Below, piece by piece: positions 1 to 64,000 of a stretch of 64,000 nucleotides of DNA (within the stretch, counting starts at the first letter, position 1; each line of letters starts with the position of its first letter). Origin of the DNA: Chelatococcus composti (GTDB taxonomy: Bacteria > Pseudomonadota > Alphaproteobacteria > Rhizobiales > Beijerinckiaceae). The notes under the pieces were generated by a model, which was given only the letters and a program-made list of their open reading frames with translations, was not told the DNA's origin and did no database searches. Where the stretch lies: contig NZ_JACHEH010000004.1 of assembly GCF_014201415.1 (NCBI RefSeq), forward strand, positions 62,001-126,000, given 5' to 3'. A program made the translations under genes and the position numbers.

Positions 1-812
1 GCGGCGCGCTGCACCCGTCGCTCTTCAACCGCATTCTGGCCTCGGTGGAGAAGACGCCGCACCGCGCCTTCATCAACGAGATCGTGCTGCGCTCCCAGGC
101 GCAGGCCGAATATTCGACGGACAACTACGGCCACTTCGGCCTGGCGCTGCGCCGCTATGCCCACTTCACCTCGCCGATCCGCCGCTATGCCGACCTCATC
201 GTGCATCGCTGCCTGATCCGCCACCTCAGGCTGGGCGAGGGCGGCCTTCCGGCCACGATGACCCGGGAAGAGATGGCTGAGATCGCGGCCCGCATCTCGG
301 CGGCGGAGCGGCGCGCCATGGCGGCCGAGCGGGAGACGGTCGACCGGCTCATCGCCCACTACATGGCCGATCAGGTGGGGGCCACCTTCGAGGGGCAGAT
401 TGCCGGTGTGACGAGCGCCGGGCTGTTCGTGAAGCTCGACCACACTGGTGCCGACGGCTTCGTGCCCGCGGCGACGCTGGGCTCCGACTACTTCCGCTTC
501 GACGAGCGGCAGCATGCCCTCGTCGGCTCCCGCTCGGGCGAGACCTTCCGTCTCGGCGACCGCGTGACCGTGCGTCTCGTCGAGGCCGCGCCCGTGGCCG
601 GCGCGCTGCGTTTTGAGATGCTCAGCGACGGCAAGGCCGGCGCGCGACAGAGCGCCCAATTGCGTGCGCGCGGCCGCAATGCCAAATCCTTCCGGCCCGC
701 CAGGAGCGCCAAGGCGGCCGAGCGGGCGGCGGCACGCAAGGCGGCGCGGCAGAAGGGCGCGCGCAACACCCGGGCAAAACAGGAAACGACATGGCCTTCA
801 CGGGACGACTGA
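1..812 (+). CDS. rnr: Ribonuclease R, C-terminal part (5' end outside window)
   Basis: The frame is open from base 3, so the gene starts before the window. The first 80 visible residues carry the end of the RNB catalytic domain, including the YAHFTSPIRRYADLIVHR block typical of RNase II/R 3'-5' exoribonucleases. An S1 RNA-binding domain follows (about GATFEGQIAGVTSAGLFVKL onward), then a basic Arg/Ala/Lys-rich tail, the feature that separates RNase R from RNase II. The enzyme degrades structured RNA and acts with SmpB/tmRNA in ribosome rescue; smpB lies about 8.5 kb away. Its last 22 bases overlap the start of the DUF983 gene, so the two are probably cotranscribed. Confidence 0.93.
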   Translation, partial: GALHPSLFNRILASVEKTPHRAFINEIVLRSQAQAEYSTDNYGHFGLALRRYAHFTSPIRRYADLIVHRCLIRHLRLGEGGLPATMTREEMAEIAARISAAERRAMAAERETVDRLIAHYMADQVGATFEGQIAGVTSAGLFVKLDHTGADGFVPAATLGSDYFRFDERQHALVGSRSGETFRLGDRVTVRLVEAAPVAGALRFEMLSDGKAGARQSAQLRARGRNAKSFRPARSAKAAERAAARKAARQKGARNTRAKQETTWPSRDD

Positions 813-1231
813 CGAATGCTTTCGAGGCGCCGCGCGACTGGCGGAGCGCGATGAGGCGCGGCCTCGCCTGCCGCTGCCCGGCCTGCGGCAGTGGCCGGTT
901 GTTCTCGAGCTTCCTCAAGGTGAGGCCCAATTGCGAGGCATGCGGCGAGGACCTGTCGCACCATCGCTCCGACGACCTGCCGCCCTACATCGTCATCACC
1001 ATCGTCGGGCACGTCATTGGTGGCGCCAACCTCACCTTCGAAAGCTTCGCCGAGTGGCCCATGTGGATGCACATGGCGCTGTGGCCTGTGCTCGCCCTTG
1101 CCATGTGCCTCGGCCTCCTGCAACCGGTGAAGGGTGGCGTCGTCGGCTACCAGTGGGCACTGCGCATGCACGGCTTCGGCGACAACAGGGACGAGGAAGC
1201 GCCCCTGCGCGTGGGCGGCAACGAGGGATGA
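791..1231 (+). CDS. DUF983 family membrane protein with zinc ribbon
   Basis: This 146-residue protein has two CxxC pairs (CPAC near residue 33 and CEAC near 50), as expected for a zinc ribbon, followed by two hydrophobic segments (around PPYIVITIVGHVIGG and HMALWPVLALAMCLGLL). This is the usual plan of DUF983 proteins, which are common in alphaproteobacteria and have no established function. It begins inside the end of rnr and ends four bases before the likely start of the Nudix gene, so rnr, this gene and the Nudix gene look like one transcript. The role is unknown; a membrane-associated metal-binding function is inference. Confidence 0.85.
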   Translation: MAFTGRLTNAFEAPRDWRSAMRRGLACRCPACGSGRLFSSFLKVRPNCEACGEDLSHHRSDDLPPYIVITIVGHVIGGANLTFESFAEWPMWMHMALWPVLALAMCLGLLQPVKGGVVGYQWALRMHGFGDNRDEEAPLRVGGNEG

Positions 1232-1235
1232 CGCG

Positions 1236-1988
1236 GTGAACGACCAGGCGCGGCATCTGACGACGACGGAACGGCTCAATAACGCGGCGCGTGAGCGGCG
1301 CTGGGAGAACCAGCGGCCGAAGGATGCGGCTACTCTCATCATCATCGACCGGCGCCGCCGCACGCCCAAGGTGCTGATGGGCCGGCGCCACGAGGGCCAC
1401 AAGTTCATGCCGGGCAAGTTCGTCTTTCCCGGCGGGCGCATCGAGGCCGGGGACCGGTCGATGCCCGTGGCCGGGATGCTGCACCCGGTCTCAGAGGCCC
1501 GCCTCGTCTCCCGCGTCACGCGGCTCAGCCTCGCCCGTGCGCGGGCGCTGGCCCTGGCCGCGGTGCGCGAGACCTTCGAGGAAACGGGCCTGCTCATCGG
1601 CTCGCGCGACTACGGGCCGCCCGAGCACGCGCCGGAGGGGCCCTGGCGGGCCTTCGTCGAGCACGGCGTCTTTCCCGATCTCGAGGCGCTGCAGTTCGTC
1701 GCCCGCGCCATCACGCCGCCGCGCCGGCCCAAGCGCTTCGACACGCGCTTCTTCGCCGTGGATGCGACGGCCATCGCGGCCACCGTTCCCGACATCGTCG
1801 GCCCGCAGTCGGAGCTGACGGAACTCGTGTGGGTGTCGCTGCCCGATGCCAAGCGCCTCGACCTGCCGACGATCACCCACGTGATCATCGAGGAGCTGGA
1901 GGCGCGGATCGCCGCCGGCTTCGCGCACGAGCTGCCCGTGCCGTTCTATTACGAACGCCGCGGGCGCTTCGTGCGCGAGGAGCTCTGA
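1236..1988 (+). CDS. Nudix hydrolase with split Nudix box (NUDT19-like)
   Basis: I chose the GTG at 1236 (protein begins MNDQARHLTTTERLNNAARE, 250 residues) because it follows the DUF983 stop closely; the frame is open further upstream but only by overlapping that gene. The Nudix signature is present but interrupted. GGRIEAGD and VRETFEETG are separated by 37 residues where a classical box has seven, about 30 residues extra. A similar insertion is known in NUDT19/RP2p-type CoA or nucleotide diphosphatases. The catalytic Glu residues of REtfEE are intact, so a Mg-dependent diphosphatase is likely; the substrate cannot be read from sequence. Confidence 0.85.
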   Translation: MNDQARHLTTTERLNNAARERRWENQRPKDAATLIIIDRRRRTPKVLMGRRHEGHKFMPGKFVFPGGRIEAGDRSMPVAGMLHPVSEARLVSRVTRLSLARARALALAAVRETFEETGLLIGSRDYGPPEHAPEGPWRAFVEHGVFPDLEALQFVARAITPPRRPKRFDTRFFAVDATAIAATVPDIVGPQSELTELVWVSLPDAKRLDLPTITHVIIEELEARIAAGFAHELPVPFYYERRGRFVREEL

Positions 1989-2024
1989 ACGGCTGGCCTT
2001 GAGCGAAGGGCCCCTCGCCCCCTG

Positions 2025-2128
2025 CTCCACATCTGCCTCGCCCTGCCCGAGGCTGAGGAGCGGAAGACCTGGGGCGGGAAGCCACCGTGCACGGCGGCTA
2101 CCGCCTCACCGCGCCGAAGCGACTCGCA
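2025..2128 (+). pseudogene. Relic of a MmcQ/YjbR-family gene
   Basis: In one frame, bases 2025 onward read LHICLALPEAEERKTWGGKP, which matches the N-terminal pattern of MmcQ/YjbR proteins (ALPEVxExxxWGxPTFRV). About ten codons later, in a different frame starting at 2099, the sequence reads YRLTAPKRLA, the C-terminal signature of the same family (SYRLVAPKRLA). The middle 70 or so residues are missing and the two halves are out of frame. No complete reading frame spans the 285-bp gap between the Nudix gene and rpoZ. I read this as a gene decayed by an internal deletion. The assignment rests on two short matches from memory. Confidence 0.45.
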
Positions 2129-2273
2129 GCGGGCGTCTGGATCGGCCGACGCATCGCGCTGGCCGCGCCTTCAGGCACGTGGCCTGCCCGCCTCACCCCT
2201 TGCATTTGCGGGCCCGCGGGTGTAGGTAGCGCGTTCAATCCGTAACTTCTTGTTGCTTGAGAGGGAGCCCAGC

Positions 2274-2651
2274 ATGGCTCGCGTTACCGTCGAGGATTGC
2301 ATCGACAAGGTCAACAATCGCTTCGACCTCGTGCTCCTCGCTAGCCATCGTGCCCGCATGATCTCTGCCGGTGCTCCGCTGACGGTCGACCGCGACCGCG
2401 ACAAGAATCCCGTGGTGGCTCTGCGCGAAATTGCGGAAGAGACCATCTCGCCGGAAGACCTGAAGGAAGACCTCATCCATTCAATGCAGCGCTATGTCGA
2501 GGTCGACGAGCCGGAGGCGGATGCCGTGCCCCTCATCGGGACCTCGAGCGGGGACGACAGCGACGTGCAGTTCGACCGCATGAGCGAGGAGGATCTGCTG
2601 CGCGGCCTCGAGGGCCTCGTCCCGCCCGCCGACAGCGGCGACGACGACTGA
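2274..2651 (+). CDS. rpoZ: RNA polymerase omega subunit
   Basis: The 125-residue protein starts [20 protein letters not shown] and continues with [16 protein letters not shown] and [14 protein letters not shown], the diagnostic core of RpoZ, which helps assemble beta-prime into core RNA polymerase. The ATG at 2274 is preceded by GAGGGA at a good distance and is preferred over an in-frame start 24 bases upstream. The acidic C-terminal tail is normal for alphaproteobacterial omega. The gene ends at a strong terminator and is followed by the (p)ppGpp synthetase/hydrolase gene, a common pairing; omega forms part of a ppGpp-binding site in enterobacterial polymerase. Confidence 0.96.
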
Positions 2652-2680
2652 TCCATTCGCCGCACCATGGCGGCAGGCTG

Positions 2681-2713
2681 AAAAGCCCGGCATACAGCCG
2701 GGCTTTTTTTTTT
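2681..2713 (+). terminator. Rho-independent terminator of rpoZ
   Basis: An 11-base stem (AAAAGCCCGGC paired with its complement, loop ATACA) runs directly into ten consecutive T residues at 2704-2713. It lies 30 bases after the rpoZ stop, so the downstream rsh gene must use its own promoter or read-through. Confidence 0.92.
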
Positions 2714-2748
2714 GCGGCGGCTGCGGCGTCCTGACATTGCACGGGGCC

Positions 2749-2776
2749 TTGCGCCTGCGTCCTATCTTCATGATAT
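2749..2776 (+). promoter_or_regulatory. Candidate promoter of rsh
   Basis: TTGCGC (2749-2754) and TGATAT (2771-2776) are separated by 16 bases and lie between the rpoZ terminator and the rsh start. The -35 is a fair match and the -10 is weak; the call rests mainly on position. Confidence 0.35.
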
Positions 2777-2813
2777 CTTTCAAAAAATAAGAACAGACCC
2801 CGGTCCTCAGCCC

Positions 2814-5015
2814 ATGATGCGGCAGTACGAACTTGTCGAGCGCGTGAAGCGCTACCATCCGGATGCGGACGAGGCCCTGCTCGACCGGGCCTACGTCTAT
2901 GCCATGCGGGCACACGGCCAGCAGAAGCGCGCCTCGGGAGACCTGTTCTTTTCTCATCCCCTCGAAGTCGCCGCCATCCTCACGGACCTGAAGCTCGACG
3001 AATCGACCATCGTCGCAGCCGTCCTGCACGACACGATCGAGGACACGGACGCGACGCGCGAGGAGATCGACAGCATGTTCGGTCCCGAGATCGGCGCGCT
3101 CGTCGATGGCCTCACCAAGATCAAGAAGCTCGACTTCGTGTCGAAGAAGGCCAAGCAGGGCGAGAACTTCCGCAAGCTCCTGCTCGCCATCGCCGCCGAC
3201 GTGCGCGTGCTGCTTGTCAAGCTTGCCGACCGGCTGCACAACATGCGCACCCTCCACTACGTCGCGCCCGAGAAGCGCATTCGCGTGGCCGAGGAAACGC
3301 TGGAAATCTATGCCCCCCTCGCCGGGCGCATGGGCATCCAGGAGATGCGCGACGAGCTGGAGGATCTCTCCTTCCGCTATCTAAAGCCGGAAGCCTACGA
3401 GACGATCACCCGCCGCCTCGAGGAAGTGGCCCAGCGCAACGGCCCGCTGATCGAGACCATCGAGAAGGACCTGACGGCGCGTCTCGCCGAGCGCGGCATC
3501 AGCGCCAAGGTGAGCGGCCGGCGCAAGCGTCCCTACTCGATCTGGCGGAAGATGGAGCGCAAGTCCATCGCCTTCGAGCAACTCTCGGACATCTTCGGCT
3601 TCCGCGTCATCGTCGACACCATCGACGACTGCTACCGTGCGCTCGGCGTGGTGCACACCACCTGGCCGATGGTTCCCGGCCGCTACAAGGACTACATCTC
3701 GACGCCGAAGCAGAACGACTACCGCTCCATCCACACGACGGTGATCGGGCCGGGGCACCAGCGCGTCGAGCTGCAGATCCGCACGGCCGAGATGCACGAG
3801 ATCGCCGAATACGGCATCGCGGCTCACGCGCTCTACAAGGACGGGCGCACCGGCGGCCGCACGCTGATGAGCGAGAGCCGGGCCTACCAGTGGCTGCGGC
3901 GCACGGTGGACCTCCTCGCCGAAGGCGACAGCCCGGAGGAGTTTCTCGAGCACACCAAGCTCGAGCTCTTCCACGACCAGGTCTTCTGCTTCACGCCGAA
4001 GGGGCGGCTCATCGCGCTGCCGCGCGGCGCGACGCCCATTGATTTCGCCTATGCGGTTCATACCGACATCGGCAACACGGCGGTCGGCGCCAAGATCAAC
4101 GGCCGGATCGCGCCACTCCTGTCGGAGCTGCAGAACGGCGACGAGGTCGAGATCGTGCGCGCGGAGGGGCAGGTCCCGCCGGCAGCCTGGGAATCGCTGG
4201 TTGTCACCGGCAAGGCGCGGGCCGCCATCCGCCGTGCGACGCGCAGCGCCGTGCGGCGCCAATATGCCGGCCTCGGCCGCCAGATCCTGGAACGGGCCTT
4301 CGAACGCGCGGGCAAGGCCTTTTCCGACGACAAGCTGAAGGCCGCCCTGCCGCGCCTGGCGCGCCAGTCCATCGACGACGTGCTCGCGGCCGTCGGGCGC
4401 GGCGAGATGTTCTCGGGCGATGTCGTGCAGGCCATCTATCCGGAATACCGCGAGGACAGGAAGCCGAGCAGCGACGGCGCCAACGGCACCGGCTGGTTCG
4501 ACATCAAGGGCGGTGACAACCTGCGCTTCAAGGTGCCTGGCAACAACGAGGAAGGCTCAAGCAAGGCCATCCCCATCCGCGGCCTCAACGGCGATCTGCC
4601 GGTGCGCTTCGCGCCGGAGGGAGGCGCCGTGCCGGGCGACCGCATCGTTGGCATCCTGACGCCAGGCGAAGGCATCACGATCTATCCCATCCAGTCGTCG
4701 GCACTGGCGGCCTTCGAGGATTCGCCGGACCGCTGGCTGGACGTGCGCTGGGCCGTGGAGGAAGGGAACCGGCAGCGTTTTCCCGCCCGCATCGCCCTCA
4801 ACACCATCAATGAACCAGGCACGCTCGCCACGGTGGCTCAGGTCATCGCCGAGCACGACGGCAATATCGATAACATCATCATGCGGCGCCGGACGCCGGA
4901 CTTCACCGACCTGACGATCGACGTCTCGGTGTGGGACCTGAAACACCTCAACGCCATCATCAGCGAGCTTCGCGCGAAACGGGTGGTCAGCAAGGTAACA
5001 CGCGTCACGGGCTAA
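2814..5015 (+). CDS. rsh: Bifunctional (p)ppGpp synthetase/hydrolase, RelA/SpoT homologue
   Basis: The 733-residue protein has the full long-RSH order. An N-terminal HD hydrolase domain keeps its metal ligands (H48, H72-D73 in HDTIED, and Asp in LADRLHNM near 139). The synthetase domain follows at about 230-380 (GRYKDYISTPKQNDYRSIHT block), then TGS (about 400-465, GATPIDFAYAVHTDIG) and a C-terminal ACT domain (about 655-733). An intact HD site predicts a bifunctional enzyme, the only long RSH in most alphaproteobacteria, governing the stringent response. The start is the double ATG at 2814/2817; I used the first. It follows rpoZ but is separated by a terminator. Confidence 0.95.
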   Translation: MMRQYELVERVKRYHPDADEALLDRAYVYAMRAHGQQKRASGDLFFSHPLEVAAILTDLKLDESTIVAAVLHDTIEDTDATREEIDSMFGPEIGALVDGLTKIKKLDFVSKKAKQGENFRKLLLAIAADVRVLLVKLADRLHNMRTLHYVAPEKRIRVAEETLEIYAPLAGRMGIQEMRDELEDLSFRYLKPEAYETITRRLEEVAQRNGPLIETIEKDLTARLAERGISAKVSGRRKRPYSIWRKMERKSIAFEQLSDIFGFRVIVDTIDDCYRALGVVHTTWPMVPGRYKDYISTPKQNDYRSIHTTVIGPGHQRVELQIRTAEMHEIAEYGIAAHALYKDGRTGGRTLMSESRAYQWLRRTVDLLAEGDSPEEFLEHTKLELFHDQVFCFTPKGRLIALPRGATPIDFAYAVHTDIGNTAVGAKINGRIAPLLSELQNGDEVEIVRAEGQVPPAAWESLVVTGKARAAIRRATRSAVRRQYAGLGRQILERAFERAGKAFSDDKLKAALPRLARQSIDDVLAAVGRGEMFSGDVVQAIYPEYREDRKPSSDGANGTGWFDIKGGDNLRFKVPGNNEEGSSKAIPIRGLNGDLPVRFAPEGGAVPGDRIVGILTPGEGITIYPIQSSALAAFEDSPDRWLDVRWAVEEGNRQRFPARIALNTINEPGTLATVAQVIAEHDGNIDNIIMRRRTPDFTDLTIDVSVWDLKHLNAIISELRAKRVVSKVTRVTG

Positions 5016-5458
5016 AAATTGCACGTGCCATTGCACGGGACGCATGACAAGCCCCTGCAACTCGTCTAGTAGATATAGACAAGCTCAAAGCCTAGGCGAC
5101 TGGGACCACGGCGATAGCCCGACACTGCCGGAAAACGCAGTACCGGCAACTGGCAGGAGAAACGGAACGATTATAAGATCTGTCGCACCGGCGGGTGACC
5201 GCACCCAGTAGAAGCGATATGACACCGCGCCGCACGGAAAGAATTCCCCCTCCCGCTCCGGAGATCCGGAATGACAGCAAAAACTGAACAGTATTAAACC
5301 ATGCCGCCGCAATCAAACAATCGATGTTGCCATAACCATGAAACACAACAGAAATATTTGATAAATTATCATTGCACTCCTCCATTAATTTATAAATCTG
5401 ATTATTAAACCTCATCAAATACGGTAGCGCCCCATCCACCCCCCCTGAGCATGATCCA
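5016..5458. other. AT-rich intergenic region without an annotated gene
   Basis: This 443-bp gap is unlike its surroundings: the part from about 5280 to 5420 is visibly AT-rich (runs such as AAATATTTGATAAATTATCATT) in a chromosome that is otherwise strongly GC-rich. It separates rsh from the NYN-domain gene and probably holds that gene's promoter. On the minus strand it contains a 19-codon hydrophobic frame with a strong ribosome binding site, listed separately. A longer 136-codon minus frame crosses it but has no recognisable family and overlaps the NYN gene. Confidence 0.6.
5313..5372 (-). CDS. Possible 19-residue hydrophobic peptide
   Basis: On the minus strand an ATG at 5372 is preceded by GGAGGAG five bases away. 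It opens a frame encoding MIIYQIFLLCFMVMATSIV followed by TGA. A promoter-like TTGATG (5413-5418) and TATAAA (5389-5394), 18 bases apart, sit just upstream and would give a very short leader. Length and composition resemble small single-helix peptides such as the Ibs toxins of type I toxin-antitoxin systems, but no antisense RNA was identified and there is no family match. It could be chance in an AT-rich stretch. Confidence 0.22.
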   Translation of the reverse strand: MIIYQIFLLCFMVMATSIV

Positions 5459-6109
5459 ATGAGCAGCAAGCAGCGTATCGCACTGTTTATCGACGGCGCC
5501 AATCTCTACGCAACGACCAAAACACTTGGTTTTGACATTGATTACAAAAGGCTTTTGAAAGAGTTCCAGGAAAAGGGGCGCCTGGTCAGGGCTTTTTATT
5601 ATACGGCGATGGTCGAGGATCAAGAGTATTCCTCGATCCGTCCTCTCATCGATTGGCTCGACTACAATGGCTATCGCGTTGTGACCAAGCCGACCAAGGA
5701 GTTTGTGGACTCCTCGGGGCGCCGCAAGGTCAAGGGCAACATGGACATCGAGCTCGCCATCGATGCGCTGGAGCTCGCCCCCTACATCGACGAGATGGTG
5801 CTTTTCTCCGGTGACGGCGATTTCCGCTCGCTCGTGGAAGCCATGCAGCGGCGTGGCGTGCGCGTGTCGGTCGTCTCCACCATCTCGACCCAGCCGCCCA
5901 TGATCGCGGACGAATTGCGCCGGCAGGCTGACGAGTTCATCGAGATCATGCAGCTCGAACCGCGCATCGGCCGCGATCCGGCGGAGCGTGCGCAGCGTAT
6001 GCAGCACGGCGGCTTCGAGGACAATCCGCGCACCGGTCGCGGGCTCGAGCGGCGCTACGGCATCCGCCAGGCGCCGCTGCAGAGGGATGACGCCAGCGAC
6101 GAGGGCTGA
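5459..6109 (+). CDS. NYN domain protein (LabA/DUF88 family), putative ribonuclease
   Basis: The 216-residue product starts MSSKQRIALFIDGANLYATT. It shows the PIN-like NYN fold signatures: FIDGANLY (first acidic residue), GNMDIELAIDAL in the middle and LFSGDGDF, followed by VVSTISTQPPMIADELRRQADEFI. These place it in the LabA/DUF88 group of predicted metal-dependent RNases. The last 40 residues are polar and probably disordered. An ATG at 5451 in another frame hits a stop after three codons, so 5459 is the start. The gene stands alone behind the AT-rich gap. RNA substrates of most bacterial members are unknown. Confidence 0.88.
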   Translation: MSSKQRIALFIDGANLYATTKTLGFDIDYKRLLKEFQEKGRLVRAFYYTAMVEDQEYSSIRPLIDWLDYNGYRVVTKPTKEFVDSSGRRKVKGNMDIELAIDALELAPYIDEMVLFSGDGDFRSLVEAMQRRGVRVSVVSTISTQPPMIADELRRQADEFIEIMQLEPRIGRDPAERAQRMQHGGFEDNPRTGRGLERRYGIRQAPLQRDDASDEG

Positions 6110-6122
6110 TACCTCATCGCAC

Positions 6123-6755
6123 ATGATCGAGCCTTCGTCAGACTGTCCGCGGTGCCCGCGTCTCGTCGCCTTCCGCGACGAATGGCGGGCGCGTGAGCCG
6201 CATTGGCACAACGCCCCCGTCCCCTCCTTCGGGGACATGGAGGCGCGTCTGCTCATCGTGGGGCTGGCACCCGGCCTTCGCGGCGCCAATCGCACGGGGC
6301 GGCCGTTCACGGGCGATTATGCGGGCGATCTGCTGTACGAGACACTGTCCGACTTCGGCTTTTCGTCCGGCGTGTTCGCCGCGCGGCCCGACGACGGGCT
6401 GCGCCTCGAGGGCGCGCTGCTGACGAACGCCGTACGCTGCGTGCCGCCGGAGAACAAGCCGACCGGCAGCGAGATCGCCACCTGCCGAAACTATCTCGCG
6501 GCCACCATCGCCTCGCTGCCGCGGCTGCGCGCCATCCTGGTGCTCGGCCGCATCGCCCACGACAGCACCGTGCGCGCGCTCGGCGCCTCGCCGGCCAGGG
6601 TGCCCTTCACGCACGGGGCGGCGCACGACATCGGCCGCGTGCGCCTGTTCGACAGCTATCACTGCTCCCGCTACAACACGAACACGGGGCGTCTCACGCG
6701 CGACATGTTCCGCGCCGTCTTCACCGACATGAAGGCGTATCTCGACGCCCTCTGA
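6123..6755 (+). CDS. Uracil-DNA glycosylase, family 5 (UDGb) type
   Basis: The 210-residue protein starts MIEPSSDCPRCPRLVAFRDE. The block IVGLAPGLRGANRTGRPFTG is the first active-site motif of the UDGb class, which lacks the catalytic Asp/Asn of family 1-4 enzymes. The second motif appears as SYHCSRYNTNTGRLT. Cys residues at 8, 11, in EIATCRNYL and in YHCSRYN fit the four ligands of the [4Fe-4S] cluster of family 4/5 enzymes. It would start base-excision repair of deaminated bases. The ATG at 6123 comes 13 bases after the NYN stop, so the two genes may share a transcript. Confidence 0.85.
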   Translation: MIEPSSDCPRCPRLVAFRDEWRAREPHWHNAPVPSFGDMEARLLIVGLAPGLRGANRTGRPFTGDYAGDLLYETLSDFGFSSGVFAARPDDGLRLEGALLTNAVRCVPPENKPTGSEIATCRNYLAATIASLPRLRAILVLGRIAHDSTVRALGASPARVPFTHGAAHDIGRVRLFDSYHCSRYNTNTGRLTRDMFRAVFTDMKAYLDAL

Positions 6756-6761
6756 CCCGCC

Positions 6762-7616
6762 TCACATCGACAGGCGGGCATTGCCTGCGAGGATGTCTGC
6801 CGCCAACTCCCGGGCCGGGCCGGCGAGCTCACGGCCGGCCGAGGCCAGGACGAACTCCACCTCTTCCAGCTCTGGCAGATGGCGGCCCGTGCGCAATTCC
6901 ACGAGCCCCGGCGGCAGCATGCTGCGCGGTTGCACGAGGACGCCGAGCCCCGCCACGGCGGCCGCGCGCAGCCCGCCGAGGCTGGCGGAGGTGCAGACGA
7001 TGCGCCATGGCACATTCGCCCGCTCCAGCGTCTCGATGGCCACGGCCCGCGTGATGCTGGGCGGCGGAAAGGCAATGAGCGGCACCGGCCGCTCCGGCAC
7101 CACGAGGGCCGGATTGGCCGCGGCCCAGACCAGCGCCTCGCGGCGCACCAGCGTGCCCTGCTCCTGCCCGATGCGCCGCTTGGCGAGCACGAGGTCGAGC
7201 TCGCCCGCCTGCAGCATCTCGTTGAGGATGCCGCTCGAGGCGACCGTGATCTCGAGGTCGACGGACGGGTTGCGGCGGGCGAAATCGCTGAGCACCTCGG
7301 CAAGACGCGACAACACAAAATCTTCCGAGGCGCCGAAACGCAGCGTGCCGCGCAGCTCCGCGCCGGCGAAGTAGCGCTCCACCTGCCGGTTGAGGTCCAG
7401 GATCTTGCGTGCGAAGCCCAGCATCGCCTCGCCGTCCGGCGTCAGCGCCACGGAATGGGTGTCGCGCGCCACGAGTCGACGGCCGACGGCCTCTTCCAGC
7501 CGGCGCACCTGCTGGCTCACTGTCGACTGGCTGATGCCCAGCAGGCGTCCGGCGCCGGTGAAGCTGCGCGTTTCGGCAACGGCCACGAACGACCGCAGAA
7601 GGGCGGGGTCATACAT
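6762..7616 (-). CDS. LysR-family transcriptional regulator
   Basis: The 284-residue protein has the standard LysR order: an N-terminal winged HTH (LLRSFVAVAETRSFTGAGRL, ISQSTVSQQVRRLEEAVG, residues about 5-60) and a C-terminal periplasmic-binding-protein-like effector domain from about residue 90. It is divergent from the SBF-like transporter gene at 7721, with an inverted repeat in the 100-bp gap between them, the usual layout for a LysR regulator controlling its neighbour and itself. The effector is unknown; the transported anion is a reasonable guess. Its 3' end converges on the UDG gene six bases away. Confidence 0.92.
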   Translation of the reverse strand: MYDPALLRSFVAVAETRSFTGAGRLLGISQSTVSQQVRRLEEAVGRRLVARDTHSVALTPDGEAMLGFARKILDLNRQVERYFAGAELRGTLRFGASEDFVLSRLAEVLSDFARRNPSVDLEITVASSGILNEMLQAGELDLVLAKRRIGQEQGTLVRREALVWAAANPALVVPERPVPLIAFPPPSITRAVAIETLERANVPWRIVCTSASLGGLRAAAVAGLGVLVQPRSMLPPGLVELRTGRHLPELEEVEFVLASAGRELAGPARELAADILAGNARLSM

Positions 7617-7637
7617 GGTTATTCCATTTCTGGATGG

Positions 7638-7653
7638 CTGATATTTGTATCAG
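7638..7653. promoter_or_regulatory. Inverted repeat, probable LysR operator
   Basis: CTGATA-TTTG-TATCAG is a perfect 6-4-6 dyad located 22 bases upstream of the lysR-type start and 68-83 bases upstream of the transporter start. It contains the ATA-N-TAT half-symmetry common in LysR boxes. Binding by the neighbouring regulator is inference. Confidence 0.5.
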
Positions 7654-7720
7654 CACAATTCCAAATAAAGCGGCCGAGGGCTAGATGTGGCGCCCGGATA
7701 GGCAACCAAGGGCGGCGATC

Positions 7721-8719
7721 ATGCGGCGGCTTCTGGCGGACAGGTTCCTTCTGGCGCTTCTCGGCGCCGTCGCCTTGTCGAGCGTTCTGCCCGTCAGCGG
7801 TGCGCTGGTCGAGCCCTTCAACGTCGTTGCCGACATCACCATCGCGCTTGTCTTCTTCTTGCAGGGCGCGCGCCTGTCACGGGCGACGGTTGTCGCTGGC
7901 TTCACGCACTGGCGGCTGCATCTCGTGGTGTTCGCCGCGACCTTCGTGCTCTTTCCCCTTCTCGGACTGGCCGCTGCCCCGCTGGTGCCGACGCTCCTCA
8001 GCCCGGCGCTCTACACGGGCATCCTTTTCCTGTGTGTCCTGCCGTCCACGATCCAGTCGTCGATCGCCTTCACCTCCATCGCACACGGCAACGTGGCCGC
8101 CGCCGTCTGCTCGGCCTCGGCCTCCAACATCATCGGCATGTTCCTGACGCCGCTGCTCGTCGGGCTGCTGTTCAGCGCCCGCGGCGGCGGGCCGACGCTC
8201 GAGGCCGTCGGCAGCATCCTCCTGCAGCTGCTGCTGCCTTTCGTAATTGGACAGATTCTGCAGCCGAAGATCAGCAAGTGGGTTATCGAGAATCGCCGCG
8301 TGCTGGGCCTCGTCGACCGCGGGTCCATCCTGCTCGTGGTCTATCTCGCCTTCAGCCATGCCGTCGTGCAGGGGCTGTGGAACAAGCTCTCGGCCGCGGA
8401 TCTTGCGGTCATGGTGGGCGTGGACGTAGCGCTGCTCGCCCTGGTGCTCGTCACCACCACCGTTGCGGCTCGGCTCCTCGGCTTCAGCCGCGAGGACGAG
8501 ATCACCATCGTCTTCTGCGGCTCGAAGAAAAGCCTGGCGAGCGGCGTGCCCATGGCGAATGTGATCTTCGCCGGGCAGGACATCGGTATCATCCTGCTGC
8601 CGGTGATGCTCTTCCACCAGATCCAGCTCATGGCCTGCGCGGCGCTGGCTCAGCGCTACGCCGACAGGCGGCTTGCGGAGATGGAGAAGGAGGAAGAGGC
8701 CATGCCGGCGCAGGCCTGA
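7721..8719 (+). CDS. SBF-like (YfeH/SLC10A7-type) anion symporter
   Basis: The protein is about 332 residues from the ATG at 7721. It consists of roughly ten hydrophobic segments and carries FFLQGARLS near the N-terminus and the block IVFCGSKKSLASGVPMANVI toward the C-terminus. Both are hallmarks of the SBF-like branch of the bile acid:sodium symporter superfamily. The upstream ATG at 7685 has a good GAGGG ribosome site and would add 12 residues; 7721 matches the usual family N-terminus (MRRLLADRFLLALLG) better. The substrate is unknown; relatives are annotated as sodium-coupled organic-anion transporters. The divergent LysR gene is the likely regulator. Confidence 0.85.
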   Translation: MRRLLADRFLLALLGAVALSSVLPVSGALVEPFNVVADITIALVFFLQGARLSRATVVAGFTHWRLHLVVFAATFVLFPLLGLAAAPLVPTLLSPALYTGILFLCVLPSTIQSSIAFTSIAHGNVAAAVCSASASNIIGMFLTPLLVGLLFSARGGGPTLEAVGSILLQLLLPFVIGQILQPKISKWVIENRRVLGLVDRGSILLVVYLAFSHAVVQGLWNKLSAADLAVMVGVDVALLALVLVTTTVAARLLGFSREDEITIVFCGSKKSLASGVPMANVIFAGQDIGIILLPVMLFHQIQLMACAALAQRYADRRLAEMEKEEEAMPAQA

Positions 8720-8725
8720 CGCGCC

Positions 8726-9109
8726 TCAGCCGTATGCGATGAATTCGAGCAGCGAGCCGTCCGGGTCACGGAAATAGACGCTGGTGCCATGGCCCCGCGC
8801 ACCGAAGCGCTCCACCGGGCCGAGCTCGACGGCGACGCCGTGCGCAGCGAGATGGGCGATCGCCTCCTCGATCGTGCCGTGCCACTCGAAGCACAGGTCA
8901 CTGTTGCCCGGCATCACCGGCATCCGCGCCCGCGGCTCGCCGATCTGGCCCGGCCCGTGGCAGTTGAGCTGCATGTTGCCGAAGCGGAAGGCGAACCCGT
9001 TGCGCACCGGGATCGCCTCGGCGCCGAGCACGTCGCAATAGAACTTGCGCGACACCGACCAATCGGAGACGTGGATCACGCAATGGTCGAACGAGATGTG
9101 CTTCGCCAA
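8726..9109 (-). CDS. VOC-superfamily (glyoxalase/dioxygenase-like) protein
   Basis: This 127-residue single-domain protein has two beta-alpha-beta-beta-beta modules. It opens ISFDHCVIHVSDWSVSRKFY with the metal-ligand His, and ends VYFRDPDGSLLEFIAYG, where the Glu is the typical last ligand. The size fits small VOC proteins that work as dimers. Function within the superfamily (glyoxalase I, ring-cleavage dioxygenase, antibiotic-binding protein) cannot be decided. It lies downstream of smpB on the same strand, 25 bases away, and may be read from the smpB transcript; it converges on the transporter gene. Confidence 0.85.
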   Translation of the reverse strand: MAKHISFDHCVIHVSDWSVSRKFYCDVLGAEAIPVRNGFAFRFGNMQLNCHGPGQIGEPRARMPVMPGNSDLCFEWHGTIEEAIAHLAAHGVAVELGPVERFGARGHGTSVYFRDPDGSLLEFIAYG

Positions 9110-9134
9110 GGCCCCCTCCCCCGTCCGAGCGGAT

Positions 9135-9614
9135 TCAGCCGCGCTCGCGCATGACGCGCGCCTTCTCGCGCTCCCACGAGCGCTTCTTTTCCGTCTCGCG
9201 CTTGTCGTGCAGCTTCTTGCCGCGGGCGAGACCCAGCTCCACCTTGGCGCGGCCGCGCTCGTTGAAATAGATGCGCAGCGGAATGACCGTGAAGCCCTCG
9301 CGCTGCGTGGCGCCGATCAGCTTGTTGATCTGCCGCCGGTGCAGCAGGAGCCGGCGCGGCCGCCGCGTCTCGTGGTTGAAGCGGTTGGCCTGCAGATATT
9401 CCGGAATATAGGCGTTGAACAGGAAGAACTCGTTGCCCGCAGGCCCGGCATAGGCCTCGCTGATCGTGGCCTTGCCCTCGCGCAGGGACTTCACCTCCGT
9501 GCCCGTCAGCGCGATGCCGGCCTCGATGTTCTCGAGGATCTCGTAGTTGAACCGCGCCTTGCGGTTGTCCGCCACCACGCGTGGCCCTGGCGTCTTGTTG
9601 TTCTTCGCTGACAC
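9135..9614 (-). CDS. smpB: SsrA-binding protein SmpB
   Basis: The 159-residue protein has the SmpB beta-barrel core: [38 protein letters not shown] and the [20 protein letters not shown] segment. The basic C-terminal tail ([20 protein letters not shown]) enters the decoding centre during trans-translation. It partners tmRNA to free stalled ribosomes and tag their products. The length is typical. It lies 58 bases downstream of dapA on the same strand, a gene order widespread in Hyphomicrobiales, and is probably transcribed with it. Confidence 0.97.
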
Positions 9615-9672
9615 GTTGCTTGTCCCCGTTCGCCACAGCGGCTCTCGCCGCTGCGGCGGACATGGTCATCTC

Positions 9673-10566
9673 TCAGGCGTTGATCAAGCCCGCGTGCACC
9701 ATCGCGGCCCGCACCTGGCGCCGGGTCGCCTCCGACACCGGCACGAGCGGCAGGCGCGTCTCCTCGCTCATGCGGCCGAGGACGGACAGGGCGTATTTCA
9801 CCGGCGAGGGGCTGGTCTCGACGAACAGCGCCGTGTGCAGCGGCATCAGCCGGTCGTGGATGGCGAGCGCCGTCTTGAAGTCGCCTCTGAGGCACGCCTC
9901 CTGGAATTCCGCGCACAGCTTGGGTGCCACGTTCGCCGTCACCGAGATGCAGCCGTGGCCGCCGTGGGCCATGAAGCCGAGCGCTGTCGCATCCTCGCCC
10001 GACAGCTGGTTGAACTCGGGGCCGATCGCTTCGCGCTGCAGGCTCACACGCGCCACGTTGCTCGTCGCATCCTTGACACCGGTGATGTTCTTCAGCTCCG
10101 CGAGGCGCTTCATGGTGTCGACGCTCATGTCGATCACCGACCGGCCGGGAATGTTGTAGATGAGGATCGGGATGCCGACCGCGTCGTTGATGGCCTTGAA
10201 GTGCTGGTAGAGGCCCTCCTGCGTCGGCTTGTTGTAGTAGGGCGTGACGACGAGCAGGCCGTCCGCGCCCGCCTTCTCGGCATGGCGCGCAAGGTCGATG
10301 GCCTCGGCGGTGTTGTTCGAGCCGGCGCCGGCGACGACAGGCACCTTGCCCTTCGCCTCCTCGATGCACCAGGCCACCACCTGCTTGTGCTCGTCGTGTG
10401 TCAGCGTCGGGCTTTCGCCGGTGGTGCCGACGGGGACGAGACCGTGCGTTCCGTTCTCGATCTGCCATGCGACAAACCCGCGGAAGGCCGCCTCGTCGAG
10501 TTTCCCGTCCCTGAACGGCGTCGCAAGCGCTGTCAGTGACCCGGTGAAGAGGCGATGCGTCGTCAT
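9673..10566 (-). CDS. dapA: 4-hydroxy-tetrahydrodipicolinate synthase
   Basis: The 297-residue protein contains the class I aldolase features of Dap[11 protein letters not shown] (pyruvate carboxylate binding), [18 protein letters not shown] with the catalytic Tyr, and [12 protein letters not shown] with the Schiff-base Lys. It condenses pyruvate with aspartate semialdehyde, the first committed step to diaminopimelate and lysine, in the cytoplasm. I chose the ATG at 10566 ([18 protein letters not shown]) because GGAG lies eight bases before it and the length matches the family; the longer open frame to 10683 adds a non-conserved extension. Confidence 0.96.
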
Positions 10567-10782
10567 TACTGTCGCTCCAAAACGCGGCTGCGTTCGTTGT
10601 CCTTGCGGGAATGCGCACGACCGGACGGTCATACGTCTGCCGCAGTCATAACGCTCATTGAGGGAGAGGCAAAGGGGCGCCACCGTTTTCGGCGTCCCAA
10701 TATCGTTAGCAATTCCTCAATGGAGGGCTGGGACAATCCATAGCCGCGTGGTCGAGGCCGTCATCTTCCCGACGAGGACGCG

Positions 10783-12879
10783 ATGAAGCCGTTCACACGT
10801 TTTCTCGCTGCGAGCACCGCACTCGGGCTCGCCGGCGCGACGCTCCTGACCGCCGCCGCCCAGCGGCCGAGCCGTGCGGCCGTGTTGCCACCGCCGCGCC
10901 CGGAAAGCACCGCCACGCTCGTCTCCCTGCCCGCCCCTCCTGCCCGCCCCGGAAGCGAGGAGGCGCCGAGTTCAGCACCCTCGCCGCTGCTGACGCTGGA
11001 CGAGACCATCAAGCACTATCGCGCCGGCCGCATCGGTGAGGGGGATGCCCTCGCCCGCTCCCTCGACACGCCTGCCGCGCGCACGCTCGCCGAATGGGTG
11101 GCGCTGCGCCACAACGCCCGTGCGCTCACCTTCGAGCGGATCAACGCCTTCCTCAACCGCAACCCCGGCTGGCCAGGCGAGGATGGCCTGCAACGGGCCG
11201 CTGAGCAGGCCCTTCTCGACGAGGCGAAGCCGGCCCGCGTCGTGCGCGGATTCTTCGCAACGCGCGAACCCGTCAGCCCCGAGGGGCAGATCGCCCTCGC
11301 CGAGACGCTGGCCGCCGAGGGCCGCGAGAGCGACGCTGCCGAGATTGCCCGGCGCGTCTGGCGTCGCGAGGCCATGAGCGATGCGCTGGAGAAGCGGATC
11401 CTCGCCCGCTTCGGGTCCGCCCTGCTGCGCTCCGACCACGAGCGGCGGCTGGAACGGCTGATGTTTGCCGAGCGTCTCGCCGAGGCGCTGCCCGAGGCCA
11501 GGGCGCTGGGGCCGGGCCACGAGGCCCTGCTCAAGGCCTTCGGTGCCGCCATGAAGAACCCGGCCGGCGCCGCCAGGCTGCTTGAGGCCGTGCCAGCCGA
11601 GCTGCGCAACACACCGGCCTATGTCTTCGCGCGCGCCCGCATGCTGCGCCGGCAGGGCAAGCTGGCGGAGGCGGCGAAGGCCCTCGCGGATGCGCCGCGC
11701 GTCGTCGCCTCGCTCGCCGATGGCGACAGCTGGGCGCTGGAGCGGCGTATCCTCGCCCGCGAGCTGCTCGATGCCGGCGACGCGCGCACTGCCTATGCCG
11801 TGGCGCGCATCAACGAAGCCGTGAGCGATGCGGCGAAGATCGAGAATGCCTTCTTCGCCGGCTTCATCGCCCTGCGCTTCCTCAACGAGCCGGAGCGGGC
11901 GGCGGCGCATTTTGCCGAGGCGGCACCTGCCGCGACCCTGCCGGTCTCCGTCTCGCGCGTCGCCTACTGGCGCGGCCGGGCAGCGGAGGCGGCCGGGCGG
12001 CACGAGGAGGCGCAGCGTTTCTACCGGGAGGCCGCGCGGCACGGCACGGCCTATTACGGCCAGCTGGCACGGCACAGGCTGGGCGAGGCAGAAGTGCCGG
12101 TGACAGCGCAGGTTTCGCCGAACCCGGCTGCGCGCGCCCGGGCCGAGGCAGACCCGCTCATCGGTGCGCTGCGCCTCGCCTACCGCCTCGGCGACTCCAG
12201 CCTCACCGTCCCGCTCCTCGTCCAGGCGGCTCGCACGGCACCCGACGCAGAAACCTTCGCGCTGCTGGCGGAAATCGCAGCCGAGGCAAACGATGTGCGC
12301 GGACGCCTTCTCGTCGGCAAACGGGCGCTCTATGCCGGGCACCCGCTCCATGCGGAGGCCTTCCCGACCGACGGTGTGCCGCCTGTCGACGCGCCAGGGG
12401 CTGGCGTCGAGCGCGCCATGGTGCTCGCCATCGCCCGGCAGGAAAGTGCCTTCGAGCCAGGCGCCATCTCGCCCGCCGGTGCCCGGGGGCTGATGCAGCT
12501 CATGCCGGCGACGGCTCGCGAGACGGCAAAGCGCGTGGGCCTGCCTTTTGACCTGGGCCGGCTGACGGCGGACCCTGCCTACAACGCAACGCTCGGGGCC
12601 GCCCACCTTGGCGAGCTCGTCTCCTTCTGGCGCGGCTCCTACATCCTCACCTTCGCCGCCTACAACGCCGGCCCCGGCAACGTGCGCCGCTGGATCGCCG
12701 CCTACGGCGACCCGCGCCAGCCGGGCGTCGACCCCGTGGACTGGGTGGAGCGCATCCCCTTCAACGAGACGCGCAACTACGTGCAGCGGGTGATGGAGAA
12801 CCTGCAGGTCTACCGCGAACGGGTGGAGGGACGCACGGCCCTCCTCATCGACGAGGACTTGCGCCGGGGCGCCAACTAG
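10783..12879 (+). CDS. Soluble lytic murein transglycosylase (Slt70-like)
   Basis: The 698-residue protein begins with a signal peptide (MKPFTRFLAASTALGLAGAT, cleavage near residue 27). A long alpha-helical region of TPR-like repeats follows (residues about 60-510), then the C-terminal SLT domain from about 545. The catalytic Glu is in IARQESAFEP, followed by GLMQLMPATARETA and FAAYNAGPGNVRRW. It cleaves peptidoglycan glycan strands in the periplasm to form 1,6-anhydromuramyl products. The size matches Slt70. It is divergent from dapA, linking two wall-related genes at one intergenic region. Confidence 0.93.
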   Translation: MKPFTRFLAASTALGLAGATLLTAAAQRPSRAAVLPPPRPESTATLVSLPAPPARPGSEEAPSSAPSPLLTLDETIKHYRAGRIGEGDALARSLDTPAARTLAEWVALRHNARALTFERINAFLNRNPGWPGEDGLQRAAEQALLDEAKPARVVRGFFATREPVSPEGQIALAETLAAEGRESDAAEIARRVWRREAMSDALEKRILARFGSALLRSDHERRLERLMFAERLAEALPEARALGPGHEALLKAFGAAMKNPAGAARLLEAVPAELRNTPAYVFARARMLRRQGKLAEAAKALADAPRVVASLADGDSWALERRILARELLDAGDARTAYAVARINEAVSDAAKIENAFFAGFIALRFLNEPERAAAHFAEAAPAATLPVSVSRVAYWRGRAAEAAGRHEEAQRFYREAARHGTAYYGQLARHRLGEAEVPVTAQVSPNPAARARAEADPLIGALRLAYRLGDSSLTVPLLVQAARTAPDAETFALLAEIAAEANDVRGRLLVGKRALYAGHPLHAEAFPTDGVPPVDAPGAGVERAMVLAIARQESAFEPGAISPAGARGLMQLMPATARETAKRVGLPFDLGRLTADPAYNATLGAAHLGELVSFWRGSYILTFAAYNAGPGNVRRWIAAYGDPRQPGVDPVDWVERIPFNETRNYVQRVMENLQVYRERVEGRTALLIDEDLRRGAN

Positions 12880-12947
12880 ATCAGCTTGCGGACGCCGGCC
12901 GCGCGCCGGCGCTCCTTGTCCTTGCCGATCTTCACGGACCGCCGGCC

Positions 12948-13838
12948 TTGCACGCTGCAACCGACACCTACCGGAGCCGTTTCGTCACCGCCCGCGACGG
13001 CCTGCGCCTGCACCTGCGCGACTATGCCCCCGCGGGGCCTGCCCGGGCGCTGCCCGTGGTCTGCCTGCCGGGGCTCGCCCGCACCGCGGCCGACTTCCAC
13101 GCGCTCGCGCTGGATCTTGCCGGCGATGCCCGACGCCCGCGCCGGGTGCTCGCCGTGGACTACCGCGGGCGCGGCGCCTCGGAGCGGGACCGCAACTGGC
13201 GCAACTACGACGTGCGTGTCGAGCTCGACGATCTCATGCAGGCGCTTTCGGCGCTCGGCGTGGAGCGCGCCATCTTCATCGGCACCTCGCGCGGCGGCCT
13301 CATCACCATGGCTCTTTCGGCCGCCCGCCCGGCCGCCATCGCGGCCGCCGTGCTCAACGACATCGGCCCTGTCATCGAGGCGCGCGGGCTCATGCGCATC
13401 CGCAGCTATGTCGGCAAGCTGCCGAGCCCGCGCAGCATCGAGGACGCGGTCGACATCCTGCGGCGCCTGCAGAGCGCGCAGTTCCCGAACCTCAGCGACG
13501 CCGACTGGCGAGACATGGCGGCGACGACCTGGCGGCAGGATGCGGACGGGCGCCTGCTGCCGGATTACGACCCCGCCCTGCTCAAGACGCTCGAGCTGCT
13601 CGACCTTGAGACGAAGCTGCCGGAGCTGTGGCCGCTGTTCGGCGGTCTCGCCGGGGTGCCGGTGCTCGCCCTGCGCGGCGCGCATTCTGACATCCTGTCG
13701 CCCGAGACGCTGGCCCGCATGCGTGCCGCCCACGAGCGGCTGGAGGCGGTGGAGATCCCTGCCCAAGGCCATGCGCCGCTGACGAACCACAAGGACGTCA
13801 GGCGCCCCATCCTCTCCTTCATCCGCCGCCTCGACTGA
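12948..13838 (+). CDS. Alpha/beta hydrolase
   Basis: The 296-residue protein has an alpha/beta hydrolase fold: an oxyanion-hole region (VVCLPGLARTAADF), a nucleophile elbow IGTSRGGLITMAL with the active Ser, an acid in GAHSDILSPETLARM and a terminal His in PAQGHAPLTNHKD. The start is a TTG at 12948; no better ATG/GTG with upstream support was found, so the start is uncertain by some residues. It lies 68 bases after the transglycosylase on the same strand. The reaction is unknown; family members range from esterases to haloalkane dehalogenases and C-C hydrolases. Confidence 0.87.
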   Translation: MHAATDTYRSRFVTARDGLRLHLRDYAPAGPARALPVVCLPGLARTAADFHALALDLAGDARRPRRVLAVDYRGRGASERDRNWRNYDVRVELDDLMQALSALGVERAIFIGTSRGGLITMALSAARPAAIAAAVLNDIGPVIEARGLMRIRSYVGKLPSPRSIEDAVDILRRLQSAQFPNLSDADWRDMAATTWRQDADGRLLPDYDPALLKTLELLDLETKLPELWPLFGGLAGVPVLALRGAHSDILSPETLARMRAAHERLEAVEIPAQGHAPLTNHKDVRRPILSFIRRLD

Positions 13839-13856
13839 AATCACCCGGAAATGGCA

Positions 13857-13883
13857 AAGCCCCCGCAGGCGCTGCGGGGGCTT
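13857..13883 (-). terminator. Terminator between alpha/beta hydrolase and porin
   Basis: A perfect 11-base stem (AAGCCCCCGCA and its complement around a GGCGC loop) lies between two converging genes. On the minus strand it is followed by TTTGCCATTT, so it best terminates the porin transcript; it may also slow transcription from the other side. Confidence 0.75.
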
Positions 13884-13914
13884 CGGGCCATGCGCCTGCC
13901 GGCGCCTTCCCGGG

Positions 13915-15204
13915 TCAGAACTCGCGCTGGAACCGCAGGCGCGCTTCCCAGATGTCCTCCGAGCGCTTGACGAAGACCGGAGCGGCGGGGAAACGGTCGA
14001 CATCGAGCTTCTGGTAGATGACCTCGAGGCCGATATCGAACGCCGAGACCGGCGACCAGATCACATTGGAGCCCACCGTCCAGACCTTGAAATCCGGCAC
14101 CAGGGTCGCCGCCGAGTAGTCGAGCGCCGTGTAGTTGCCGAAGAGCGACTGGCGGATCGACGGCGTCCAGTAGTGCAGGAAGGCGGCCGTGGCGCCCCAG
14201 CCCCTCGTCTTCTTGATGTCGCCGTTGACGATGACGGCTTCGCTGACCGGACCGAAGACCGGGCCGATATTGAAGTCCCCGTAGACGCCGAGATAGGAGG
14301 TGGCGCCGTCCGCGTAGGCAGCCTGCAGCCACAGCGTATCACCCGGCGCAATCATGGGCAGATCGAACTTCAGGCCGGCCTGGATGGCATAGCCATATTC
14401 TGTGCCGACGCGGCTGCCGAGGGGGCCCGAACCAGGGCCAACGCCGCCGGCGCCGATGCCGATGTCGACTGAATTGAGCTGGTGCAATGCGGCCGACAGC
14501 TGTGCCGAACCCCAGTCCTGGTCGACGCGCAGGCTGGCGACGATATCGGGCATGCGCTGCCCGGCCTGGGCGTAGATGAAGCCGTTGAGCGTGTGGGCGC
14601 TGCGGTCCTCGAGCGCGAGGGTGGCGGAGAAGCCGTTGCCGAAGGTCGCCGTATAGGCAAGCAGGTTGACCGTCAGGTCCGAGCCGAGGCTGCCGAGGGC
14701 GCCGCCGCCGAAGTTGAGGTCGTTGGCGTAGAAGTCGAAGAACGAGGTGGCGCGACCTGCAGTGATGCCCGCCCACTGGATGTAGGCCTTGTCGAGGACG
14801 ACGCTGGTCGTGTCGCCCGCCGGCCCCGGCTGCCCATTATAGACGCCGGTATCCGCAAAAACGTCGACCTGGATGAAGGCGCGCAGCGTGCCCCAGTCCG
14901 TCCCAGTGCGCGCATCGACATTCACGCGGCCGACGGCGCGGAAGCCGGTGGCGTCATGTGCACGGCCGAGGCCCGGGATGGCCCACAGCGGCTCGAGATA
15001 GCGGTATTCGGCGCGGACACGGCCGCCGATCTTGATGCAGGTGTCCGAGCCCGGAATGTAGAAGAAGCCGGCTCCGTGCACGGAACAGACACGAACGTAC
15101 TCGACCGGCGCGGCCTTCCTCACGGGAAGGTCGGCCGCCATGGCACCGCTGGCGAAAGCAAGCCCAGCGACGCCGCCCAACAGCAGCTGCGATACGAAAC
15201 GCAT
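13915..15204 (-). CDS. Omp2b-type porin (paralogue 1)
   Basis: The 429-residue protein has a signal peptide (MRFVSQLLLGGVAGLAFASG, cleaved after AMA). It then shows the signature of alphaproteobacterial 16-stranded porins: VEYVRVCSVHGAGFFYIPGS, DTCIKIGGRVRAEYRYL with its two Cys, many amphipathic strands, and a C-terminal Phe (LRFQREF), the outer-membrane assembly signal. The start has a GGAGGGG site eight bases upstream. A second, closely related porin lies 370 bp upstream on the same strand. Porins of this group are major general-diffusion channels in the outer membrane. Confidence 0.93.
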   Translation of the reverse strand: MRFVSQLLLGGVAGLAFASGAMAADLPVRKAAPVEYVRVCSVHGAGFFYIPGSDTCIKIGGRVRAEYRYLEPLWAIPGLGRAHDATGFRAVGRVNVDARTGTDWGTLRAFIQVDVFADTGVYNGQPGPAGDTTSVVLDKAYIQWAGITAGRATSFFDFYANDLNFGGGALGSLGSDLTVNLLAYTATFGNGFSATLALEDRSAHTLNGFIYAQAGQRMPDIVASLRVDQDWGSAQLSAALHQLNSVDIGIGAGGVGPGSGPLGSRVGTEYGYAIQAGLKFDLPMIAPGDTLWLQAAYADGATSYLGVYGDFNIGPVFGPVSEAVIVNGDIKKTRGWGATAAFLHYWTPSIRQSLFGNYTALDYSAATLVPDFKVWTVGSNVIWSPVSAFDIGLEVIYQKLDVDRFPAAPVFVKRSEDIWEARLRFQREF

Positions 15205-15573
15205 TCGTCCCCTCCATCACCCACGTTGCCGGACCGGATGGTCTGCATCCGTGGATGACAGTCTGGCGCAGGCGGAACAGTACTCAAGTAAAAACACCAG
15301 AACACGCGGCACCGAGGTGGCCATTTGGACCTGATGTTGCAGGACAACAACGCTGCAGCGATCCAGGCACATAAGAATGCATGCATGATGTGCAATGTGC
15401 ACAAGAAGTAATACGTATGCAGCACATTTATTTGGCAGTCGCAATATCGCCAGACTGCATGGCGCGCGGCGCATCCCGCCAGGCGACGCAGAACCCGCTC
15501 TCGGCACCGCAGCACAAAGAAAAACCCCGGCGCTGTCGCGCCGGGGTCTCGATATCATCCTTGCGGGATGAGA
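15205..15573. other. Intergenic region between the two porins
   Basis: This 369-bp gap contains the promoter and leader region of porin 1 (reading leftward) and, at its right end, the terminator of porin 2. The centre (about 15290-15450) is less GC-rich than the genes and holds ATG-rich stretches such as GAATGCATGCATGATGTGC. I see no coding frame with family character. Confidence 0.5.
15517..15547 (-). terminator. Rho-independent terminator of porin 2
   Basis: A ten-base stem (ACCCCGGCGC and complement, loop of four, 15524-15547) is followed on the minus strand by TTTTTCTTTG. It sits 27 bases after the porin 2 stop and uncouples it from porin 1. Confidence 0.88.
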
Positions 15574-16887
15574 TCAGAAGTCGCGCTGGAAGCGGATGCG
15601 AGCTTCCCAGATGTCAGTCGAGCTACGGGAAACACCCGTCGGGAAGACAACCCGGCCCTTCGGGTCGAGCTTCTGGTAGAGGACCTCGACGCCGATGTCG
15701 AAGGCCTTGACCGGCGACCAGATCACGTTCGTGCCGACCGTCCAGAGCTTGAAGTCGTTCAGGCCGTAGCCGTTGAACACCTGAGCCGAGTAGTCGACAG
15801 CCGTGTAGTTACCAAACACGGCCTGACGGACGGACGGCGTCCAGTAGTGCAGCAGGGCAGCGGTCACGCCCCAGCCCTTGGTGCGCTTGATGCTGCCGTT
15901 GACGATCGCGCCGTCGACAGCCACGCCGGTCAGGCCAGCGAACGAGGTCGTCGTGCCGAGGCCGAGACGGCCCACAGCGCCGTCGGCGTAGGCAGCCTGC
16001 AGCCACAGGGCGTCGCCGGCGGCGAGCATCGGCAGGTTGAACTTCACGCCAGCCTGGATCGCATAGCCGTACTCGGTGTCGATACGGCCACCGAGCGCGT
16101 CAAGCGCCACCGTGTTCAGCTGCTGCACAACACCCGACAGCTGAGCGGAGCCCCAGCCCTGGTCGACGCGAATGTTACCGACGATGCTCGGCATGCGCTG
16201 GCCAGCGAGCGTACCACCGACGAGCGGACGCACGACGGCACTGCGGTCCTCGAAGCCGATGGTGGCCGAGAAGCCGTTGCCGAAGGTGGCCGTGTAGGCG
16301 AGGACGTTGACCGAGCCGTTATCCGAGCCCAGCGACGCCATGTAGCCCGAGCCAAAGTTCAGAGCCGAGGCGTAGAAGTCGAAGAACGAGCTGATGCGAC
16401 CAGCCGTGATGCCGGCCCACTGAATGTAGGCCTTGTCAAGGATCACGTCGGTCGTGTCACCCCCAGGACCGAAGCCGTTACGGCCAGCGCCGAGGTAGTT
16501 GCCCGTATTGGCCGTCACGTCGACCTGGATGAAGGCGCGCAGCGTGCCCCACTCGGTAGCGGTGCGGGCATCGACGTTGATACGGCCGCGAGCGCGGAAG
16601 CCGGTGGCGTCGGACGCACGGCCCGGGTTGAAGACCGGCCCGCCAGCAGCATCGACGCCCCACGAGGACGTCGGCTCGAGGTAGCGGTACTCAGCGCGGA
16701 CGCGGCCACCGATCTTGATGCAAGTGTCCGAGCCCGGGATGTAGAAGAAGCCGGCGCCGTGCACCGAGCAAACACGAACGTACTCGACAGGCGCAGCCTT
16801 CCTCATGGGAAGATCGGCGGCCTGAGCCCCAGCGGCCGCGGCAAGGCCGGCAACCGATCCGAGGAGAAGGCTCTTGGCGAGCTTCAT
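15574..16887 (-). CDS. Omp2b-type porin (paralogue 2)
   Basis: The 437-residue protein starts MKLAKSLLLGSVAGLAAAAG with a signal peptide ending AQA, then shares with paralogue 1 the ADLPxRKAAPVEYVRVCSVH block, the paired Cys and the QVDVTANTGNY/YIQWAGITAGR strands. It ends in WEARIRFQRDF, the outer-membrane C-terminal signal. I chose 16887 because a near-perfect GGAGGT lies six bases before it; the open frame extends 30 codons further without porin character. Extracellular loop regions differ most between the two paralogues. It is followed by its own terminator. Confidence 0.94.
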   Translation of the reverse strand: MKLAKSLLLGSVAGLAAAAGAQAADLPMRKAAPVEYVRVCSVHGAGFFYIPGSDTCIKIGGRVRAEYRYLEPTSSWGVDAAGGPVFNPGRASDATGFRARGRINVDARTATEWGTLRAFIQVDVTANTGNYLGAGRNGFGPGGDTTDVILDKAYIQWAGITAGRISSFFDFYASALNFGSGYMASLGSDNGSVNVLAYTATFGNGFSATIGFEDRSAVVRPLVGGTLAGQRMPSIVGNIRVDQGWGSAQLSGVVQQLNTVALDALGGRIDTEYGYAIQAGVKFNLPMLAAGDALWLQAAYADGAVGRLGLGTTTSFAGLTGVAVDGAIVNGSIKRTKGWGVTAALLHYWTPSVRQAVFGNYTAVDYSAQVFNGYGLNDFKLWTVGTNVIWSPVKAFDIGVEVLYQKLDPKGRVVFPTGVSRSSTDIWEARIRFQRDF

Positions 16888-17526
16888 AGTGACCTCCAAA
16901 GTTTCGAGACCCTTCGGGAGCGGTTCTTTTTCCTCAGCCGGCGGAGCCGCCCCTCGGAAATTCCCCTTGTCCCCCAACCTGTCGAGCCTGCCGTCATCCT
17001 CGGCATTGCGGCTGAGTATAGCGCCAGGCTCGAGTCTGCGGCCGGGTCGCCCCCGAACGCAGAGCCAACATGTCCGACAGCTTCGTTGGGATCAACTGAA
17101 ACCAATCCCGGTTGTGGCGTTTTCGAGGCGCTGTTGCAGAAACGCCACTTTTTGGGCATCCGCCCGGCAAGTTCTTCTGTTTACACATTTTTAACAGATG
17201 GCCGAACACCGCCTTACATCCGCTTCTGGCCCTCGGATACGCTGAATGCGGCCGAGCGCCGACGGGATCGGAACAGCCAAAACCCGTCCACCTCGGGGAC
17301 AAAGCCGGGATTCGTCGCAACGTCACATGCAGCGCCGAATCCTTGACGCAAAAACCGGGAGCAACGCCCCGCATCGAAGCCGGAGCGCCCGGCCGCCGCA
17401 TCCGCGCTGCACACGCAACACATAACGGGAGCCACGCCATCGCAATAAGGAACGCGCGAGGGCGCGGCCGCAGGATTCGTGCGATGCCCGCTCCTTATAA
17501 GATGGCGCAAGCCCCCCCGCCTTGCC
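16888..17526. other. Intergenic region upstream of porin 2
   Basis: This is the longest gap in the window (639 bp). It must carry the porin 2 promoter: a TATACT on the minus strand at 17015-17020 is a candidate -10, without a convincing -35. It also holds a terminator-like hairpin on the plus strand (17114-17153, listed separately) that no annotated gene explains. The right part (about 17200-17500) shows nothing I recognise; open frames there have no family character. Confidence 0.5.
17114..17153 (+). terminator. Orphan terminator-like hairpin
   Basis: GTGGCGTTT (17114-17122) and AAACGCCAC (17140-17148) form a perfect nine-base stem around a 17-base loop, directly followed by TTTTT. This is a plus-strand terminator shape, but no plus-strand gene lies upstream within the gap; it may end a small RNA running opposite the porin 2 leader. 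Confidence 0.4.
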
Positions 17527-18285
17527 TCACACCCAGCCGCCGTCAACGACATATTGCTGGTTGGTGCAGGCGGACGCCTCCTCGGACGCGAAGAAGACGA
17601 CGACACGGGCGACATCGTCGGGCATCAGCTTGCGCTTCAGGCACTGGCGCTGCATCAGCTCTGCCTCGCCCTCCGGCGTCAGCCATTTCTCGATCTGCCG
17701 GCGCGTCATGATCCAGCCCGGCGCGATGGCGTTCACGCGGATGTTGTAGGGGCCGTAGTCACGCGCCAGCGAGCGCGTGAGGCCGAGCACGGCGGACTTG
17801 GCGGCCGTGTAGGCGGCCATGCCGCCTTGGCCCACCATCCACGAGACGGAGCCGAAGTTGATGATGACGCCGCCGCCGGCCGCCTTCATGTCCGGCAGCA
17901 CAGCCTGGGCAGCGAAGAACTGGTGCCTCAGGTTCACGGCGATTCGGTCGTCCCAGTAGTCGGGCGTCACCTCCTCCGTCGGGTGCCGTTCGTCGTGCGC
18001 CGCATTGTTGATAAGCACCGTAATGGGGCCGAGCGCCTCGCGGATGCGCGCGACGGCGGCACGCAGGGCCGCAATGTCCGTCAGATCCGCTTCCTCGAAA
18101 TGGACCTGCGCGCCGGCCCCGGAAAGCTCCGCGACGAGCGCGCGCGATTCATCGCCCTTGATATCGATGAAGCCGACCTTCGCCTTCTGCTGCGCGAAGC
18201 GGCGCACGATCGCCTCGCCAATGCCCGAGCCGCCGCCAGTGACCAGCACCACCTTGCCAGCAAGATCCGGATAGATCGCCCCCAT
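17527..18285 (-). CDS. SDR-family NAD(P)-dependent oxidoreductase
   Basis: The 252-residue classical short-chain dehydrogenase starts MGAIYPDLAGKVVLVTGGGS. It has the TGGGSGIG cofactor loop, an acidic residue after beta-2 (IDIKGDES, suggesting NAD preference), the NNA motif, catalytic Ser in INFGSVSWM, YTAAK (Tyr and Lys), and AIAPGWI. The start at 18285 has GGGAGGCG upstream. It is divergent from the double ABC importer operon with a palindromic operator between, so it probably oxidises the imported sugar, polyol or sugar acid. The exact substrate cannot be inferred. Confidence 0.92.
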   Translation of the reverse strand: MGAIYPDLAGKVVLVTGGGSGIGEAIVRRFAQQKAKVGFIDIKGDESRALVAELSGAGAQVHFEEADLTDIAALRAAVARIREALGPITVLINNAAHDERHPTEEVTPDYWDDRIAVNLRHQFFAAQAVLPDMKAAGGGVIINFGSVSWMVGQGGMAAYTAAKSAVLGLTRSLARDYGPYNIRVNAIAPGWIMTRRQIEKWLTPEGEAELMQRQCLKRKLMPDDVARVVVFFASEEASACTNQQYVVDGGWV

Positions 18286-18394
18286 GGCACGCCTCCCATG
18301 AACTTTCGCGTTGGCGCGGCCGGCGCCTTCCGGCCTGCGGCCGCCGTGTCTCCGACGCCGCACAGTAGCGCCCGGCGACAAATGTTCAACGCAA

Positions 18395-18426
18395 TTGACA
18401 TGCGTACCTCAAAATTTTTGAGGTAC
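18395..18426. promoter_or_regulatory. Operator palindrome and -35 of the sugar-transport operon
   Basis: A TTGACA (18395-18400) is followed four bases later by a perfect 23-bp palindrome at 18404-18426: half-site GTACCTCAAAA, a central T, then the exact complement. It lies 86-108 bases upstream of the first ABC gene and about 120 bases upstream of the divergent SDR. The size and position fit a LacI-family operator that would block the promoter; the lacI-type gene at 25835 is the obvious candidate protein. Confidence 0.65.
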
Positions 18427-18511
18427 ACCGCAGAAATGGGTTGCGTGCCGGCACCCGATTGGGCATCGTCACGTCCACGGAGCCGCCACAAGAGCGGCCC
18501 GGCCGGACGCC

Positions 18512-19285
18512 ATGAGCCGGCCACGACCAGGGGAGGACGGGCATTTGGCGCTTCTCGAACTGAGAGGAGTGGGCAAGGATTTCGGCGCCATCCGGGCGCT
18601 GAGCGACGTCGATCTTACCATCGAGCCGGGTGAGGCCGTCGGCCTGATGGGCGACAACGGCGCAGGCAAGTCCACTCTCGTCAAGATCATTGCTGGCAAT
18701 TTCGCGCCCACGCACGGCAGCATCGCCTTCGACGGGCAGCCGGTGCACTTCACGCGGCCGGTGGATGCGCGCAACGTCGGCATCGAGGTCGTCTACCAGG
18801 ACCTCGCGCTCGCCGACAACCTGACGGCGGCCGCCAACGTCTTTCTCGGCCGGGAGCTGCGGCGTCGCATCGGGCCCTTCCGCTTCCTTGACCATCGGGC
18901 GATGAACCGGCGCGCTAGCGAACTCTTCGCCGAACTGAAATCGGAGACCCGCGCCAGCGACGTCGTGCGCGCCATGTCGGGCGGCCAGCGTCAGGCAGTG
19001 GCCATCGCCCGCACGCGCCTGTCGGACGCCAAGCTCGTGCTGATGGACGAGCCGACGGCCGCCATCTCCGTGCGCCAGGTGGCCGAGGTGCTGGACCTCA
19101 TCCGCCGCCTGAAGGACCACGGCGTCGCCGTCATCCTCATTTCCCACCGTATGCCGGACGTCTTCAGCGTGTGTGATCGGGTCGTCGTGCTGCGGCGCGG
19201 CCGCAAGGTGGCCGACAAGCCCGTCGCCGCCTCGAGCCCCGAGGAAGTCACGGCCCTGATCACCGGCGCCAAGGAGGCCGCATGA
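18512..19285 (+). CDS. Sugar ABC importer ATPase A (CUT2 type, single domain)
   Basis: The 257-residue ATPase has Walker A GDNGAGKST, Q-loop VVYQDLAL, signature MSGGQRQAVAIAR, Walker B LVLMDEPTAAIS and the switch His in ISHRMPDV. It resembles one half of RbsA/MglA (the usual protein has two fused ATPase domains), as in FrcA-type systems where the single domain dimerises. It energises sugar uptake at the inner membrane. The ATG at 18512 is listed; a TTG at 18545 closer to the conserved core is an alternative. Its stop overlaps the start of the permease gene by four bases, so the two are translationally coupled. Confidence 0.93.
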   Translation: MSRPRPGEDGHLALLELRGVGKDFGAIRALSDVDLTIEPGEAVGLMGDNGAGKSTLVKIIAGNFAPTHGSIAFDGQPVHFTRPVDARNVGIEVVYQDLALADNLTAAANVFLGRELRRRIGPFRFLDHRAMNRRASELFAELKSETRASDVVRAMSGGQRQAVAIARTRLSDAKLVLMDEPTAAISVRQVAEVLDLIRRLKDHGVAVILISHRMPDVFSVCDRVVVLRRGRKVADKPVAASSPEEVTALITGAKEAA

Positions 19286-20340
19286 TGGCGAGCGAGACCT
19301 CACCGGCGCCGGCGGGCACCATCGAGACGGCGGATTTCGCCAACGTCGGGCGGGCGGCGTGGTGGCAGCGCGGCTTCTTTGCCAGCCAGACCGCCTATGT
19401 GGCGGTGGCGCTCGCCGCCATCGTCGTCGTCATGGCGGTACTGAGCCCGGCCTTCCTGTCGCCCGGCAACGTCGCCAACGTCGCCAAGAACTTCTCCTTC
19501 ATCGGCATCGTGACGCTCGGCATGACGCTCGTCATCGTCACGGGCGGCATCGACCTGTCGGTCGGCTCGGTCATGGCGCTGTCGGCCATTGCCTGTGCCA
19601 TGGCCATGCAGGCCCTCGCGGGCACCGGCCTCGCCAGCGTCCCCTTCGCCACCATGGCGCTTGCGATCCTCGCCGGGCTCGGCGTCGCGCTGCTCATCGG
19701 GCTCGCCAACGGCCTGCTCGTGGCGCGTGTCGGACTGTCGCCCTTCGTGACGACGCTCGGCATGCTGTCGATCGCGCGCGGCCTCGCCTATGCGGTGACG
19801 GAGGGGCGCGGGCAGACGCCGTCGGGCCCCGACATCGACGCCTTCTACGCCTTCACGGACGGGACCATCCTCGGTGTGCCGATGGCGGTCATCTACCTTC
19901 TGGGCCTCGCCGCCATCCTTGGCATCGTGCTGCACCACACGGCCTTCGGTCGCCACGTCTTCGCGCTCGGCGGCAACGAGAAGGCCGCGGCGCTCACCGG
20001 CGTCGCGGTGGAGCGCGTCAAGGTCTGCGTCTACGTGCTGTGCTCGCTGTCGGCCGGCTTCGCCGGCATTCTCATGACCGGCTGGCTCGGCTCGGCGCCC
20101 GCCAACCTGGCGACCGGCTACGAGCTCACCATCATCGCCGCGGCGGTCATCGGCGGGGCGAACCTCGCCGGTGGCGTCGGCGGGCCGGCGGGCGCCGTCA
20201 TCGGCGCGCTGCTCATCGAGGTCATCCGCAACGGCCTCGTGCTCGCGGGCATCAACGCCTACTGGCAGATCGTCCTCGTGGGCATGATCATCATCCTCGC
20301 CGTGCTGGTGGACCGCCTGCGCAGCGGCCGCACGGCCTGA
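19282..20340 (+). CDS. Sugar ABC importer permease A (RbsC-like)
   Basis: The 352-residue protein has about eight to ten membrane segments. It carries the CUT2 permease motif VTGGIDLSVGSVMALSA, the EAA-like cytoplasmic loop (ALGGNEKAAALTGV) and the AAAVIGGANLAGGVGG segment of BPD_transp_2 proteins. It forms the channel of importer A together with the ATPase encoded just upstream (ATGA overlap). A hairpin follows within 25 bases of the stop, before the binding-protein gene. Confidence 0.93.
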   Translation: MMASETSPAPAGTIETADFANVGRAAWWQRGFFASQTAYVAVALAAIVVVMAVLSPAFLSPGNVANVAKNFSFIGIVTLGMTLVIVTGGIDLSVGSVMALSAIACAMAMQALAGTGLASVPFATMALAILAGLGVALLIGLANGLLVARVGLSPFVTTLGMLSIARGLAYAVTEGRGQTPSGPDIDAFYAFTDGTILGVPMAVIYLLGLAAILGIVLHHTAFGRHVFALGGNEKAAALTGVAVERVKVCVYVLCSLSAGFAGILMTGWLGSAPANLATGYELTIIAAAVIGGANLAGGVGGPAGAVIGALLIEVIRNGLVLAGINAYWQIVLVGMIIILAVLVDRLRSGRTA

Positions 20341-20346
20341 GGATGC

Positions 20347-20362
20347 GCCCCCGAACGGGGGC
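20347..20362 (+). promoter_or_regulatory. mRNA hairpin between permease A and binding protein A
   Basis: GCCCCC-GAAC-GGGGGC forms a tight hairpin with a four-base loop and no T tract. Such elements in ABC operons often stabilise or segment mRNA so the binding protein is made in excess. That function is inference here. Confidence 0.35.
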
Positions 20363-20520
20363 CACCCGTCGTCCGGAGCGGACGTTTCTCCCCGCTCCCG
20401 ACACCGCCCGGCAGCCGGGCCAAGAAACACAAGCTGGGAAACTCACGCTGAAGAGGGACAGACACGACAGGCCGTGACCCTTCGCTGAAAGAGGGGCGCC
20501 CATCACCGAGGAGGAAAACG

Positions 20521-21453
20521 ATGCGAAAGATGCTTCTGGCGGCGGTGGCGCTCGCCGCCCTCGCCCTGCCCGCCGCGGCCGAGACCTATCGCTTCGCCGT
20601 GGTGCCCAAGGCCATGAACAACCCGTTCTTCGACCTCGCCCGCGACGGCTGCGTCAAGCGCGCCAAGGAACTGGGCAATGTCGAGTGCATCTACAAGGGA
20701 CCGGTGGAGCACGAGCCGGCGACGCAGGCCCAGATCATCCAGGACCTCATCGCCCAGGGCGTGGATGGCCTCGCCATCTCCGTCTCGGACGTCGCGGCGG
20801 CCACGCGCTCCATCAAGGCGGCCGTGGATGCGGGCATCCCCGTCATCACCTTTGACGCGGATGCGCCCGGCTCCGCCCGCGCAGCCTATATCGGCACCAA
20901 CAACAAGGACTTCGGCCGGGCGCTTGGCGAAATGCTGCTTGAGATGCGTCCCGAGGGCGGCAAGTTCGCCATGATCTCCGGCGGCCCGGCCGCCAAGAAC
21001 CTCGCCGAGCGCGTGGAGGGCGTGCGCGAGGCGCTGAAGGGCTCGAAGTGGGAAGAAATCCCCGGTTCGCCGCTGTTCTGCAACGACGACATCGCGCTCG
21101 GCGTGCAGCAGATGCAGGACCTCAAGACCGCCAACCCCGATCTGGCGGCCATCGTGCCGGTCGGCGGCTGGCCGATGTTCGCGCCCGAGGGCTTCAAGAG
21201 CTTCGCCTCGAAGTACAAGAAGGACCTCGAGGACGGCAAGTTCACGCTCGTCGTCGCCGACACGCTGAGAGTGCAGCTTGAGCTGCTCAAGGAGGGCTAT
21301 GCCAACGGCCTCGTCGGCCAGCGGCCCTTCGAGATGGGCGAGAAGGCCATGGACGCCCTGCTGGCGCTCAAGAAGGGCGAGAAGGTCGAGGAGATCATCT
21401 ACACCGGCCTCGACCGCGTCACCCCCGCCAATGTCGACGAGCTGCTGAAGTAG
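20521..21453 (+). CDS. Periplasmic sugar-binding protein A
   Basis: The 310-residue protein has a signal peptide (MRKMLLAAVALAALALPAAA). The mature part is a type I periplasmic binding fold of the RbsB group: YRFAVVPKAMNNPFFDLARD, GVDGLAISVSDVAAA, IPVITFDADAPGS and YIGTNNKDFGRALGEML. The clear AxA cleavage site and good GAGGAAAA ribosome site support the start at 20521. It delivers ligand to importer A. Hairpins flank the gene on both sides. The ligand is probably a monosaccharide or polyol by family. Confidence 0.93.
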   Translation: MRKMLLAAVALAALALPAAAETYRFAVVPKAMNNPFFDLARDGCVKRAKELGNVECIYKGPVEHEPATQAQIIQDLIAQGVDGLAISVSDVAAATRSIKAAVDAGIPVITFDADAPGSARAAYIGTNNKDFGRALGEMLLEMRPEGGKFAMISGGPAAKNLAERVEGVREALKGSKWEEIPGSPLFCNDDIALGVQQMQDLKTANPDLAAIVPVGGWPMFAPEGFKSFASKYKKDLEDGKFTLVVADTLRVQLELLKEGYANGLVGQRPFEMGEKAMDALLALKKGEKVEEIIYTGLDRVTPANVDELLK

Positions 21454-21479
21454 GCCCGAGGCCGGGGTCCGCAAACGCT

Positions 21480-21499
21480 CCCGGCGCCGGTGCGCCGGG
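21480..21499 (+). promoter_or_regulatory. mRNA hairpin between the two binding-protein genes
   Basis: CCCGGCGC-CGGT-GCGCCGGG forms an eight-base stem with a four-base loop and no T tract, 27 bases after the stop of binding protein A. Together with the hairpin at 20347 it brackets that gene, consistent with mRNA protection. Confidence 0.35.
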
Positions 21500-21541
21500 G
21501 GCCCGCAGCCAGGCAACGAACGAACCGGGGAGGTTCAATCC

Positions 21542-22654
21542 ATGAAGCGCTTTTCAACGACGCGCACCATCGTGACGCACTGCCTCGCCACCGCCGCGCT
21601 CGCCGCGGGCGTGTCGCTGCTGTCGCTGGCCGCCCATGCCCAGTCGGGCGTGCTCGAGCGTGCGGTGGGCGGCTATTCCTTCGACGAGGCCGCCAAGGAG
21701 GCGCCGGAGACCAAGGACTTCAACTCCAAGGACGGCAAGCTCACGTTCGCCATCGTCACCCACACGGCCGGCAACGGCTTCTTCGACCCGACCTATGTCG
21801 GCGCCAAGGTGGCGGCCAACGCCTTCGGCATCAACCTCTTGATGCTCGGTTCGGAAGCGCCGGTCGACGACATTCCGCGCGAGATCCAGATCCTCAACCA
21901 GATCATCAACGACCCGACCATCGACGGCGTCATCATGACGACGCCGCAGTCCGGCGCCTACGACGACATCGTCAAGAAGCTGATGGAACGGGGCATCCCA
22001 GTCGCCACCACCAACTCGCACGACCCCAACCTGTTCAACCGCTCGCAGATCTCGCACACTGGGCAGGATGCCTCGGCGGCCGCGATCGGCGGAGAGGCGC
22101 TCGTCAAGTGCCTGCTCGACAAGGGGGTGCAGGGCGGCTCCATCATCTTCCCGTCCACCACCACGCTTGGCAACGTGGAGGTGAACAACCGCATCAAGGC
22201 TGCCTTCGAGGCGACCGTCGCAGCCCTCAACGCCGCCGGCAAGCTGAAGGACTTCAAGGTCGACGCCGGGCCGGAGAACATCGGCATCGACGTTGATCCC
22301 AACAACATCGTCGGCTCCATCGTGACGCTGATCGAAAGCCGCAAGGACGTGGTGGGCGCTTTCGCCGCCAATGGCTTCGTGACGCCGGCCCTGGGCGACG
22401 CCATCAGCCAGCTCAAGCTCAACGACAAGGTCTGCGCCTTCGGCTTCGACCTCGGCCCCAAGCAGCAGGAGCACATCCGCACCGGCGCGCTCACCGGCTC
22501 GCTCGGGCAGCAGCCGTTCCTGCAGGGCTTCTGGCCCGTGGCGCAGCTCTACCTGCAGATCGACCGCGGCATCGCGGCAGCCAACCTCGACACGCGCGCC
22601 CAGCTCGTGACGAAGGAGACCGTCGACACGGTCGGCAAGCGTTTCGAGAACTGA
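21542..22654 (+). CDS. Periplasmic sugar-binding protein B
   Basis: The 370-residue protein has an unusually long signal peptide (about 34 residues, ending AAHAQ) and a type I periplasmic binding fold: GKLTFAIVTHTAGNGFFDPT, NDPTIDGVIMTTPQS, GIPVATTNSHDP, SIIFPSTTTLGN and KVCAFGFDLGPKQQEHIRTG. It differs clearly in sequence from binding protein A, so it is not a recent duplicate, and presumably serves importer B encoded immediately downstream (fused permease and ATPase B). An AGGTT site precedes the ATG. The ligand is unknown. Confidence 0.92.
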   Translation: MKRFSTTRTIVTHCLATAALAAGVSLLSLAAHAQSGVLERAVGGYSFDEAAKEAPETKDFNSKDGKLTFAIVTHTAGNGFFDPTYVGAKVAANAFGINLLMLGSEAPVDDIPREIQILNQIINDPTIDGVIMTTPQSGAYDDIVKKLMERGIPVATTNSHDPNLFNRSQISHTGQDASAAAIGGEALVKCLLDKGVQGGSIIFPSTTTLGNVEVNNRIKAAFEATVAALNAAGKLKDFKVDAGPENIGIDVDPNNIVGSIVTLIESRKDVVGAFAANGFVTPALGDAISQLKLNDKVCAFGFDLGPKQQEHIRTGALTGSLGQQPFLQGFWPVAQLYLQIDRGIAAANLDTRAQLVTKETVDTVGKRFEN

Positions 22655-22743
22655 ACCGCCGGCCCGCCGGCGCCTGACCGGTGTCGGCGGGCGGCCAAGG
22701 CGACGCGGCCCCAAGCCGCGCAGCGGAACGTGAGGAACATCGG

Positions 22744-25041
22744 ATGGCAATTGCGGCGACAGCCGGCCGCCCGGACACGCCCCGCCCGACACAGCATCTT
22801 CCGATGCAGCTCGTAGGCGGCTGGGAGGCGGGCCTGCTGGCCTTCATGGCCCTGCTCTACCTCGTCGGGATCGCCCTCAACCCGACCTTCTTCGGCTCGA
22901 CCGACGCCATCTCGGCGGTGCTGCGGGACACGGCACGCTATGGCGTCATGGCGGTCGGCATGACCTTCGTCATCGTCAACCGCGATCTTGATCTGTCGGT
23001 CGGCTCGACACTGGGGCTCACCGCTGTCGCCTTCTCGATCTTCTTCTCGCCGACGCACTACGGCATGGATGCGGTGCCGGCCGCCCTGCTCTGCCTTGCG
23101 CTCGGCCTCGCCATCGGCCTCGTCAACGGCATCCTCGTCGCCATCCTGCGCGTGCCGCCGTTTATCGCCACGCTGACCATGCTGTTCATCGGCCGCGGCC
23201 TCGTGCTGGGCCTCACGGGCGGCAAGACCATCGGCTTCGACATCAAGGCGCAGGGCTACTGGCTGTTCGCCATGGGCGAGACCAACGCCCTCGGCTTCAA
23301 CAACCAGATCCTCGTCTTCCTCGTCTTCGCCGTGGTCGGCGCCGTGGTCCTTGCCAAGACCCGCATCGGCTACGAGACCTATGCCGTCGGCGGCAACGAG
23401 CAGGCGGCGCAATATGCGGGCATCAACGTCAAGGCGGTGCGTATCCGCGGCTTCATGATCTCGTCCTTCTGCGCCGCCGTCGCCGGGCTGATGAACGTCA
23501 CGCAGGACAAGGGCGTGACCTCGCAGTACGGTCAGGGGGCGGAGCTCATCGTCATTGCCGCGGTCATCGTCGGCGGGGCGGCGATCGCCGGCGGGCGCGG
23601 GCGCGTCATCGGCGCCTGCCTCGGCGCGGCGCTCGTCGTGCTCATCGACAAGGTGTTACGCGAGGGCATCCCCGTCACGCGCACGATCACCGTGGGCGGC
23701 GTGGAAATGGAGGTTCAGGCACTGGCCCAGCTGCCGCCGGGCGCCGTGCCGGCCTTCCTCGGCTTCATCCTTCTCGCGGCCGTGCTGATCGAACCATGGG
23801 TGGTGCGCGGCAACGTCTTTGGCCGCCTCAGGGCCTGGCTCACCGGGGCCGAGCCGCCGCCCAGCCTCGACCCGGGCGGCACGGCCATCGTCGGCGTCAA
23901 GACCTTTGGCACCGCGAGCGACGCGCGCGCCGTCGGCGCCCGCAGGCTCAGGGCCTTTCTCCACCGGCGGGACGCGGCGGCCATCATTCTCGTCGTCGCA
24001 CTCTGGCTCGTCGGCATGTGGCTGCGGCCGGACTTCTGGGGCTCGCTCAACAATTCCTTCAACCTGCTGCTCGCCTTCTCGGAGGTTGCGCTCCTGTCGC
24101 TCGGGCTCACCTACGTCATTGCCAACGGCGACATCGACCTTTCGGTTGGCTCGGTGCTGGCGCTCTCCGGCGCCATCGCCGCCTACGTGATGAAGGAGCT
24201 GGGCGGCGACCCGCTGCTGGCCATCGGCCTCGCGCTCGCTGCCGGCGCGCTCTGCGGCGCCTTCAACGGCTGGCTGACGACGCGCTTCAACATGCCCTCC
24301 TTCGTCGCCACGCTCGGCATGTTCTACATCGCGCGCGGGCTTGCGGCCTGGATCGTCTCCGGGCGCCAGCTCTCCGGCTTCCCGGAGCGCTTCAACCTCA
24401 TCGGCCGCAATCTCTACGAGGTGCTGTCCTATTTCGGCGCGCCGCCGCAGTCCGGACTGTGGCTGGAGGTGACGCGCGCCGTCAGCGTGCAGACGCTCTT
24501 CCTCCTCGTCGTCGCGACCATCGCCGGTATCGTCCTCGGCGCGACGCCCTTCGGCCAGAAGGTCTATGCCACGGGCGGCAACGAGCGGGCGGCCAGCTAT
24601 GCGGGCATTGACACCAAGCGCGTGCGCTTCCTGTCCCTCGTCTTCTCGGGCCTCTGCGCCGGGGCGGCGGGGGTGATCTATGTCGCCTTCTACCGCAGCT
24701 TCAACCCGTCCGCCGGCCTGCTGCGCGAGCTCGACGCGATCGCCTCGGTGATCATCGGCGGCGGCTCCATCTTCGGCGGCTACGGCACCATCATCGGCTC
24801 GCTCGCGGGGGCGGCCGTCATCACGCTCATCCGTTCGCTGCTGTCGTTGCAGGTGATCCTCGCCAATGGCGCCTCCTTCGTGCTGCCGCAGCACTGGATG
24901 AACGTGTTCATCGGCCTCATCCTGCTCATCGCCGTGATCGGCGACATCTGGTTCCGCCAGAACAACATCTTCGGCGAATGGCGCCGCCGCCGACAGGCTG
25001 CGGCTGCCGCGCGACTGGAAGCAGGGAGCAAGGGCGCATGA
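22744..25041 (+). CDS. Fused double permease of sugar ABC importer B
   Basis: At 765 residues this is twice the size of an RbsC-like permease and contains two full permease domains in tandem. The first spans residues about 25-385, with DLDLSVGS at 81-88 and AVGGNEQAAQYAGI. The second spans about 415-755, with DIDLSVGS at 463-470 and ATGGNERAASYAGI. A hydrophilic linker of some 35 residues joins them. The ATG at 22744 (after GAGG) is preferred over a GTG 63 bases upstream. CUT2 importers normally use a homodimer of one permease; here both pore halves are covalently linked and diverged. Its end overlaps the ATPase B start by four bases. Confidence 0.92.
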   Translation: MAIAATAGRPDTPRPTQHLPMQLVGGWEAGLLAFMALLYLVGIALNPTFFGSTDAISAVLRDTARYGVMAVGMTFVIVNRDLDLSVGSTLGLTAVAFSIFFSPTHYGMDAVPAALLCLALGLAIGLVNGILVAILRVPPFIATLTMLFIGRGLVLGLTGGKTIGFDIKAQGYWLFAMGETNALGFNNQILVFLVFAVVGAVVLAKTRIGYETYAVGGNEQAAQYAGINVKAVRIRGFMISSFCAAVAGLMNVTQDKGVTSQYGQGAELIVIAAVIVGGAAIAGGRGRVIGACLGAALVVLIDKVLREGIPVTRTITVGGVEMEVQALAQLPPGAVPAFLGFILLAAVLIEPWVVRGNVFGRLRAWLTGAEPPPSLDPGGTAIVGVKTFGTASDARAVGARRLRAFLHRRDAAAIILVVALWLVGMWLRPDFWGSLNNSFNLLLAFSEVALLSLGLTYVIANGDIDLSVGSVLALSGAIAAYVMKELGGDPLLAIGLALAAGALCGAFNGWLTTRFNMPSFVATLGMFYIARGLAAWIVSGRQLSGFPERFNLIGRNLYEVLSYFGAPPQSGLWLEVTRAVSVQTLFLLVVATIAGIVLGATPFGQKVYATGGNERAASYAGIDTKRVRFLSLVFSGLCAGAAGVIYVAFYRSFNPSAGLLRELDAIASVIIGGGSIFGGYGTIIGSLAGAAVITLIRSLLSLQVILANGASFVLPQHWMNVFIGLILLIAVIGDIWFRQNNIFGEWRRRRQAAAAARLEAGSKGA

Positions 25042-25814
25042 CGACGCCGATCATCGAGATGCGCGGCATCATGAAGCGCTTCGGCGCGGTGCAGGCGCTC
25101 AACAACGTCAACTTCCGCCTCATGCCGGGCGAGATCCTCGGCCTCGTCGGCGACAATTCCGCCGGCAAGTCGACGCTCATGAAGGTGATGACGGGCGCCT
25201 ATCAGCGCGACGCGGGCCAGGTGCTCGTCAACGGCGAGGAGACCCACTTCAAGAGCCCGCACGAGAGCCGTGACCGCGGCATCGAGATGATCTACCAGGA
25301 CTTCGCCCTGTGCGGGAACATGGATGTCGGCCAGAACATCTTCCTCGGCCGCTGGCCGAAGCGCTTCGGCCTCTTCGTCGACCGGGCGCGGATGTACGAG
25401 GAGGCGCGGCAGGTGCTGGGCCGCCTCAAGGTGGACGTCAACTCCGTGTTCCAGAAGGTGGAGAGCCTGTCCGGCGGGCGCCAACAGTCGGTCGCCATCG
25501 CCCGTGCCATCTCCTTCGAGCCCAAGGTCATCGTCTTCGACGAGCCGACCGCCAATCTCTCCGTGATGGCGACCGAGCGGCTCCTGGAGACGATGGCGGA
25601 GCTGAAGCGCCAGGGTGTGGCCCAGGTCATCATCTCGCACCGCCTCACCGACATCTTCGAGGTCGGCGACCGCATCATGGTGCTGAAGCGCGGCGAGAAC
25701 GTGGGCGACCGCTACATCGCCCACACAACCGAGAAGGAAGTGCTCGAGCTCATCGTCTCCGGCACGCCCGAAACGGCACTGACCGCCGACGAGGCACTTC
25801 AGAGGGCCGCGTGA
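25038..25814 (+). CDS. Sugar ABC importer ATPase B (CUT2 type, single domain)
   Basis: The 258-residue ATPase has Walker A GDNSAGKST, Q-loop MIYQDFALC, signature LSGGRQQSVAIARA, Walker B VIVFDEPTANLS and switch His ISHRLTDI. Like ATPase A it is a single domain rather than the double RbsA form, and would pair as a dimer with the fused permease. The start ATG overlaps the permease stop (ATGA). It is the last gene of the plus-strand operon and converges on the lacI-type gene 20 bases away. Confidence 0.93.
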   Translation: MTTPIIEMRGIMKRFGAVQALNNVNFRLMPGEILGLVGDNSAGKSTLMKVMTGAYQRDAGQVLVNGEETHFKSPHESRDRGIEMIYQDFALCGNMDVGQNIFLGRWPKRFGLFVDRARMYEEARQVLGRLKVDVNSVFQKVESLSGGRQQSVAIARAISFEPKVIVFDEPTANLSVMATERLLETMAELKRQGVAQVIISHRLTDIFEVGDRIMVLKRGENVGDRYIAHTTEKEVLELIVSGTPETALTADEALQRAA

Positions 25815-25834
25815 GGCAGCCGGCTGCCGGCCGT

Positions 25835-26872
25835 CTACGGGATGTTGTCCCGCAGGAAGATGTCGATGCGGATGCGCTCCTGCTCGGGCAGGATGGGCTC
25901 GCCCGTGCAGTGGGCGAGCAGCACGCGCGCCGCCGAGCGGGCCTCGTGGCCCGCATCCTGGTTGATGACTGCGTCCATGACGCCGCGGACGAGAAAGCGG
26001 CGCGTGTGATCTGTCAGGTCGTGGCCGATGAAGATGACGTCCCGCTCCCGCCCGGCGGCCTCGAGCGCCGCGGCGATGCCCCGGTTGCCGGCGCCGACGT
26101 TATAGATGCCCACCAGATCAGGGTGGGCAGCAAGAATTTCCTCGGTCAGCCTGCGGGTAAGCTCGGAATCGTCGCGCCCCTCGCGCAGGGGCAGGGTTTT
26201 CAGGTTGGGGAACTCGCCGTTCACCACCTGCATGAAGCCGAACTGGCGCTCGGCATGGTCGCGCAGGGCGAGCGAGCCGGCGATGAGCGCAACGGGCCCC
26301 TTGCGGCCTCCCGAGAAACGGCCCATCAGCGTGCCGGCCGTGCGCCCGGCGGCCGTATTGTCGATGCCGACATAACGCAGCCGGCGGGAGGTCGGCGCAT
26401 CCGACACCAGCGTCACCACGGCCGAGCCGCGGGCGACGAGATCGTCGATGGCAGCCCTGACGCGCGGATGATCGAGCGCGATGACGGCAACGCCGTGGTA
26501 GCGCCCTTCGAGCCGCTCGAGCGCCGTGGCGAGCACGTTGGGGTCGAACACATCGACGTGCAGGATGTCGACAAAGGCGCGCTGGGGTGCGAGCCACTCC
26601 GCCGTGATGCCCACCTGCTCCTCAAGGTTGCGCATGAAGGTGTTGGTGCCCGTCGGCAGGACGAAGCAGAAGCGGAAGGTCTCCTTGCGCGCCAGCCGCG
26701 CGGCGGCGGGATCGGGCCTGTAGCCGAGCTTGGCTATAGCCGCCTGCACTTTTGCTGCCGTCTTCTCGCGCACACCGGGGCGCCGGTTGAGCACACGGTC
26801 CACGGTGGCGAGCGAAACGCCCGCTTCCCGCGCCACATCCTCCAGCGTTATCCGTTCCGCTATCGCGCTCAT
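25835..26872 (-). CDS. LacI-family transcriptional regulator
   Basis: The 345-residue protein has the N-terminal LacI HTH (TLEDVAREAGVSLATVDRVL), the hinge-helix region to about residue 60, and a type I periplasmic-binding-like effector domain with TFRFCFVLPTGTNTFMRNLE and GIYNVGAGNRGIAAALEAAG. It sits at the end of the transport operon on the opposite strand, downstream of the kinase. It most likely senses the imported sugar or its phosphate and binds the palindrome at 18404-18426 and the related dyad just upstream of its own gene (26889-26903). Confidence 0.93.
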   Translation of the reverse strand: MSAIAERITLEDVAREAGVSLATVDRVLNRRPGVREKTAAKVQAAIAKLGYRPDPAAARLARKETFRFCFVLPTGTNTFMRNLEEQVGITAEWLAPQRAFVDILHVDVFDPNVLATALERLEGRYHGVAVIALDHPRVRAAIDDLVARGSAVVTLVSDAPTSRRLRYVGIDNTAAGRTAGTLMGRFSGGRKGPVALIAGSLALRDHAERQFGFMQVVNGEFPNLKTLPLREGRDDSELTRRLTEEILAAHPDLVGIYNVGAGNRGIAAALEAAGRERDVIFIGHDLTDHTRRFLVRGVMDAVINQDAGHEARSAARVLLAHCTGEPILPEQERIRIDIFLRDNIP

Positions 26873-26888
26873 GGCCGAGCCATGTTGC

Positions 26889-26903
26889 CCTCATTTCTTG
26901 AGG
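26889..26903. promoter_or_regulatory. Dyad upstream of lacI-type gene, probable second operator
   Basis: CCTCA-TTTCT-TGAGG is a perfect 5-5-5 dyad 17 bases upstream of the regulator start. It repeats the CCTCA/TGAGG half-sites of the 23-bp palindrome at 18404, with spacing two bases shorter. Autoregulation is inferred. Confidence 0.5.
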
Positions 26904-26932
26904 TGCGCAACGCAAGATCACCCCGCCGAGGC

Positions 26933-27841
26933 TTAAAAGCCGGAACCGGCCTGGACATTCAGCAGTCGCTCCACTTCCTCCCGGCTGGGCGCGCCGCGAC
27001 CGCCGCCGAAGCGGGTGCATTTGATGGCCGCGGTGGCATTTGCGAAACGCACCGCCCGGCGTGGTGCCATCCCCTCCGCGAGCGCCAGCGCAAGCGCCCC
27101 ATGCCAGACGTCGCCCGCTCCCAGGGTGTCGACGGCCTCCACCGGAAAGGCGGGCTCATGCGCGATCTGCCCGTCCGCCATGAAGAAGACGCCCCCTGCC
27201 CCCGTCGTCACGGCGAGCCAGTGATGGGGAAGATCGGCGGCGAGGCGGCGGAGTCCCTCCCGCGGATCCTCGCTCCCGGTCCGTTCCCGCAGCGCCTGGG
27301 CGCTGCAGGCAATGTGGGTCGCCGCCTCGAGGACGCCAGGATGATCGGGCGCGCGGTCGACGTCGAACACAGCGGGGATGCCGGCGGCACGGGCCAGCGC
27401 GAAGACCCGCGCTGCTCCTTCCTGCCAGCGCGTATCGCCCAGCACGGCGGCCGTTCCCGGCGGCAGCGCGGACGGCAGGCGCTCCACCGCGGAGGGATAG
27501 CGCGGGTCGGAATAGCTGATCACCGTGCGCTCGCCGGCCGCGTCGACGAGAATCGCCGATACCGGGGAGCGCAGGCCGTCAATTCGCACGACGCCCCTGC
27601 AGTCGACTCCCTCGCCCACAAGCGACCTTACGATGTCGTCGCCGACGCGATCATCCCCGAGGCGCGCAATCAGCAGAGCCTTACCGCCGAGACGGGCGAT
27701 GGCCACGGCCGCATTACCTGCACAGCCGCCCGTCGTCACCGCCACATCGCTGGCACGGTATTTCTCAGGCCGCGTGGGAAGCGCGTCCAACTTATACACA
27801 TAGTCGAGGGTCGCGATGCCTATGCTGAGGACAGAATGCAT
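26933..27841 (-). CDS. PfkB-family carbohydrate kinase
   Basis: The 302-residue protein starts MHSVLSIGIATLDYVYKLDA and has both PfkB signatures: VTTGGCAGNAAVAIARLGG near the N-terminus and VDTLGAGDVWHGALALALA near residue 250, with the catalytic Asp of GAGD. It phosphorylates a sugar at a primary hydroxyl using ATP. The N-terminal SIGxATLDYVY resembles, from memory, sulfofructose kinase (YihV)-like members more than ribokinase, but this is weak. The ATG at 27841 fits the family start; the open frame runs 23 codons further. It precedes lacI on the same strand and should act on the cargo of the importers. Confidence 0.9.
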   Translation of the reverse strand: MHSVLSIGIATLDYVYKLDALPTRPEKYRASDVAVTTGGCAGNAAVAIARLGGKALLIARLGDDRVGDDIVRSLVGEGVDCRGVVRIDGLRSPVSAILVDAAGERTVISYSDPRYPSAVERLPSALPPGTAAVLGDTRWQEGAARVFALARAAGIPAVFDVDRAPDHPGVLEAATHIACSAQALRERTGSEDPREGLRRLAADLPHHWLAVTTGAGGVFFMADGQIAHEPAFPVEAVDTLGAGDVWHGALALALAEGMAPRRAVRFANATAAIKCTRFGGGRGAPSREEVERLLNVQAGSGF

Positions 27842-28034
27842 TCCAAGGCTCGCTATGAGGCCGCGCGCATGCCAGATTGGCGACACGCGCGATGCCAGCG
27901 GGACGGGCATGTGTCAAGCTAGCCTGCGCCACTGCGCCATTTTGCCCCGGATGCATAAACGGGGTTTTAAGGTTGAATAGGTACAATCTGAATCAAATTT
28001 TAATTTATTTGCTGCCCCTACGGACAGACTCCTG

Positions 28035-28793
28035 ATGAATGATTGCAGCTCCGTCCCGGAAAGCTGGCCTAGTATTGATCGATCTGGATCCGCCCCCCTC
28101 TGGCGGCAGATTTTGAGCGACATCGAGTTTGAAATTCGCAGCGGCCTCATTGGCGCGGGCCAGAAACTCCCCTCCGAGCTGGAACTGACGCGGCGTTATG
28201 GCGTCAATCGCCATACGGTCCGCATGGCGCTCCTCAAGCTCGCCGACAAGGGCCTGGTCGTATCGCGACAGGGAGTGGGCGTCTTCGTCACGAACGAGCA
28301 TGCGGAATACCGCGTCCCTCCCCGGTCGAACTCCACCGAGCTCGAGCAGGCCATGGATGACGCGCGAACGGGCGAACTCATCGCCTCCTACCGCCGCCCC
28401 GCGCCCGCCTGCCTCGCCGATCTCTTGCAGATCGACGAGGGCAGCGAGCTGCTGGTGCTGGAAACGCTGCGGCAGAATGGCCCGAGATTGCTGGCCTATG
28501 GCTATCACTATTTCGAGGCGGCGCGCTTCGCTGGCCTCGATGCCGCCTTCGTGCGCCTGCGCAGCCTCTCGGGCGCCCTCGCGGAGCGGGGCTGCCGCAT
28601 CCTGCGCCGCCGCGCAACCTGGATCGACGCGCGCATGCCGCGCAAGGTGGAGGCGAATGCCCTAAGTATCGACCTCGACGAGCCCGTGATCGTCCTGAGC
28701 TACGTAGACGAGAACGTGGACGGCCAGCCAGTCATTTACGGCAACAGCGTGTTGCGCGGCGGTTCCGTACGCGTGCGGGTGGAAGCGGCCTGA
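28035..28793 (+). CDS. GntR-family regulator, HutC/PhnF subgroup
   Basis: The 252-residue protein has an N-terminal winged HTH (APLWRQILSDIEFEIRSGLI, LPSELELTRRYGVNRHTVRM, residues about 20-90) and a C-terminal UTRA ligand-binding domain (residues about 105-250). PhnF-like annotation is common for this arrangement, but no phosphonate genes are present. The 193-bp upstream gap shared with the divergent kinase is AT-rich near the start (27960-28020). Whether it regulates the kinase/lacI pair, the downstream ketone-body genes or something distant is not shown by the sequence. Confidence 0.88.
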   Translation: MNDCSSVPESWPSIDRSGSAPLWRQILSDIEFEIRSGLIGAGQKLPSELELTRRYGVNRHTVRMALLKLADKGLVVSRQGVGVFVTNEHAEYRVPPRSNSTELEQAMDDARTGELIASYRRPAPACLADLLQIDEGSELLVLETLRQNGPRLLAYGYHYFEAARFAGLDAAFVRLRSLSGALAERGCRILRRRATWIDARMPRKVEANALSIDLDEPVIVLSYVDENVDGQPVIYGNSVLRGGSVRVRVEAA

Positions 28794-28797
28794 CTCT

Positions 28798-29535
28798 TCA
28801 GGCCAGATAGTCGTAGGCGACGCGGCCGAGCCCAAGCGTCAGGTCTGCGACCAGATGGAGCGCAGACACCACCTCGAGCACCGGCAGCTCTGCCACCGGC
28901 GCGAGCGCGTGCGGGTTGAGGGAAAGGGCTGACGGCCCCGTCCAGGCACCTTTGACCGTGACATCTTCGAGGTAATATTCCACCAGCTCGCAGATGCGCG
29001 GCGTGCCGTCGACATGCGGGATGATCTTGAGCAGGAAGTTGGGCTGCATCAGCGACGCCCGCACGGCTTGGAGATCGGCGCTGCGATGCTTGTAGCCCAT
29101 TGTGCCCGTCGCCACGCGCACAGGGCCATAGTCGAGTGTGCCGACGAGCGTGTCGATCTCGGCCCTGAGGCTCGGGCTCGCAAGCTTCTTGGGAAAGCCC
29201 CAGAGCTCTCGTCCGCCCGCGATCGGCGGATGATCGTTCAGGAACATGCAGTGGGTGTAGCTGCCCCGGCGCCCCTCGAAGCGCACCGGGATCACCTGGC
29301 CGGTCTCGGTATAGTCACCGAAACCAGTCGAATCCGGCATGCGGATGAACTCGTACTTGACGAGCGGCTCGTCGATCTCGAGCGGCTCCGGCACGACGGC
29401 GCGCAGCCTCTGCGGGTCGGTGCGATAGGTGATGATGAAAAACTCGCGGTCGATGAAGCGATAGGGCCCTGGCGGATAGGCCGGGCTCGTCAGCGGCATG
29501 GCGAAGGCATTCTTCACGACGTCTTCCAGCTTCAT
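28798..29535 (-). CDS. adc: Acetoacetate decarboxylase
   Basis: The 245-residue protein matches acetoacetate decarboxylase in length and sequence. It has [17 protein letters not shown] with the Schiff-base Lys (first K of the pair), [20 protein letters not shown] and the C-terminal [11 protein letters not shown]. It converts acetoacetate to acetone and CO2 in the cytoplasm. The ATG at 29535 is preceded by GAGGAGCAGG. It lies 77 bases downstream of a patatin-like gene on the same strand. I infer that the pair belongs to polyhydroxybutyrate or ketone-body turnover; no hydroxybutyrate dehydrogenase is next to it here. Confidence 0.93.
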
Positions 29536-29612
29536 GACACCTGCTCCTCGTGCCTGGCGGGCCGACCGTGACAATCCTTCGAGCCGACGGCAGCCCGTCC
29601 GCCGATCCGTCG

Positions 29613-30824
29613 CTACTCGTCGGCGAAATCGAAGACCTGCAGCCCGGCCTGGTTCTGCGGCCTCGTGAAGATCTCCGGATGTGACAGGGCGCGCGCCGCG
29701 TCCTCGTAGCCCGACTGCCAGTGCTCCTGCATGCTGCGGCGCGAGAATTCGTAGTCCTTCGAATCTCCCTCGTAGGCGCGGGAGCGGTAGATGAGGTGGA
29801 CGAGGTTGTAGACCTTGTAGTCTGCCACCCGGCCGAGAAGGCGCGCCTCCTCGCTGCGGCGCAGGTCCGGCGGCAGCTTGTCGAGCAAATGCGCCAGCGC
29901 GTGCCGCAGCTCCTGCAGCTGCTTGAACTGGTCCGTATTCGCCCGGGTGCGGCTGGAGAACTGGATCTCCTTCTGCCGCGTCGCCACGTCCGTCAGCGTG
30001 GCGGGAAAGCGGCCGCGGGCGCTCCACAGGTCCACCTGGAAGGCCAGCGTGTCCGCGCGCGTTCCGCTCTGCATCACCACCCATTGCAGGGGCGTGTTGG
30101 AGATGAGGCCGCCGTCCCAGTAGAACTCGCCGTCGATCTCCACGGCCGGAAAGCCCGGCGGCAGAGCGCCGCTCGCCATCACGTGCTCGGGCCGCAGCCG
30201 GTGCCTGGTGGTATCGAAATAGGTGAAGTTGCCGGTGGTGACATTCACCGCCCCGACGCTCAGGCGCGTCGCGCCGGCATTGATGCGGTCGAAGTCGACC
30301 AGTTCCTCGAGGGTGCTGCGCAGCGCACCGGTGTCGTAGAAGCTGGTGGCAGCAAGGCTGCCAGGAGGCTGGAAGAAGGGCGGCGGAAAGCGGGGCATGA
30401 AGAAATCACTCGCGCCCTGGAAGAGCGCGATCTCGGCACTCAGCTGGTTGACGATGCTGCGGGCGAGGTCCCCGTGCGGCATGGCCCCGAACCAGGCGCC
30501 GGCCATCTCCCATGTCGGGCGGGCGGTGATGCGCTCCCAGAAAGTCCTGAGCTTGCTGACGCGCTCGTCCGGCGCATTGCCGGCGATGATGGCCGCGTTG
30601 ATGGCACCGATGGAGATGCCCGACACCCAGTCGGGATGGATGCCGGCTGCGGCAAGCGCCTCGTAGACGCCGGCCTGGTAGGCGCCGAGGGCGCCGCCGC
30701 CCTGAAGGACGAGCGCGATGCACTCGAACGGAAGACGCTCCTTTCGGCGCGATGCGCCGGACCTTGCAGCCTTGGCCAAATCCCCCTCCCCTCGCGCTGC
30801 CGTCGTCACACGGTCGCATGGCAC
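29613..30824 (-). CDS. Patatin-like phospholipase with DUF3734
   Basis: The 403-residue protein has the patatin elements: oxyanion loop [17 protein letters not shown], nucleophile [14 protein letters not shown] (Ser of GxSxG) and the dyad Asp in [11 protein letters not shown]. The C-terminal third ([20 protein letters not shown] onward) corresponds to the DUF3734 extension seen in alphaproteobacterial members. The start is a GTG at 30824; a second GTG six codons later is possible. It has no signal peptide, so it is probably cytoplasmic. I infer lipid or PHB-granule hydrolase activity in an operon with adc. Confidence 0.9.
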
Positions 30825-30918
30825 ATGTGCGAACGATGATCCGGACGACCGCAGACGGCGGATCGTGCGGGGCGATATCTTGCTACGACCTTTCGCCGAA
30901 CGCTAAAACTTGCTGCCA

Positions 30919-30951
30919 GCAAAAAGCCGCGGGCGTTGCTGCCCGCGGCTT
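30919..30951 (-). terminator. Rho-independent terminator of the cold-shock gene
   Basis: An 11-base stem (AAGCCGCGGGC and complement, loop of six, 30924-30951) is followed on the minus strand by TTTTTGCTGG. It lies about 40 bases after the cold-shock gene stop. Confidence 0.88.
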
Positions 30952-30993
30952 CCGTTCTCGACCGTTGCGCCGATCGACGGCCTGGGCCGCCGG

Positions 30994-31689
30994 TCAGTCG
31001 GCGTAGGAAATCGTCGAGGCTTCGCGGCCCTTGGCGCCGGCAACGACGCTCATGTGGACGCGCTGGCCCTCGGTGAGGTCGGCAATACCGCCACGCTGCA
31101 GAGTCGAGGCGTGGACGAACACGTCGCGACCACCGTCGTCAGGCTGGACGAAGCCGAAGCCCTTGTCCCGGTTGTACCACTTCACCGTGCCGGCCATCTC
31201 CTCGGCCGGGCCTTCCGGGATCCGCGAGAAGCCGGCGCGCGGGCCGCGCGGCGCACGCGGCTGCGGCGGCAGGTCCTCGAGCTCGAGCACCTCGGCCACC
31301 TGGCTGCCCTTGGGCCCCTCGCGCAGGCGCACGACGATGCGCGCACCTGGCTCTGCCCCGCTGAAGCCGGCCGCCTCAAGCGAGCGCATGGAGAGGAAGG
31401 CATCGCCCGACCCGTCGTCGCAGGCGACGAAGCCGAAGCCCTTCTCCGGGTTGAACCACTTTACCGTGGCGTCGGTCGGCGGACCGGCCGGCGCTGCAAA
31501 CGCATCACGCGAGGGACGACCGCCAAAACCGCCCTCGCGGCCACCAAAACCGCCGTCCCGGCCGCCGAAGCCATCACGGCCACCGAAGCCACCGTCGCGC
31601 CCCCCGAAACCGCCGTCGCGGGAGTCAAAACTGTCGCGACGGCCACCACCACGGCGGCGGGCGTCACGGTTATCATCGTATCGGTTCAT
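30994..31689 (-). CDS. Double cold-shock-domain protein with Gly-rich RGG-like N-terminus
   Basis: The 231-residue protein contains two cold-shock domains. The first (about 72-135) has TVKWFNPEKGFGFVACDD (RNP-1) but an unusual SMRSL in place of the RNP-2 FVHxS. The second (about 165-230) has TVKWYNRDKGFGFVQPDD and canonical DVFVHASTL. The N-terminal 55 residues are low-complexity repeats of DGGFGGR, like eukaryotic RGG boxes. Two-CSD proteins are common in alphaproteobacteria as RNA chaperones, but the long Gly/Arg head is unusual and may drive RNA binding or condensate formation. It is monocistronic. Confidence 0.9.
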   Translation of the reverse strand: MNRYDDNRDARRRGGGRRDSFDSRDGGFGGRDGGFGGRDGFGGRDGGFGGREGGFGGRPSRDAFAAPAGPPTDATVKWFNPEKGFGFVACDDGSGDAFLSMRSLEAAGFSGAEPGARIVVRLREGPKGSQVAEVLELEDLPPQPRAPRGPRAGFSRIPEGPAEEMAGTVKWYNRDKGFGFVQPDDGGRDVFVHASTLQRGGIADLTEGQRVHMSVVAGAKGREASTISYAD

Positions 31690-31846
31690 ACAGGATATCC
31701 AACTGGAGAGTTTTCATCATACCCGAAAAGACATGGCCACACCATGCTTCAGGCCAAGCGGTCTCATCCGTAAGCGTGCTTGCGGCGACGATTAATCATA
31801 GCCTCGATTCCGGCTTTGCGCGACTACCTTTTCGCGAAGAAGCCGG

Positions 31847-34800
31847 CTATTCGAAAACGACAAGCAAATCCTTCGCTTCGACGGGCGTAGCAGGCGCCAC
31901 GACGACCTCGGCGATCCGCCCATCGCGCACAGCGTGTATGGCGGTCTCCATCTTCATCGCCTCGATGGTGAGCAGGACGTCGCCGGCCTTCACCTCCTGC
32001 CCCGCGGTCACCGCGACGGTGGCCACGGCGCCGGGCATAGGGGCCGCGACATGCTTCTCGTTCGCCTCGTCGGCCTTGCGGCGCACGGGCCGGCTCGCCG
32101 CGGCGGCGCGGTTCGGCACCTTGATCATGCGCGGCTGGCCGTTGAGCTCAAAGAAGACCCGCACCTGCCCTTCCTCGTCAGTCTCGCCCACGGCTTGCAG
32201 GCGGATGACGAGGGTCTTGCCCTTCTCGATGGTGACGGCGATCTCCTCTCCCACCTGCATGCCGTAGAAGAAGACCGGCGTCGGCAGCGACGAGACGGGG
32301 CCATACTTGCGGCTCGCGCCGCAAAACTCGGTGAAGACCTTCGGATACATGAGGAAGGAGGACAGCTCCTGCTCGCTGACGGTGCGTCCGCAGCGCCTCT
32401 GCGCCTCCTCACGCGCCGCCGCAAGATCGGCCGGCGGCAGAAGCGAGCCCGGCCGGGCGGTGGACGGCTTCTCGCCCTTCAGCACCTTCCTCTGCAGGGC
32501 CTCGGGCCATCCGCCCGGTGGCTGGCCGAGGTCGCCACGCAACATCTCGACGACCGAGGCCGGGAAGGCGATATCGCGCTTCTCGTCGAGCACGTCCTCG
32601 GGCGTGAGGCCCTGCGCGACCATCATCAGGGCCATGTCGCCGACGACCTTGGACGAGGGCGTGACCTTGACGATGTCGCCGAAGAGGTCGTTCGCCGCCC
32701 GGTAGGCCTTCGCCACCTCATGCCAGCGCGCCTCGAGGCCGAGCGAGCGCGCCTGCTCCTTGAGATTGGTGAACTGGCCGCCCGGCATCTCGTGCAGGTA
32801 GACTTCGGAGGCGCCCGACTTCAGGTCGCTCTCGAAGGCCGCATACTGTGTGCGCACCGCTTCCCAGTAGAAGCTGATCCGGCGGATGGCCTCGGGGTCG
32901 AGGCCGGTGTCCGCGTCGGTGTGGCGCAGAGCCTCGACGAGCGAGCCGAGACACGGCTGGGACGTGGCGCCCGACATGGCGTCCATCGCCGCATCAAAGG
33001 CGTCGACGCCGGCCTCGACGGCGGCGAGCACGCTGGCCGCCGAGATGCCGGACGTGTCGTGCGTGTGCAGGTGGATCGGCAGCCCCACCTCCTCACGCAG
33101 GGCCCTGACCAGCACCCTGGCGGCCGCGGGCTTCAGCAGCCCCGCCATGTCCTTGATGCCGAGAATGTGGCAGCCCGCCTTTTCCAGCTCCTTCGCCAGG
33201 CCGACGTAGTAGCCGAGCGAATACTTGGCGCGGGAAGGGTCAAGGATGTCGCCGGTATAGCAGATCGCCCCCTCGACGAGCTTGCCCGCCTCGCCCACAG
33301 CATCGATGGCCACGCGCATGTTCTCCACCCAGTTGAGGCAGTCGAACACGCGGAAGAGGTCCATCCCTGCATCCGCAGCCTGGCGCACGAAATGGCGCAC
33401 GACATTGTCGGGATAGTTGGTGTAGCCGACACCGTTTGCCCCGCGCAGCAGCATCTGCAGCAGGATGTCCGGCACCTTCTCGCGCAGCAGCGCCAGCCGC
33501 TCCCACGGGTCCTCGGTGAGGAAGCGCATGGCGACGTCGAAGGTGGCGCCGCCCCAGCACTCGAGCGAGAAGAGGCCGGGCAGGCCGTTGGCATAGGCCT
33601 CGGCCGCGCCGACGATGTCGAAGGTGCGCATGCGCGTGGCGAGAAGCGACTGGTGCGCATCGCGCATCGTCGTGTCCGTAACGAGCACCCGGCGCTGGGC
33701 GCGCATCCACTCGGCGAAGCGCTTCGGCCCCAGGCGGGCGAGCACCCGGCGCGTGCCCTCGACGCCCGATGGCGGCGGGAAGACGGGCGCCTGCGGCGGG
33801 CGGGCGTCGGCCGGCGGACGGGCCCGCCCCTTCACCTCCGGGTGGCCGTTCACCGTCACGTCGGCTATGTAGGTGAGCAGCTTCGTCGCACGGTCCCGGC
33901 GCTTCGGCGCGGTGAACAGCTCCGGCGTCTCGTCGATGAAGCGGGTCGTGTAGTCGCTGCCACGGAACTTCGGGTGTGATAGCACCGCCTCGAGGAAGAA
34001 CAGGTTGGTCGCGACGCCGCGGATGCGGTATTCGCGCAGCGCCCGGACCATGCGGGCGATCGCCTCCTCCGGCGTCGGCGCCCAGGCCGTGACCTTCTCC
34101 AGCATCGGGTCGTAGTAGCGGGTGACGACCGCCCCTGAATAGGCCGTGCCGCCGTCGACGCGGATGCCGAAGCCGAAGGCGCCGCGATAGGCGGTGATGC
34201 GCCCGTAGTCCGGGATGAAGTTGTTCTCCGGGTTCTCGGTGGTGATGCGGCACTGCAGGGCGTGGCCGTCGAGCGTGATTTCGGACTGCGTCGGAATGCC
34301 CGTCTCGGCGACGACGCCGAGATGCCCGCCCTCGGCGATGCGGATCTGCGCCTTGACGATGTCGAGCCCGGTGACGACCTCCGTCACCGTGTGCTCCACC
34401 TGGATGCGCGGGTTGACCTCGATGAAGTAGAACTCCCCCGTGTCGGCATCCATGAGGAACTCGACGGTGCCGGCCCCGACATAGCCCGTCGCCCGGCCGA
34501 TCCTGAGCCCGGCCTCGCACAGGGCCGCCCGAGTCGCGTCGTCGAGATAGGGCGCCGGCGCGCGCTCGATCACCTTCTGGTTGCGGCGCTGGATGGAGCA
34601 GTCGCGCTCGAAGAGATGGACAAGGTTGCCGTGCGTGTCGCCGAGGAGCTGCACCTCGACGTGGCGTGCGCGGCGGACGAGCTTTTCCAGGTAGACCTCG
34701 TCCTTGCCGAAGGCGGCCCGCGCCTCGCGCCGGGCGCTCATGACCGCGTCGATGAGCCCGTCCTCGCTCTCGATGGGGCGCATTCCGCGCCCGCCGCCGC

Positions 34801-35290
34801 CCCAGGATGCTTTGAGCATGAGCGGATAGCCGATGCCGGCGGCGAGACGCCTGATCTCGTCGGGGTCATCCGGCAACGGGTCCGTCGCCGGCATCACCGG
34901 CACGCCGACCGAGATGGCGAGGTTGCGCGCCGCCACCTTGTTGCCGAGCGTGCGCATCGTCTCGGGCCTCGGCCCGATGAAGATGATCCCGGCCGCGGCA
35001 CAGGCCTCTGCGAATTCCGGGCTCTCGGACAGGAAGCCGTAGCCGGGATGGATGGCGTCGACCCGCGCCTCCTGCGCGACGCGGATCACCTCGTCGATCG
35101 ACAGATAGGCCTCGAGCGGCCCCTTGCCCTTGCCGACCTGATAGGCTTCGTCCGCCTTGAAGCGGTGAAGCGAGAGCTTGTCCTCCTCCGCATAGATCGC
35201 CACCGTCTGGATGCCGAGTTCCGTCGCCGCCCGGAAGACGCGAATGGCGATCTCGGAGCGGTTGGCAACCAACAGGCGCTTGATCTTCAT
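31847..35290 (-). CDS. pyc: Pyruvate carboxylase
   Basis: The 1147-residue protein has the complete single-chain order: biotin carboxylase (about 1-455, KIKRLLVANRSEIAIRVFRA, ATP-grasp), carboxyltransferase (about 540-815, TTMRDAHQSLLATRMRTFDI, metal-binding HLHTHDTSG), the tetramerisation region, and C-terminal biotinyl carrier domain with EAMKMET, whose Lys carries biotin. It replenishes oxaloacetate from pyruvate and bicarbonate. The gene stands alone. The 250-bp upstream region to the tRNA holds a small dyad AATTG-TG-CAATT (35308-35319) and several TTGC/GCAA half-sites, candidates for a regulator site, not assigned. Confidence 0.97.
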   Translation of the reverse strand: MKIKRLLVANRSEIAIRVFRAATELGIQTVAIYAEEDKLSLHRFKADEAYQVGKGKGPLEAYLSIDEVIRVAQEARVDAIHPGYGFLSESPEFAEACAAAGIIFIGPRPETMRTLGNKVAARNLAISVGVPVMPATDPLPDDPDEIRRLAAGIGYPLMLKASWGGGGRGMRPIESEDGLIDAVMSARREARAAFGKDEVYLEKLVRRARHVEVQLLGDTHGNLVHLFERDCSIQRRNQKVIERAPAPYLDDATRAALCEAGLRIGRATGYVGAGTVEFLMDADTGEFYFIEVNPRIQVEHTVTEVVTGLDIVKAQIRIAEGGHLGVVAETGIPTQSEITLDGHALQCRITTENPENNFIPDYGRITAYRGAFGFGIRVDGGTAYSGAVVTRYYDPMLEKVTAWAPTPEEAIARMVRALREYRIRGVATNLFFLEAVLSHPKFRGSDYTTRFIDETPELFTAPKRRDRATKLLTYIADVTVNGHPEVKGRARPPADARPPQAPVFPPPSGVEGTRRVLARLGPKRFAEWMRAQRRVLVTDTTMRDAHQSLLATRMRTFDIVGAAEAYANGLPGLFSLECWGGATFDVAMRFLTEDPWERLALLREKVPDILLQMLLRGANGVGYTNYPDNVVRHFVRQAADAGMDLFRVFDCLNWVENMRVAIDAVGEAGKLVEGAICYTGDILDPSRAKYSLGYYVGLAKELEKAGCHILGIKDMAGLLKPAAARVLVRALREEVGLPIHLHTHDTSGISAASVLAAVEAGVDAFDAAMDAMSGATSQPCLGSLVEALRHTDADTGLDPEAIRRISFYWEAVRTQYAAFESDLKSGASEVYLHEMPGGQFTNLKEQARSLGLEARWHEVAKAYRAANDLFGDIVKVTPSSKVVGDMALMMVAQGLTPEDVLDEKRDIAFPASVVEMLRGDLGQPPGGWPEALQRKVLKGEKPSTARPGSLLPPADLAAAREEAQRRCGRTVSEQELSSFLMYPKVFTEFCGASRKYGPVSSLPTPVFFYGMQVGEEIAVTIEKGKTLVIRLQAVGETDEEGQVRVFFELNGQPRMIKVPNRAAAASRPVRRKADEANEKHVAAPMPGAVATVAVTAGQEVKAGDVLLTIEAMKMETAIHAVRDGRIAEVVVAPATPVEAKDLLVVFE

Positions 35291-35541
35291 GCGGCTCCCC
35301 CGTTTCTAATTGTGCAATTCTCTTTTGCCATACACGCAATGCTGCGTCGCACAAACAACGGAGTTTCCGCGTTAAATGCCCTCTCGGCCACAGGCGCCAC
35401 GGCGTCGCAAAATGGTGGCGGCGCCTGCGCCGCGCGCCGGCGCCCGGCATGAAGGCGGGCACCGATGCCTCAGGTGCCGGTGCATGACCCAACTGGCATG
35501 TTGACCGGAATCGGCGAAAAGGTTAGGGCTTGGCCGCCGCA

Positions 35542-35633
35542 GGAGACGTGGCCGAGTGGCTGAAGGCGGCGGTTTGCTAAACCGTTATACGTGGTAACAC
35601 GTATCAGGGGTTCGAATCCCCTCGTCTCCGCCA
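35542..35633 (+). tRNA. tRNA-Ser (GCU)
   Basis: A 92-base class II tRNA: the acceptor stem GGAGACG pairs with CGTCTCC before the G discriminator and an encoded CCA. The anticodon loop TTGCTAA gives GCU (serine AGC/AGU codons). There is a long variable arm (ATACGTGGTAACACGTAT) and a T-loop GGTTCGAATCC. All arms pair. Confidence 0.96.
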
Positions 35634-36015
35634 TTCCCTTACGCCCGCATTTGCCGACATCTCCCCATCCCTTCGCGCCGCCGACACGCGGGGCCGGGCC
35701 GCCGATTCGTGTCCGCTCCGAGATGGGGGTGAAATCGCTGTCGGCCCTTGTGAAGATTGTGGATCGTCGGCCCGGCTGCCGCGCGGGGAGCGGCGCGATC
35801 CTGACCCAATTGCCGCCACACGCGAAATCCCGACCGAAGCGCGACCGGCTGGTTCACGGGCGGGCCGGCGGGCTGCACCGCCGGGGGCGATTTTGCGAGG
35901 CCGGCAAAGGGGTTGGCCCAGCGCGAAAAGGTCTGCTTCCTGCGGCGCGCTTGCGGTTCGCGCCGGTGGCCGGCGAGGGACCTCCGCCCCCCGCCTGCGG
36001 CGCTCCCCGCGTCGC
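35634..36015. other. Intergenic region after tRNA-Ser
   Basis: This 382-bp gap lies between the tRNA and the converging amino-acid-binding protein gene. It is GC-rich and crossed by open frames on both strands (for example 35639-36019 minus), but none has recognisable family features, a ribosome site or sensible composition. No repeat of the tRNA 3' end that would indicate an integrated element was seen. Confidence 0.5.
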
Positions 36016-37035
36016 TCACCGCAGCGGCGGCGCATACTGGATGCCGCCGAGGCTCCAGAGCTGGTTGATGCCGCGCGGGATGCCGAGCTTCGAGCCGACG
36101 CCCACGTTGCGCTCGTAGATTTCGCCGTAGTTGCCCACGGCGCGGACCATGCGCACCACCCAGTCGTTGGAAAGGCCAAGCTTCTCGCCAAAGCCGCCCT
36201 CGGCGCCGACGAGGCGGCGCACGTCGGGTCTGGCCGAGGCCAGCGCCTCGTCGATCCGCGTCGACGACACGCCGAGCTCCTCGGCGTTAAGCAGGGCGAA
36301 GCTCACCCATTTCACGAGAGTGAACCAGGCCATGTCGTCGTTGCGCACGGCAGGCGCGAGCGGCTCCCTGGAGATGATGTCCGGCAGCACTGTGTGCTCG
36401 GACGGGCTGGCGAGCGCCAGGCGCTCGGCATGGAGCTGCGAGACGTCGCTCGAGATGGCCTCGCAGCGGCCTTCGCCATAGGCCTTCACGGCCTCCTCGG
36501 GCGAGGAGACCACAACGGTCTCCAGCGTCATGCCGTTGGCGTCGAAGAAGTCGCGCAGATTGGCCTCGCTCGTGGTGCCGGCCTGCACGCACACCTTCAT
36601 GCCGCCCATCTCGAGCGCCGAACCGATGCCGCGCGCCTTCGGCAGGAGGAAGCCCTGCCCGTCGTAGTAGTTGACGGCGGTGAAGACGATGCCGTGGTCG
36701 AGTTCGCGCCCCAGCGTCCAAGTGGAGTTGCGCGAGAGCACGTCGACCTTGCCGTCCTTCAGCGCCTCGAAGCGTTCCGCTGCCGAGAGCGGGACGAACT
36801 CCACCCTCGCCGCGTCGTCGAAGACGGCGGCGGCGATGGCGCGGCAGAAGTCGACGTCGAAGCCACTCCAGCGCCCGTCCGCCTCCTGCGCCGAGAAGCC
36901 TGCGAGCCCCTGGCTGACGCCGCAGACCAGCTTTCCGCGCTGCTTGACGGTGTCGAGCGTGCCGGCCACAGCCGGTGTCGCGAACGCCGCGACCGCCGCA
37001 AGGCCGGCCGCCGCCACAAAACGGAAGACACGCAT
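36016..37035 (-). CDS. General L-amino-acid ABC transporter substrate-binding protein (AapJ/BztA-like)
   Basis: The 339-residue protein has a signal peptide (MRVFRFVAAAGLAAVAAFAT, cleaved after AVA). The mature part is a type II binding fold typical of AapJ/BztA: GTLDTVKQRGKLVCGVSQGL, GFSAQEADGRWSGFDVDFCR, NSTWTLGRE and a C-terminal ERNVGVGSKLGIPRGINQLW. It captures polar L-amino acids in the periplasm. The ATG at 37035 fits the signal peptide; the frame is open upstream without meaning. No cognate permease or ATPase genes are adjacent, so it is an orphan binding protein here. Confidence 0.92.
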   Translation of the reverse strand: MRVFRFVAAAGLAAVAAFATPAVAGTLDTVKQRGKLVCGVSQGLAGFSAQEADGRWSGFDVDFCRAIAAAVFDDAARVEFVPLSAAERFEALKDGKVDVLSRNSTWTLGRELDHGIVFTAVNYYDGQGFLLPKARGIGSALEMGGMKVCVQAGTTSEANLRDFFDANGMTLETVVVSSPEEAVKAYGEGRCEAISSDVSQLHAERLALASPSEHTVLPDIISREPLAPAVRNDDMAWFTLVKWVSFALLNAEELGVSSTRIDEALASARPDVRRLVGAEGGFGEKLGLSNDWVVRMVRAVGNYGEIYERNVGVGSKLGIPRGINQLWSLGGIQYAPPLR

Positions 37036-37058
37036 TCGGTTCCCCCCTGCCCTCGCGG

Positions 37059-37679
37059 TCACAGCTTCGCCGCGTGGCGAACGATGACCTTGGTGCCGAC
37101 CGGCACACGCTCGTAGAGATCGATGACGTCGTTGTTGACAAGGCGGAAACAGCCGGACGAGACGGCCTGGCCGATGGTCTGCGGCTGGTTGGTGCCGTGG
37201 ATGCGATAGATGGTGTCGCCGAGATAGAGCGCCCTCGCCCCCATGGGATTGCCGGGCCCGCCGGCCATGAAGCGCGGCAGGTAGGGCTGGCGCTGGATCA
37301 TCTCCGGCGGCGGGCGCCAGTCCGGCCATTCCTGCTTGCGCGAGATCCTGAGCAGGCCGGACCACTGGAACCCTTCCCGGCCGACACCGATGCCGTAGCG
37401 GATGGCACGGTTATTGCCCTGCACCAGGTAGAGGAAGCGCTCCGATGTATGGATGATGATGGTGCCGGGCGCCTCGTTGGTGCGGAAGAAGACGAGCTGG
37501 CGGGCGTAGGGGCCGGTAAGGATCTCGTCGGCCTCGTCAGGCACGAAGCCCGGCTGCTCCTCGATGTCCAGCATACCCCGCGGCGCCTGTGCCGTCGCCG
37601 GAGCGGCCGCGAGCGCCGACAGGAGAAGCCCCGCGAGCACGCCGAGAAGCCGCCGATGGAGAACGCCCCTGTCTGGCAT
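37059..37679 (-). CDS. L,D-transpeptidase (YkuD domain)
   Basis: The 206-residue protein starts MPDRGVLHRRLLGVLAGLLL with a signal peptide ending ATAQA. The YkuD domain covers about residues 70-200 and has the catalytic block IHGTNQPQTIGQAVSSGCFR, where His and Cys of HGTN...SxGCxR are intact. It would form 3-3 or Lpp-type cross-links in peptidoglycan, or anchor outer-membrane proteins to it, in the periplasm. It lies 23 bases upstream of the AapJ-like gene on the same strand; a shared transcript is possible but functionally unexplained. Confidence 0.92.
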   Translation of the reverse strand: MPDRGVLHRRLLGVLAGLLLSALAAAPATAQAPRGMLDIEEQPGFVPDEADEILTGPYARQLVFFRTNEAPGTIIIHTSERFLYLVQGNNRAIRYGIGVGREGFQWSGLLRISRKQEWPDWRPPPEMIQRQPYLPRFMAGGPGNPMGARALYLGDTIYRIHGTNQPQTIGQAVSSGCFRLVNNDVIDLYERVPVGTKVIVRHAAKL

Positions 37680-37723
37680 CGCCGTCACTCCACTCGTTCG
37701 CCGCCTGCGTTGCTGCGCCACCC

Positions 37724-38236
37724 TCATCGTGCTGTCGTCCGCGCGGGTGCGGGACGCGGCGCGCAGCTCACGTAGACCATCGTGCCGTAGCGGGACGAAA
37801 CCTCCGGATCGACCCACTGCACGGTGAAGCTCGTGTCGTCGACGGCGACAATTTCCATGTCGGTCAGGTCGCCGGGCGGCCGGTCGGCCGGGCCGATGAA
37901 GGTTCTGCCTTCCTGCGTCGGCTTGACCAGCAGTTCACGCGGCTCCTTCTCGTCGGCGAGGTTCATGATGATGCCGCCCTCGTTGCCCGCCTTGATGACG
38001 TAGGGATTGCGGCACTGCGCGCGCGCTTCCTTGATCGTGCGCTCACGGTCGCTGTCGCGGTGATAGGCACCGAGGCCCCAGCGGCCCACAAGTTGCTCCG
38101 CCATCACGGGCGGCAGGGCCGGCGTCGTCACCGCGGGCGAGACCACGTCGTCGCCCGCGCAGGCGCCGAGCAGCGCCGCGCCGGCCAGCATGAGCGACAT
38201 GTGCAGATGAACCCGACTTCCCTTCGCAAGACCCAT
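37724..38236 (-). CDS. Putative lipoprotein of unknown function
   Basis: The 170-residue protein has a lipoprotein signal (MSLMLAGAALLGACAG, lipobox LLGAC, modified Cys at about residue 26). The mature domain of roughly 120 residues is predicted mostly beta: LVGRWGLGAYHRDSDRERTI, ARAQCRNPYVIKAGNEGGII, GRTFIGPADRPPGDLTDMEI and QWVDPEVSSRYGTMVYVSCA, with two Cys that could form a disulfide. It looks like a conserved alphaproteobacterial envelope protein, but I do not recognise a named family. It is followed after 44 bases by the L,D-transpeptidase gene on the same strand, suggesting a cell-wall context. Confidence 0.8.
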   Translation of the reverse strand: MGLAKGSRVHLHMSLMLAGAALLGACAGDDVVSPAVTTPALPPVMAEQLVGRWGLGAYHRDSDRERTIKEARAQCRNPYVIKAGNEGGIIMNLADEKEPRELLVKPTQEGRTFIGPADRPPGDLTDMEIVAVDDTSFTVQWVDPEVSSRYGTMVYVSCAPRPAPARTTAR

Positions 38237-38347
38237 GGCATCCCCCCTTTGCCAGGTTGCGCAGCCGCCGGTCGAGCCGTGCGGTCACACGAGCATCAAG
38301 GCGAAAGGACGGTGGGTCAAGCCGCTTTGCGCACGGCAGCGCGCCGA

Positions 38348-39001
38348 TCAGAACGGCCACAGATGCGTGAAAAGGCCGACGGCCGCGGCCGCGATCGCCG
38401 TCGAGAGCGCGGCGAGCACGCCGATGCTCGCGAGCTTGCCCAGCCAGCCGATGGTGACTGCAATACCGTCGCGCTCCATGAGCCCGAGGGCAAAGGCCGA
38501 GATGGCGAAGGCCGGCAGCATGTTACCGAAGGGGATGGGCAGGAAGAGCACGATCGCAAGGATGAGGCAGGCCGCGCCGATGATGCGGTCATGCATGGGG
38601 TTGAACATCACGGTCAGCCGCGGCTGCAACAGGCTCTCGAAGCGCGTCAGGTAGGGCAGCACCTTGTCCGTCATGGCGGCGAAATCAGCGCGCGACAGGG
38701 AGCGCTCCGCGATGGCCCGCGGCAGCCACAGCGCGGGCCGGCCGAGCATGAGCTGCGCGGCGATGAAGAGCAGCGGCGCGCCGAGGATGGCCGAGACGCC
38801 CGGCGGCATGGGCAGCACGTTCGGCACGGCAAAGACGAGCATCAGCGCGCCAAAGGCGCGGTCGCCGAAGGCATCGAGAATGTCCGCAACGCGCACGCGC
38901 TCGGCCGGGAAGGCGGCGAGTTCCCTCAGCACCTCCGAGAAGCGGCGGCGCGGACGCACCGCCTCGAACACCACCGGCATATGCTTCATATCGTGCAGCA
39001 T
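38348..39001 (-). CDS. exoD: ExoD-family membrane protein
   Basis: The 217-residue protein has a cytoplasmic N-terminus (SEVLRELAAFPAERVRVADI LDAFGDRAFGALM as two consecutive parts) and about four membrane segments: MLVFAVPNVLPMPPGVSAIL, GAPLLFIAAQLMLG, IIGAACLILAIVLFLPIPFG and a last pair near the C-terminus. NVLPMPPG and FLPIPFGNMLPAFAI are characteristic of ExoD (exopolysaccharide synthesis in Sinorhizobium). The biochemical role of ExoD is not settled. The ATG at 39001 is preferred; an in-frame ATG four codons later is possible. Confidence 0.88.
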   Translation of the reverse strand: MLHDMKHMPVVFEAVRPRRRFSEVLRELAAFPAERVRVADILDAFGDRAFGALMLVFAVPNVLPMPPGVSAILGAPLLFIAAQLMLGRPALWLPRAIAERSLSRADFAAMTDKVLPYLTRFESLLQPRLTVMFNPMHDRIIGAACLILAIVLFLPIPFGNMLPAFAISAFALGLMERDGIAVTIGWLGKLASIGVLAALSTAIAAAAVGLFTHLWPF

Positions 39002-39235
39002 GCTGCTTCCCGAACGCGGCCCGGCCCATGCGGGCGCCACCGGGCAAAGATGGGGGCTGCCGTGTCGATGACAACGGCAGGCCACATCTGAACGAACAAC
39101 AAGGACGAATCATGACAGGCACGGAACACGACTGCCCGGTGCGATGCTGCCGCCTCGGGCGTTGATGAAGCCGCACGGCTCGCCCTATGCTGTCATCGAG
39201 GCGCATCCGGCGCGCAACGGGAAGGAGACGGTCCC

Positions 39236-40141
39236 ATGCTGAAGACGCTCCTGGCCGCCGCCGCGGTCATCGCCATGGCAACGGGCGCAGCACGCGCCGA
39301 CGTCGTCGTCGCATCGAAGATCGACACCGAAGGCAGCCTGCTCGGCTCCATGATCCGTCTGGTGCTGCAGGAAAACGGCATCCCGGTCGTCGACCGGGTG
39401 TCGCTTGGCGCAACTCCCGTGGTGCGCGCCGCCATCAAGGCGGGCGAGATTGACATCTACCCCGAGTACACCGGCAATGCCGGCTTCTTCTACAACATGG
39501 CCGACAGTGACGTCTGGAAGGACGCCGTCAGGGGCTATGCCGAGGCCAGGAAGCGTGACTACGAGGCCGAGAAGATCGTCTGGCTCACCCCGGCCCCTGC
39601 CAACAACACCTGGGCCATCGCCGTGCGCGGCGACCTCGCGGCGGCGGAAAACCTCAGAACCATGTCGGACTTCGGCGCCTATGTCTCCAGGGGCGGCAAG
39701 GTGAAGCTCGCCGCCTCGGCCGAGTTCGTCAATTCGGCCGCGGCCCTGCCCGCCTTCCAGAAGGCCTACGGCTTCACCCTGCGCTCCGACCAGCTCCTGA
39801 CGCTCGCCGGCGGCGACACGGCGGCCACCATCAAGGCTGCGGCCGACGAGACGGATGGCACCAACGCGGCCATGGTCTACGGCACGGACGGCGCCATTGC
39901 CGAGGTCGGCCTCGTCGTCATGGCGGATGACAAGGGCGTGCAGCCCGTCTACCAGCCGACGCCCATCATCCGCGAGGCGGTGCTGAAGCAATATCCGCAG
40001 ATTGAGAAACTGCTCGAGCCGGTATTCTCCTCGCTCGATCTCGAGACGCTTCAGAAGCTCAACGCGCGCATCGCCGTGGGCGGCGAGAACGCCACGGCCG
40101 TCGCCAGGGATTATCTGACGAGCAAGGGTTTGCTGAAATAG
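39236..40141 (+). CDS. Osmoprotectant ABC transporter binding protein (YehZ/OsmF-like)
   Basis: The 301-residue protein has a signal peptide (MLKTLLAAAAVIAMATGAAR, cleaved near ARA). The mature OpuAC-type binding domain shows VVVASKIDTEGSLLGSMIRL, GEIDIYPEYTGNAGFFYNMA, TDGTNAAMVYGTDGAIAEVG and QYPQIEKLLEPVFSSLD. EYTGNAG is the choline/betaine-type binding loop. It is the first gene of a four-gene operon in the same order as E. coli yehZYXW (binding protein, permease, ATPase, permease). Substrates of this subgroup are quaternary amines, often with low affinity. Confidence 0.92.
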   Translation: MLKTLLAAAAVIAMATGAARADVVVASKIDTEGSLLGSMIRLVLQENGIPVVDRVSLGATPVVRAAIKAGEIDIYPEYTGNAGFFYNMADSDVWKDAVRGYAEARKRDYEAEKIVWLTPAPANNTWAIAVRGDLAAAENLRTMSDFGAYVSRGGKVKLAASAEFVNSAAALPAFQKAYGFTLRSDQLLTLAGGDTAATIKAAADETDGTNAAMVYGTDGAIAEVGLVVMADDKGVQPVYQPTPIIREAVLKQYPQIEKLLEPVFSSLDLETLQKLNARIAVGGENATAVARDYLTSKGLLK

Positions 40142-40148
40142 CCCGGCC

Positions 40149-41339
40149 GTGACCGACGAGCCGACAGCCAGCCGCATGAGGGAGGGCCCCGCCGCCGAGG
40201 GCCTGGGCCTCGCGCGGCTGTGCGCCCTGGCCGCGCTTCTTGCCGTCACCTTCGCGCCCTTCCTCGCGCTGCAACCCAACCGGATCGTCTCGGGCGAGGG
40301 CTTCACCCTCGCCGGCCTGCCCGCCTCCGGCCTCGGGCTTACGCTCGCGGCCGTCCTTGCTGCCTGCGCCGTCGTCGCGGCGTTCGCTCCCCATGCAGCG
40401 GTGCGGGCGCCGGCCGGCGCCGCCGGAGCGCTCACGGCCCTGCTCGGCGCCGGTCTTGCGGCGACGGCCCTGCTGCCGGCCGGGCCGTCGCTGGCGCGCG
40501 TCTCCCTCGGCTCCGGCTTCTGGCTCTCCATCGGCGCCTTCGGACTCATCCTGGCCGATGCGCTCGCGCGGCTGCGCAGCGGCCCGCTGGTGCGCATCGG
40601 TTTCGCCTTCGCCGCTGTCGGGACAGTGCTCGCCGTGCTGGCGGCGGGGGTTTGGGACGACCTGTCGATCATGCGCGAATACGCGGCGAACCGCGACAGC
40701 TTCTGGCAGAACGGCGCGCGCCACCTCGTCCTCGTTGGCGGCAGCCTCCTGCCGGCGCTCCTGCTCGGCATCCCCCTCGGCTATCTCTGCCATCGCCATG
40801 CGGCGGCGCGCAGCGCGGTGCTGGCGGTGCTGTCCATCATCCAGACCGTGCCGAGCATCGCCATGTTCGGCCTCATGATGGCTCCGCTTGCCGCGCTCGC
40901 GGCTGCCTATCCGGCGCTCGGCGCTGCCGGCATCCGCGGCATCGGCCTGGCACCGGCGCTGGTGGCGCTGTTCCTCTACGCGCTGCTGCCGGTCGTTGCC
41001 AACACGGTCGCGGGCTTCGCGGCTGTTCCGCCGGCCGTGACGGAGGCGGCGCGCGGCATGGGCATGGGGCCGTTGCGGCGCCTGGCTCTCGTCGAGTGGC
41101 CGCTCGCCTTCCCCATCATCGTCACGGGCGTGCGCGTCGTTCTCGTCCAGAGCATCGGCCTTGCGGCGGTCGCCGCGCTGATCGGCGCGGGCGGCTTCGG
41201 CACGTTTGTCTTCCGCGGCATGGGGCAGACCGCCATGGACCTCGTGCTGCTCGGCGCGGTGCCCATCGTCATCCTCGCCTTTCTCGCCGCCGTCGTGCTC
41301 GATGCGGTTGCAGACCGTGCAAGAGCGAGGCCGGCATGA
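40149..41339 (+). CDS. Osmoprotectant ABC permease (YehY-like)
   Basis: The 396-residue protein starts at a GTG seven bases after the binding-protein stop. The first half holds extra hydrophobic segments, as in YehY. The second half is a standard BPD_transp_1 permease with the coupling loop TEAARGMGMGPLRRLALVEW PLAFPIIV (two consecutive pieces) and GAGGFGTFVFRGM. It forms one half of the membrane channel with the second permease at 42319. Its stop overlaps the ATPase start by four bases. Confidence 0.9.
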   Translation: MTDEPTASRMREGPAAEGLGLARLCALAALLAVTFAPFLALQPNRIVSGEGFTLAGLPASGLGLTLAAVLAACAVVAAFAPHAAVRAPAGAAGALTALLGAGLAATALLPAGPSLARVSLGSGFWLSIGAFGLILADALARLRSGPLVRIGFAFAAVGTVLAVLAAGVWDDLSIMREYAANRDSFWQNGARHLVLVGGSLLPALLLGIPLGYLCHRHAAARSAVLAVLSIIQTVPSIAMFGLMMAPLAALAAAYPALGAAGIRGIGLAPALVALFLYALLPVVANTVAGFAAVPPAVTEAARGMGMGPLRRLALVEWPLAFPIIVTGVRVVLVQSIGLAAVAALIGAGGFGTFVFRGMGQTAMDLVLLGAVPIVILAFLAAVVLDAVADRARARPA

Positions 41340-42322
41340 TCACCGTCGACGCCCTGACCAAGACCTACGGCCCCGTCCGGGCGGTCGACGGCATCTCCTT
41401 CGAGCTGGCGGAGGGCGAGGCGCTGGCGCTCATCGGACCGTCCGGCTGCGGCAAGTCGACGACGTTGCGCATGATCAATCGGCTCATCGAGCCGAGCGCC
41501 GGGCGGGTCCTGATCGACGGCGTTGACACACGCAGCATCCCGCCCGCGGCGCTCAGGCTGCGCATGGGCTATGCCATCCAGGGCATCGGCCTCTTCCCGC
41601 ACCGCACCGTGGCCCAGAACATTGCCACCGTGCCGCGCCTCCTCGGCTGGCCGCGGGCGCGCATCGCGGCCCGCATCGAGGAGCTGCTCGACCTCTTCGG
41701 CCTGCCGCCAGCCGTCTTTGCGCACAAGTATCCGCACGAGCTCTCCGGTGGCCAGCAGCAGCGCGTCGGCGTGGCTCGGGCCATGGCGGGCAAGCCCGCC
41801 GTGCTGCTGATGGACGAGCCCTTCGGCGCGCTCGATCCCATCACACGCGCGCGCCTGCAAGACGAGTTCCTCGCCATCCGCCGGCGCATGGGCACGACGG
41901 TTCTCCTCGTCACGCACGACATGGACGAGGCCTTCAGGCTCGCCGACCGGCTGGCCGTGATGGAGAAGGGGCGCATCGTGCAGCTCGACACGCCGGAGGC
42001 CCTGCTGCGCCGCCCGGCGAGCGCCTTCGTCCAGTCCATGGTCGGCAACGAGGACCGGGGGCTGAAGCTGCTCTCCCTCGCCGGCGTGGCGGCGCTGATG
42101 CGACCGGCCGAGGGCTGGGCTCCGGCTGGCGAAGGCACCTTCCGCAAGGCCGGCGGGCAGGAGGCGCTCGCCCCCCTCTCCGCCTCCGCGAGCCTTCGCG
42201 AGGCCGCGTCGCGCCTCGTTCTCACCGGCGTCGACGAGCTGCCGGTGGTCGACGAGACAGGCAACCTCGTCGGCACCATCGACATGGCGCGGATCATCGC
42301 CTTCGGCGGAGGCCGACGGTGA
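41336..42322 (+). CDS. Osmoprotectant ABC ATPase with C-terminal CBS region (YehX/OpuCA-like)
   Basis: The 328-residue ATPase has Walker A GPSGCGKST, Q-loop YAIQGIGLFPHRTV (the GIGLFPH form typical of OpuCA), signature LSGGQQQRVGVARAM, Walker B VLLMDEPFGALDP and switch His THDMDEA. The last 70 residues contain a single CBS-like segment (SLREAASRLVLTGVDELPVV, NLVGTIDMARII), a shortened version of the OpuCA osmosensing module. ATGA overlap with the upstream permease and GTGA overlap with the downstream one indicate translational coupling. Confidence 0.93.
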   Translation: MITVDALTKTYGPVRAVDGISFELAEGEALALIGPSGCGKSTTLRMINRLIEPSAGRVLIDGVDTRSIPPAALRLRMGYAIQGIGLFPHRTVAQNIATVPRLLGWPRARIAARIEELLDLFGLPPAVFAHKYPHELSGGQQQRVGVARAMAGKPAVLLMDEPFGALDPITRARLQDEFLAIRRRMGTTVLLVTHDMDEAFRLADRLAVMEKGRIVQLDTPEALLRRPASAFVQSMVGNEDRGLKLLSLAGVAALMRPAEGWAPAGEGTFRKAGGQEALAPLSASASLREAASRLVLTGVDELPVVDETGNLVGTIDMARIIAFGGGRR

Positions 42323-43071
42323 GGCGAGAGTGGCGGCGTCTCCTGCGCATCGGCGCGGCCGCGGCCGCCGTCGCGGCCTTTGCCGTGATGCTGCTGGCCC
42401 CGCAGGCGTTCGAGAGGCCGCTCGCGGTGCTCACGAAGTTCGGCCAGCCGGCGATCTATGACCGCGACAGCCTCCTGTCGCTGACCCTCGCCCACGTGGG
42501 TATCGTCGCCGCGGCGAGCCTTGCTGCGCTCGTCGTCGCGCTCTCCATCGGCATCTTCGTGACCCGTCCCGCCGGCGCGCAATATCTGCCGCTCGCCCGC
42601 GCCGTCGCCAATCTGGGCCAGACCTTCCCGCCGGTCGCCATGCTCGCCGTCGCCGTGCCGCTCACCGGCTTCGGCGCGCGGCCGACGCTGATCGCGCTTT
42701 TTGCCTACGGCCTCCTGCCGATTTTCGAGAACACCATCGCCGGGCTGAAGGGCGTCTCGCCACAGGTGGTCGAGGCCGCACGCGGCATGGGCATGACGGA
42801 CGGACGCATCCTGAAGGAAATAGAGCTGCCGCTGGCGCTGCCCGTGATCATCGCCGGCTTACGCATCTCCATCATCGTCAGCATCGGCACGGCGACGATC
42901 GGCTCCACGGTGGGTGCACGGGGCCTCGGCGAGATCATCATCGCCGGCCTTCAGGCGGACAACCTCGCCTATGTGCTGCAGGGCGGCGTGCTCGTCGCCA
43001 TGCTCGCCGTCCTCGCCGACTTCGGCCTCGGCTTCATCGAGCGCCGGGCCCGTCAGCCGAGGAGCCCGTAG
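42319..43071 (+). CDS. Osmoprotectant ABC permease (YehW-like)
   Basis: The 250-residue permease starts at a GTG overlapping the ATPase stop. It has about six membrane segments, the coupling loop EAARGMGMTDGRILKEIELP, and GLGEIIIAGLQADNLAYVLQ near the end. It completes the YehZYXW-type transporter. Its last 19 bases overlap the 3' end of moeA on the opposite strand, so the two transcripts converge and share their ends; no clear terminator was seen in the overlap. Confidence 0.92.
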   Translation: MRREWRRLLRIGAAAAAVAAFAVMLLAPQAFERPLAVLTKFGQPAIYDRDSLLSLTLAHVGIVAAASLAALVVALSIGIFVTRPAGAQYLPLARAVANLGQTFPPVAMLAVAVPLTGFGARPTLIALFAYGLLPIFENTIAGLKGVSPQVVEAARGMGMTDGRILKEIELPLALPVIIAGLRISIIVSIGTATIGSTVGARGLGEIIIAGLQADNLAYVLQGGVLVAMLAVLADFGLGFIERRARQPRSP

Positions 43072-44303
43072 GGATAGACATCCACCATGTCACCTTCGGC
43101 AAGGCCCGTCATGTCCTCCGGCAGGGCGGCGAGGCCGTCCGTCTCGGTGAGCGAGGTCAGCACGCCGGCACCGTCGCGCGGATATTTCACCGCCTCGTAG
43201 GCCCCGTCCGTCCTGCGGCGCAGGCTGACGCGCACGAACTCGCGCCGCCCGGCCTTCTTGCGATAGGCAAAGGCCGCCCGGGCGGGAATGGCCAGCGGCC
43301 GCGGCACCTCCGCGCCCATCAGCCGCGCAAGGAGCGGTCGCACGACGAAGGTGAAGGTGACGAAGACGGCGACGGGGTTGCCAGGCAGGCCGACGAAGGG
43401 CGTGCCGGCGATCACGCCCATGGCCACCGGCCGCCCCGGCTTGATGGCGAGGCGCCAGAAGACGAGGCGTCCGGCCGCCTCCACGGCCGCGCGCACATGG
43501 TCCTCCTCCCCCGTCGAGACGCCGCCGGAGGTGAGGATGAGGTCATGCCCCCCGCTGGCGGCGGCCAGCGCCTCGCGCAGGCTCGCCGGCTCGTCGCGCA
43601 GCACGCCGAGGTCGGACACGGCGACGCCCATCCGTCCGAGCAGGGCGATGAGGGCGAAGCGGTTGGAATCGTAGATGCCGGCGGGCGGCAGCGGCCGGCC
43701 GGGTTCGACCAGCTCGTTTCCGGTGGAGAAGACGGCGACGCGCAGCGGCCGGCGCACGGGCAAGTGCGCGTGCCCGACGGCCGCCGCAAGCGCGAGATCC
43801 TGCGGCCGCAGCAGGCGGCCGGCGGGCAGCGCCACCGCCCCGCGCCCGATGTCCTCGCCCGCCCGGCGGGCGTTGGCGCCCCGCTTCAGTCCCGACGGCA
43901 AAACGACCGTCTCGCCGTCAAGCGTCACGTCCTCCTGCATGAAGACGGTGTCGGCCCCCGCGGGCATCGGCGCGCCGGTGAAGATGCGCACGGCGTGCCC
44001 CGCCGGCATGGCGCCCGCGGCGCTGCCGGCTATCACCCGCCCGGAGACGGGCAGGCGCGTCTCACCTTCGCGGGCGAGATCGGCGTGCCGCACGGCCCAG
44101 CCGTCGACGGCCGAGTTGTCGAAGGGCGGCAGGTCGACAAGGGCCGTAACCTCGCGCGCCAGCACCCTGCCCGCAGCGCTGTGCACCGGCACATCCTCCA
44201 CTTCGGCGACGGGGCTGATGCGCTCGCCGATCAGCGCCAGCGCCTCCTCAACGGACATCAGCGGCCCACCGAAGGCGAAGCAGTCGTCACTGAGCTGGGC
44301 CAT
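43053..44303 (-). CDS. moeA: Molybdopterin molybdenumtransferase MoeA
   Basis: The 416-residue protein covers the MoeA domains: PPFDNSAVDGWAVRHADLAR (active-site region, Asp), FTGAPMPAGADTVFMQED, the MoCF domain with FSTGNELVEPG, ILTSGGVSTGEEDH and VGLPGNPVAVFVTF, and a C-terminal beta domain. It inserts molybdate into adenylylated molybdopterin. The coding start overlaps the end of mobB by 17 bases, so translation is probably coupled. It lies at the 3' end of the formate dehydrogenase operon, matching the need for bis-MGD cofactor. Confidence 0.95.
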   Translation of the reverse strand: MAQLSDDCFAFGGPLMSVEEALALIGERISPVAEVEDVPVHSAAGRVLAREVTALVDLPPFDNSAVDGWAVRHADLAREGETRLPVSGRVIAGSAAGAMPAGHAVRIFTGAPMPAGADTVFMQEDVTLDGETVVLPSGLKRGANARRAGEDIGRGAVALPAGRLLRPQDLALAAAVGHAHLPVRRPLRVAVFSTGNELVEPGRPLPPAGIYDSNRFALIALLGRMGVAVSDLGVLRDEPASLREALAAASGGHDLILTSGGVSTGEEDHVRAAVEAAGRLVFWRLAIKPGRPVAMGVIAGTPFVGLPGNPVAVFVTFTFVVRPLLARLMGAEVPRPLAIPARAAFAYRKKAGRREFVRVSLRRRTDGAYEAVKYPRDGAGVLTSLTETDGLAALPEDMTGLAEGDMVDVYPYGLLG

Positions 44304-44826
44304 GCGCGGAAAGCCTCTCCATCAGTCGCTCCACAGGCTCGGCATGGGCGATGACGATGTCGGCGATCGCCCCGATGTCGTCGATGTCGACCACCGGGCG
44401 CCCGGCGTCGGGCAGCGCGACGTCGCTCGCCACGGCGACGATGCGCCGGTCCTCGGGATAAAGCGGCGGCTTGCCGTTGGCCTGGCGGTAGACCTCCAGC
44501 TTCACGTGATCCTCGCGCTTGAAGCCCTCGACGAGGAGGATATCGCAATCACCGATGAGCGCCACGAGCTCCGCGAGCCGCGGCTCGCGCTCCTCCTCGC
44601 ACTCGTGCATCAGCGCCCAGCGCCGGCGCGAGGCCACCAGCACCTCGCGCGCGCCGGCCTGCCGGTGCAGGAAGGAGTCCTTGCCCGGCCGGTCGACATC
44701 GAAGGCGTGGTGGGCGTGCTTGATGGTGGAGACGCGGAGCCCGCGGGCGATGAGGGCCGGGATGAGGCGGGTGAGAAGGGTCGTCTTGCCGGAGCCGCTC
44801 CAGCCGGCGAGGCCAATGACACGCAT
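44287..44826 (-). CDS. mobB: Molybdopterin-guanine dinucleotide biosynthesis protein B
   Basis: The 179-residue protein opens with a P-loop (VIGLAGWSGSGKTTLLTRLI), followed by STIKHAHHAFDVDRPGKDSF and LLVEGFKREDHVKLEVYRQ, the MobB pattern. MobB is a GTP-binding adapter that assists MobA in attaching GMP to Mo-molybdopterin; it is usually helpful rather than essential. It lies between the formate dehydrogenase gamma subunit (157 bases upstream) and moeA (17-base overlap). Confidence 0.94.
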   Translation of the reverse strand: MRVIGLAGWSGSGKTTLLTRLIPALIARGLRVSTIKHAHHAFDVDRPGKDSFLHRQAGAREVLVASRRRWALMHECEEEREPRLAELVALIGDCDILLVEGFKREDHVKLEVYRQANGKPPLYPEDRRIVAVASDVALPDAGRPVVDIDDIGAIADIVIAHAEPVERLMERLSAHGPAQ

Positions 44827-44850
44827 TGAGTTTCAATCCGGACGCAGAGA

Positions 44851-44878
44851 GCCGGGCGCCTCCGGCGAGGCGCCCGGC
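44851..44878 (-). promoter_or_regulatory. GC-rich hairpin between fdh genes and mobB
   Basis: An 11-base perfect stem (GCCGGGCGCCT and complement, six-base loop) stands 24 bases upstream of mobB and about 105 bases after the gamma-subunit stop. It has no T tract, so it is more likely a partial attenuator or mRNA-processing/stability element than a full terminator. Confidence 0.45.
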
Positions 44879-44983
44879 GGGACTGTGCACAAGGCGGCGG
44901 GGCGCGTCGAGCCCCCGTGTGGTCCGTATCGCGGATGACGGGCGTGTTGCGGCCGCAACGACCGCGCCCGCCGGAAAGAGCGC

Positions 44984-46015
44984 CTACTCCGCCGGCACGG
45001 CCGACGGCGGCACGCCGCGCCTTCCCTCCTCCGCTGCCTGGTTCTCCACCTCGGCGACCCACAGGCTGTGGTGCTGGCGCGCCCAGTTGAGGTCCACCTG
45101 GCCGCTGCCCATGGCCCCGAAGGCGCCTTCCATGCCGAGCGTGCCGATGTAGATGTGGCCGAGAATCACGGCGATGAGCAGCACCGCGAGCAGGCCATGT
45201 ATCACCTGGGCCGTCTGCATCTGGGCGATCGTCGTGCCGTAGAAGGGGAACAGCAGGATGTAGCCGCTCGCTGCGATGGCGCCGCCGACGAGGATGACGA
45301 GCCAGAACAGCACCTTCTGGCCGCCATTGAACTTGCCGGCCGGCGGGTGCGTGTTGCCCACGATGCCGCCGCCCTGCATGAACCAGGCGATGTCGACCCG
45401 GCCCGGGATGTTGCGCAGCGCCCAGATGAAGAACATCAGCACAAGCCCCAGGGTGAAGGGGAAGCTGAGGAAGTTGTGGGCGTACTTGGCGGCCATCGAG
45501 AAGCTGGAGAAGGCCTCCGGCCCGATGAGCGGCAGCAGGAGCGACTTGCCGAAGGCGACGTTGAGGCCGGAGAGCGCCAGGATGACAAAGCAGCTCGCCG
45601 TCAGCCAGTGCACGAAACGCTCGAACCACCTGAAGCGCACGATGGTGCGGCCCGACAGTCCTCCCTCGATAGGGATGCGCCCGCGCACGATGTAGAAGGC
45701 AGCGAGCACCGCGAGCGTGCCGAGAATGGCAATGCCGCCGATCCAGGCCAGGGTGCGTTCGTGATAGGCGCGCCACTCCTGCCCCTCAACCTGGATGAGC
45801 GTCGCCGCCTTCTGGTCGGGGATCGACACGCGACCGGTGACCCGGTCGAGCGCCTGCATGAGCTGCTCTTCCTTCACCGCCTCGGTCGTGGGGTTGACCT
45901 GGGCGACGGCGGGGCCGGACGCTGCCGGCAGCATGAGAAGCACCGCCATCAGCATCAGCAGCGCGGCGGCGATGCCGTGGGCAGACCAGCGCCGATCGGT
46001 TCCTGTGCGGGTCAT
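44984..46015 (-). CDS. fdh3C: Formate dehydrogenase gamma subunit (cytochrome b)
   Basis: The 343-residue protein has a signal-like N-terminus (LLMLMAVLLMLPAASGPAVA) and an extra extracytoplasmic stretch of about 60 residues. Four membrane helices of the FdnI/FdoI type follow: FERFVHWLTASCFVILALSG, AKYAHNFLSFPFTLGLVLMF, FWLVILVGGAIAASGYILLF and VIHGLLAVLLIAVILGHIYI. Their His residues are the expected haem b ligands. It passes electrons from the periplasmic FeS subunit to quinone. It is 33 bases downstream of the beta-subunit gene. Confidence 0.92.
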   Translation of the reverse strand: MTRTGTDRRWSAHGIAAALLMLMAVLLMLPAASGPAVAQVNPTTEAVKEEQLMQALDRVTGRVSIPDQKAATLIQVEGQEWRAYHERTLAWIGGIAILGTLAVLAAFYIVRGRIPIEGGLSGRTIVRFRWFERFVHWLTASCFVILALSGLNVAFGKSLLLPLIGPEAFSSFSMAAKYAHNFLSFPFTLGLVLMFFIWALRNIPGRVDIAWFMQGGGIVGNTHPPAGKFNGGQKVLFWLVILVGGAIAASGYILLFPFYGTTIAQMQTAQVIHGLLAVLLIAVILGHIYIGTLGMEGAFGAMGSGQVDLNWARQHHSLWVAEVENQAAEEGRRGVPPSAVPAE

Positions 46016-46048
46016 GGCTCGTTCCTCCCTCCCGTCGACTGCTCCCGA

Positions 46049-46645
46049 TCAGACGTCGATCGTTTCCTTGTAGGCCGTCTTCCAGCCCCAGGCGCCGGAG
46101 CCGTAGCCGCGCTTGAGCACGCGCTCCTTGTAGATGGCGGCGATGATCTCCCCATCGCCGGCGAGCAGCGACTTGGTCGAGCACATCTCGGCGCAAAGCG
46201 GCAGCTTGCCCTCGGCGATGCGGTTCGCGCCGTATTTCTCATATTCGGCGGCGCTCAGGTCCGGCTCCGGCCCGCCGGCGCAATAGGTGCACTTGTCCAT
46301 CTTGCCGCGCGAGCCGAAGTTGCCGACGCGCGGGTACTGCGGCGCGCCGAAGGGGCAGGCGTAGAAGCAGTAGCCGCAGCCGATGCACAGGTCCTTCGAG
46401 TGGAGCACGATACCGTCGGGCGTGTTGTAGAAGCAGTCCACCGGGCACACTGCCTTGCACGGGGCGTCCGTGCAGTGCATGCACGCCATGGAGATGGACC
46501 GTTCACCCGGCTTGCCGTCGTTGATGGTGACAACGCGCCGGCGGTTGATGCCCCAGGGCACCTCGTTCTCGTTCTTGCAGGCGGTGACGCAGGCGTTGCA
46601 CTCGATGCAACGGTCGGCGTCGCAGAGGAATTTCAAACGGGCCAT
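46049..46645 (-). CDS. fdh3B: Formate dehydrogenase beta subunit (four [4Fe-4S] clusters)
   Basis: The 198-residue ferredoxin-like subunit starts MARLKFLCDADRCIECNACV with GAGGATGAG upstream. It carries Cys groups CIECNACVTAC, CMHCTDAPCKAVCP, CIGCGYCFYACP and CTYC plus later Cys (CAEMC), enough for four clusters. It is about 100 residues shorter than E. coli FdnH and lacks the C-terminal membrane anchor, which fits the FDH3 group of Methylobacterium and rhizobia. It shuttles electrons from the catalytic subunit to the cytochrome b and is carried to the periplasm with it. Confidence 0.94.
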   Translation of the reverse strand: MARLKFLCDADRCIECNACVTACKNENEVPWGINRRRVVTINDGKPGERSISMACMHCTDAPCKAVCPVDCFYNTPDGIVLHSKDLCIGCGYCFYACPFGAPQYPRVGNFGSRGKMDKCTYCAGGPEPDLSAAEYEKYGANRIAEGKLPLCAEMCSTKSLLAGDGEIIAAIYKERVLKRGYGSGAWGWKTAYKETIDV

Positions 46646-46656
46646 CTCATCCTCCC

Positions 46657-49563
46657 TCAGGCCGCCCTGATCTGGCACAGCGTCACCTTGCCCTCGTGCA
46701 TGCCCGTCACCGGGTCATAGCCGTAGGTGGTGATGGTGTTGACGCTCTCGCCGAGAACGATGGGGTCCGTGCCCGGCGGGTAGTTCTTGCGCTGGTCCTC
46801 TCCCATGAACCAGCCGGAGAAGTGGAAGGGCATGAAGGCGACGCCCTTGCCGACGCGCTCTGTGACGAGCGCCTTGACGCGTGCCCTGGAGTTGTTCTCC
46901 GGCCCCGTCACCCACACCCAGCTGCCGTCGGTGATGCCGCGCTCGGCCGCGTCCGCCGGGTTGATCTCGACGAACATGTCCTGCTGCAGCTCGGCGAGCC
47001 ACCTGTTGGAGCGGGTCTCCTCGCCGCCGCCCTCGTATTCGACGAGGCGCCCGGAGGTCAGAATGATCGGAAAGTCCCGGGCGATGCCCTTGTCGACCGC
47101 CGCCTTCTGCACGGTGAAGCCGATGTTGGGCACGCGGAAGCTCCTGAAGTCCTCCCGCGTGGGATATTTCGCTACCAGGTCGGCGCGTGGCGAATAGATG
47201 GGCTCGCGGTGTACCGGTATCGGGTCGGGCAGGTTCCACGCCACGACGCGCGCCTTGCCGTTGCCGTAGGGGATGCAGCCGTGCTCCAGCGCCACGCGCT
47301 GGATGCCGCCGGACAGGTCCGTCGCCCAGGAAACGGCATCGGGATTGTTGCCGCCGATGCGCTCGATCGTGGCGCGCTCCGCCTCCGTGAGATCGGCATC
47401 CCAGCCGAGCTTCTTGAGGATGCCGTAGGTGAACTCCGGATAGCCGTCCTGGATCTCCGAACCGAGCGAATAGGAGCCCTCCGACAGCAGCGTCACGCCG
47501 TTGCGCTCCACACCGAAACGGGCACGGAAGGTGCCGCCGCCGTCCTTCACATGCAGGTTGGTGTTGTAGAGCGTGTGCGTGCCCGGGTGCCGGTATTCCG
47601 GCGTGCCCCAGCACGGCCACGGCAGGCCGTAGTAGTCCCCGCCCACCTCCGGCACGTCCTTGGGCGCACGCAGGGTGACGATGTCGAACTTGTCCTGGTT
47701 CGCCATGTGCGCCTTGAGGCGCTCCGGCGACTGGCCGCAGTAGCCGGTGGACCAGCCGCCGCGGTTGATCTCGCGCAGGATGTCCTCCGGCACGGGCCTG
47801 TCGTTCTCGACCTTGATGTTCTTGAACATCAGGTCGGCAAAGCCAAGCTTCTTCGCCAGACGGTACAGGACCTCGTAATCGTCCTTCGACTCGAAGATGG
47901 GCTTGACGATCTGCTCGCCCCACTGGATCGAGCGGTTGGAGGCCGTGCGCGAGCCCGAAGTCTCGAGCTGCGTGCAGATGGGCAGGAGATAGGTGCCGTT
48001 CTTGCGCTGTGAGATCGCGGCGAAGGTCGTGGGGTGCGGATCCCCGACCACGAGCAGGTCCAGCTTCTCGAGGCCCTTCACCATCTCCGGCATGCGCGGG
48101 ATGGTGTTGCCGCCGTGGCCGAAGACCATCATGGCGCGCAGGTTGTCGCGCTGCTCCACCTGGTCCTTGGGCAGGAGCACGGCATCGAACCACCGTGTCG
48201 AGGGGATGCCGGGCGCCTCCATCATCTTCTTGTCTTCGAAGCGGGAGACCATCCACTCGTAGTCGACGTCCCACACCCGGCACCAGTGCTTCCACGCGCC
48301 CTCGGTGAGGCCGTAGTAGAGCGGCAGTGACGTGACATCGAGGCCGAGGTCGGTCGCGCCCTGCACGTTGCAGTGGCCGCGGAAGATGTTGGCACCGTTG
48401 CCGAAGCCGCCGACATTGCCGGTGGCCAGCAGCAGCGTGCAGTAGGCGCGCACGTTGGCCGTGCCGACCGTGTGCTGCGTGCCGCCCATGCACCAGATGA
48501 AGGTGGACGGCCGCTCCTTGGCAAAGGTCTCGGCCACGCGCCTCAGCTGCTCGCCCGGCACGCCCGTCACGTCCTCGACGGTGGCGGGATCCCACTTCTT
48601 CACCTCGGCCCGGACCTCGTCCATGCCGTAGACGCGCTGGGCGATGAACTCCTTGTCCTCCCAGCCGTTCTCGAAGATGTGCCACAGCATGCCCCAGATC
48701 ACCGCGATGTCGGTGCCGGAGCGGATGCGCACGTACTCGGTGGAATGCGCCGCCGTGCGGGTGAAGCGCGGGTCGAAGACGAAGACGTTGGCGCGGTTGG
48801 TCTCCTTGCCCGTGAGGATGTGCTGCAGCGACACCGGGTGGGCCTCGGCGGCGTTGGAACCCATGAAGACGATGGTCTTCGCGTTGCGGATGTCGTTGTA
48901 GCTGTTGGTCATGGCGCCGTAGCCCCACGTGTTCGCGACGCCCGCGACCGTGGTGGAATGGCAGATGCGCGCCTGGTGATCGACCGAGTTGGTGCCCCAG
49001 AAGGCCGCGAACTTCCGCAGGAGATAGGCGCCTTCGTTGGAATACTTGGCCGAGCCGAGCCAGTAGACGGCGTCAGGCCCAGAGGCTTCACGGATCTCCA
49101 GCAGCTTGTCGCCGATCTCGTTGATGGCGTCGTCCCACGAGATGCGCTGCCAGGCGCCGTCCACCAGCTTCATCGGATACTTGAGGCGGCGGTCGCCGTG
49201 CACCAGCTCGCGGATGGCTGCGCCCTTGGCGCAGTGGGAGCCGCGGTTGATGGGGCTGTCCCAGGCCGGCTCCTGCCCCACCCACACACCGTTCTGCACC
49301 TCGGCAATCACCGTGCAGCCGACGGAGCAGTGGGTGCAGATGTTCTTCTTGCGCTCGATGGGCTGCTGGAAATCGGTGGGGCCGGCCTCGGCGCGGCGCA
49401 CCGTTCCCACCTGGATCGTGCCGACCGCGGCGAGCGCGCCGGCGGTGAAGCCGGCACGCTTCAGGAAGGCGCGCCTGTCGACCAGGGACGCACCCCCGAA
49501 CCCGGCTGCGACAGCCTGCAACCGGCCCCGCGCGGCGGCAGCGGACTTGCGCTTGATGAGCAT
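46657..49563 (-). CDS. fdh3A: Formate dehydrogenase catalytic alpha subunit (Mo/W bis-MGD, Cys ligand)
   Basis: The 968-residue protein has a Tat signal (RR at 30-31 in VDRRAFLKRAGFTAGALAAV), so it is exported folded. C76, C79, C83 and C111 bind the proximal [4Fe-4S] cluster (CTHCSVGC ... HCAKGA). The metal ligand is C201 in ARICHSTTVAG, with the neighbouring catalytic His; E. coli FdnG has selenocysteine here. Residues 820-968 form the molydopterin dinucleotide-binding domain. It oxidises periplasmic formate to CO2. It follows a small Tat-target peptide gene by 12 bases and leads into beta and gamma genes. Confidence 0.96.
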   Translation of the reverse strand: MLIKRKSAAAARGRLQAVAAGFGGASLVDRRAFLKRAGFTAGALAAVGTIQVGTVRRAEAGPTDFQQPIERKKNICTHCSVGCTVIAEVQNGVWVGQEPAWDSPINRGSHCAKGAAIRELVHGDRRLKYPMKLVDGAWQRISWDDAINEIGDKLLEIREASGPDAVYWLGSAKYSNEGAYLLRKFAAFWGTNSVDHQARICHSTTVAGVANTWGYGAMTNSYNDIRNAKTIVFMGSNAAEAHPVSLQHILTGKETNRANVFVFDPRFTRTAAHSTEYVRIRSGTDIAVIWGMLWHIFENGWEDKEFIAQRVYGMDEVRAEVKKWDPATVEDVTGVPGEQLRRVAETFAKERPSTFIWCMGGTQHTVGTANVRAYCTLLLATGNVGGFGNGANIFRGHCNVQGATDLGLDVTSLPLYYGLTEGAWKHWCRVWDVDYEWMVSRFEDKKMMEAPGIPSTRWFDAVLLPKDQVEQRDNLRAMMVFGHGGNTIPRMPEMVKGLEKLDLLVVGDPHPTTFAAISQRKNGTYLLPICTQLETSGSRTASNRSIQWGEQIVKPIFESKDDYEVLYRLAKKLGFADLMFKNIKVENDRPVPEDILREINRGGWSTGYCGQSPERLKAHMANQDKFDIVTLRAPKDVPEVGGDYYGLPWPCWGTPEYRHPGTHTLYNTNLHVKDGGGTFRARFGVERNGVTLLSEGSYSLGSEIQDGYPEFTYGILKKLGWDADLTEAERATIERIGGNNPDAVSWATDLSGGIQRVALEHGCIPYGNGKARVVAWNLPDPIPVHREPIYSPRADLVAKYPTREDFRSFRVPNIGFTVQKAAVDKGIARDFPIILTSGRLVEYEGGGEETRSNRWLAELQQDMFVEINPADAAERGITDGSWVWVTGPENNSRARVKALVTERVGKGVAFMPFHFSGWFMGEDQRKNYPPGTDPIVLGESVNTITTYGYDPVTGMHEGKVTLCQIRAA

Positions 49564-49575
49564 GGCGCCCTCCCC

Positions 49576-49773
49576 TCAGTACCGGTTGACCCGGTAGTAG
49601 GTCTTCACGTGTTCGGTTTCGCGATAGCGCGTCTGGTCGTTCCCGGACGGCTCGGCCATGGCCTCGGCCTTGTCGGCGGCGACCGGCGCGAGCGCCGTCA
49701 TGGCGGCACCCGCGCTGGCGGCGCCGAGGAAGCTGCGTCGATCGAGAACCGTCTTCTTCTTCTCGCCCTGCAT
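49576..49773 (-). CDS. Small Tat-signal peptide protein of the formate dehydrogenase region
   Basis: The 65-residue protein is mostly a Tat signal (LDRRSFLGAASAGAAMTALA) followed by a short polar tail ending HVKTYYRVNRY. It matches, from memory, the small formate-dehydrogenase-region Tat-target family (TIGR02811-like), found just upstream of FDH catalytic subunits. The mature piece would be only some 25 residues. The function is unknown; a periplasmic assembly factor or small extra subunit is possible. It lies between the chaperone and alpha-subunit genes, 23 and 12 bases away. Confidence 0.85.
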   Translation of the reverse strand: MQGEKKKTVLDRRSFLGAASAGAAMTALAPVAADKAEAMAEPSGNDQTRYRETEHVKTYYRVNRY

Positions 49774-49796
49774 GGCCTCCTCCCTCGTTCCCTGTG

Positions 49797-50579
49797 TCAG
49801 GCGGGCAGCGCGAAGGCTTCCGCCTCGATCTCCATCATGACGCGACCAAGCGTGCCGACGGCCCGGTAGAACCGGCCGGCACGCGATGTTTCCAGATCAG
49901 CGAAGAACCGCGCCGCCCACGGCTCCATGTGGCGGAGGAAGAACTCCCGCTCACCAAGGCCGGCGACGCCGAATTCGCAGCGGATGAGCCCGGCCATTGT
50001 CTCGCAGAGGATGGCGATGTGATCCTCCGGCTCCGCCACGCGCTCGGCGCGCTCGATGCCGAGCCGGGCAAGGTCGCCGCGCAGCACCGCGAGCGGACGC
50101 TCGTGCAGGAAGCCGGTGAGGTAATACGAGGCGTAGGGCAGCAGCTCGCCCCGGCCGAGCCCGATGAAGAGGTCGAAGAACTCCCGGCTCACGGCCTCGG
50201 CATCGGTGCCGGCAGCCGCCTCGGCAAGCGCCAGATGCGCCATGCCGATTTCGCTCGCATCTCCCCTGAGCCGCGAGAGCCTGTCCAGGAGGTCCTGCGC
50301 CGGTGCGCGCCAGAGCAGCGCCGCAAGCAGCGCATATTCCTCGGCGCGCGCCCAGTCGACGGGATCGATGTCGGCGTCGTCGGCCGCATCCTGCGGCGGG
50401 TAGAGGTCCGGACGCAGCACTGTCCGGTCGATGCCCGTCAGCGCCTCCACGGCGAGAACACGGTCGGCCGGCACGCGGCGCCAGCCTGAAACCGTGGGCT
50501 GAGACACCCCGAGCAAGCGGGCCAGCGCACGCACGCCGCCTGCTGCTTCAATGGCCTGCCTGAGCCCTGCCTCCCGCAT
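49797..50579 (-). CDS. HTH-TorD fusion: DNA-binding domain joined to formate dehydrogenase chaperone
   Basis: From the ATG at 50579 the protein is 260 residues. Residues 1-60 form a Cro/YdaS-like helix-turn-helix (AGGVRALARLLGVSQPTVSG W at about 13-33). Residues 75-255 are a TorD/DmsD-type chaperone: REFFDLFIGLGRGELLPYAS YYLTGFLHE (two pieces), PEDHIAILCETMAGLI and EREFFLRHMEPWAARFFADL. TorD proteins hold the Tat-bound catalytic subunit during cofactor insertion. The open frame reaches a GTG at 50642, but GGGGGAGG lies 11 bases before 50579 and a dyad occupies 50613-50627, so I prefer the shorter form. It is first in the enzyme operon. Confidence 0.85.
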   Translation of the reverse strand: MREAGLRQAIEAAGGVRALARLLGVSQPTVSGWRRVPADRVLAVEALTGIDRTVLRPDLYPPQDAADDADIDPVDWARAEEYALLAALLWRAPAQDLLDRLSRLRGDASEIGMAHLALAEAAAGTDAEAVSREFFDLFIGLGRGELLPYASYYLTGFLHERPLAVLRGDLARLGIERAERVAEPEDHIAILCETMAGLIRCEFGVAGLGEREFFLRHMEPWAARFFADLETSRAGRFYRAVGTLGRVMMEIEAEAFALPA

Positions 50580-50612
50580 TACGGCGCACGCCTCCCCCAT
50601 AGCCGAACGGCA

Positions 50613-50627
50613 ATAGGGGAAGCCTAT
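50613..50627. promoter_or_regulatory. Dyad upstream of the HTH-TorD gene
   Basis: ATAGG-GGAAG-CCTAT is a perfect 5-5-5 dyad 34-48 bases upstream of the preferred start of the HTH-TorD gene, at the head of the formate dehydrogenase operon. It is a natural candidate for binding by the HTH domain (autoregulation), which is inference. Confidence 0.45.
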
Positions 50628-50751
50628 CACCCCTTTTTTCACATTGCAACCATTCCAAAGAAGTATCGCGTGCGCTGCGCGTCATGGCTGTAGCGGCGGG
50701 CGTGTCGCCGCGCGGAACGCACAGGTCCGCGAATCCCTCGTCTACGTTGGC

Positions 50752-51417
50752 TCAGACGGGCGTCGCCGAGCCCGAGCGGCGGCGCGGGATGAGGCGGTGG
50801 CCGTCGGACGCGGCCTTCACATCAGCGTGCGCCCCGTCCGCCTCTGCCGTTGTGGCGGGCACCAGCGGCTCCTCGCCGGGCAACCGGACAGCCTTCGGCA
50901 CGTCCGCGTGCCCGGCCGTCACCTCGGAGGCCGGCGGGGCAGCAGGCTCACAGGCTGCGGCCCTGACCGCCCCTCCCGGCTCTTCGTCCGACGGTGGCGG
51001 AACCCCCTCGACCGCGGCGAGCAGGCGGCGGCGCACCGCTTCTCCCGCCTCGAGCGGCCCGTAGCCCGGCATGCCTCCGGGCGTGTTCCAGTCCCAGTCG
51101 TAGTCGGCAAGGCCGACGAAGTCGCGGATGGCAGGGTCGCTCACCCACAGGCGGCGCAGGGCCGCCTGGCGCCAGGACTGCGGCACGTTGCGCTTCAGCC
51201 AGGGCCTCAGGTCCGTCTCGGGCCCGATGCTCTCGATGGGCGGCAGCTCCTCGAGCGGGACGGGCGCCTCCTCCGGCGCCGGCGATGACTGCTCGACGGA
51301 TGCGGCATCCGGTGCGGGAGGCGGTTCCGGCACCTCCGCAGGTGGCAGCGCCTCCCTGCGTCGCGCGGCCTCCTTGCGTCGCGACCAGCGGGTGAGGAAG
51401 CCTTCGTCCGCGCTCAC
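50752..51417 (-). CDS. DUF3306 protein
   Basis: The 221-residue protein starts MSADEGFLTRWSRRKEAARR and has the DUF3306 core: LPPIESIGPETDLRPWLKRN, QAALRRLWVSDPAIRDFVGL and ADYDWDWN. The N-terminal 60 residues and the C-terminal 90 are Pro/Ala/Glu-rich and probably disordered. There is no signal peptide, membrane segment or Cys pair. DUF3306 genes accompany DUF3305 and formate dehydrogenase genes in proteobacteria, so an assembly role is likely but unproven. Its start overlaps the DUF3305 stop by four bases. It is the last gene of the five-gene run. Confidence 0.85.
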   Translation of the reverse strand: MSADEGFLTRWSRRKEAARRREALPPAEVPEPPPAPDAASVEQSSPAPEEAPVPLEELPPIESIGPETDLRPWLKRNVPQSWRQAALRRLWVSDPAIRDFVGLADYDWDWNTPGGMPGYGPLEAGEAVRRRLLAAVEGVPPPSDEEPGGAVRAAACEPAAPPASEVTAGHADVPKAVRLPGEEPLVPATTAEADGAHADVKAASDGHRLIPRRRSGSATPV

Positions 51418-51920
51418 GGCTCCCTCTCCTTGCCATGAGCAGGCCGCAGCGCGAGGGCGTCCGGGTTGGCCCGATCGCGGCGGCGCTTGATGAAAGCGCG
51501 CTCCACATGGTGCTCAGCAACGAAGCGGGCGACAACGCCCGCCACCTCGTCCGGCATCGGCACCGCCTCGACGATGTTGTCGCCCGCCTCCGTGTAGGCC
51601 GCGCCCTCGTTGGGATCGGCCGTCACCACCAGGATGTCGAGCGGCGGGGTGACACCGGTGGCGTGGGCGGCGATCCACAGCTTCGGGGCTCCGCTCTCCA
51701 GATTGTCCCGGTATCCGGCCGTCTCGGTCCGGTAGAGGTCCACGGCATAGGCACCGGCATAGAAGCGCTGCACGCCCCCCTCCTCGACGAGCAGGGTCCA
51801 CGGCGCGGCCTCCGGCACGCCGGCGAGGACGGCGACCGGCAGCCAGACGTGATCCACCCAGCGGCTTTTCAGCGGGCGGCGTTCCACGACCACGCCGACG
51901 CTGAATCTCTCGTGCGCCAT
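51414..51920 (-). CDS. DUF3305 protein
   Basis: The 168-residue protein has the DUF3305 pattern: FSVGVVVERRPLKSRWVDHV WLPVAVL (two pieces), YAGAYAVDLYRTETAGYRDN LESGAPKLWIA and DEVAGVVARFVAEHHVERAF IKRRRDR. It is predicted soluble and cytoplasmic, with no Cys motif. The function is unknown; its constant company with DUF3306 and the FDH genes suggests a step in enzyme maturation. It starts 12 bases after the DUF6352 stop and ends four bases inside the DUF3306 start. Confidence 0.87.
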   Translation of the reverse strand: MAHERFSVGVVVERRPLKSRWVDHVWLPVAVLAGVPEAAPWTLLVEEGGVQRFYAGAYAVDLYRTETAGYRDNLESGAPKLWIAAHATGVTPPLDILVVTADPNEGAAYTEAGDNIVEAVPMPDEVAGVVARFVAEHHVERAFIKRRRDRANPDALALRPAHGKEREP

Positions 51921-51932
51921 GACTTCGCCTCC

Positions 51933-52949
51933 TCAGTGCACCGGCTGGTTCGCCGCGAGCGGCAGGCCGGCAATGAGGTTCTGCGGCTTGAAGCGTAGCA
52001 GATTGCTGCGATCCATCGCCATGATGAGATAGACGGGGTGACCGCTGACCTCCGGCCGCACCGGCACCGCCGGGTCGAGCCGCATGCTGAAAAGGGCGAG
52101 GACACGCGAAAGGGCCTCCTCCTCCACGTCCTCACCCCGCCACAGGGCGTTGCCGATGGCGGTCGCCTCGGCATCGAGCCCGATGAACCAGCGCCAGTCG
52201 CTGTCCTCGATGCGCGGCACGGCCTCGACCTCGGCGGCGAGCCCCAGCGTGCCGCGCAGGAAGGCCTCGATGCAGCGGGCGACAGCGGCGCGCCCCTCCT
52301 CTCCGAGGTCCAGCACCAGGTCGAAGGCGTCACTGCGCGCGTGATAACCAGTCTCGCCGGGCTGCAGCACGTCGAGCTCGGTCACGGCCGGCCCGCCCAG
52401 CATGGCGAGCAGCGGGGAGGCCTGCCTGCTCTCCTCGTGCATTTCGATGGTCTCCGCGTCGGCGAGCAGCAGGCGGCCCTCGTGCACGGTTACCTTCTGC
52501 GGCCGGAAGAAGATCTCTCCCGCTCGCAGCACCATGGCGTCCTCGCAGCCGTCGAGCGCCGCGCGCATCAGCACGTGGACAAGCTGGTTGAGGAAGAGCG
52601 GCGGCACACCGGAGACTCCCTCCCCGATCATGCGCACATAGGCTCCCTGCAGCGTCGGCGCGGCGAGGAGACGGTCGCGGAAGGAGAGGAAGGCCCGCCA
52701 GTTGTCCTGCGCGTCGGCATCGGCCAGGGCGGCGACCGCCCCCGGCGGAACGTCGGCGAAGGGATCGTCCAGCAGCTTGGCATGGAGGGCGCGCTCGGCC
52801 GCGCAGGCCTCGGCCGGCGGCACGAGCTCCGGCCGTGCCAGATAGGCCTTCAGAAAGGCATCCGTCACCACGAGGCCGCCGTCCTCGCTCCGGTCGAGCA
52901 GCACATGGCCGCTCGACAGCCAGAAGTCGCGGACATCGGTATCGGTCAT
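51933..52949 (-). CDS. DUF6352 protein
   Basis: The 338-residue protein begins MTDTDVRDFWLSSGHVLLDR and continues with LVVTDAFLKAYLARPELVPP, ERALHAKLLDDPFADV, NWRAFLSFRDRLLAAPTLQG and a C-terminal domain ending YLIMAMDRSNLLRFKPQNLI. I place it in DUF6352 from memory. DFW...GxxLL at the N-terminus and PPLFLNQLVHVLMRAAL are the most distinctive parts. It is cytoplasmic and has no obvious catalytic motif. I chose the ATG at 52949 because it overlaps the DUF6505 stop by four bases; the frame is open further upstream within that gene. Confidence 0.85.
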   Translation of the reverse strand: MTDTDVRDFWLSSGHVLLDRSEDGGLVVTDAFLKAYLARPELVPPAEACAAERALHAKLLDDPFADVPPGAVAALADADAQDNWRAFLSFRDRLLAAPTLQGAYVRMIGEGVSGVPPLFLNQLVHVLMRAALDGCEDAMVLRAGEIFFRPQKVTVHEGRLLLADAETIEMHEESRQASPLLAMLGGPAVTELDVLQPGETGYHARSDAFDLVLDLGEEGRAAVARCIEAFLRGTLGLAAEVEAVPRIEDSDWRWFIGLDAEATAIGNALWRGEDVEEEALSRVLALFSMRLDPAVPVRPEVSGHPVYLIMAMDRSNLLRFKPQNLIAGLPLAANQPVH

Positions 52950-53479
52950 GGCTTGTCCTTCATCAGGGCGATGAGATCGACCTCCTCGGCAGGCTCCTCG
53001 TCGGTCTCGAAGAAGTCGAAGGCGCGGAAGCTGTCGCGGGGACGGTCGCCGCGCGGGGTGAGCGTGCGGTAGCGCTCGCGGATCTCGCCGTTTTCCATCA
53101 CGCGCTGCAGGGCGAGCAGCGTCCCTGCGGGATGATCGCAGAGCGACGCGGCAAAGGCGATCTCCTCGCGCGCTGCCGGCAGCGCAGTGGCGACGTCCGG
53201 TGCCCCGAGTCGCTCGACGAATCGCCGGGCGAGAAGGGCCGTGGCTGCCTCCGCCTCGTCCTCGCTCGCCTCGCTCACCACGGCAAGGGTCGAGAAGCCG
53301 AAGCTGTCGATGCCGAGGAAGCCGGAGCGGAAGGCGACGCGCTCCTTGGTCGGCAGGACGGCCACGTCGACATCGGTGAAGAGGAAGCTGCCGGTCACGG
53401 CCCATTCGCCCGGCGAGGCCGCACGGGTGAAGACGAAGGTGTCGGAGGCGTCGAGCCGGATGGTGCGCGGCAGCTTCAT
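52946..53479 (-). CDS. DUF6505 protein
   Basis: The 177-residue protein starts MKLPRTIRLDASDTFVFTRA and shows a beta-rich first half (GEWAVTGSFLFTDVDVAVLP, AFRSGFLGIDSFGFSTLAVV) and a helical second half with DHPAGTLLALQRVMENGEIR ERYRTL. I recognise the DUF6505 family from its usual place beside DUF6352 and the ligase-fold protein; no function is known. It overlaps both neighbours by four bases (ATGA), so stoichiometric production with them is likely. Confidence 0.83.
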   Translation of the reverse strand: MKLPRTIRLDASDTFVFTRAASPGEWAVTGSFLFTDVDVAVLPTKERVAFRSGFLGIDSFGFSTLAVVSEASEDEAEAATALLARRFVERLGAPDVATALPAAREEIAFAASLCDHPAGTLLALQRVMENGEIRERYRTLTPRGDRPRDSFRAFDFFETDEEPAEEVDLIALMKDKP

Positions 53480-54252
53480 GCGGGCCTCCTTCCGGCCTTG
53501 TCCGCACCCCGCTCCAGCGCCTCGACGAAGAGGTGCCGCCGCCGGCCGCCGCCGGTCGTGACGACGAGGTCGCCGTTCACGTCGATGGCGAAAGACGAGT
53601 CGCCAGAATCGCTTGGCGCGAGACGCTCAACATAACGTGGAAGTTGAGAAGCGCCCCTGTCGCCGGAGAAGCCGTGCAGGTTGGCCATGAGGTGGCGGGC
53701 AAAGCTCTCCACGAGGCTTTCGGCATCCCCCTCCATCCCGCCGACCTGATCGAGGCCGAGCCGTTCGCCGTCCGCCTGCCCGTCAAGCGTCGCGATGCGC
53801 ACGCGCGCACCGAAGACGAGCCAGTCCGGCACAGCCGCGTCATGCGCATCCTTCGGCCAAGCGAGCCGCCCGTCACCGACGGGGACACCGTCGAGGCGGA
53901 TGCCGCCCGGCCAGTCGAAGGCGAGCGGATGCTCCGGCGCGCAGTGGGCCGCGACGGCATCGGCGAGCGCATTCATGGCCGGGTAGAAGGCAAGACGCGC
54001 GAGAGCGAGCGGCTCGGCCGGCTCCAGCACCACGGCGCAATCGACGAGATCGAACCGGCGCGCCCAGACGAGCGTGCCGGCCCCCGCCTTCCCCGCGATC
54101 GCCTGGGCATGGGCGAAGGCATCCCCCGCCTCGCGCAGGGTGATGAGCGTGAACGGTGGCGGCAGCATGAGCTCGCGCCGGCCGACTGACGTGATCCTGA
54201 CCGAAATGGTCTCCTCCCCGGCGTCGTGCGATTGGAATTCATCCAATTCCAT
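53476..54252 (-). CDS. Biotin/lipoate-ligase-fold protein, probably without ligase Lys
   Basis: This is up to 258 residues from the ATG at 54252. The family usually begins near LPPPFTLITLREAGDAFAHA, so the ATG at 54168 (230 residues) is an equally good start. The fold is that of biotin/lipoate ligases (BPL_LplA_LipB_2 type): AGAGTLVWARRFDLVDCAVV replaces the GRGRxGR loop, and FDWPGGIRLDGVPVGDGRLA corresponds to KWPNDLYLQDRKLAG of BirA. Aligned by eye, the catalytic Lys is replaced. It heads the five-gene run with DUF6505 overlapping by four bases. A scaffold, or a ligand-binding role in FDH maturation, is inferred. Confidence 0.8.
   Translation of the reverse strand: MELDEFQSHDAGEETISVRITSVGRRELMLPPPFTLITLREAGDAFAHAQAIAGKAGAGTLVWARRFDLVDCAVVLEPAEPLALARLAFYPAMNALADAVAAHCAPEHPLAFDWPGGIRLDGVPVGDGRLAWPKDAHDAAVPDWLVFGARVRIATLDGQADGERLGLDQVGGMEGDAESLVESFARHLMANLHGFSGDRGASQLPRYVERLAPSDSGDSSFAIDVNGDLVVTTGGGRRRHLFVEALERGADKAGRRPA
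54231..54250. promoter_or_regulatory. Two interlocked dyads between the ligase-fold and ferredoxin genes
   Basis: ATTGGA-ATTCA-TCCAAT (54231-54247) and GGAATT-CATCC-AATTCC (54234-54250) are both perfect 6-5-6 dyads sharing most of their bases. They lie in the divergent region between the five-gene run and the multi-cluster ferredoxin gene, next to a TTATAT on the minus strand that could be a -10. A shared regulator site is plausible. Confidence 0.4.
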
Positions 54253-54316
54253 ATAAGCTGCGCTCAAACAGCGCGAATGCAAGCGCTGCCAGCGCCAGTC
54301 CCGCGGAGGTGAATGC

Positions 54317-56395
54317 ATGGCTGAAGGTCCCGGTCGCGGCAAGCGCCCCGTCGCAGGCAACGCTGTCGTCGAGACGCGGCCCGTCGCCTTCGTCTGCTCC
54401 TGCGAAGGCACGATGCCACTCGACGAGACGCTGCTGACACGTGCCTGCCCGGGCCATGACCTGCGCTTTGCCGACCAGTTGTGCCGGCGCGAGCTGGAGC
54501 GGTTCCAGGCCGCTCTCGGCCCGGAGGCGGCGCTCGTCGTCGGCTGCACGCAGGAGGCGCCGCTCTTCGAGGAAGCGGCAGGCGAGAACGCACTGTCCGA
54601 CATCACCTTTGTCAACCTGCGCGAGACGGCCGGCTGGTCGGCCGAGGCGGATGCGGCGGGCCCCAAGATGGCGGCGCTGATCGCGGCAGCCGTGGCGGCG
54701 CCGTCGGAAGCGCCGCTGGTGTCGCTGAAGAGCGAGGGAATCACCCTCATCTACGGCCGTGACGAGACGGCCATCGCGCTTGCCGAACGCCTGAAGGACG
54801 TGCTCGACGTCACCGTGCTGCTGACGCGTCCGGGCGAGGTGGCACCGCCGCGCCGCACGGACTTTCCCGTTCTCAAGGGCACCATCGCCCGCGCCACCGG
54901 CTGGCTCGGCGCCTTCGAGCTGACGGTCAACGACTTCGCGCATCCGGCCCCTTCTTCTCGCGACAGGCTCGTCTTCGGCGCGCCGCGGGACGGCGCCGTG
55001 TCGCGCTGCGACATCGTCGTCGATGTCAGCGGCGGCGTGCCGCTGTTCCCGGCCGGGGAGCTGCGCGTCGGCTACCTGCGCGCCGACCCGGGCGACCCGG
55101 CGGCCGTAGCGCGCCTCGCCTTCGAGGCCTCGCAGCTCGTGGGCGAGTTCGACAAGCCCCGTTACGTCACCTACGAGGCGGCGCTGTGCGCCCATTCGCG
55201 CTCGAAGAAGACGGGCTGCACCCGCTGCCTCGACCTCTGCCCCACCGGCGCCATCACGCCGGACGGGGACCATGTGGCCATATCGGCCGAGATCTGCGCC
55301 GGCTGCGGAGCCTGCGCCGCCGTTTGCCCGACCGGCGCCGCGACCTATGCCCTGCCTGCGAGCGACGCCCTGATGGCGCGGCTGCGCTCCCTGCTGCACA
55401 CCTATTCCGAGGCCGGCGGCGAGCGGGCGGTGGTGCTCTTTCACGACGAGGCGCACGGTTCTGCGCTGATTGATGCCCTCGCCCGCCACGGAGCCGGCCT
55501 GCCGGCTCACGTGCTGCCCGTTGCGGTCAACGAGGTGACGCAGCTCGGGCTCGATGCCTTCGCCGCCGCCCTCGCCTACGGCGCGGCGGCGATCCGCGTG
55601 CTGACACGCGCGCGCCCCAAGCACGATATGACTGCGCTGCTGCGCAATCTCGCTTACATGGACGCCATCGCGGTGCCCCTCGGCTTCGGCGAGGGCTCAG
55701 TGGCGACGATCGAGACGGACGATCCCGACCAGCTCGCGGCCGCGCTCGCCGGCGTGCCGGTGCCGGCGGCCGCGCTGCGGCGGCAGGCTGCGAGGTTCCT
55801 GCCCCTCGGCCGCGGGCGCGAACTCACCGTCATGACGCTCAAGGAGCTGCGCAACGTCGCGCCGCTCGCCGTCGATGCCCTGCCGCTGCCCGAGCGCGCG
55901 CCCTTCGGCACAGTCCATGTCGATGCCGAGGGATGCACGCTGTGCCTCGCCTGTGTCTCCGCCTGCCCCTCCGGCGCACTGGGCGACAACCCCGACAAGC
56001 CGATGCTGACCTTCGCTGAGGACCGCTGCGTGCAGTGCGGGCTGTGCGCCGCCACCTGCCCGGAGAAGGTCATCACGCTCGAGCCGCGCATCGACTTCGC
56101 CGCCTGGGCCGCCCCGCCGGTGACGAAGAAGGAGGAGGAACCCTTCCACTGCATCGCCTGCGGCAAGCCCTTCGGCACCCGCTCCACCATCGAGCGGATC
56201 GTAGTCCGGCTCGAGGGGCGGCACTGGATGTTCTCGGGCGAACATGCCCAGCGCATCGCAGTCATCAAGATGTGCGAGGACTGCCGCGTCGAAGCCGTGG
56301 TCAACGAGAGCTTCGATCCGCATGGCGCGCCGGCCAGGCCGGCGCCGCGCACCACCGAGGATTACCTGCGCGAGCGGGACAAAAAGGGAAGCTGA
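54317..56395 (+). CDS. Multi-cluster 4Fe-4S protein linked to formate dehydrogenase
   Basis: The 692-residue cytoplasmic protein has four parts. The N-terminal region has scattered Cys (C27, C29, C44, C56, C77) around FVCSCEG and VVGCTQEAPLFEE, recalling the N-terminus of HdrA. A double ferredoxin domain near 301-345 has CTRCLDLCP and CAGCGACAAVCP. A second double ferredoxin near 540-590 has CTLCLACVSACP and CVQCGLCAATCP. A C-terminal CxxC pair set (CIAC near 612, CEDC near 655) looks like a zinc ribbon. Four ferredoxin clusters point to intracellular electron transfer, perhaps for reductive maturation of the enzyme. It is divergent from the five-gene run. Confidence 0.88.
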   Translation: MAEGPGRGKRPVAGNAVVETRPVAFVCSCEGTMPLDETLLTRACPGHDLRFADQLCRRELERFQAALGPEAALVVGCTQEAPLFEEAAGENALSDITFVNLRETAGWSAEADAAGPKMAALIAAAVAAPSEAPLVSLKSEGITLIYGRDETAIALAERLKDVLDVTVLLTRPGEVAPPRRTDFPVLKGTIARATGWLGAFELTVNDFAHPAPSSRDRLVFGAPRDGAVSRCDIVVDVSGGVPLFPAGELRVGYLRADPGDPAAVARLAFEASQLVGEFDKPRYVTYEAALCAHSRSKKTGCTRCLDLCPTGAITPDGDHVAISAEICAGCGACAAVCPTGAATYALPASDALMARLRSLLHTYSEAGGERAVVLFHDEAHGSALIDALARHGAGLPAHVLPVAVNEVTQLGLDAFAAALAYGAAAIRVLTRARPKHDMTALLRNLAYMDAIAVPLGFGEGSVATIETDDPDQLAAALAGVPVPAAALRRQAARFLPLGRGRELTVMTLKELRNVAPLAVDALPLPERAPFGTVHVDAEGCTLCLACVSACPSGALGDNPDKPMLTFAEDRCVQCGLCAATCPEKVITLEPRIDFAAWAAPPVTKKEEEPFHCIACGKPFGTRSTIERIVVRLEGRHWMFSGEHAQRIAVIKMCEDCRVEAVVNESFDPHGAPARPAPRTTEDYLRERDKKGS

Positions 56396-56401
56396 AGGGG
56401 C

Positions 56402-57391
56402 TCAGCGCACGTCCTGCGCCGCGGCGGCGATGAGCTCGAACGACCGCAGCCGCAGGGCATGGTCGTAGACGTCGGAGACGACGATCAGCTCGTCGGCCGC
56501 GGTCTCGGCGACGAGGGCGGCGATGCCATCGCGCACCGTTTCGGGCGAGCCGACGATGGAGCGGGCCAGCATGCGCATGACCTGCTCCTTCTCCGTCGGC
56601 GTCCAGTAGGTCTCGATGTCGTCAATGGGCGGGCGGCTCACGCCGCGCGCACCGCGGAAGATGTTGGTGAATGACATCTGCTGCGTGGTGGCGAGGCGGC
56701 GCGCCTCCGCGTCGGTCGGCGCGGCGATGATGTTGACGCCCACCATGGCGTAGGGCCGTTCGAGCTGGGCCGAGGGCTTGAAGCGGGAGCGATAGGTCTC
56801 CAGCGCCGGCAGCAGCATGTCGGGTGCGAAATGCGAGGCGAAGGCATAGGGCAGGCCCAGTTCGGCGGCGAGCATCGCGCCGAACAGGCTGGAACCGAGG
56901 ATCCAGATCGGCACGTTCGAGCCCGCCCCCGGCACCGCCACGACCGCCTGGCCCGGCACCGGCGGGCCGAGAAGCGCCTGAAGCTCGACGACATCCTGCG
57001 GGAAGGTGTCCGCGCTCGCGGGTGAGCGGCGCAGGGCGCGCAGGGTGCGCTGGTCGGTGCCGGGAGCCCGGCCGAGGCCGAGGTCGATGCGGCCGGGGAA
57101 CAGCGCCTCGAGCGTGCCGAACTGCTCCGCTATGACGAGCGGCGAATGGTTGGGCAGCATGATACCCCCCGCGCCGACGCGGATGGTACTCGTGCCGGCA
57201 GCGATGTGGGCGATGACGATGGAGGTCGCCGCGCTCGCGATACCCGGCATGTTGTGATGCTCGGCAACCCAGATGCGGCGGTATCCGAGGCCCTCCGCAT
57301 GGCGCGCCAGGTCGCGGGCGTTGTTCAGCGCGCCGCGCGCGTCCGTCTCCTGTGTGATGCGGACAAGGTCGAGAATGGAAAGCGGAACCAT
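56402..57391 (-). CDS. LLM-class flavin-dependent oxidoreductase (MsnO8-like)
   Basis: The 329-residue TIM-barrel protein starts [20 protein letters not shown]. It has the bacterial luciferase-like features [40 protein letters not shown] and [20 protein letters not shown]. The SILDL start and AEHHN typify the MsnO8-type branch of reduced-flavin monooxygenases. The ATG at 57391 is chosen over an open frame 11 codons longer. It converges on the 4Fe-4S protein, six bases away. A role in formate metabolism is not evident; the substrate is unknown. Confidence 0.9.
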
Positions 57392-57529
57392 GGTGTCACC
57401 CCCATCGGGCCGTCGTTCTGGCAAGATGGGGAGCCGGAAGGCTGCAGGGAACCCGCCGGAGACGCCTGCCCCGGCGCGGAGCCATGCGCCGGGCGCACCT
57501 TTCCGGATGACAGCGGCCGCGGGCCGCGG

Positions 57530-58849
57530 TCACCGCGGTGCGGTGGCCTTCTTCAGGAAGTCGACCAGCGCCTGCCTGTCGGCCTCGTTCGTCACCCGCT
57601 GCTCCGGCATCTTGGTGCCGGGCAGATAGGCGTTGGGGCCGACCTCGAAGAGGCGGGCGATGGTCTCTCCCGTCCAGACGAGGTCCATCGCCCGGAGCGC
57701 CGGCGAATAGTCGTAGCCGGGTACCGAGGCGATGCGGCGGCCGAAGATGCCGTAGAGCGTCGGGCCGGCGCGGTTGCCGCCGTCCGGCGTCAGCGTGTGG
57801 CAGGCGGCACAGGCGCGGAAGACCTCGGCGCCACGCTCGCCGGAGAAGGCCGCGAGCGGATCCTCCCCCGCCTGCGGGACGACGGCACCGATATGCTCGC
57901 CCGTGCGTGCGTTCCAGCGGCGCACCACGCGGTCGCCACCGCCCGAAAGGATCTCGGCCCCGTCGGGGGAGAAGGCAAGTGACCACACCGGCAGCCCCGG
58001 CCCGACGAGGGTCGCGATCGTCCGGCGCGTCCGCCGCTCGACGATGGCGACGTTGCCGCGGATGCCGCCGGCGGCAACGCGCGTGCCGTCCGGCGACAGG
58101 GCGAGCGCGATAAGGGGCGTCTGGCCCACCTCGCACTCGGCAAGCACCGCGCCCGCCGCCGAGACGAAATGGAGCTTTCCGTCCGCCCCCGCCACGACGA
58201 TTTCGCCGTCGGGCGCGACGACGACGCCGTTGAGCGGCGTCGGCAGGGTGACGACCCGAGGCGGCTGCGCCGGATCTGGCGGCCACAGGCGCAGCGTGGC
58301 GTCGTAGCCGGCGGTGACGAGCCCGCCCGAGGGCGTGAAGGCGACGCCGTTGACGTTGCCCTGGTGGCCTCGCAGGCGCCGCAACTCCTCGCCCTGCGCC
58401 GACCAGAGCGCCGCGGTGCCATCCCAGGCCGCCGAGGCGAAGGTGCCGTCGGAGCCCGCCGCGAGCGCGGCGACCGGTGCCTCGTGGGCCGCGATCACCC
58501 GCTGCGGCGTGCGGCCGGTCGCAGGCCAGATGGCGATGCGGCCGTCCTCGCCGGCCGTGGCGAAGCGTCCCTCGCCGAGCGCCACAGCCGCATTGACCGA
58601 TCCCTCGTGGGTGCGCAGCACCGCCTCCGCCACGCCGTCGGCCAGCCGCCAGCGGATGGCCGAGGTGTCGAAGCTGCCGGTCAGCGCCACCTCGCCGCCC
58701 GGGTCGACGGCGACCGCCCGCACCGGCCCGCCGTGGCCGCGCAGCTCCTGCGCCGAGGAGCTGTCAGCAGGCGTCCATATGGAGATGAGCGCGACAAGGC
58801 CCAGCATTGCCCGGGCGGCGCGACGCGGTGCATGATCCGGCCGAATCAT
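57530..58849 (-). CDS. Periplasmic WD40 beta-propeller fused to cytochrome c
   Basis: The 439-residue protein has a signal peptide (ARAMLGLVALISIWTPADSS, ending SSA), then about seven WD40-like repeats (residues 36-330; LRGHGGPVRAVAVDPGGEVA, LRGHQGNVNGVAFTPSGGLV, LAFSPDGAEILSGGGDRVVR). A class I cytochrome c domain follows with haem motif CAACH at 347-351 and axial Met at 414 (PGTKMPEQ). The propeller probably binds a partner and the haem moves electrons, so a link to formate oxidation is attractive but unproven. ATG 58849 or 58807 could be the start. It is divergent from the TusA-like gene by 17 bases. Confidence 0.88.
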   Translation of the reverse strand: MIRPDHAPRRAARAMLGLVALISIWTPADSSSAQELRGHGGPVRAVAVDPGGEVALTGSFDTSAIRWRLADGVAEAVLRTHEGSVNAAVALGEGRFATAGEDGRIAIWPATGRTPQRVIAAHEAPVAALAAGSDGTFASAAWDGTAALWSAQGEELRRLRGHQGNVNGVAFTPSGGLVTAGYDATLRLWPPDPAQPPRVVTLPTPLNGVVVAPDGEIVVAGADGKLHFVSAAGAVLAECEVGQTPLIALALSPDGTRVAAGGIRGNVAIVERRTRRTIATLVGPGLPVWSLAFSPDGAEILSGGGDRVVRRWNARTGEHIGAVVPQAGEDPLAAFSGERGAEVFRACAACHTLTPDGGNRAGPTLYGIFGRRIASVPGYDYSPALRAMDLVWTGETIARLFEVGPNAYLPGTKMPEQRVTNEADRQALVDFLKKATAPR

Positions 58850-58866
58850 CGAAGGGAAGCCTCCGA

Positions 58867-59115
58867 ATGCGTGACGAGACCAGCGATACGCCCGCCGGGC
58901 GAACGCTCGACCTGCGTGGCCTCAAGTGCCCCCTGCCCGCCCTGCGCACCCGCAAGGCCCTGCGTGAGCTAGAGGCGGGCGCGCTCCTCCTCGTCGAATG
59001 CACCGATCCGATGGCGGCCATCGACATACCCAACCTCGTGCGCGAGACCGGCGACGTGCTGGAGGCCCAGGACAAGCGCGACGACACCCTCCTCTTCACA
59101 ATCCGCAAGGCCTGA
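58867..59115 (+). CDS. TusA-like sulfur carrier protein
   Basis: The 82-residue protein has the TusA/SirA signature LDLRGLKCPLPALRTRKALR, with the persulfide-carrying Cys, followed by LLVECTDPMAAIDIPNLVRE. The ATG at 58867 has GGGAAG nine bases upstream; a longer frame exists but overlaps the divergent gene. TusA proteins relay sulfur from cysteine desulfurase. Here, with fdhD nearby, it may deliver sulfur for cofactor sulfuration (inference). It is transcribed alone and converges on the small membrane-peptide gene. Confidence 0.9.
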   Translation: MRDETSDTPAGRTLDLRGLKCPLPALRTRKALRELEAGALLLVECTDPMAAIDIPNLVRETGDVLEAQDKRDDTLLFTIRKA

Positions 59116-59126
59116 CGGGCCGCGGC

Positions 59127-59261
59127 TCAGGGAATGTCGCCGAGGCGCACGCCGCTCGTTGTGAAGGCCACGTCCACCGGCTTCTGCAGGTCGGACAGCA
59201 CGAAGCCGGCGCCTGCCGCGACGACGATTGCGACGACCACCGCTAGGATGAACGCGCGCAT
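59127..59261 (-). CDS. Small membrane protein, 44 residues
   Basis: The ATG at 59261 is preceded by a strong GGGGGAGGAA. It encodes 44 residues: one hydrophobic helix (MRAFILAVVVAIVVAAGAGF) followed by a polar tail LQKPVDVAFTTSGVRLGD. It could be an N-terminally anchored periplasmic peptide. The strong ribosome site, sensible composition and tight position after mobA (74 bases) argue that it is real. I recall similar tiny proteins beside FDH genes of rhizobia, but no family name. Function unknown. Confidence 0.7.
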   Translation of the reverse strand: MRAFILAVVVAIVVAAGAGFVLSDLQKPVDVAFTTSGVRLGDIP

Positions 59262-59335
59262 CACTTCCTCCCCCGATTCTGCGGGTCTTCCACCCGCGTT
59301 GCCCGCGCAGAGGGTGCGTGCGCAAGCGCGTTCCG

Positions 59336-59965
59336 TCAACTCAGGCGCGCGTGAGCGAGGATCGACTCCGCCACCTCGATGTCCGCAGGCGTGTTGGCGT
59401 TGAAGAAGACGTCGAAGGGCTCCGCCGGCCACTCGGCCACCGCAAGGGGGAAGCGGGCGGTAAAGCGGTCGATCTTGCGCTCGCCCTCACCGACCAGCGC
59501 GCGGCGCAGATCTTCGCGGATGCTCACAGGCCACAGGCCGATAACCGGATGGGTGCGGCCGCCCGAGGCTGCGCAGGCGAGCATCGCCCCCTCCTCCTCG
59601 CGCGCGGCATGCAGGCGCGCCACGAGATCGGGCGGCAGGAAGGGCGTGTCGGCGGCGACCGTAACGATCCATTCTGCCTGGCGCCGGCGCGCCACGTGGT
59701 CGAGCACCGCAAGGACCCCGGCCAGCGGGCCGGCGAAACCGGGCACGTCGTCGGGCACGACGGGCAGTCCGTAGGATGCGAAGCGCGCCGGATCACCGTT
59801 CGCGTTGATGACGAGGCCGGCACACTGGGGCGCCATGCGCTCGACGACATGGTCGAGGATGGGCCGGCCGCCGACGAGTCGCAGCGGCTTGTCTCCGCCG
59901 CCCATGCGCCGGGCAAGCCCCCCGGCGAGCAGCGCGCCGATGGTCGGTGGCCAGGCCTCACCCAT
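59336..59965 (-). CDS. mobA: Molybdenum cofactor guanylyltransferase MobA
   Basis: The 209-residue nucleotidyltransferase begins [28 protein letters not shown] (two pieces): LAGGxxRRMGGxDK is the GTP-binding signature. [16 protein letters not shown] holds the Mg-binding Asp. It adds GMP to Mo-molybdopterin to make the bis-MGD cofactor required by the formate dehydrogenase. The ATG at 59965 overlaps the fdhD stop by eight bases, so translation is coupled; the longer open frame lies inside fdhD. Confidence 0.95.
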
Positions 59966-60920
59966 CCGCTCCTCCCTTGCCTCCCTTTTCCTCGTCCTCG
60001 GCGCCCTTGCGCCGGTGCCGCGCCGATTCCTCGGCCACGTAGGCGAGATCCTGGTCGAAGACGATGCGCTCAGCACCGCAAAGAGCGATGAAGCGCTTGC
60101 CACGCGCGCGACCTATGAGCGTCAGCCCCGCCTTGCGGGCGAGCTCGACGCCCCAGGCGGTGAAGCCGGAGCGCGAGACGAGCACGGGAATACCCATGCG
60201 CACGGTCTTGATGACCATCTCGGAGGTGAGACGCCCGGTCGTGTAGAAGATCTTGTCCGCCGGATCGATGCCGTGCCGGTGCATGTAGCCTGCCACCTTG
60301 TCCACCGCGTTGTGGCGGCCGACATCCTCCATGTAGACGAGCGGCCTGTCGCGCTGGCACAGCACGCAGCCATGGATGGCCCCCGCCTCCAGATAGAGCG
60401 AGGGCGTGCGGTTGATCTTGTGGGTGAGCGCATAGAGCCAGGATGTGCGCAGCTCCGCATGCGGCAGGCGCGCCTCCTCGATCACGTCCATCAGGTCGCC
60501 GAAGGCAGTGCCCTGCGCGCAGCCGGAGGTCAGGGTGCGCTTGCGCAGCTTGTCCTCGTAATCAGTCTTGCGCTCGGTGCGCACCACGACGACGTCTAGC
60601 TCGGCGTCGTAGTCCACGGCCGTAACGACATCGTCCGGCTTGAGCATGTTCTGGTTGAGCAGGTAGCCGACGGCGAGATGCTCCGGATGGTCGCCGATCG
60701 TCATCATCGTGACGATCTCCTGCGAATTGAGGAAAAGCGTCAGCGCCCGCTCCGTGACGACGCGGGTCTCGACCGGCGCACCCGTGTGGTCGATGCCACG
60801 GACCGCGACGCTGAGGCGCGGGTCGAACGGGTCGGGCCGCACCAGATACTCGGAGAGGAAGGCGAGATCCTCCTCTTCCGCGCCCGGCGGCCGCGCCACG
60901 CTGCCCGACGGTCCGTTCAC
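59958..60920 (-). CDS. fdhD: Formate dehydrogenase sulfurtransferase FdhD
   Basis: The 320-residue protein starts at a GTG (60920) overlapping the DUF2478 stop (GTGA). It has the FdhD core: [26 protein letters not shown] (two pieces), [20 protein letters not shown] and [27 protein letters not shown]. FdhD passes sulfur from a cysteine desulfurase to the Mo cofactor. The usual CxxC loop reads SGCAQG, with only C134; a separate CVLC (C185, C188) occurs in [11 protein letters not shown]. Followed by mobA with an eight-base overlap. Confidence 0.94.
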
Positions 60921-61462
60921 GACGACACCTTTTCGCCGGCTCCGGCCCGCCCGGCCACCTGCGCGACGCACCACGCCTCGAGGGCCCCGAGCGTCGGCTC
61001 GAGCCGCTGCCAGGCGTCGCCGGCGAAGGCGCGCCAGGCGGGCAGCAGCGCCTCGCCCACGGCAGTGAGCGTCGGCAGGCCGCGGCCGACCGCGAGGGCA
61101 AACTCGTCCCGCAGGCCGCCGCCTTCGGCCTCGGCTTTGCCGAACTTGTTGAGGATGACGAGGTCGACATCGTCCGCGCCGATGGACGCGGCTGCGAGGC
61201 CCGCCGACATCGCAAGGCCCTGCGGATCGAGCCGGCAGCCACCGGCGCCCGGGCCACGCTGCTCGCTGATGAGGATGCGCTGGCCGGTGGCGAGATCCTC
61301 GAGCGCCATGTCCCCGCAGATGGTGCAGGCATCGTCCTCGTTATGCTGCACGAGACCGGCGAGGCGCAGATCGCGCCGCCGAAGGCGCCGGCTCAGCTCC
61401 ACGAGCAGCCCGTCTACGAGATGCTGCGATTGATAGACCACGACCCCGATGGCCGATTGCAT
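60917..61462 (-). CDS. DUF2478 protein, probable molybdenum-cofactor-related NTPase
   Basis: The 181-residue protein starts MQSAIGVVVYQSQHLVDGLL and has LRLAGLVQHNEDDACTICGD MALEDL (two pieces), LDPQGLAMSAGLAAASIGAD and DLVILNKFGKAEAEGGGLRD EFALAVG. These match DUF2478, found beside molybdenum genes and related in fold to P-loop NTPases, although the usual GKT P-loop is not obvious. It leads the fdhD-mobA-peptide operon with a four-base overlap to fdhD. A dyad GGCAC-N9-GTGCC (61475-61493) lies just upstream of its start. Confidence 0.83.
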   Translation of the reverse strand: MQSAIGVVVYQSQHLVDGLLVELSRRLRRRDLRLAGLVQHNEDDACTICGDMALEDLATGQRILISEQRGPGAGGCRLDPQGLAMSAGLAAASIGADDVDLVILNKFGKAEAEGGGLRDEFALAVGRGLPTLTAVGEALLPAWRAFAGDAWQRLEPTLGALEAWCVAQVAGRAGAGEKVSS

Positions 61463-61623
61463 GGCTCTCTCCCCGGCACCATTCTATTGTGCCGCCTGCC
61501 TCCCGCAACCCGGGCCGTCGGGCTGGCAGAGGAAAGGGCGCCCGCACCCCGGCCACGGTCTCATCTCCGTCACAGTTGCATGGTGAAGCAGCTGCGCCGA
61601 TTGATTGCAGGAATCCACGGAAC

Positions 61624-62358
61624 ATGATCAATCTTCGTCGTACCGTCCTCGCCGCCGCCCTTGCCGCGACCGCGGCCACCTCGGCTCTCGCCGCCGAGAC
61701 AGCAGCGGAACGGGCGCCCGGACGCATCACCATCGTCGGCGAAGGCACCGTCAACGCGGTCCCCAACATGGCGACGCTCACGTCGGGCGTCGTCACCTCG
61801 GCCTCGACCGCACGCGAGGCGCTCGACGCCAACACCGAGGCCATGGCCCGCGTTATCGAAGCCTTCAAGAAGGCCGGCATCGCCGCCAAGGACATCATGA
61901 CGGACGGCTTCTCCGTACAGCCGCGCTACGTCTATCCGGAGCCCAAGGACGGTTCGAGCCAGCCGCCGCGCATCGACGGCTATGAGGTGCGCAACCATGT
62001 GATCGTGCGCGTGCGAGAACTCGCCAAGCTCGGCACGGTGCTCGACGCTGCCATCACCACCGGCGCCAACCAGATGGGCGGCCTCTCCTTCGATGTCGCC
62101 GAGCCCGCTGCCCTGCTCGACAAGGCGCGCACCGCCGCCATTGAGGACGCCAAGCGCAAGGCCGAGCTCTACGTGCAGGCCGCGGGCGCCAAGCTTGGCC
62201 GCCTCGTCGAGATCAGCGAGGCGACCATGCAGACACCGCCCAGGCCGATGATGATGGCGCGGTCCATGGATTTCGCCGAGGCGAAGGCCGTGCCCGTCGA
62301 GGCTGGCGAGCAGACGCTGCGCGCGCAGGTGCGCATCACCTGGGAACTGGCGGAGTGA
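61624..62358 (+). CDS. SIMPL-domain (DUF541) periplasmic protein
   Basis: The 244-residue protein has a signal peptide (MINLRRTVLAAALAATAATS, cleaved near ALA). The SIMPL domain shows RITIVGEGTVNAVPNMATLT, KAGIAAKDIMTDGFSVQPRY and GYEVRNHVIVRVRELAKLGT, with a C-terminal TLRAQVRITWEL strand. Relatives include E. coli YggE and BP26/OMP28 of Brucella, which form ring-like periplasmic assemblies linked to oxidative-stress protection. The ATG at 61624 fits the signal peptide; a longer open frame upstream does not. It ends before a clear terminator. Confidence 0.92.
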   Translation: MINLRRTVLAAALAATAATSALAAETAAERAPGRITIVGEGTVNAVPNMATLTSGVVTSASTAREALDANTEAMARVIEAFKKAGIAAKDIMTDGFSVQPRYVYPEPKDGSSQPPRIDGYEVRNHVIVRVRELAKLGTVLDAAITTGANQMGGLSFDVAEPAALLDKARTAAIEDAKRKAELYVQAAGAKLGRLVEISEATMQTPPRPMMMARSMDFAEAKAVPVEAGEQTLRAQVRITWELAE

Positions 62359-62399
62359 CGAGGCGCCGTTCCTTGCCTCACTCTCCTTAACGTTGCCGC

Positions 62400-62424
62400 G
62401 CGGCCGGCTTGTCCGGCCGCTTTT
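62400..62424 (+). terminator. Rho-independent terminator of the SIMPL gene
   Basis: GCGGCCGG-CTTGT-CCGGCCGC forms an eight-base GC stem followed by TTTT, between the converging SIMPL and MATE genes. Confidence 0.8.
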
Positions 62425-62425
62425 G

Positions 62426-63868
62426 TCATGCGCTGCCCGGCACGCACTCAGCCAGCGGCTCCCTCCGATCGGCGCCGAAATCGACAAGTCCCAGCCGCTC
62501 CCGCCGCGCCCAGCGCACCAGCATGAGCACGGCGACGACGGCGAGACCCGAGGCAAGGCCGATCCAGATCCCTGCCCCGCCAAGGCCGGCGCGGAAGGCG
62601 AGCGCCGTCCCCAGCGGCAGCCCGACGCCCCAGTAGCCGATGGCCGCGTAGATCATCGGCACGCGCGTGTCATTGAGGCCGCGCAGCATGCCGGAGCCGA
62701 CGGCCTGCGCCCCGTCGAAGACCTGGAACAGGCCGGCAAAGGCGAGGAATGTCACCGCGAGCGCGACGACCTCCGCATTCGCAGGCGCGTCGACGTCGAG
62801 GAAGGCGCTCACGAGCAGGCGCGGCGTCAACAGCATGAAGAAGGCCATCGTTGCCATGAAGGCGATGGCCATGACGAAGCCCGTCCAGCCCGCGACGGCC
62901 ACACCCGTCCTGTCCTGCGCGCCGAAGGCGCGGCCGACACGGACGGTCGCCGCCTGCCCGATGCCGAGCGGCACCATGAAGGTGAGCGAGGCGATCTGGA
63001 TGGCGATGGAATGGGCGGCGAGCGAGGCCGTGCCGATGAGCCCCATGAGAAACACGGCCGCATTGAAGATGGTGGTCTCGAAGGCGAAGGTGGCGCCGAT
63101 CGGCAGGCCGATGCGCCAGATCTGCACGAAGCGCGACCAGTCCGGCCGCCAGAAGCGGCCGAAAAGCGCGTAGCGCTTCAGCCTCCTGTCGAGCTGGATG
63201 GCAACGGCGAGGCCGCCGAAGAGAAAGAGGCTCGAGGCCGTGGTCGCCACGCCTGCGCCGGTGAGGCCGAGCGCCGGGAAGCCAAGGTTGCCGAAGATGA
63301 GGCACCAGTTGGCGAGCACATTGAACAGATTGGCGGCGATGCTGACCGTGAGCGCCCACATCGGCCGCTGCAGCGCCGACAGGAACGAGCGCAGCACGAC
63401 ATAACCGCAGAACGGCAGCAGTGCCCATTGCAGGGCGTGCAGATAAGTGGCGGCAGCTTGCGCGAGCTCCGGCTTCTGCCCCATGGCGAGAAGAATGGTC
63501 TCTCCCTGCCAGAGCAGCAGCCAGGTCGGCACTGCGATGACACCGGACACCCACAGTCCCTGCCGGACGGTGCGGCGCACCTGGCGCACGTCATAGGAGC
63601 GGCGACCCACGTCGTGCGCGATCATCGGCGCAGTTGCCGTGACGACGCCGATCGCGAAGATGAGCACCGCGAAATAGAGGTTGAAGCCGAGCGCGGCGGC
63701 GGCGAGCGCCTCGGGGCCCAGCCAGCCGAGCATGATCACGTCCGTCGTGCCCATGGCCGTCTGGGCGAGGTTGGTGAGCACGAGGGGCCAGGCGAGCGCC
63801 AGGGTCGCGCGCCACTCCTTCGCCCACGCCCCCGGCGTGGCGTTCCTCACGGTATCGTTCTGTGTCAT
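62426..63868 (-). CDS. MATE-family multidrug/toxin exporter
   Basis: The 480-residue protein has about twelve membrane segments in two MATE repeats: [27 protein letters not shown] (two pieces), [40 protein letters not shown] and [16 protein letters not shown]. NorM/MdtK-type exporters use sodium or proton gradients to expel cationic drugs. The ATG at 63868 ([13 protein letters not shown]) is preferred over a 39-codon longer basic extension without membrane character. No partner genes are adjacent; the remaining 130 bases to the window end hold nothing recognisable. Confidence 0.93.
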
Positions 63869-64000
63869 GGGCCGGCAATCTATACGCAAATGCCAAAAGC
63901 GCCCATGCCGATGACGCAGAATTAGGCAGCGAAATCGTGGGGAGAGCGTTCGCCTCCGTGGCGACACGGTCAGAGCCGCCCGCACCGCCTCCCCTTTCCT

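Follow-up and report, generated by a model that had tools for sequence, protein, structure and literature searches.

A formate dehydrogenase chaperone that carries a Cro-type helix-turn-helix domain, with a putative operator in front of its own gene

Molybdoenzymes are costly, as they need ordered cofactor insertion and export, and whether cells sense this maturation directly is an old question. In the TorC/TorS system of E. coli, an immature enzyme partner reports to operon control through a sensor kinase. BirA and PutA, by comparison, respond to small molecules. In the part of PMC6978683 that concerns them, these two appear as proteins with an activity of their own that repress genes of their own pathway. 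Among operons with a dedicated maturation chaperone, the main text of Bay et al. (2015; PMC4464133) describes dmsD-fdhGHI operons, 60% of which have DUF3305/DUF3306 genes upstream, and makes no mention of helix-turn-helix, DNA-binding, fusion or Cro. Phage Cro operators, in turn, measure 17 bp in lambda and 16 bp in N15/phiKO2, according to the passage on their size in PMC4997575.

Here, we describe a gene whose product may combine features of these systems. It lies in a 64-kb stretch of Chelatococcus composti DNA (in the following, the window), of which a preliminary description had proposed that a chaperone with a DNA-binding domain and a dyad before its operon form a feedback device, setting expression by the maturation state of the enzyme. 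The protein shares its fold with the maturation chaperones DmsD, TorD, NarJ and YcdY (Z 13.8-19.0), and its gene is linked to a molybdoenzyme operon, as are those of TorD, DmsD and NarJ (fdhA at 74 of 74 loci with room for it). The operon logic is that of the dmsD-fdhGHI operons as set out in the main text of PMC4464133; that text, however, mentions no DNA-binding head on DmsD-type chaperones, whereas the fusion has a predicted one.

Domain architecture, gene neighbourhood and spread

The fusion gene (49797..50579, minus strand, like the other genes and protein parts of the window given below) encodes 260 amino acids. Residues 1-60 (50400..50579) form an N-terminal Cro/YdaS helix-turn-helix (HTH) domain, matched by the Pfam families YdaS_toxin (E 5e-15, 55.5 bits, cut-off 30) and P22_Cro (E 2e-7, 31.1-31.2 bits, cut-off 30.2), and residues 72-260 (49800..50366) a TorD/DmsD/NarJ-type chaperone domain, matched by the TorD/NarJ family Nitrate_red_del (E 1.7e-28, 99.8 bits, curated cut-off 22.2). 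As both parts exceed the curated cut-offs, the fusion of an HTH to a TorD-type chaperone that had been read from the window is borne out, and both domains were found in all 31 fusions scanned by Pfam, from a set of 122. The 5' end had been misplaced at 50627, where an ATA codon falls within the dyad; homologues indicate ATG 50579, with which Met is aligned in 74 of 94 homologues and Val or Leu in another 16. We number residues from this ATG; residue 29, discussed below, would be position 36 if counted from ATG 50600.

An AlphaFold model based on a 31-sequence alignment has a mean pLDDT of 89.8, with 91-97 per ten-residue block in the HTH domain. The modelled HTH domain is closest to Xfaso 1 Cro (3bd1; Z 9.6, 60 residues, rmsd 1.6), to which it is also related by sequence profile (E 1.9e-13), while P22 and N15 Cro match more weakly (Z 5.9-6.7). 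For the chaperone part, the model predicts the all-helical TorD/DmsD/NarJ-type fold, with YcdY (Z 19.0) and DmsD (Z 18.2) matching over 173-186 residues and NarJ at Z 13.8-14.8 (13.8 for NarJ with the NarG signal peptide). The linker between the two (residues 61-71, 50367..50399) is variable in the alignment and has a mean pLDDT of 56 in the block of residues 61-70; this low confidence in the model neither supports nor excludes a coupling of the domains. By mean column entropy (0.92 versus 1.11), the HTH domain is conserved at least as well as the chaperone part. Its recognition helix (residues 27-31, QPTVS; 50487..50501), assigned from the model and from the covariation described below, belongs to a region with strongly conserved recognition residues: Q27 and W33 are invariant in 31 sequences, so that a loss of recognition residues across homologues, which the preliminary description had named as evidence against its reading, is not what we find.

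Upstream of the fusion gene lie genes for DUF3305 (51414..51920; PF11749) and DUF3306 (50752..51417; PF11748), the latter separated from ATG 50579 by a 172-bp gap that contains the dyad. Downstream follow a small Tat-signal protein of the ‘formate dehydrogenase region TAT target’ type (49576..49773; TIGR02811, 48.2 bits, just below the cut-off of 48.45), the 968-residue formate dehydrogenase catalytic subunit FdhA (46657..49563; assigned by Pfam, NCBIfam matches below equivalog cut-offs), which is the presumed client of the chaperone, the FDH3 beta subunit (46049..46678; NF038355, E 7e-102, above cut-off) and the gamma subunit, a cytochrome b (44984..46015; TIGR01583, E 4e-48, above cut-off). 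The claim that the fusion gene heads the enzyme operon is thus correct insofar as it comes first among the enzyme genes, but the same-strand DUF3305 and DUF3306 genes precede it; it is the first gene of a block within a longer cluster. We counted neighbouring genes at 80 fusion loci, all taken from named genome records. Genes for DUF3305 and DUF3306 are present at all 75 loci with room upstream, fdhA at all 74 with room downstream and the Tat protein at 59 of these, and the complete gene order of the window recurs at 47 of the 80. In 107 fusions, the HTH start is a median of 125 bp away from the DUF3306 stop. Among HTH-less loci, the median from DUF3306 to the chaperone domain is 200 bp, which says little, as it includes their own N-terminal stretches and refers to the 31 loci with a recognised same-strand DUF3306 gene, 33 others being without one.

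Matches to the protein occur in 136 of the 297 genomes searched in the order (across HTH and chaperone in 26) and in 63 of the 385 searched in the class (across both parts in ten, three of which are also in the order set). Named hosts of fusions, among the best 80 of 147 confirmed relatives, include Chelatococcus, Bradyrhizobium, Afipia, Bosea, Salinarimonas and Phreatobacter. None of the records in the plasmid collection reached 80% coverage of the query. Among 91 partial matches, 15 were listed, 14 of them with the annotation ‘molecular chaperone TorD family protein’ and one in a record without any.

For comparison, we used 64 of the 126 HTH-less chaperone matches (E 1e-28 or better), taking better matches first. 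On a quick tree of these and 108 fusion chaperones, calculated without a mixture model and with several long branches uncertain, the label changes between fused and HTH-less eight times, at least four of them on well-supported branches. After midpoint rooting, eight HTH-less loci (L027-L030, L121, L132, L133, L149) are placed among the fusions, and from this placement they look like HTH losses. In one of these, L132 (genome G171, which also has a fusion), the HTH-less frame appears by eye to be continuous in frame with an upstream DUF3306-like stretch. Conversely, three fusions (L118-L120) are found among HTH-less chaperones; they have a different recognition helix (..QANVWHW or ..QGHVWHW), are without an ATAG dyad and perhaps stem from a separate fusion event. 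They were kept in the tally of operator types as ‘other, none’.

A dyad that follows the recognition helix

The putative operator is a 17-bp dyad, GATAGGCTTCCCCTATT (50612..50628, without strand assignment), recognised by a dyad match and by comparison of homologous loci. Within it, the perfect ATAGG-N5-CCTAT that had been noticed from the sequence is real (50613-50627), and since homologues place the start at ATG 50579, it does lie upstream of the likely start codon. Taken alone, the dyad is weak evidence: the window contains one match with up to one mismatch where 0.23 are expected, and 20 of 100 shuffles contain at least one. It gains its significance from homologous loci, a comparison that the preliminary description had itself proposed. 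We scored 250 bp upstream against CATAGSN5SCTATG (maximum 12), a pattern defined after inspection of upstream regions, and found at least 10 of 12 upstream of 91 of the 102 distinct fusions, compared to 1.8% of 2040 dinucleotide shuffles. An open enumeration of 4-base dyads with no preset motif likewise ranked ATAG-N7-CTAT at the top, with 75 of the 87 dereplicated upstream regions containing it. The controls were shuffles and HTH-less relatives; a ‘reversed’ control for the enumeration was discarded, as it merely mirrors dyads.

Among the HTH-less relatives, the dyad was found at one of 74 loci (64 distinct ones, ten of which are present in duplicate), namely L143, which reaches a score of 10 within a longer stretch of 420 bp. 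The eight HTH-less loci that branch among the fusions score 7 to 9, and within G171, the fusion (L002) has the dyad and the HTH-less copy does not. As a separate observation, a second inverted repeat resembling TGGAATAATTCCA, which we take to be similar to an iron-control box, occurs downstream of the dyad in Bradyrhizobium and Afipia loci (e.g. L003, L094); its form GGAA-N3-TTCC is present in 20 of the 87 dereplicated upstream regions, and the window has a weak match at about 50640-50660.

The dyad comes in two types, and these are related to residue 29 of the recognition helix (codon 50493-50495). Of 122 fusions, 106 carry Ser or Thr at this position, and 104 of these have ATAG-N7-CTAT, one a half-changed site and one both types; 13 carry Ala, 12 with ATAA-N7-TTAT and one with ATAG; the remaining three have another residue and neither operator type. 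In the first set of 108 fusions, nine of ten Ala29 proteins had ATAA-N7-TTAT at the same spacing. No other aligned column is as informative about operator type as residue 29 (mutual information 0.382 of 0.428 bits). The rule also applied to 14 fusions fetched after it had been seen: all 11 with Ser/Thr have ATAG, and all three with Ala have ATAA. These comprise all 12 new fusion genomes of one search and two of another, whose other three were loci already in the set, and they are partly non-independent, as the Bosea-like Ala cases and several Bradyrhizobium rows are similar to earlier ones.

Lambda Cro and lambda repressor use the helix position equivalent to residue 29 to read base pair five of their half-sites. 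The invariant Gln27 would presumably read A2. A study by Hall, Lefevre and Cordes from 2005 reportedly had the correlation of Cro recognition helices with half-sites as its subject. When relatedness is ignored, the association between residue 29 and operator has a raw Fisher p of 1.7e-15. A sign test based on a similarly quick tree has two independent contrasts on well-supported branches (four on all) and gives p 0.5, the operator changing the same way in 1.9 of 2 contrasts on average and never the opposite way; this test is without power because independent switches are few (about three). The one exception among the Ala29 fusions, L033 of Chelatococcus albus (G679), has an ATAG operator at its own fusion gene, and is perhaps an intermediate state of the specificity switch. 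Over the 122 fusions, then, a predicted operator of Cro size tracks the recognition helix, at low phylogenetic power, and has apparently changed in step with the HTH domain. Judging by this covariation, we have little doubt that the HTH domain would bind DNA at the dyad.

Possible modes of control and further sites

In the window, a -10-like TAGGCT (50621..50626, minus strand) lies inside the dyad and forms a consensus-matching pair with a -35-like TTGCAA (50644..50649, minus strand), with a joint score of 9.5. We looked for such sigma-70-like pairs (score at least 9) in 42 representatives hand-picked from the 108 fusions, a chance second site (L109) being set aside by hand. A pair was found at 23 loci and none at this threshold at the other 19. 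The dyad lies inside the pair, with its centre between -58 and -4, at 21 of the 42 loci, versus 5.6% of 1260 flank-shuffled controls; at the other two of the 23, the predicted start is upstream of the dyad (centre at +32 and +34). Of the 21 placed dyads, three are centred at -6, all from Chelatococcus and including the window, and six at -14 to -17. Since the dyad thus covers the -10 region or the spacer in nine of 21, the site position makes repression the likely outcome of binding. Binding that activates the operon would agree with the eight dyads centred at -41 to -43 and the three at -48 to -53, at which activation is possible from the position of the site (one more lies at -35), but the nine that overlie the -10 region or spacer, among them the window's own, speak against it, and we consider it unlikely.

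The genome of the window contains three exact ATAGG-N5-CCTAT sites. One (C1:30975-30989; L111, L216) has a lone ModE-like HTH gene on one side and, on the other, a Mo/W ABC transporter, whose nearest matches are TupB (160 bits) and TupA (241 bits), under their cut-offs of 320 and 400, respectively. A dyad is found at the homologous place in three other Chelatococcus genomes, four in all; it is ATAG-type in G677 and G678, and in G679, the genome of the Ala29 exception, it reads ATAATAACAACTTAT, with both arms Ala-type. The latter fits the fusion as the predicted binder, with the reservation that the promoter of G679's own fusion gene is still ATAG-type. A second palindrome beside the site, CGATATG..CATATCG, suggests that the transporter may be under ModE-like control, too. 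The transporter dyad hints at a small Mo/W regulon, and from these sites we give co-regulation of the tungstate-type transporter by the fusion in Chelatococcus slightly less than an even chance. The third site (L113) is located by a LysR gene. A genome-wide regulon defined by the pattern was rejected: ten fusion genomes contain 14 exact CATAGSN5SCTATG sites, two of them fusion operators, versus 11 in a backwards control, so most extra genomic sites look like chance.

That last LysR gene brings up another conceivable binder, as we take ATAG-N7-CTAT to be formally a LysR-type T-N11-A box. Boxes of this form also precede fdsG-like genes in G171, G294, G207, G070, G106, G691 and G756, and in the Bosea-like G691 and G756, box pairs lie 107 and 232 bp before these genes, with a LysR-type gene adjoining the fds genes by eye. 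In G171, an exact dyad precedes an FdsG gene identified by NCBIfam above cut-off. FdsG-like matches (E 1e-20), however, occur in just eight of 35 fusion genomes, and the neighbouring site scores 12 of 12 in G171 only, 11 in G070 and G106, and lower in the other five. Moreover, in G691 and G756, whose fusions have Ala29, the fds boxes are ATAG-type whereas the fusion operators are ATAA-type, even if the fds region of G756 (L272) also has one ATAA-type dyad. The boxes near FdsG-like genes (L272, L281, L232, L235-L238) are probably LysR-type sites, and the fds genes, which encode an NAD-formate dehydrogenase, are a doubtful target of the fusion. Were a LysR-type regulator the binder of the fusion operator itself, the dyad should occur independently of the HTH domain, but it was found at one of 64 distinct HTH-less relatives, and operator type follows an HTH residue; we regard this explanation as very improbable. 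Even less credible is an HTH domain that is a vestige or a mere dimerisation module without a DNA target. It counts in favour of this reading that prophages, intact or decayed, often carry YdaS-like domains, but the strong conservation of the recognition residues, with Q27 and W33 invariant, and the operator that tracks residue 29 speak against it.

We propose that the fusion protein would serve formate dehydrogenase as a system-specific chaperone and would bind DNA through its Cro-type head. As a dimer, it would occupy the 17-bp dyad within its operon's promoter and control, most likely repress, the genes for the chaperone, the Tat protein and the enzyme. Autoregulatory control of its own operon, with or without client sensing, appears very probable because the predicted site changed in step with the HTH domain, and repression rather than activation is probable from the site position. 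As to client sensing, the slightly favoured direction is that the free chaperone would repress and the client-bound chaperone would let go of the DNA. Of the feedback device envisaged in the preliminary description, the DNA-binding domain, the dyad in the own promoter, its conservation and its covariation with the HTH domain hold up; for the coupling of DNA binding to occupancy by unfinished FdhA, which is suggested by the fusion as such, we see the odds as even. The main competitor is plain, concentration-based autoregulation, in which the HTH domain binds the dyad and the chaperone part is a passenger that does not sense maturation. The footprint and covariation evidence fits it equally well, and so does a variable, low-confidence linker; on the other hand, large and diverse clades have kept the HTH domain fused to the chaperone instead of encoding it on its own, which is suggestive only. 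We consider plain autoregulation a serious possibility, if somewhat less than an even one. The fullest form of our proposal, in which FdhA occupancy would set DNA binding by the Cro head and thereby tune both the enzyme operon and the Chelatococcus Mo/W transporter, so that cofactor and enzyme supply are matched, is tentative and on balance rather unlikely.

Relation to known regulators

That the chaperone regulates its own operon in a sequence-specific manner is an inference with good support, and maturation sensing is a plausible, natural hypothesis prompted by the fusion. If true, a chaperone-regulator with a 17-bp operator and an apparent switch of one residue and one base pair would make maturation sensing directly testable and would allow such operators to be located computationally across many Hyphomicrobiales genomes. 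In the open-licence literature, which our search covered, we found no description of an HTH-TorD fusion.

In HTH fold and dyad size, the fusion matches phage Cro/YdaS repressors such as those of Xfaso 1, P22 and N15, as far as the operator sizes given in PMC4997575 go; unlike phage Cro, it belongs to a metabolic operon and has its HTH joined to a chaperone for an enzyme. With BirA and PutA, as portrayed in that part of PMC6978683, it would share the repression of its own pathway. Their signal is a small molecule, whereas the candidate signal of the fusion is an unfinished protein client. In this respect, it would resemble TorC/TorS, where feedback likewise comes from an immature partner, but where a sensor kinase takes the place that we propose for a chaperone-repressor fusion.
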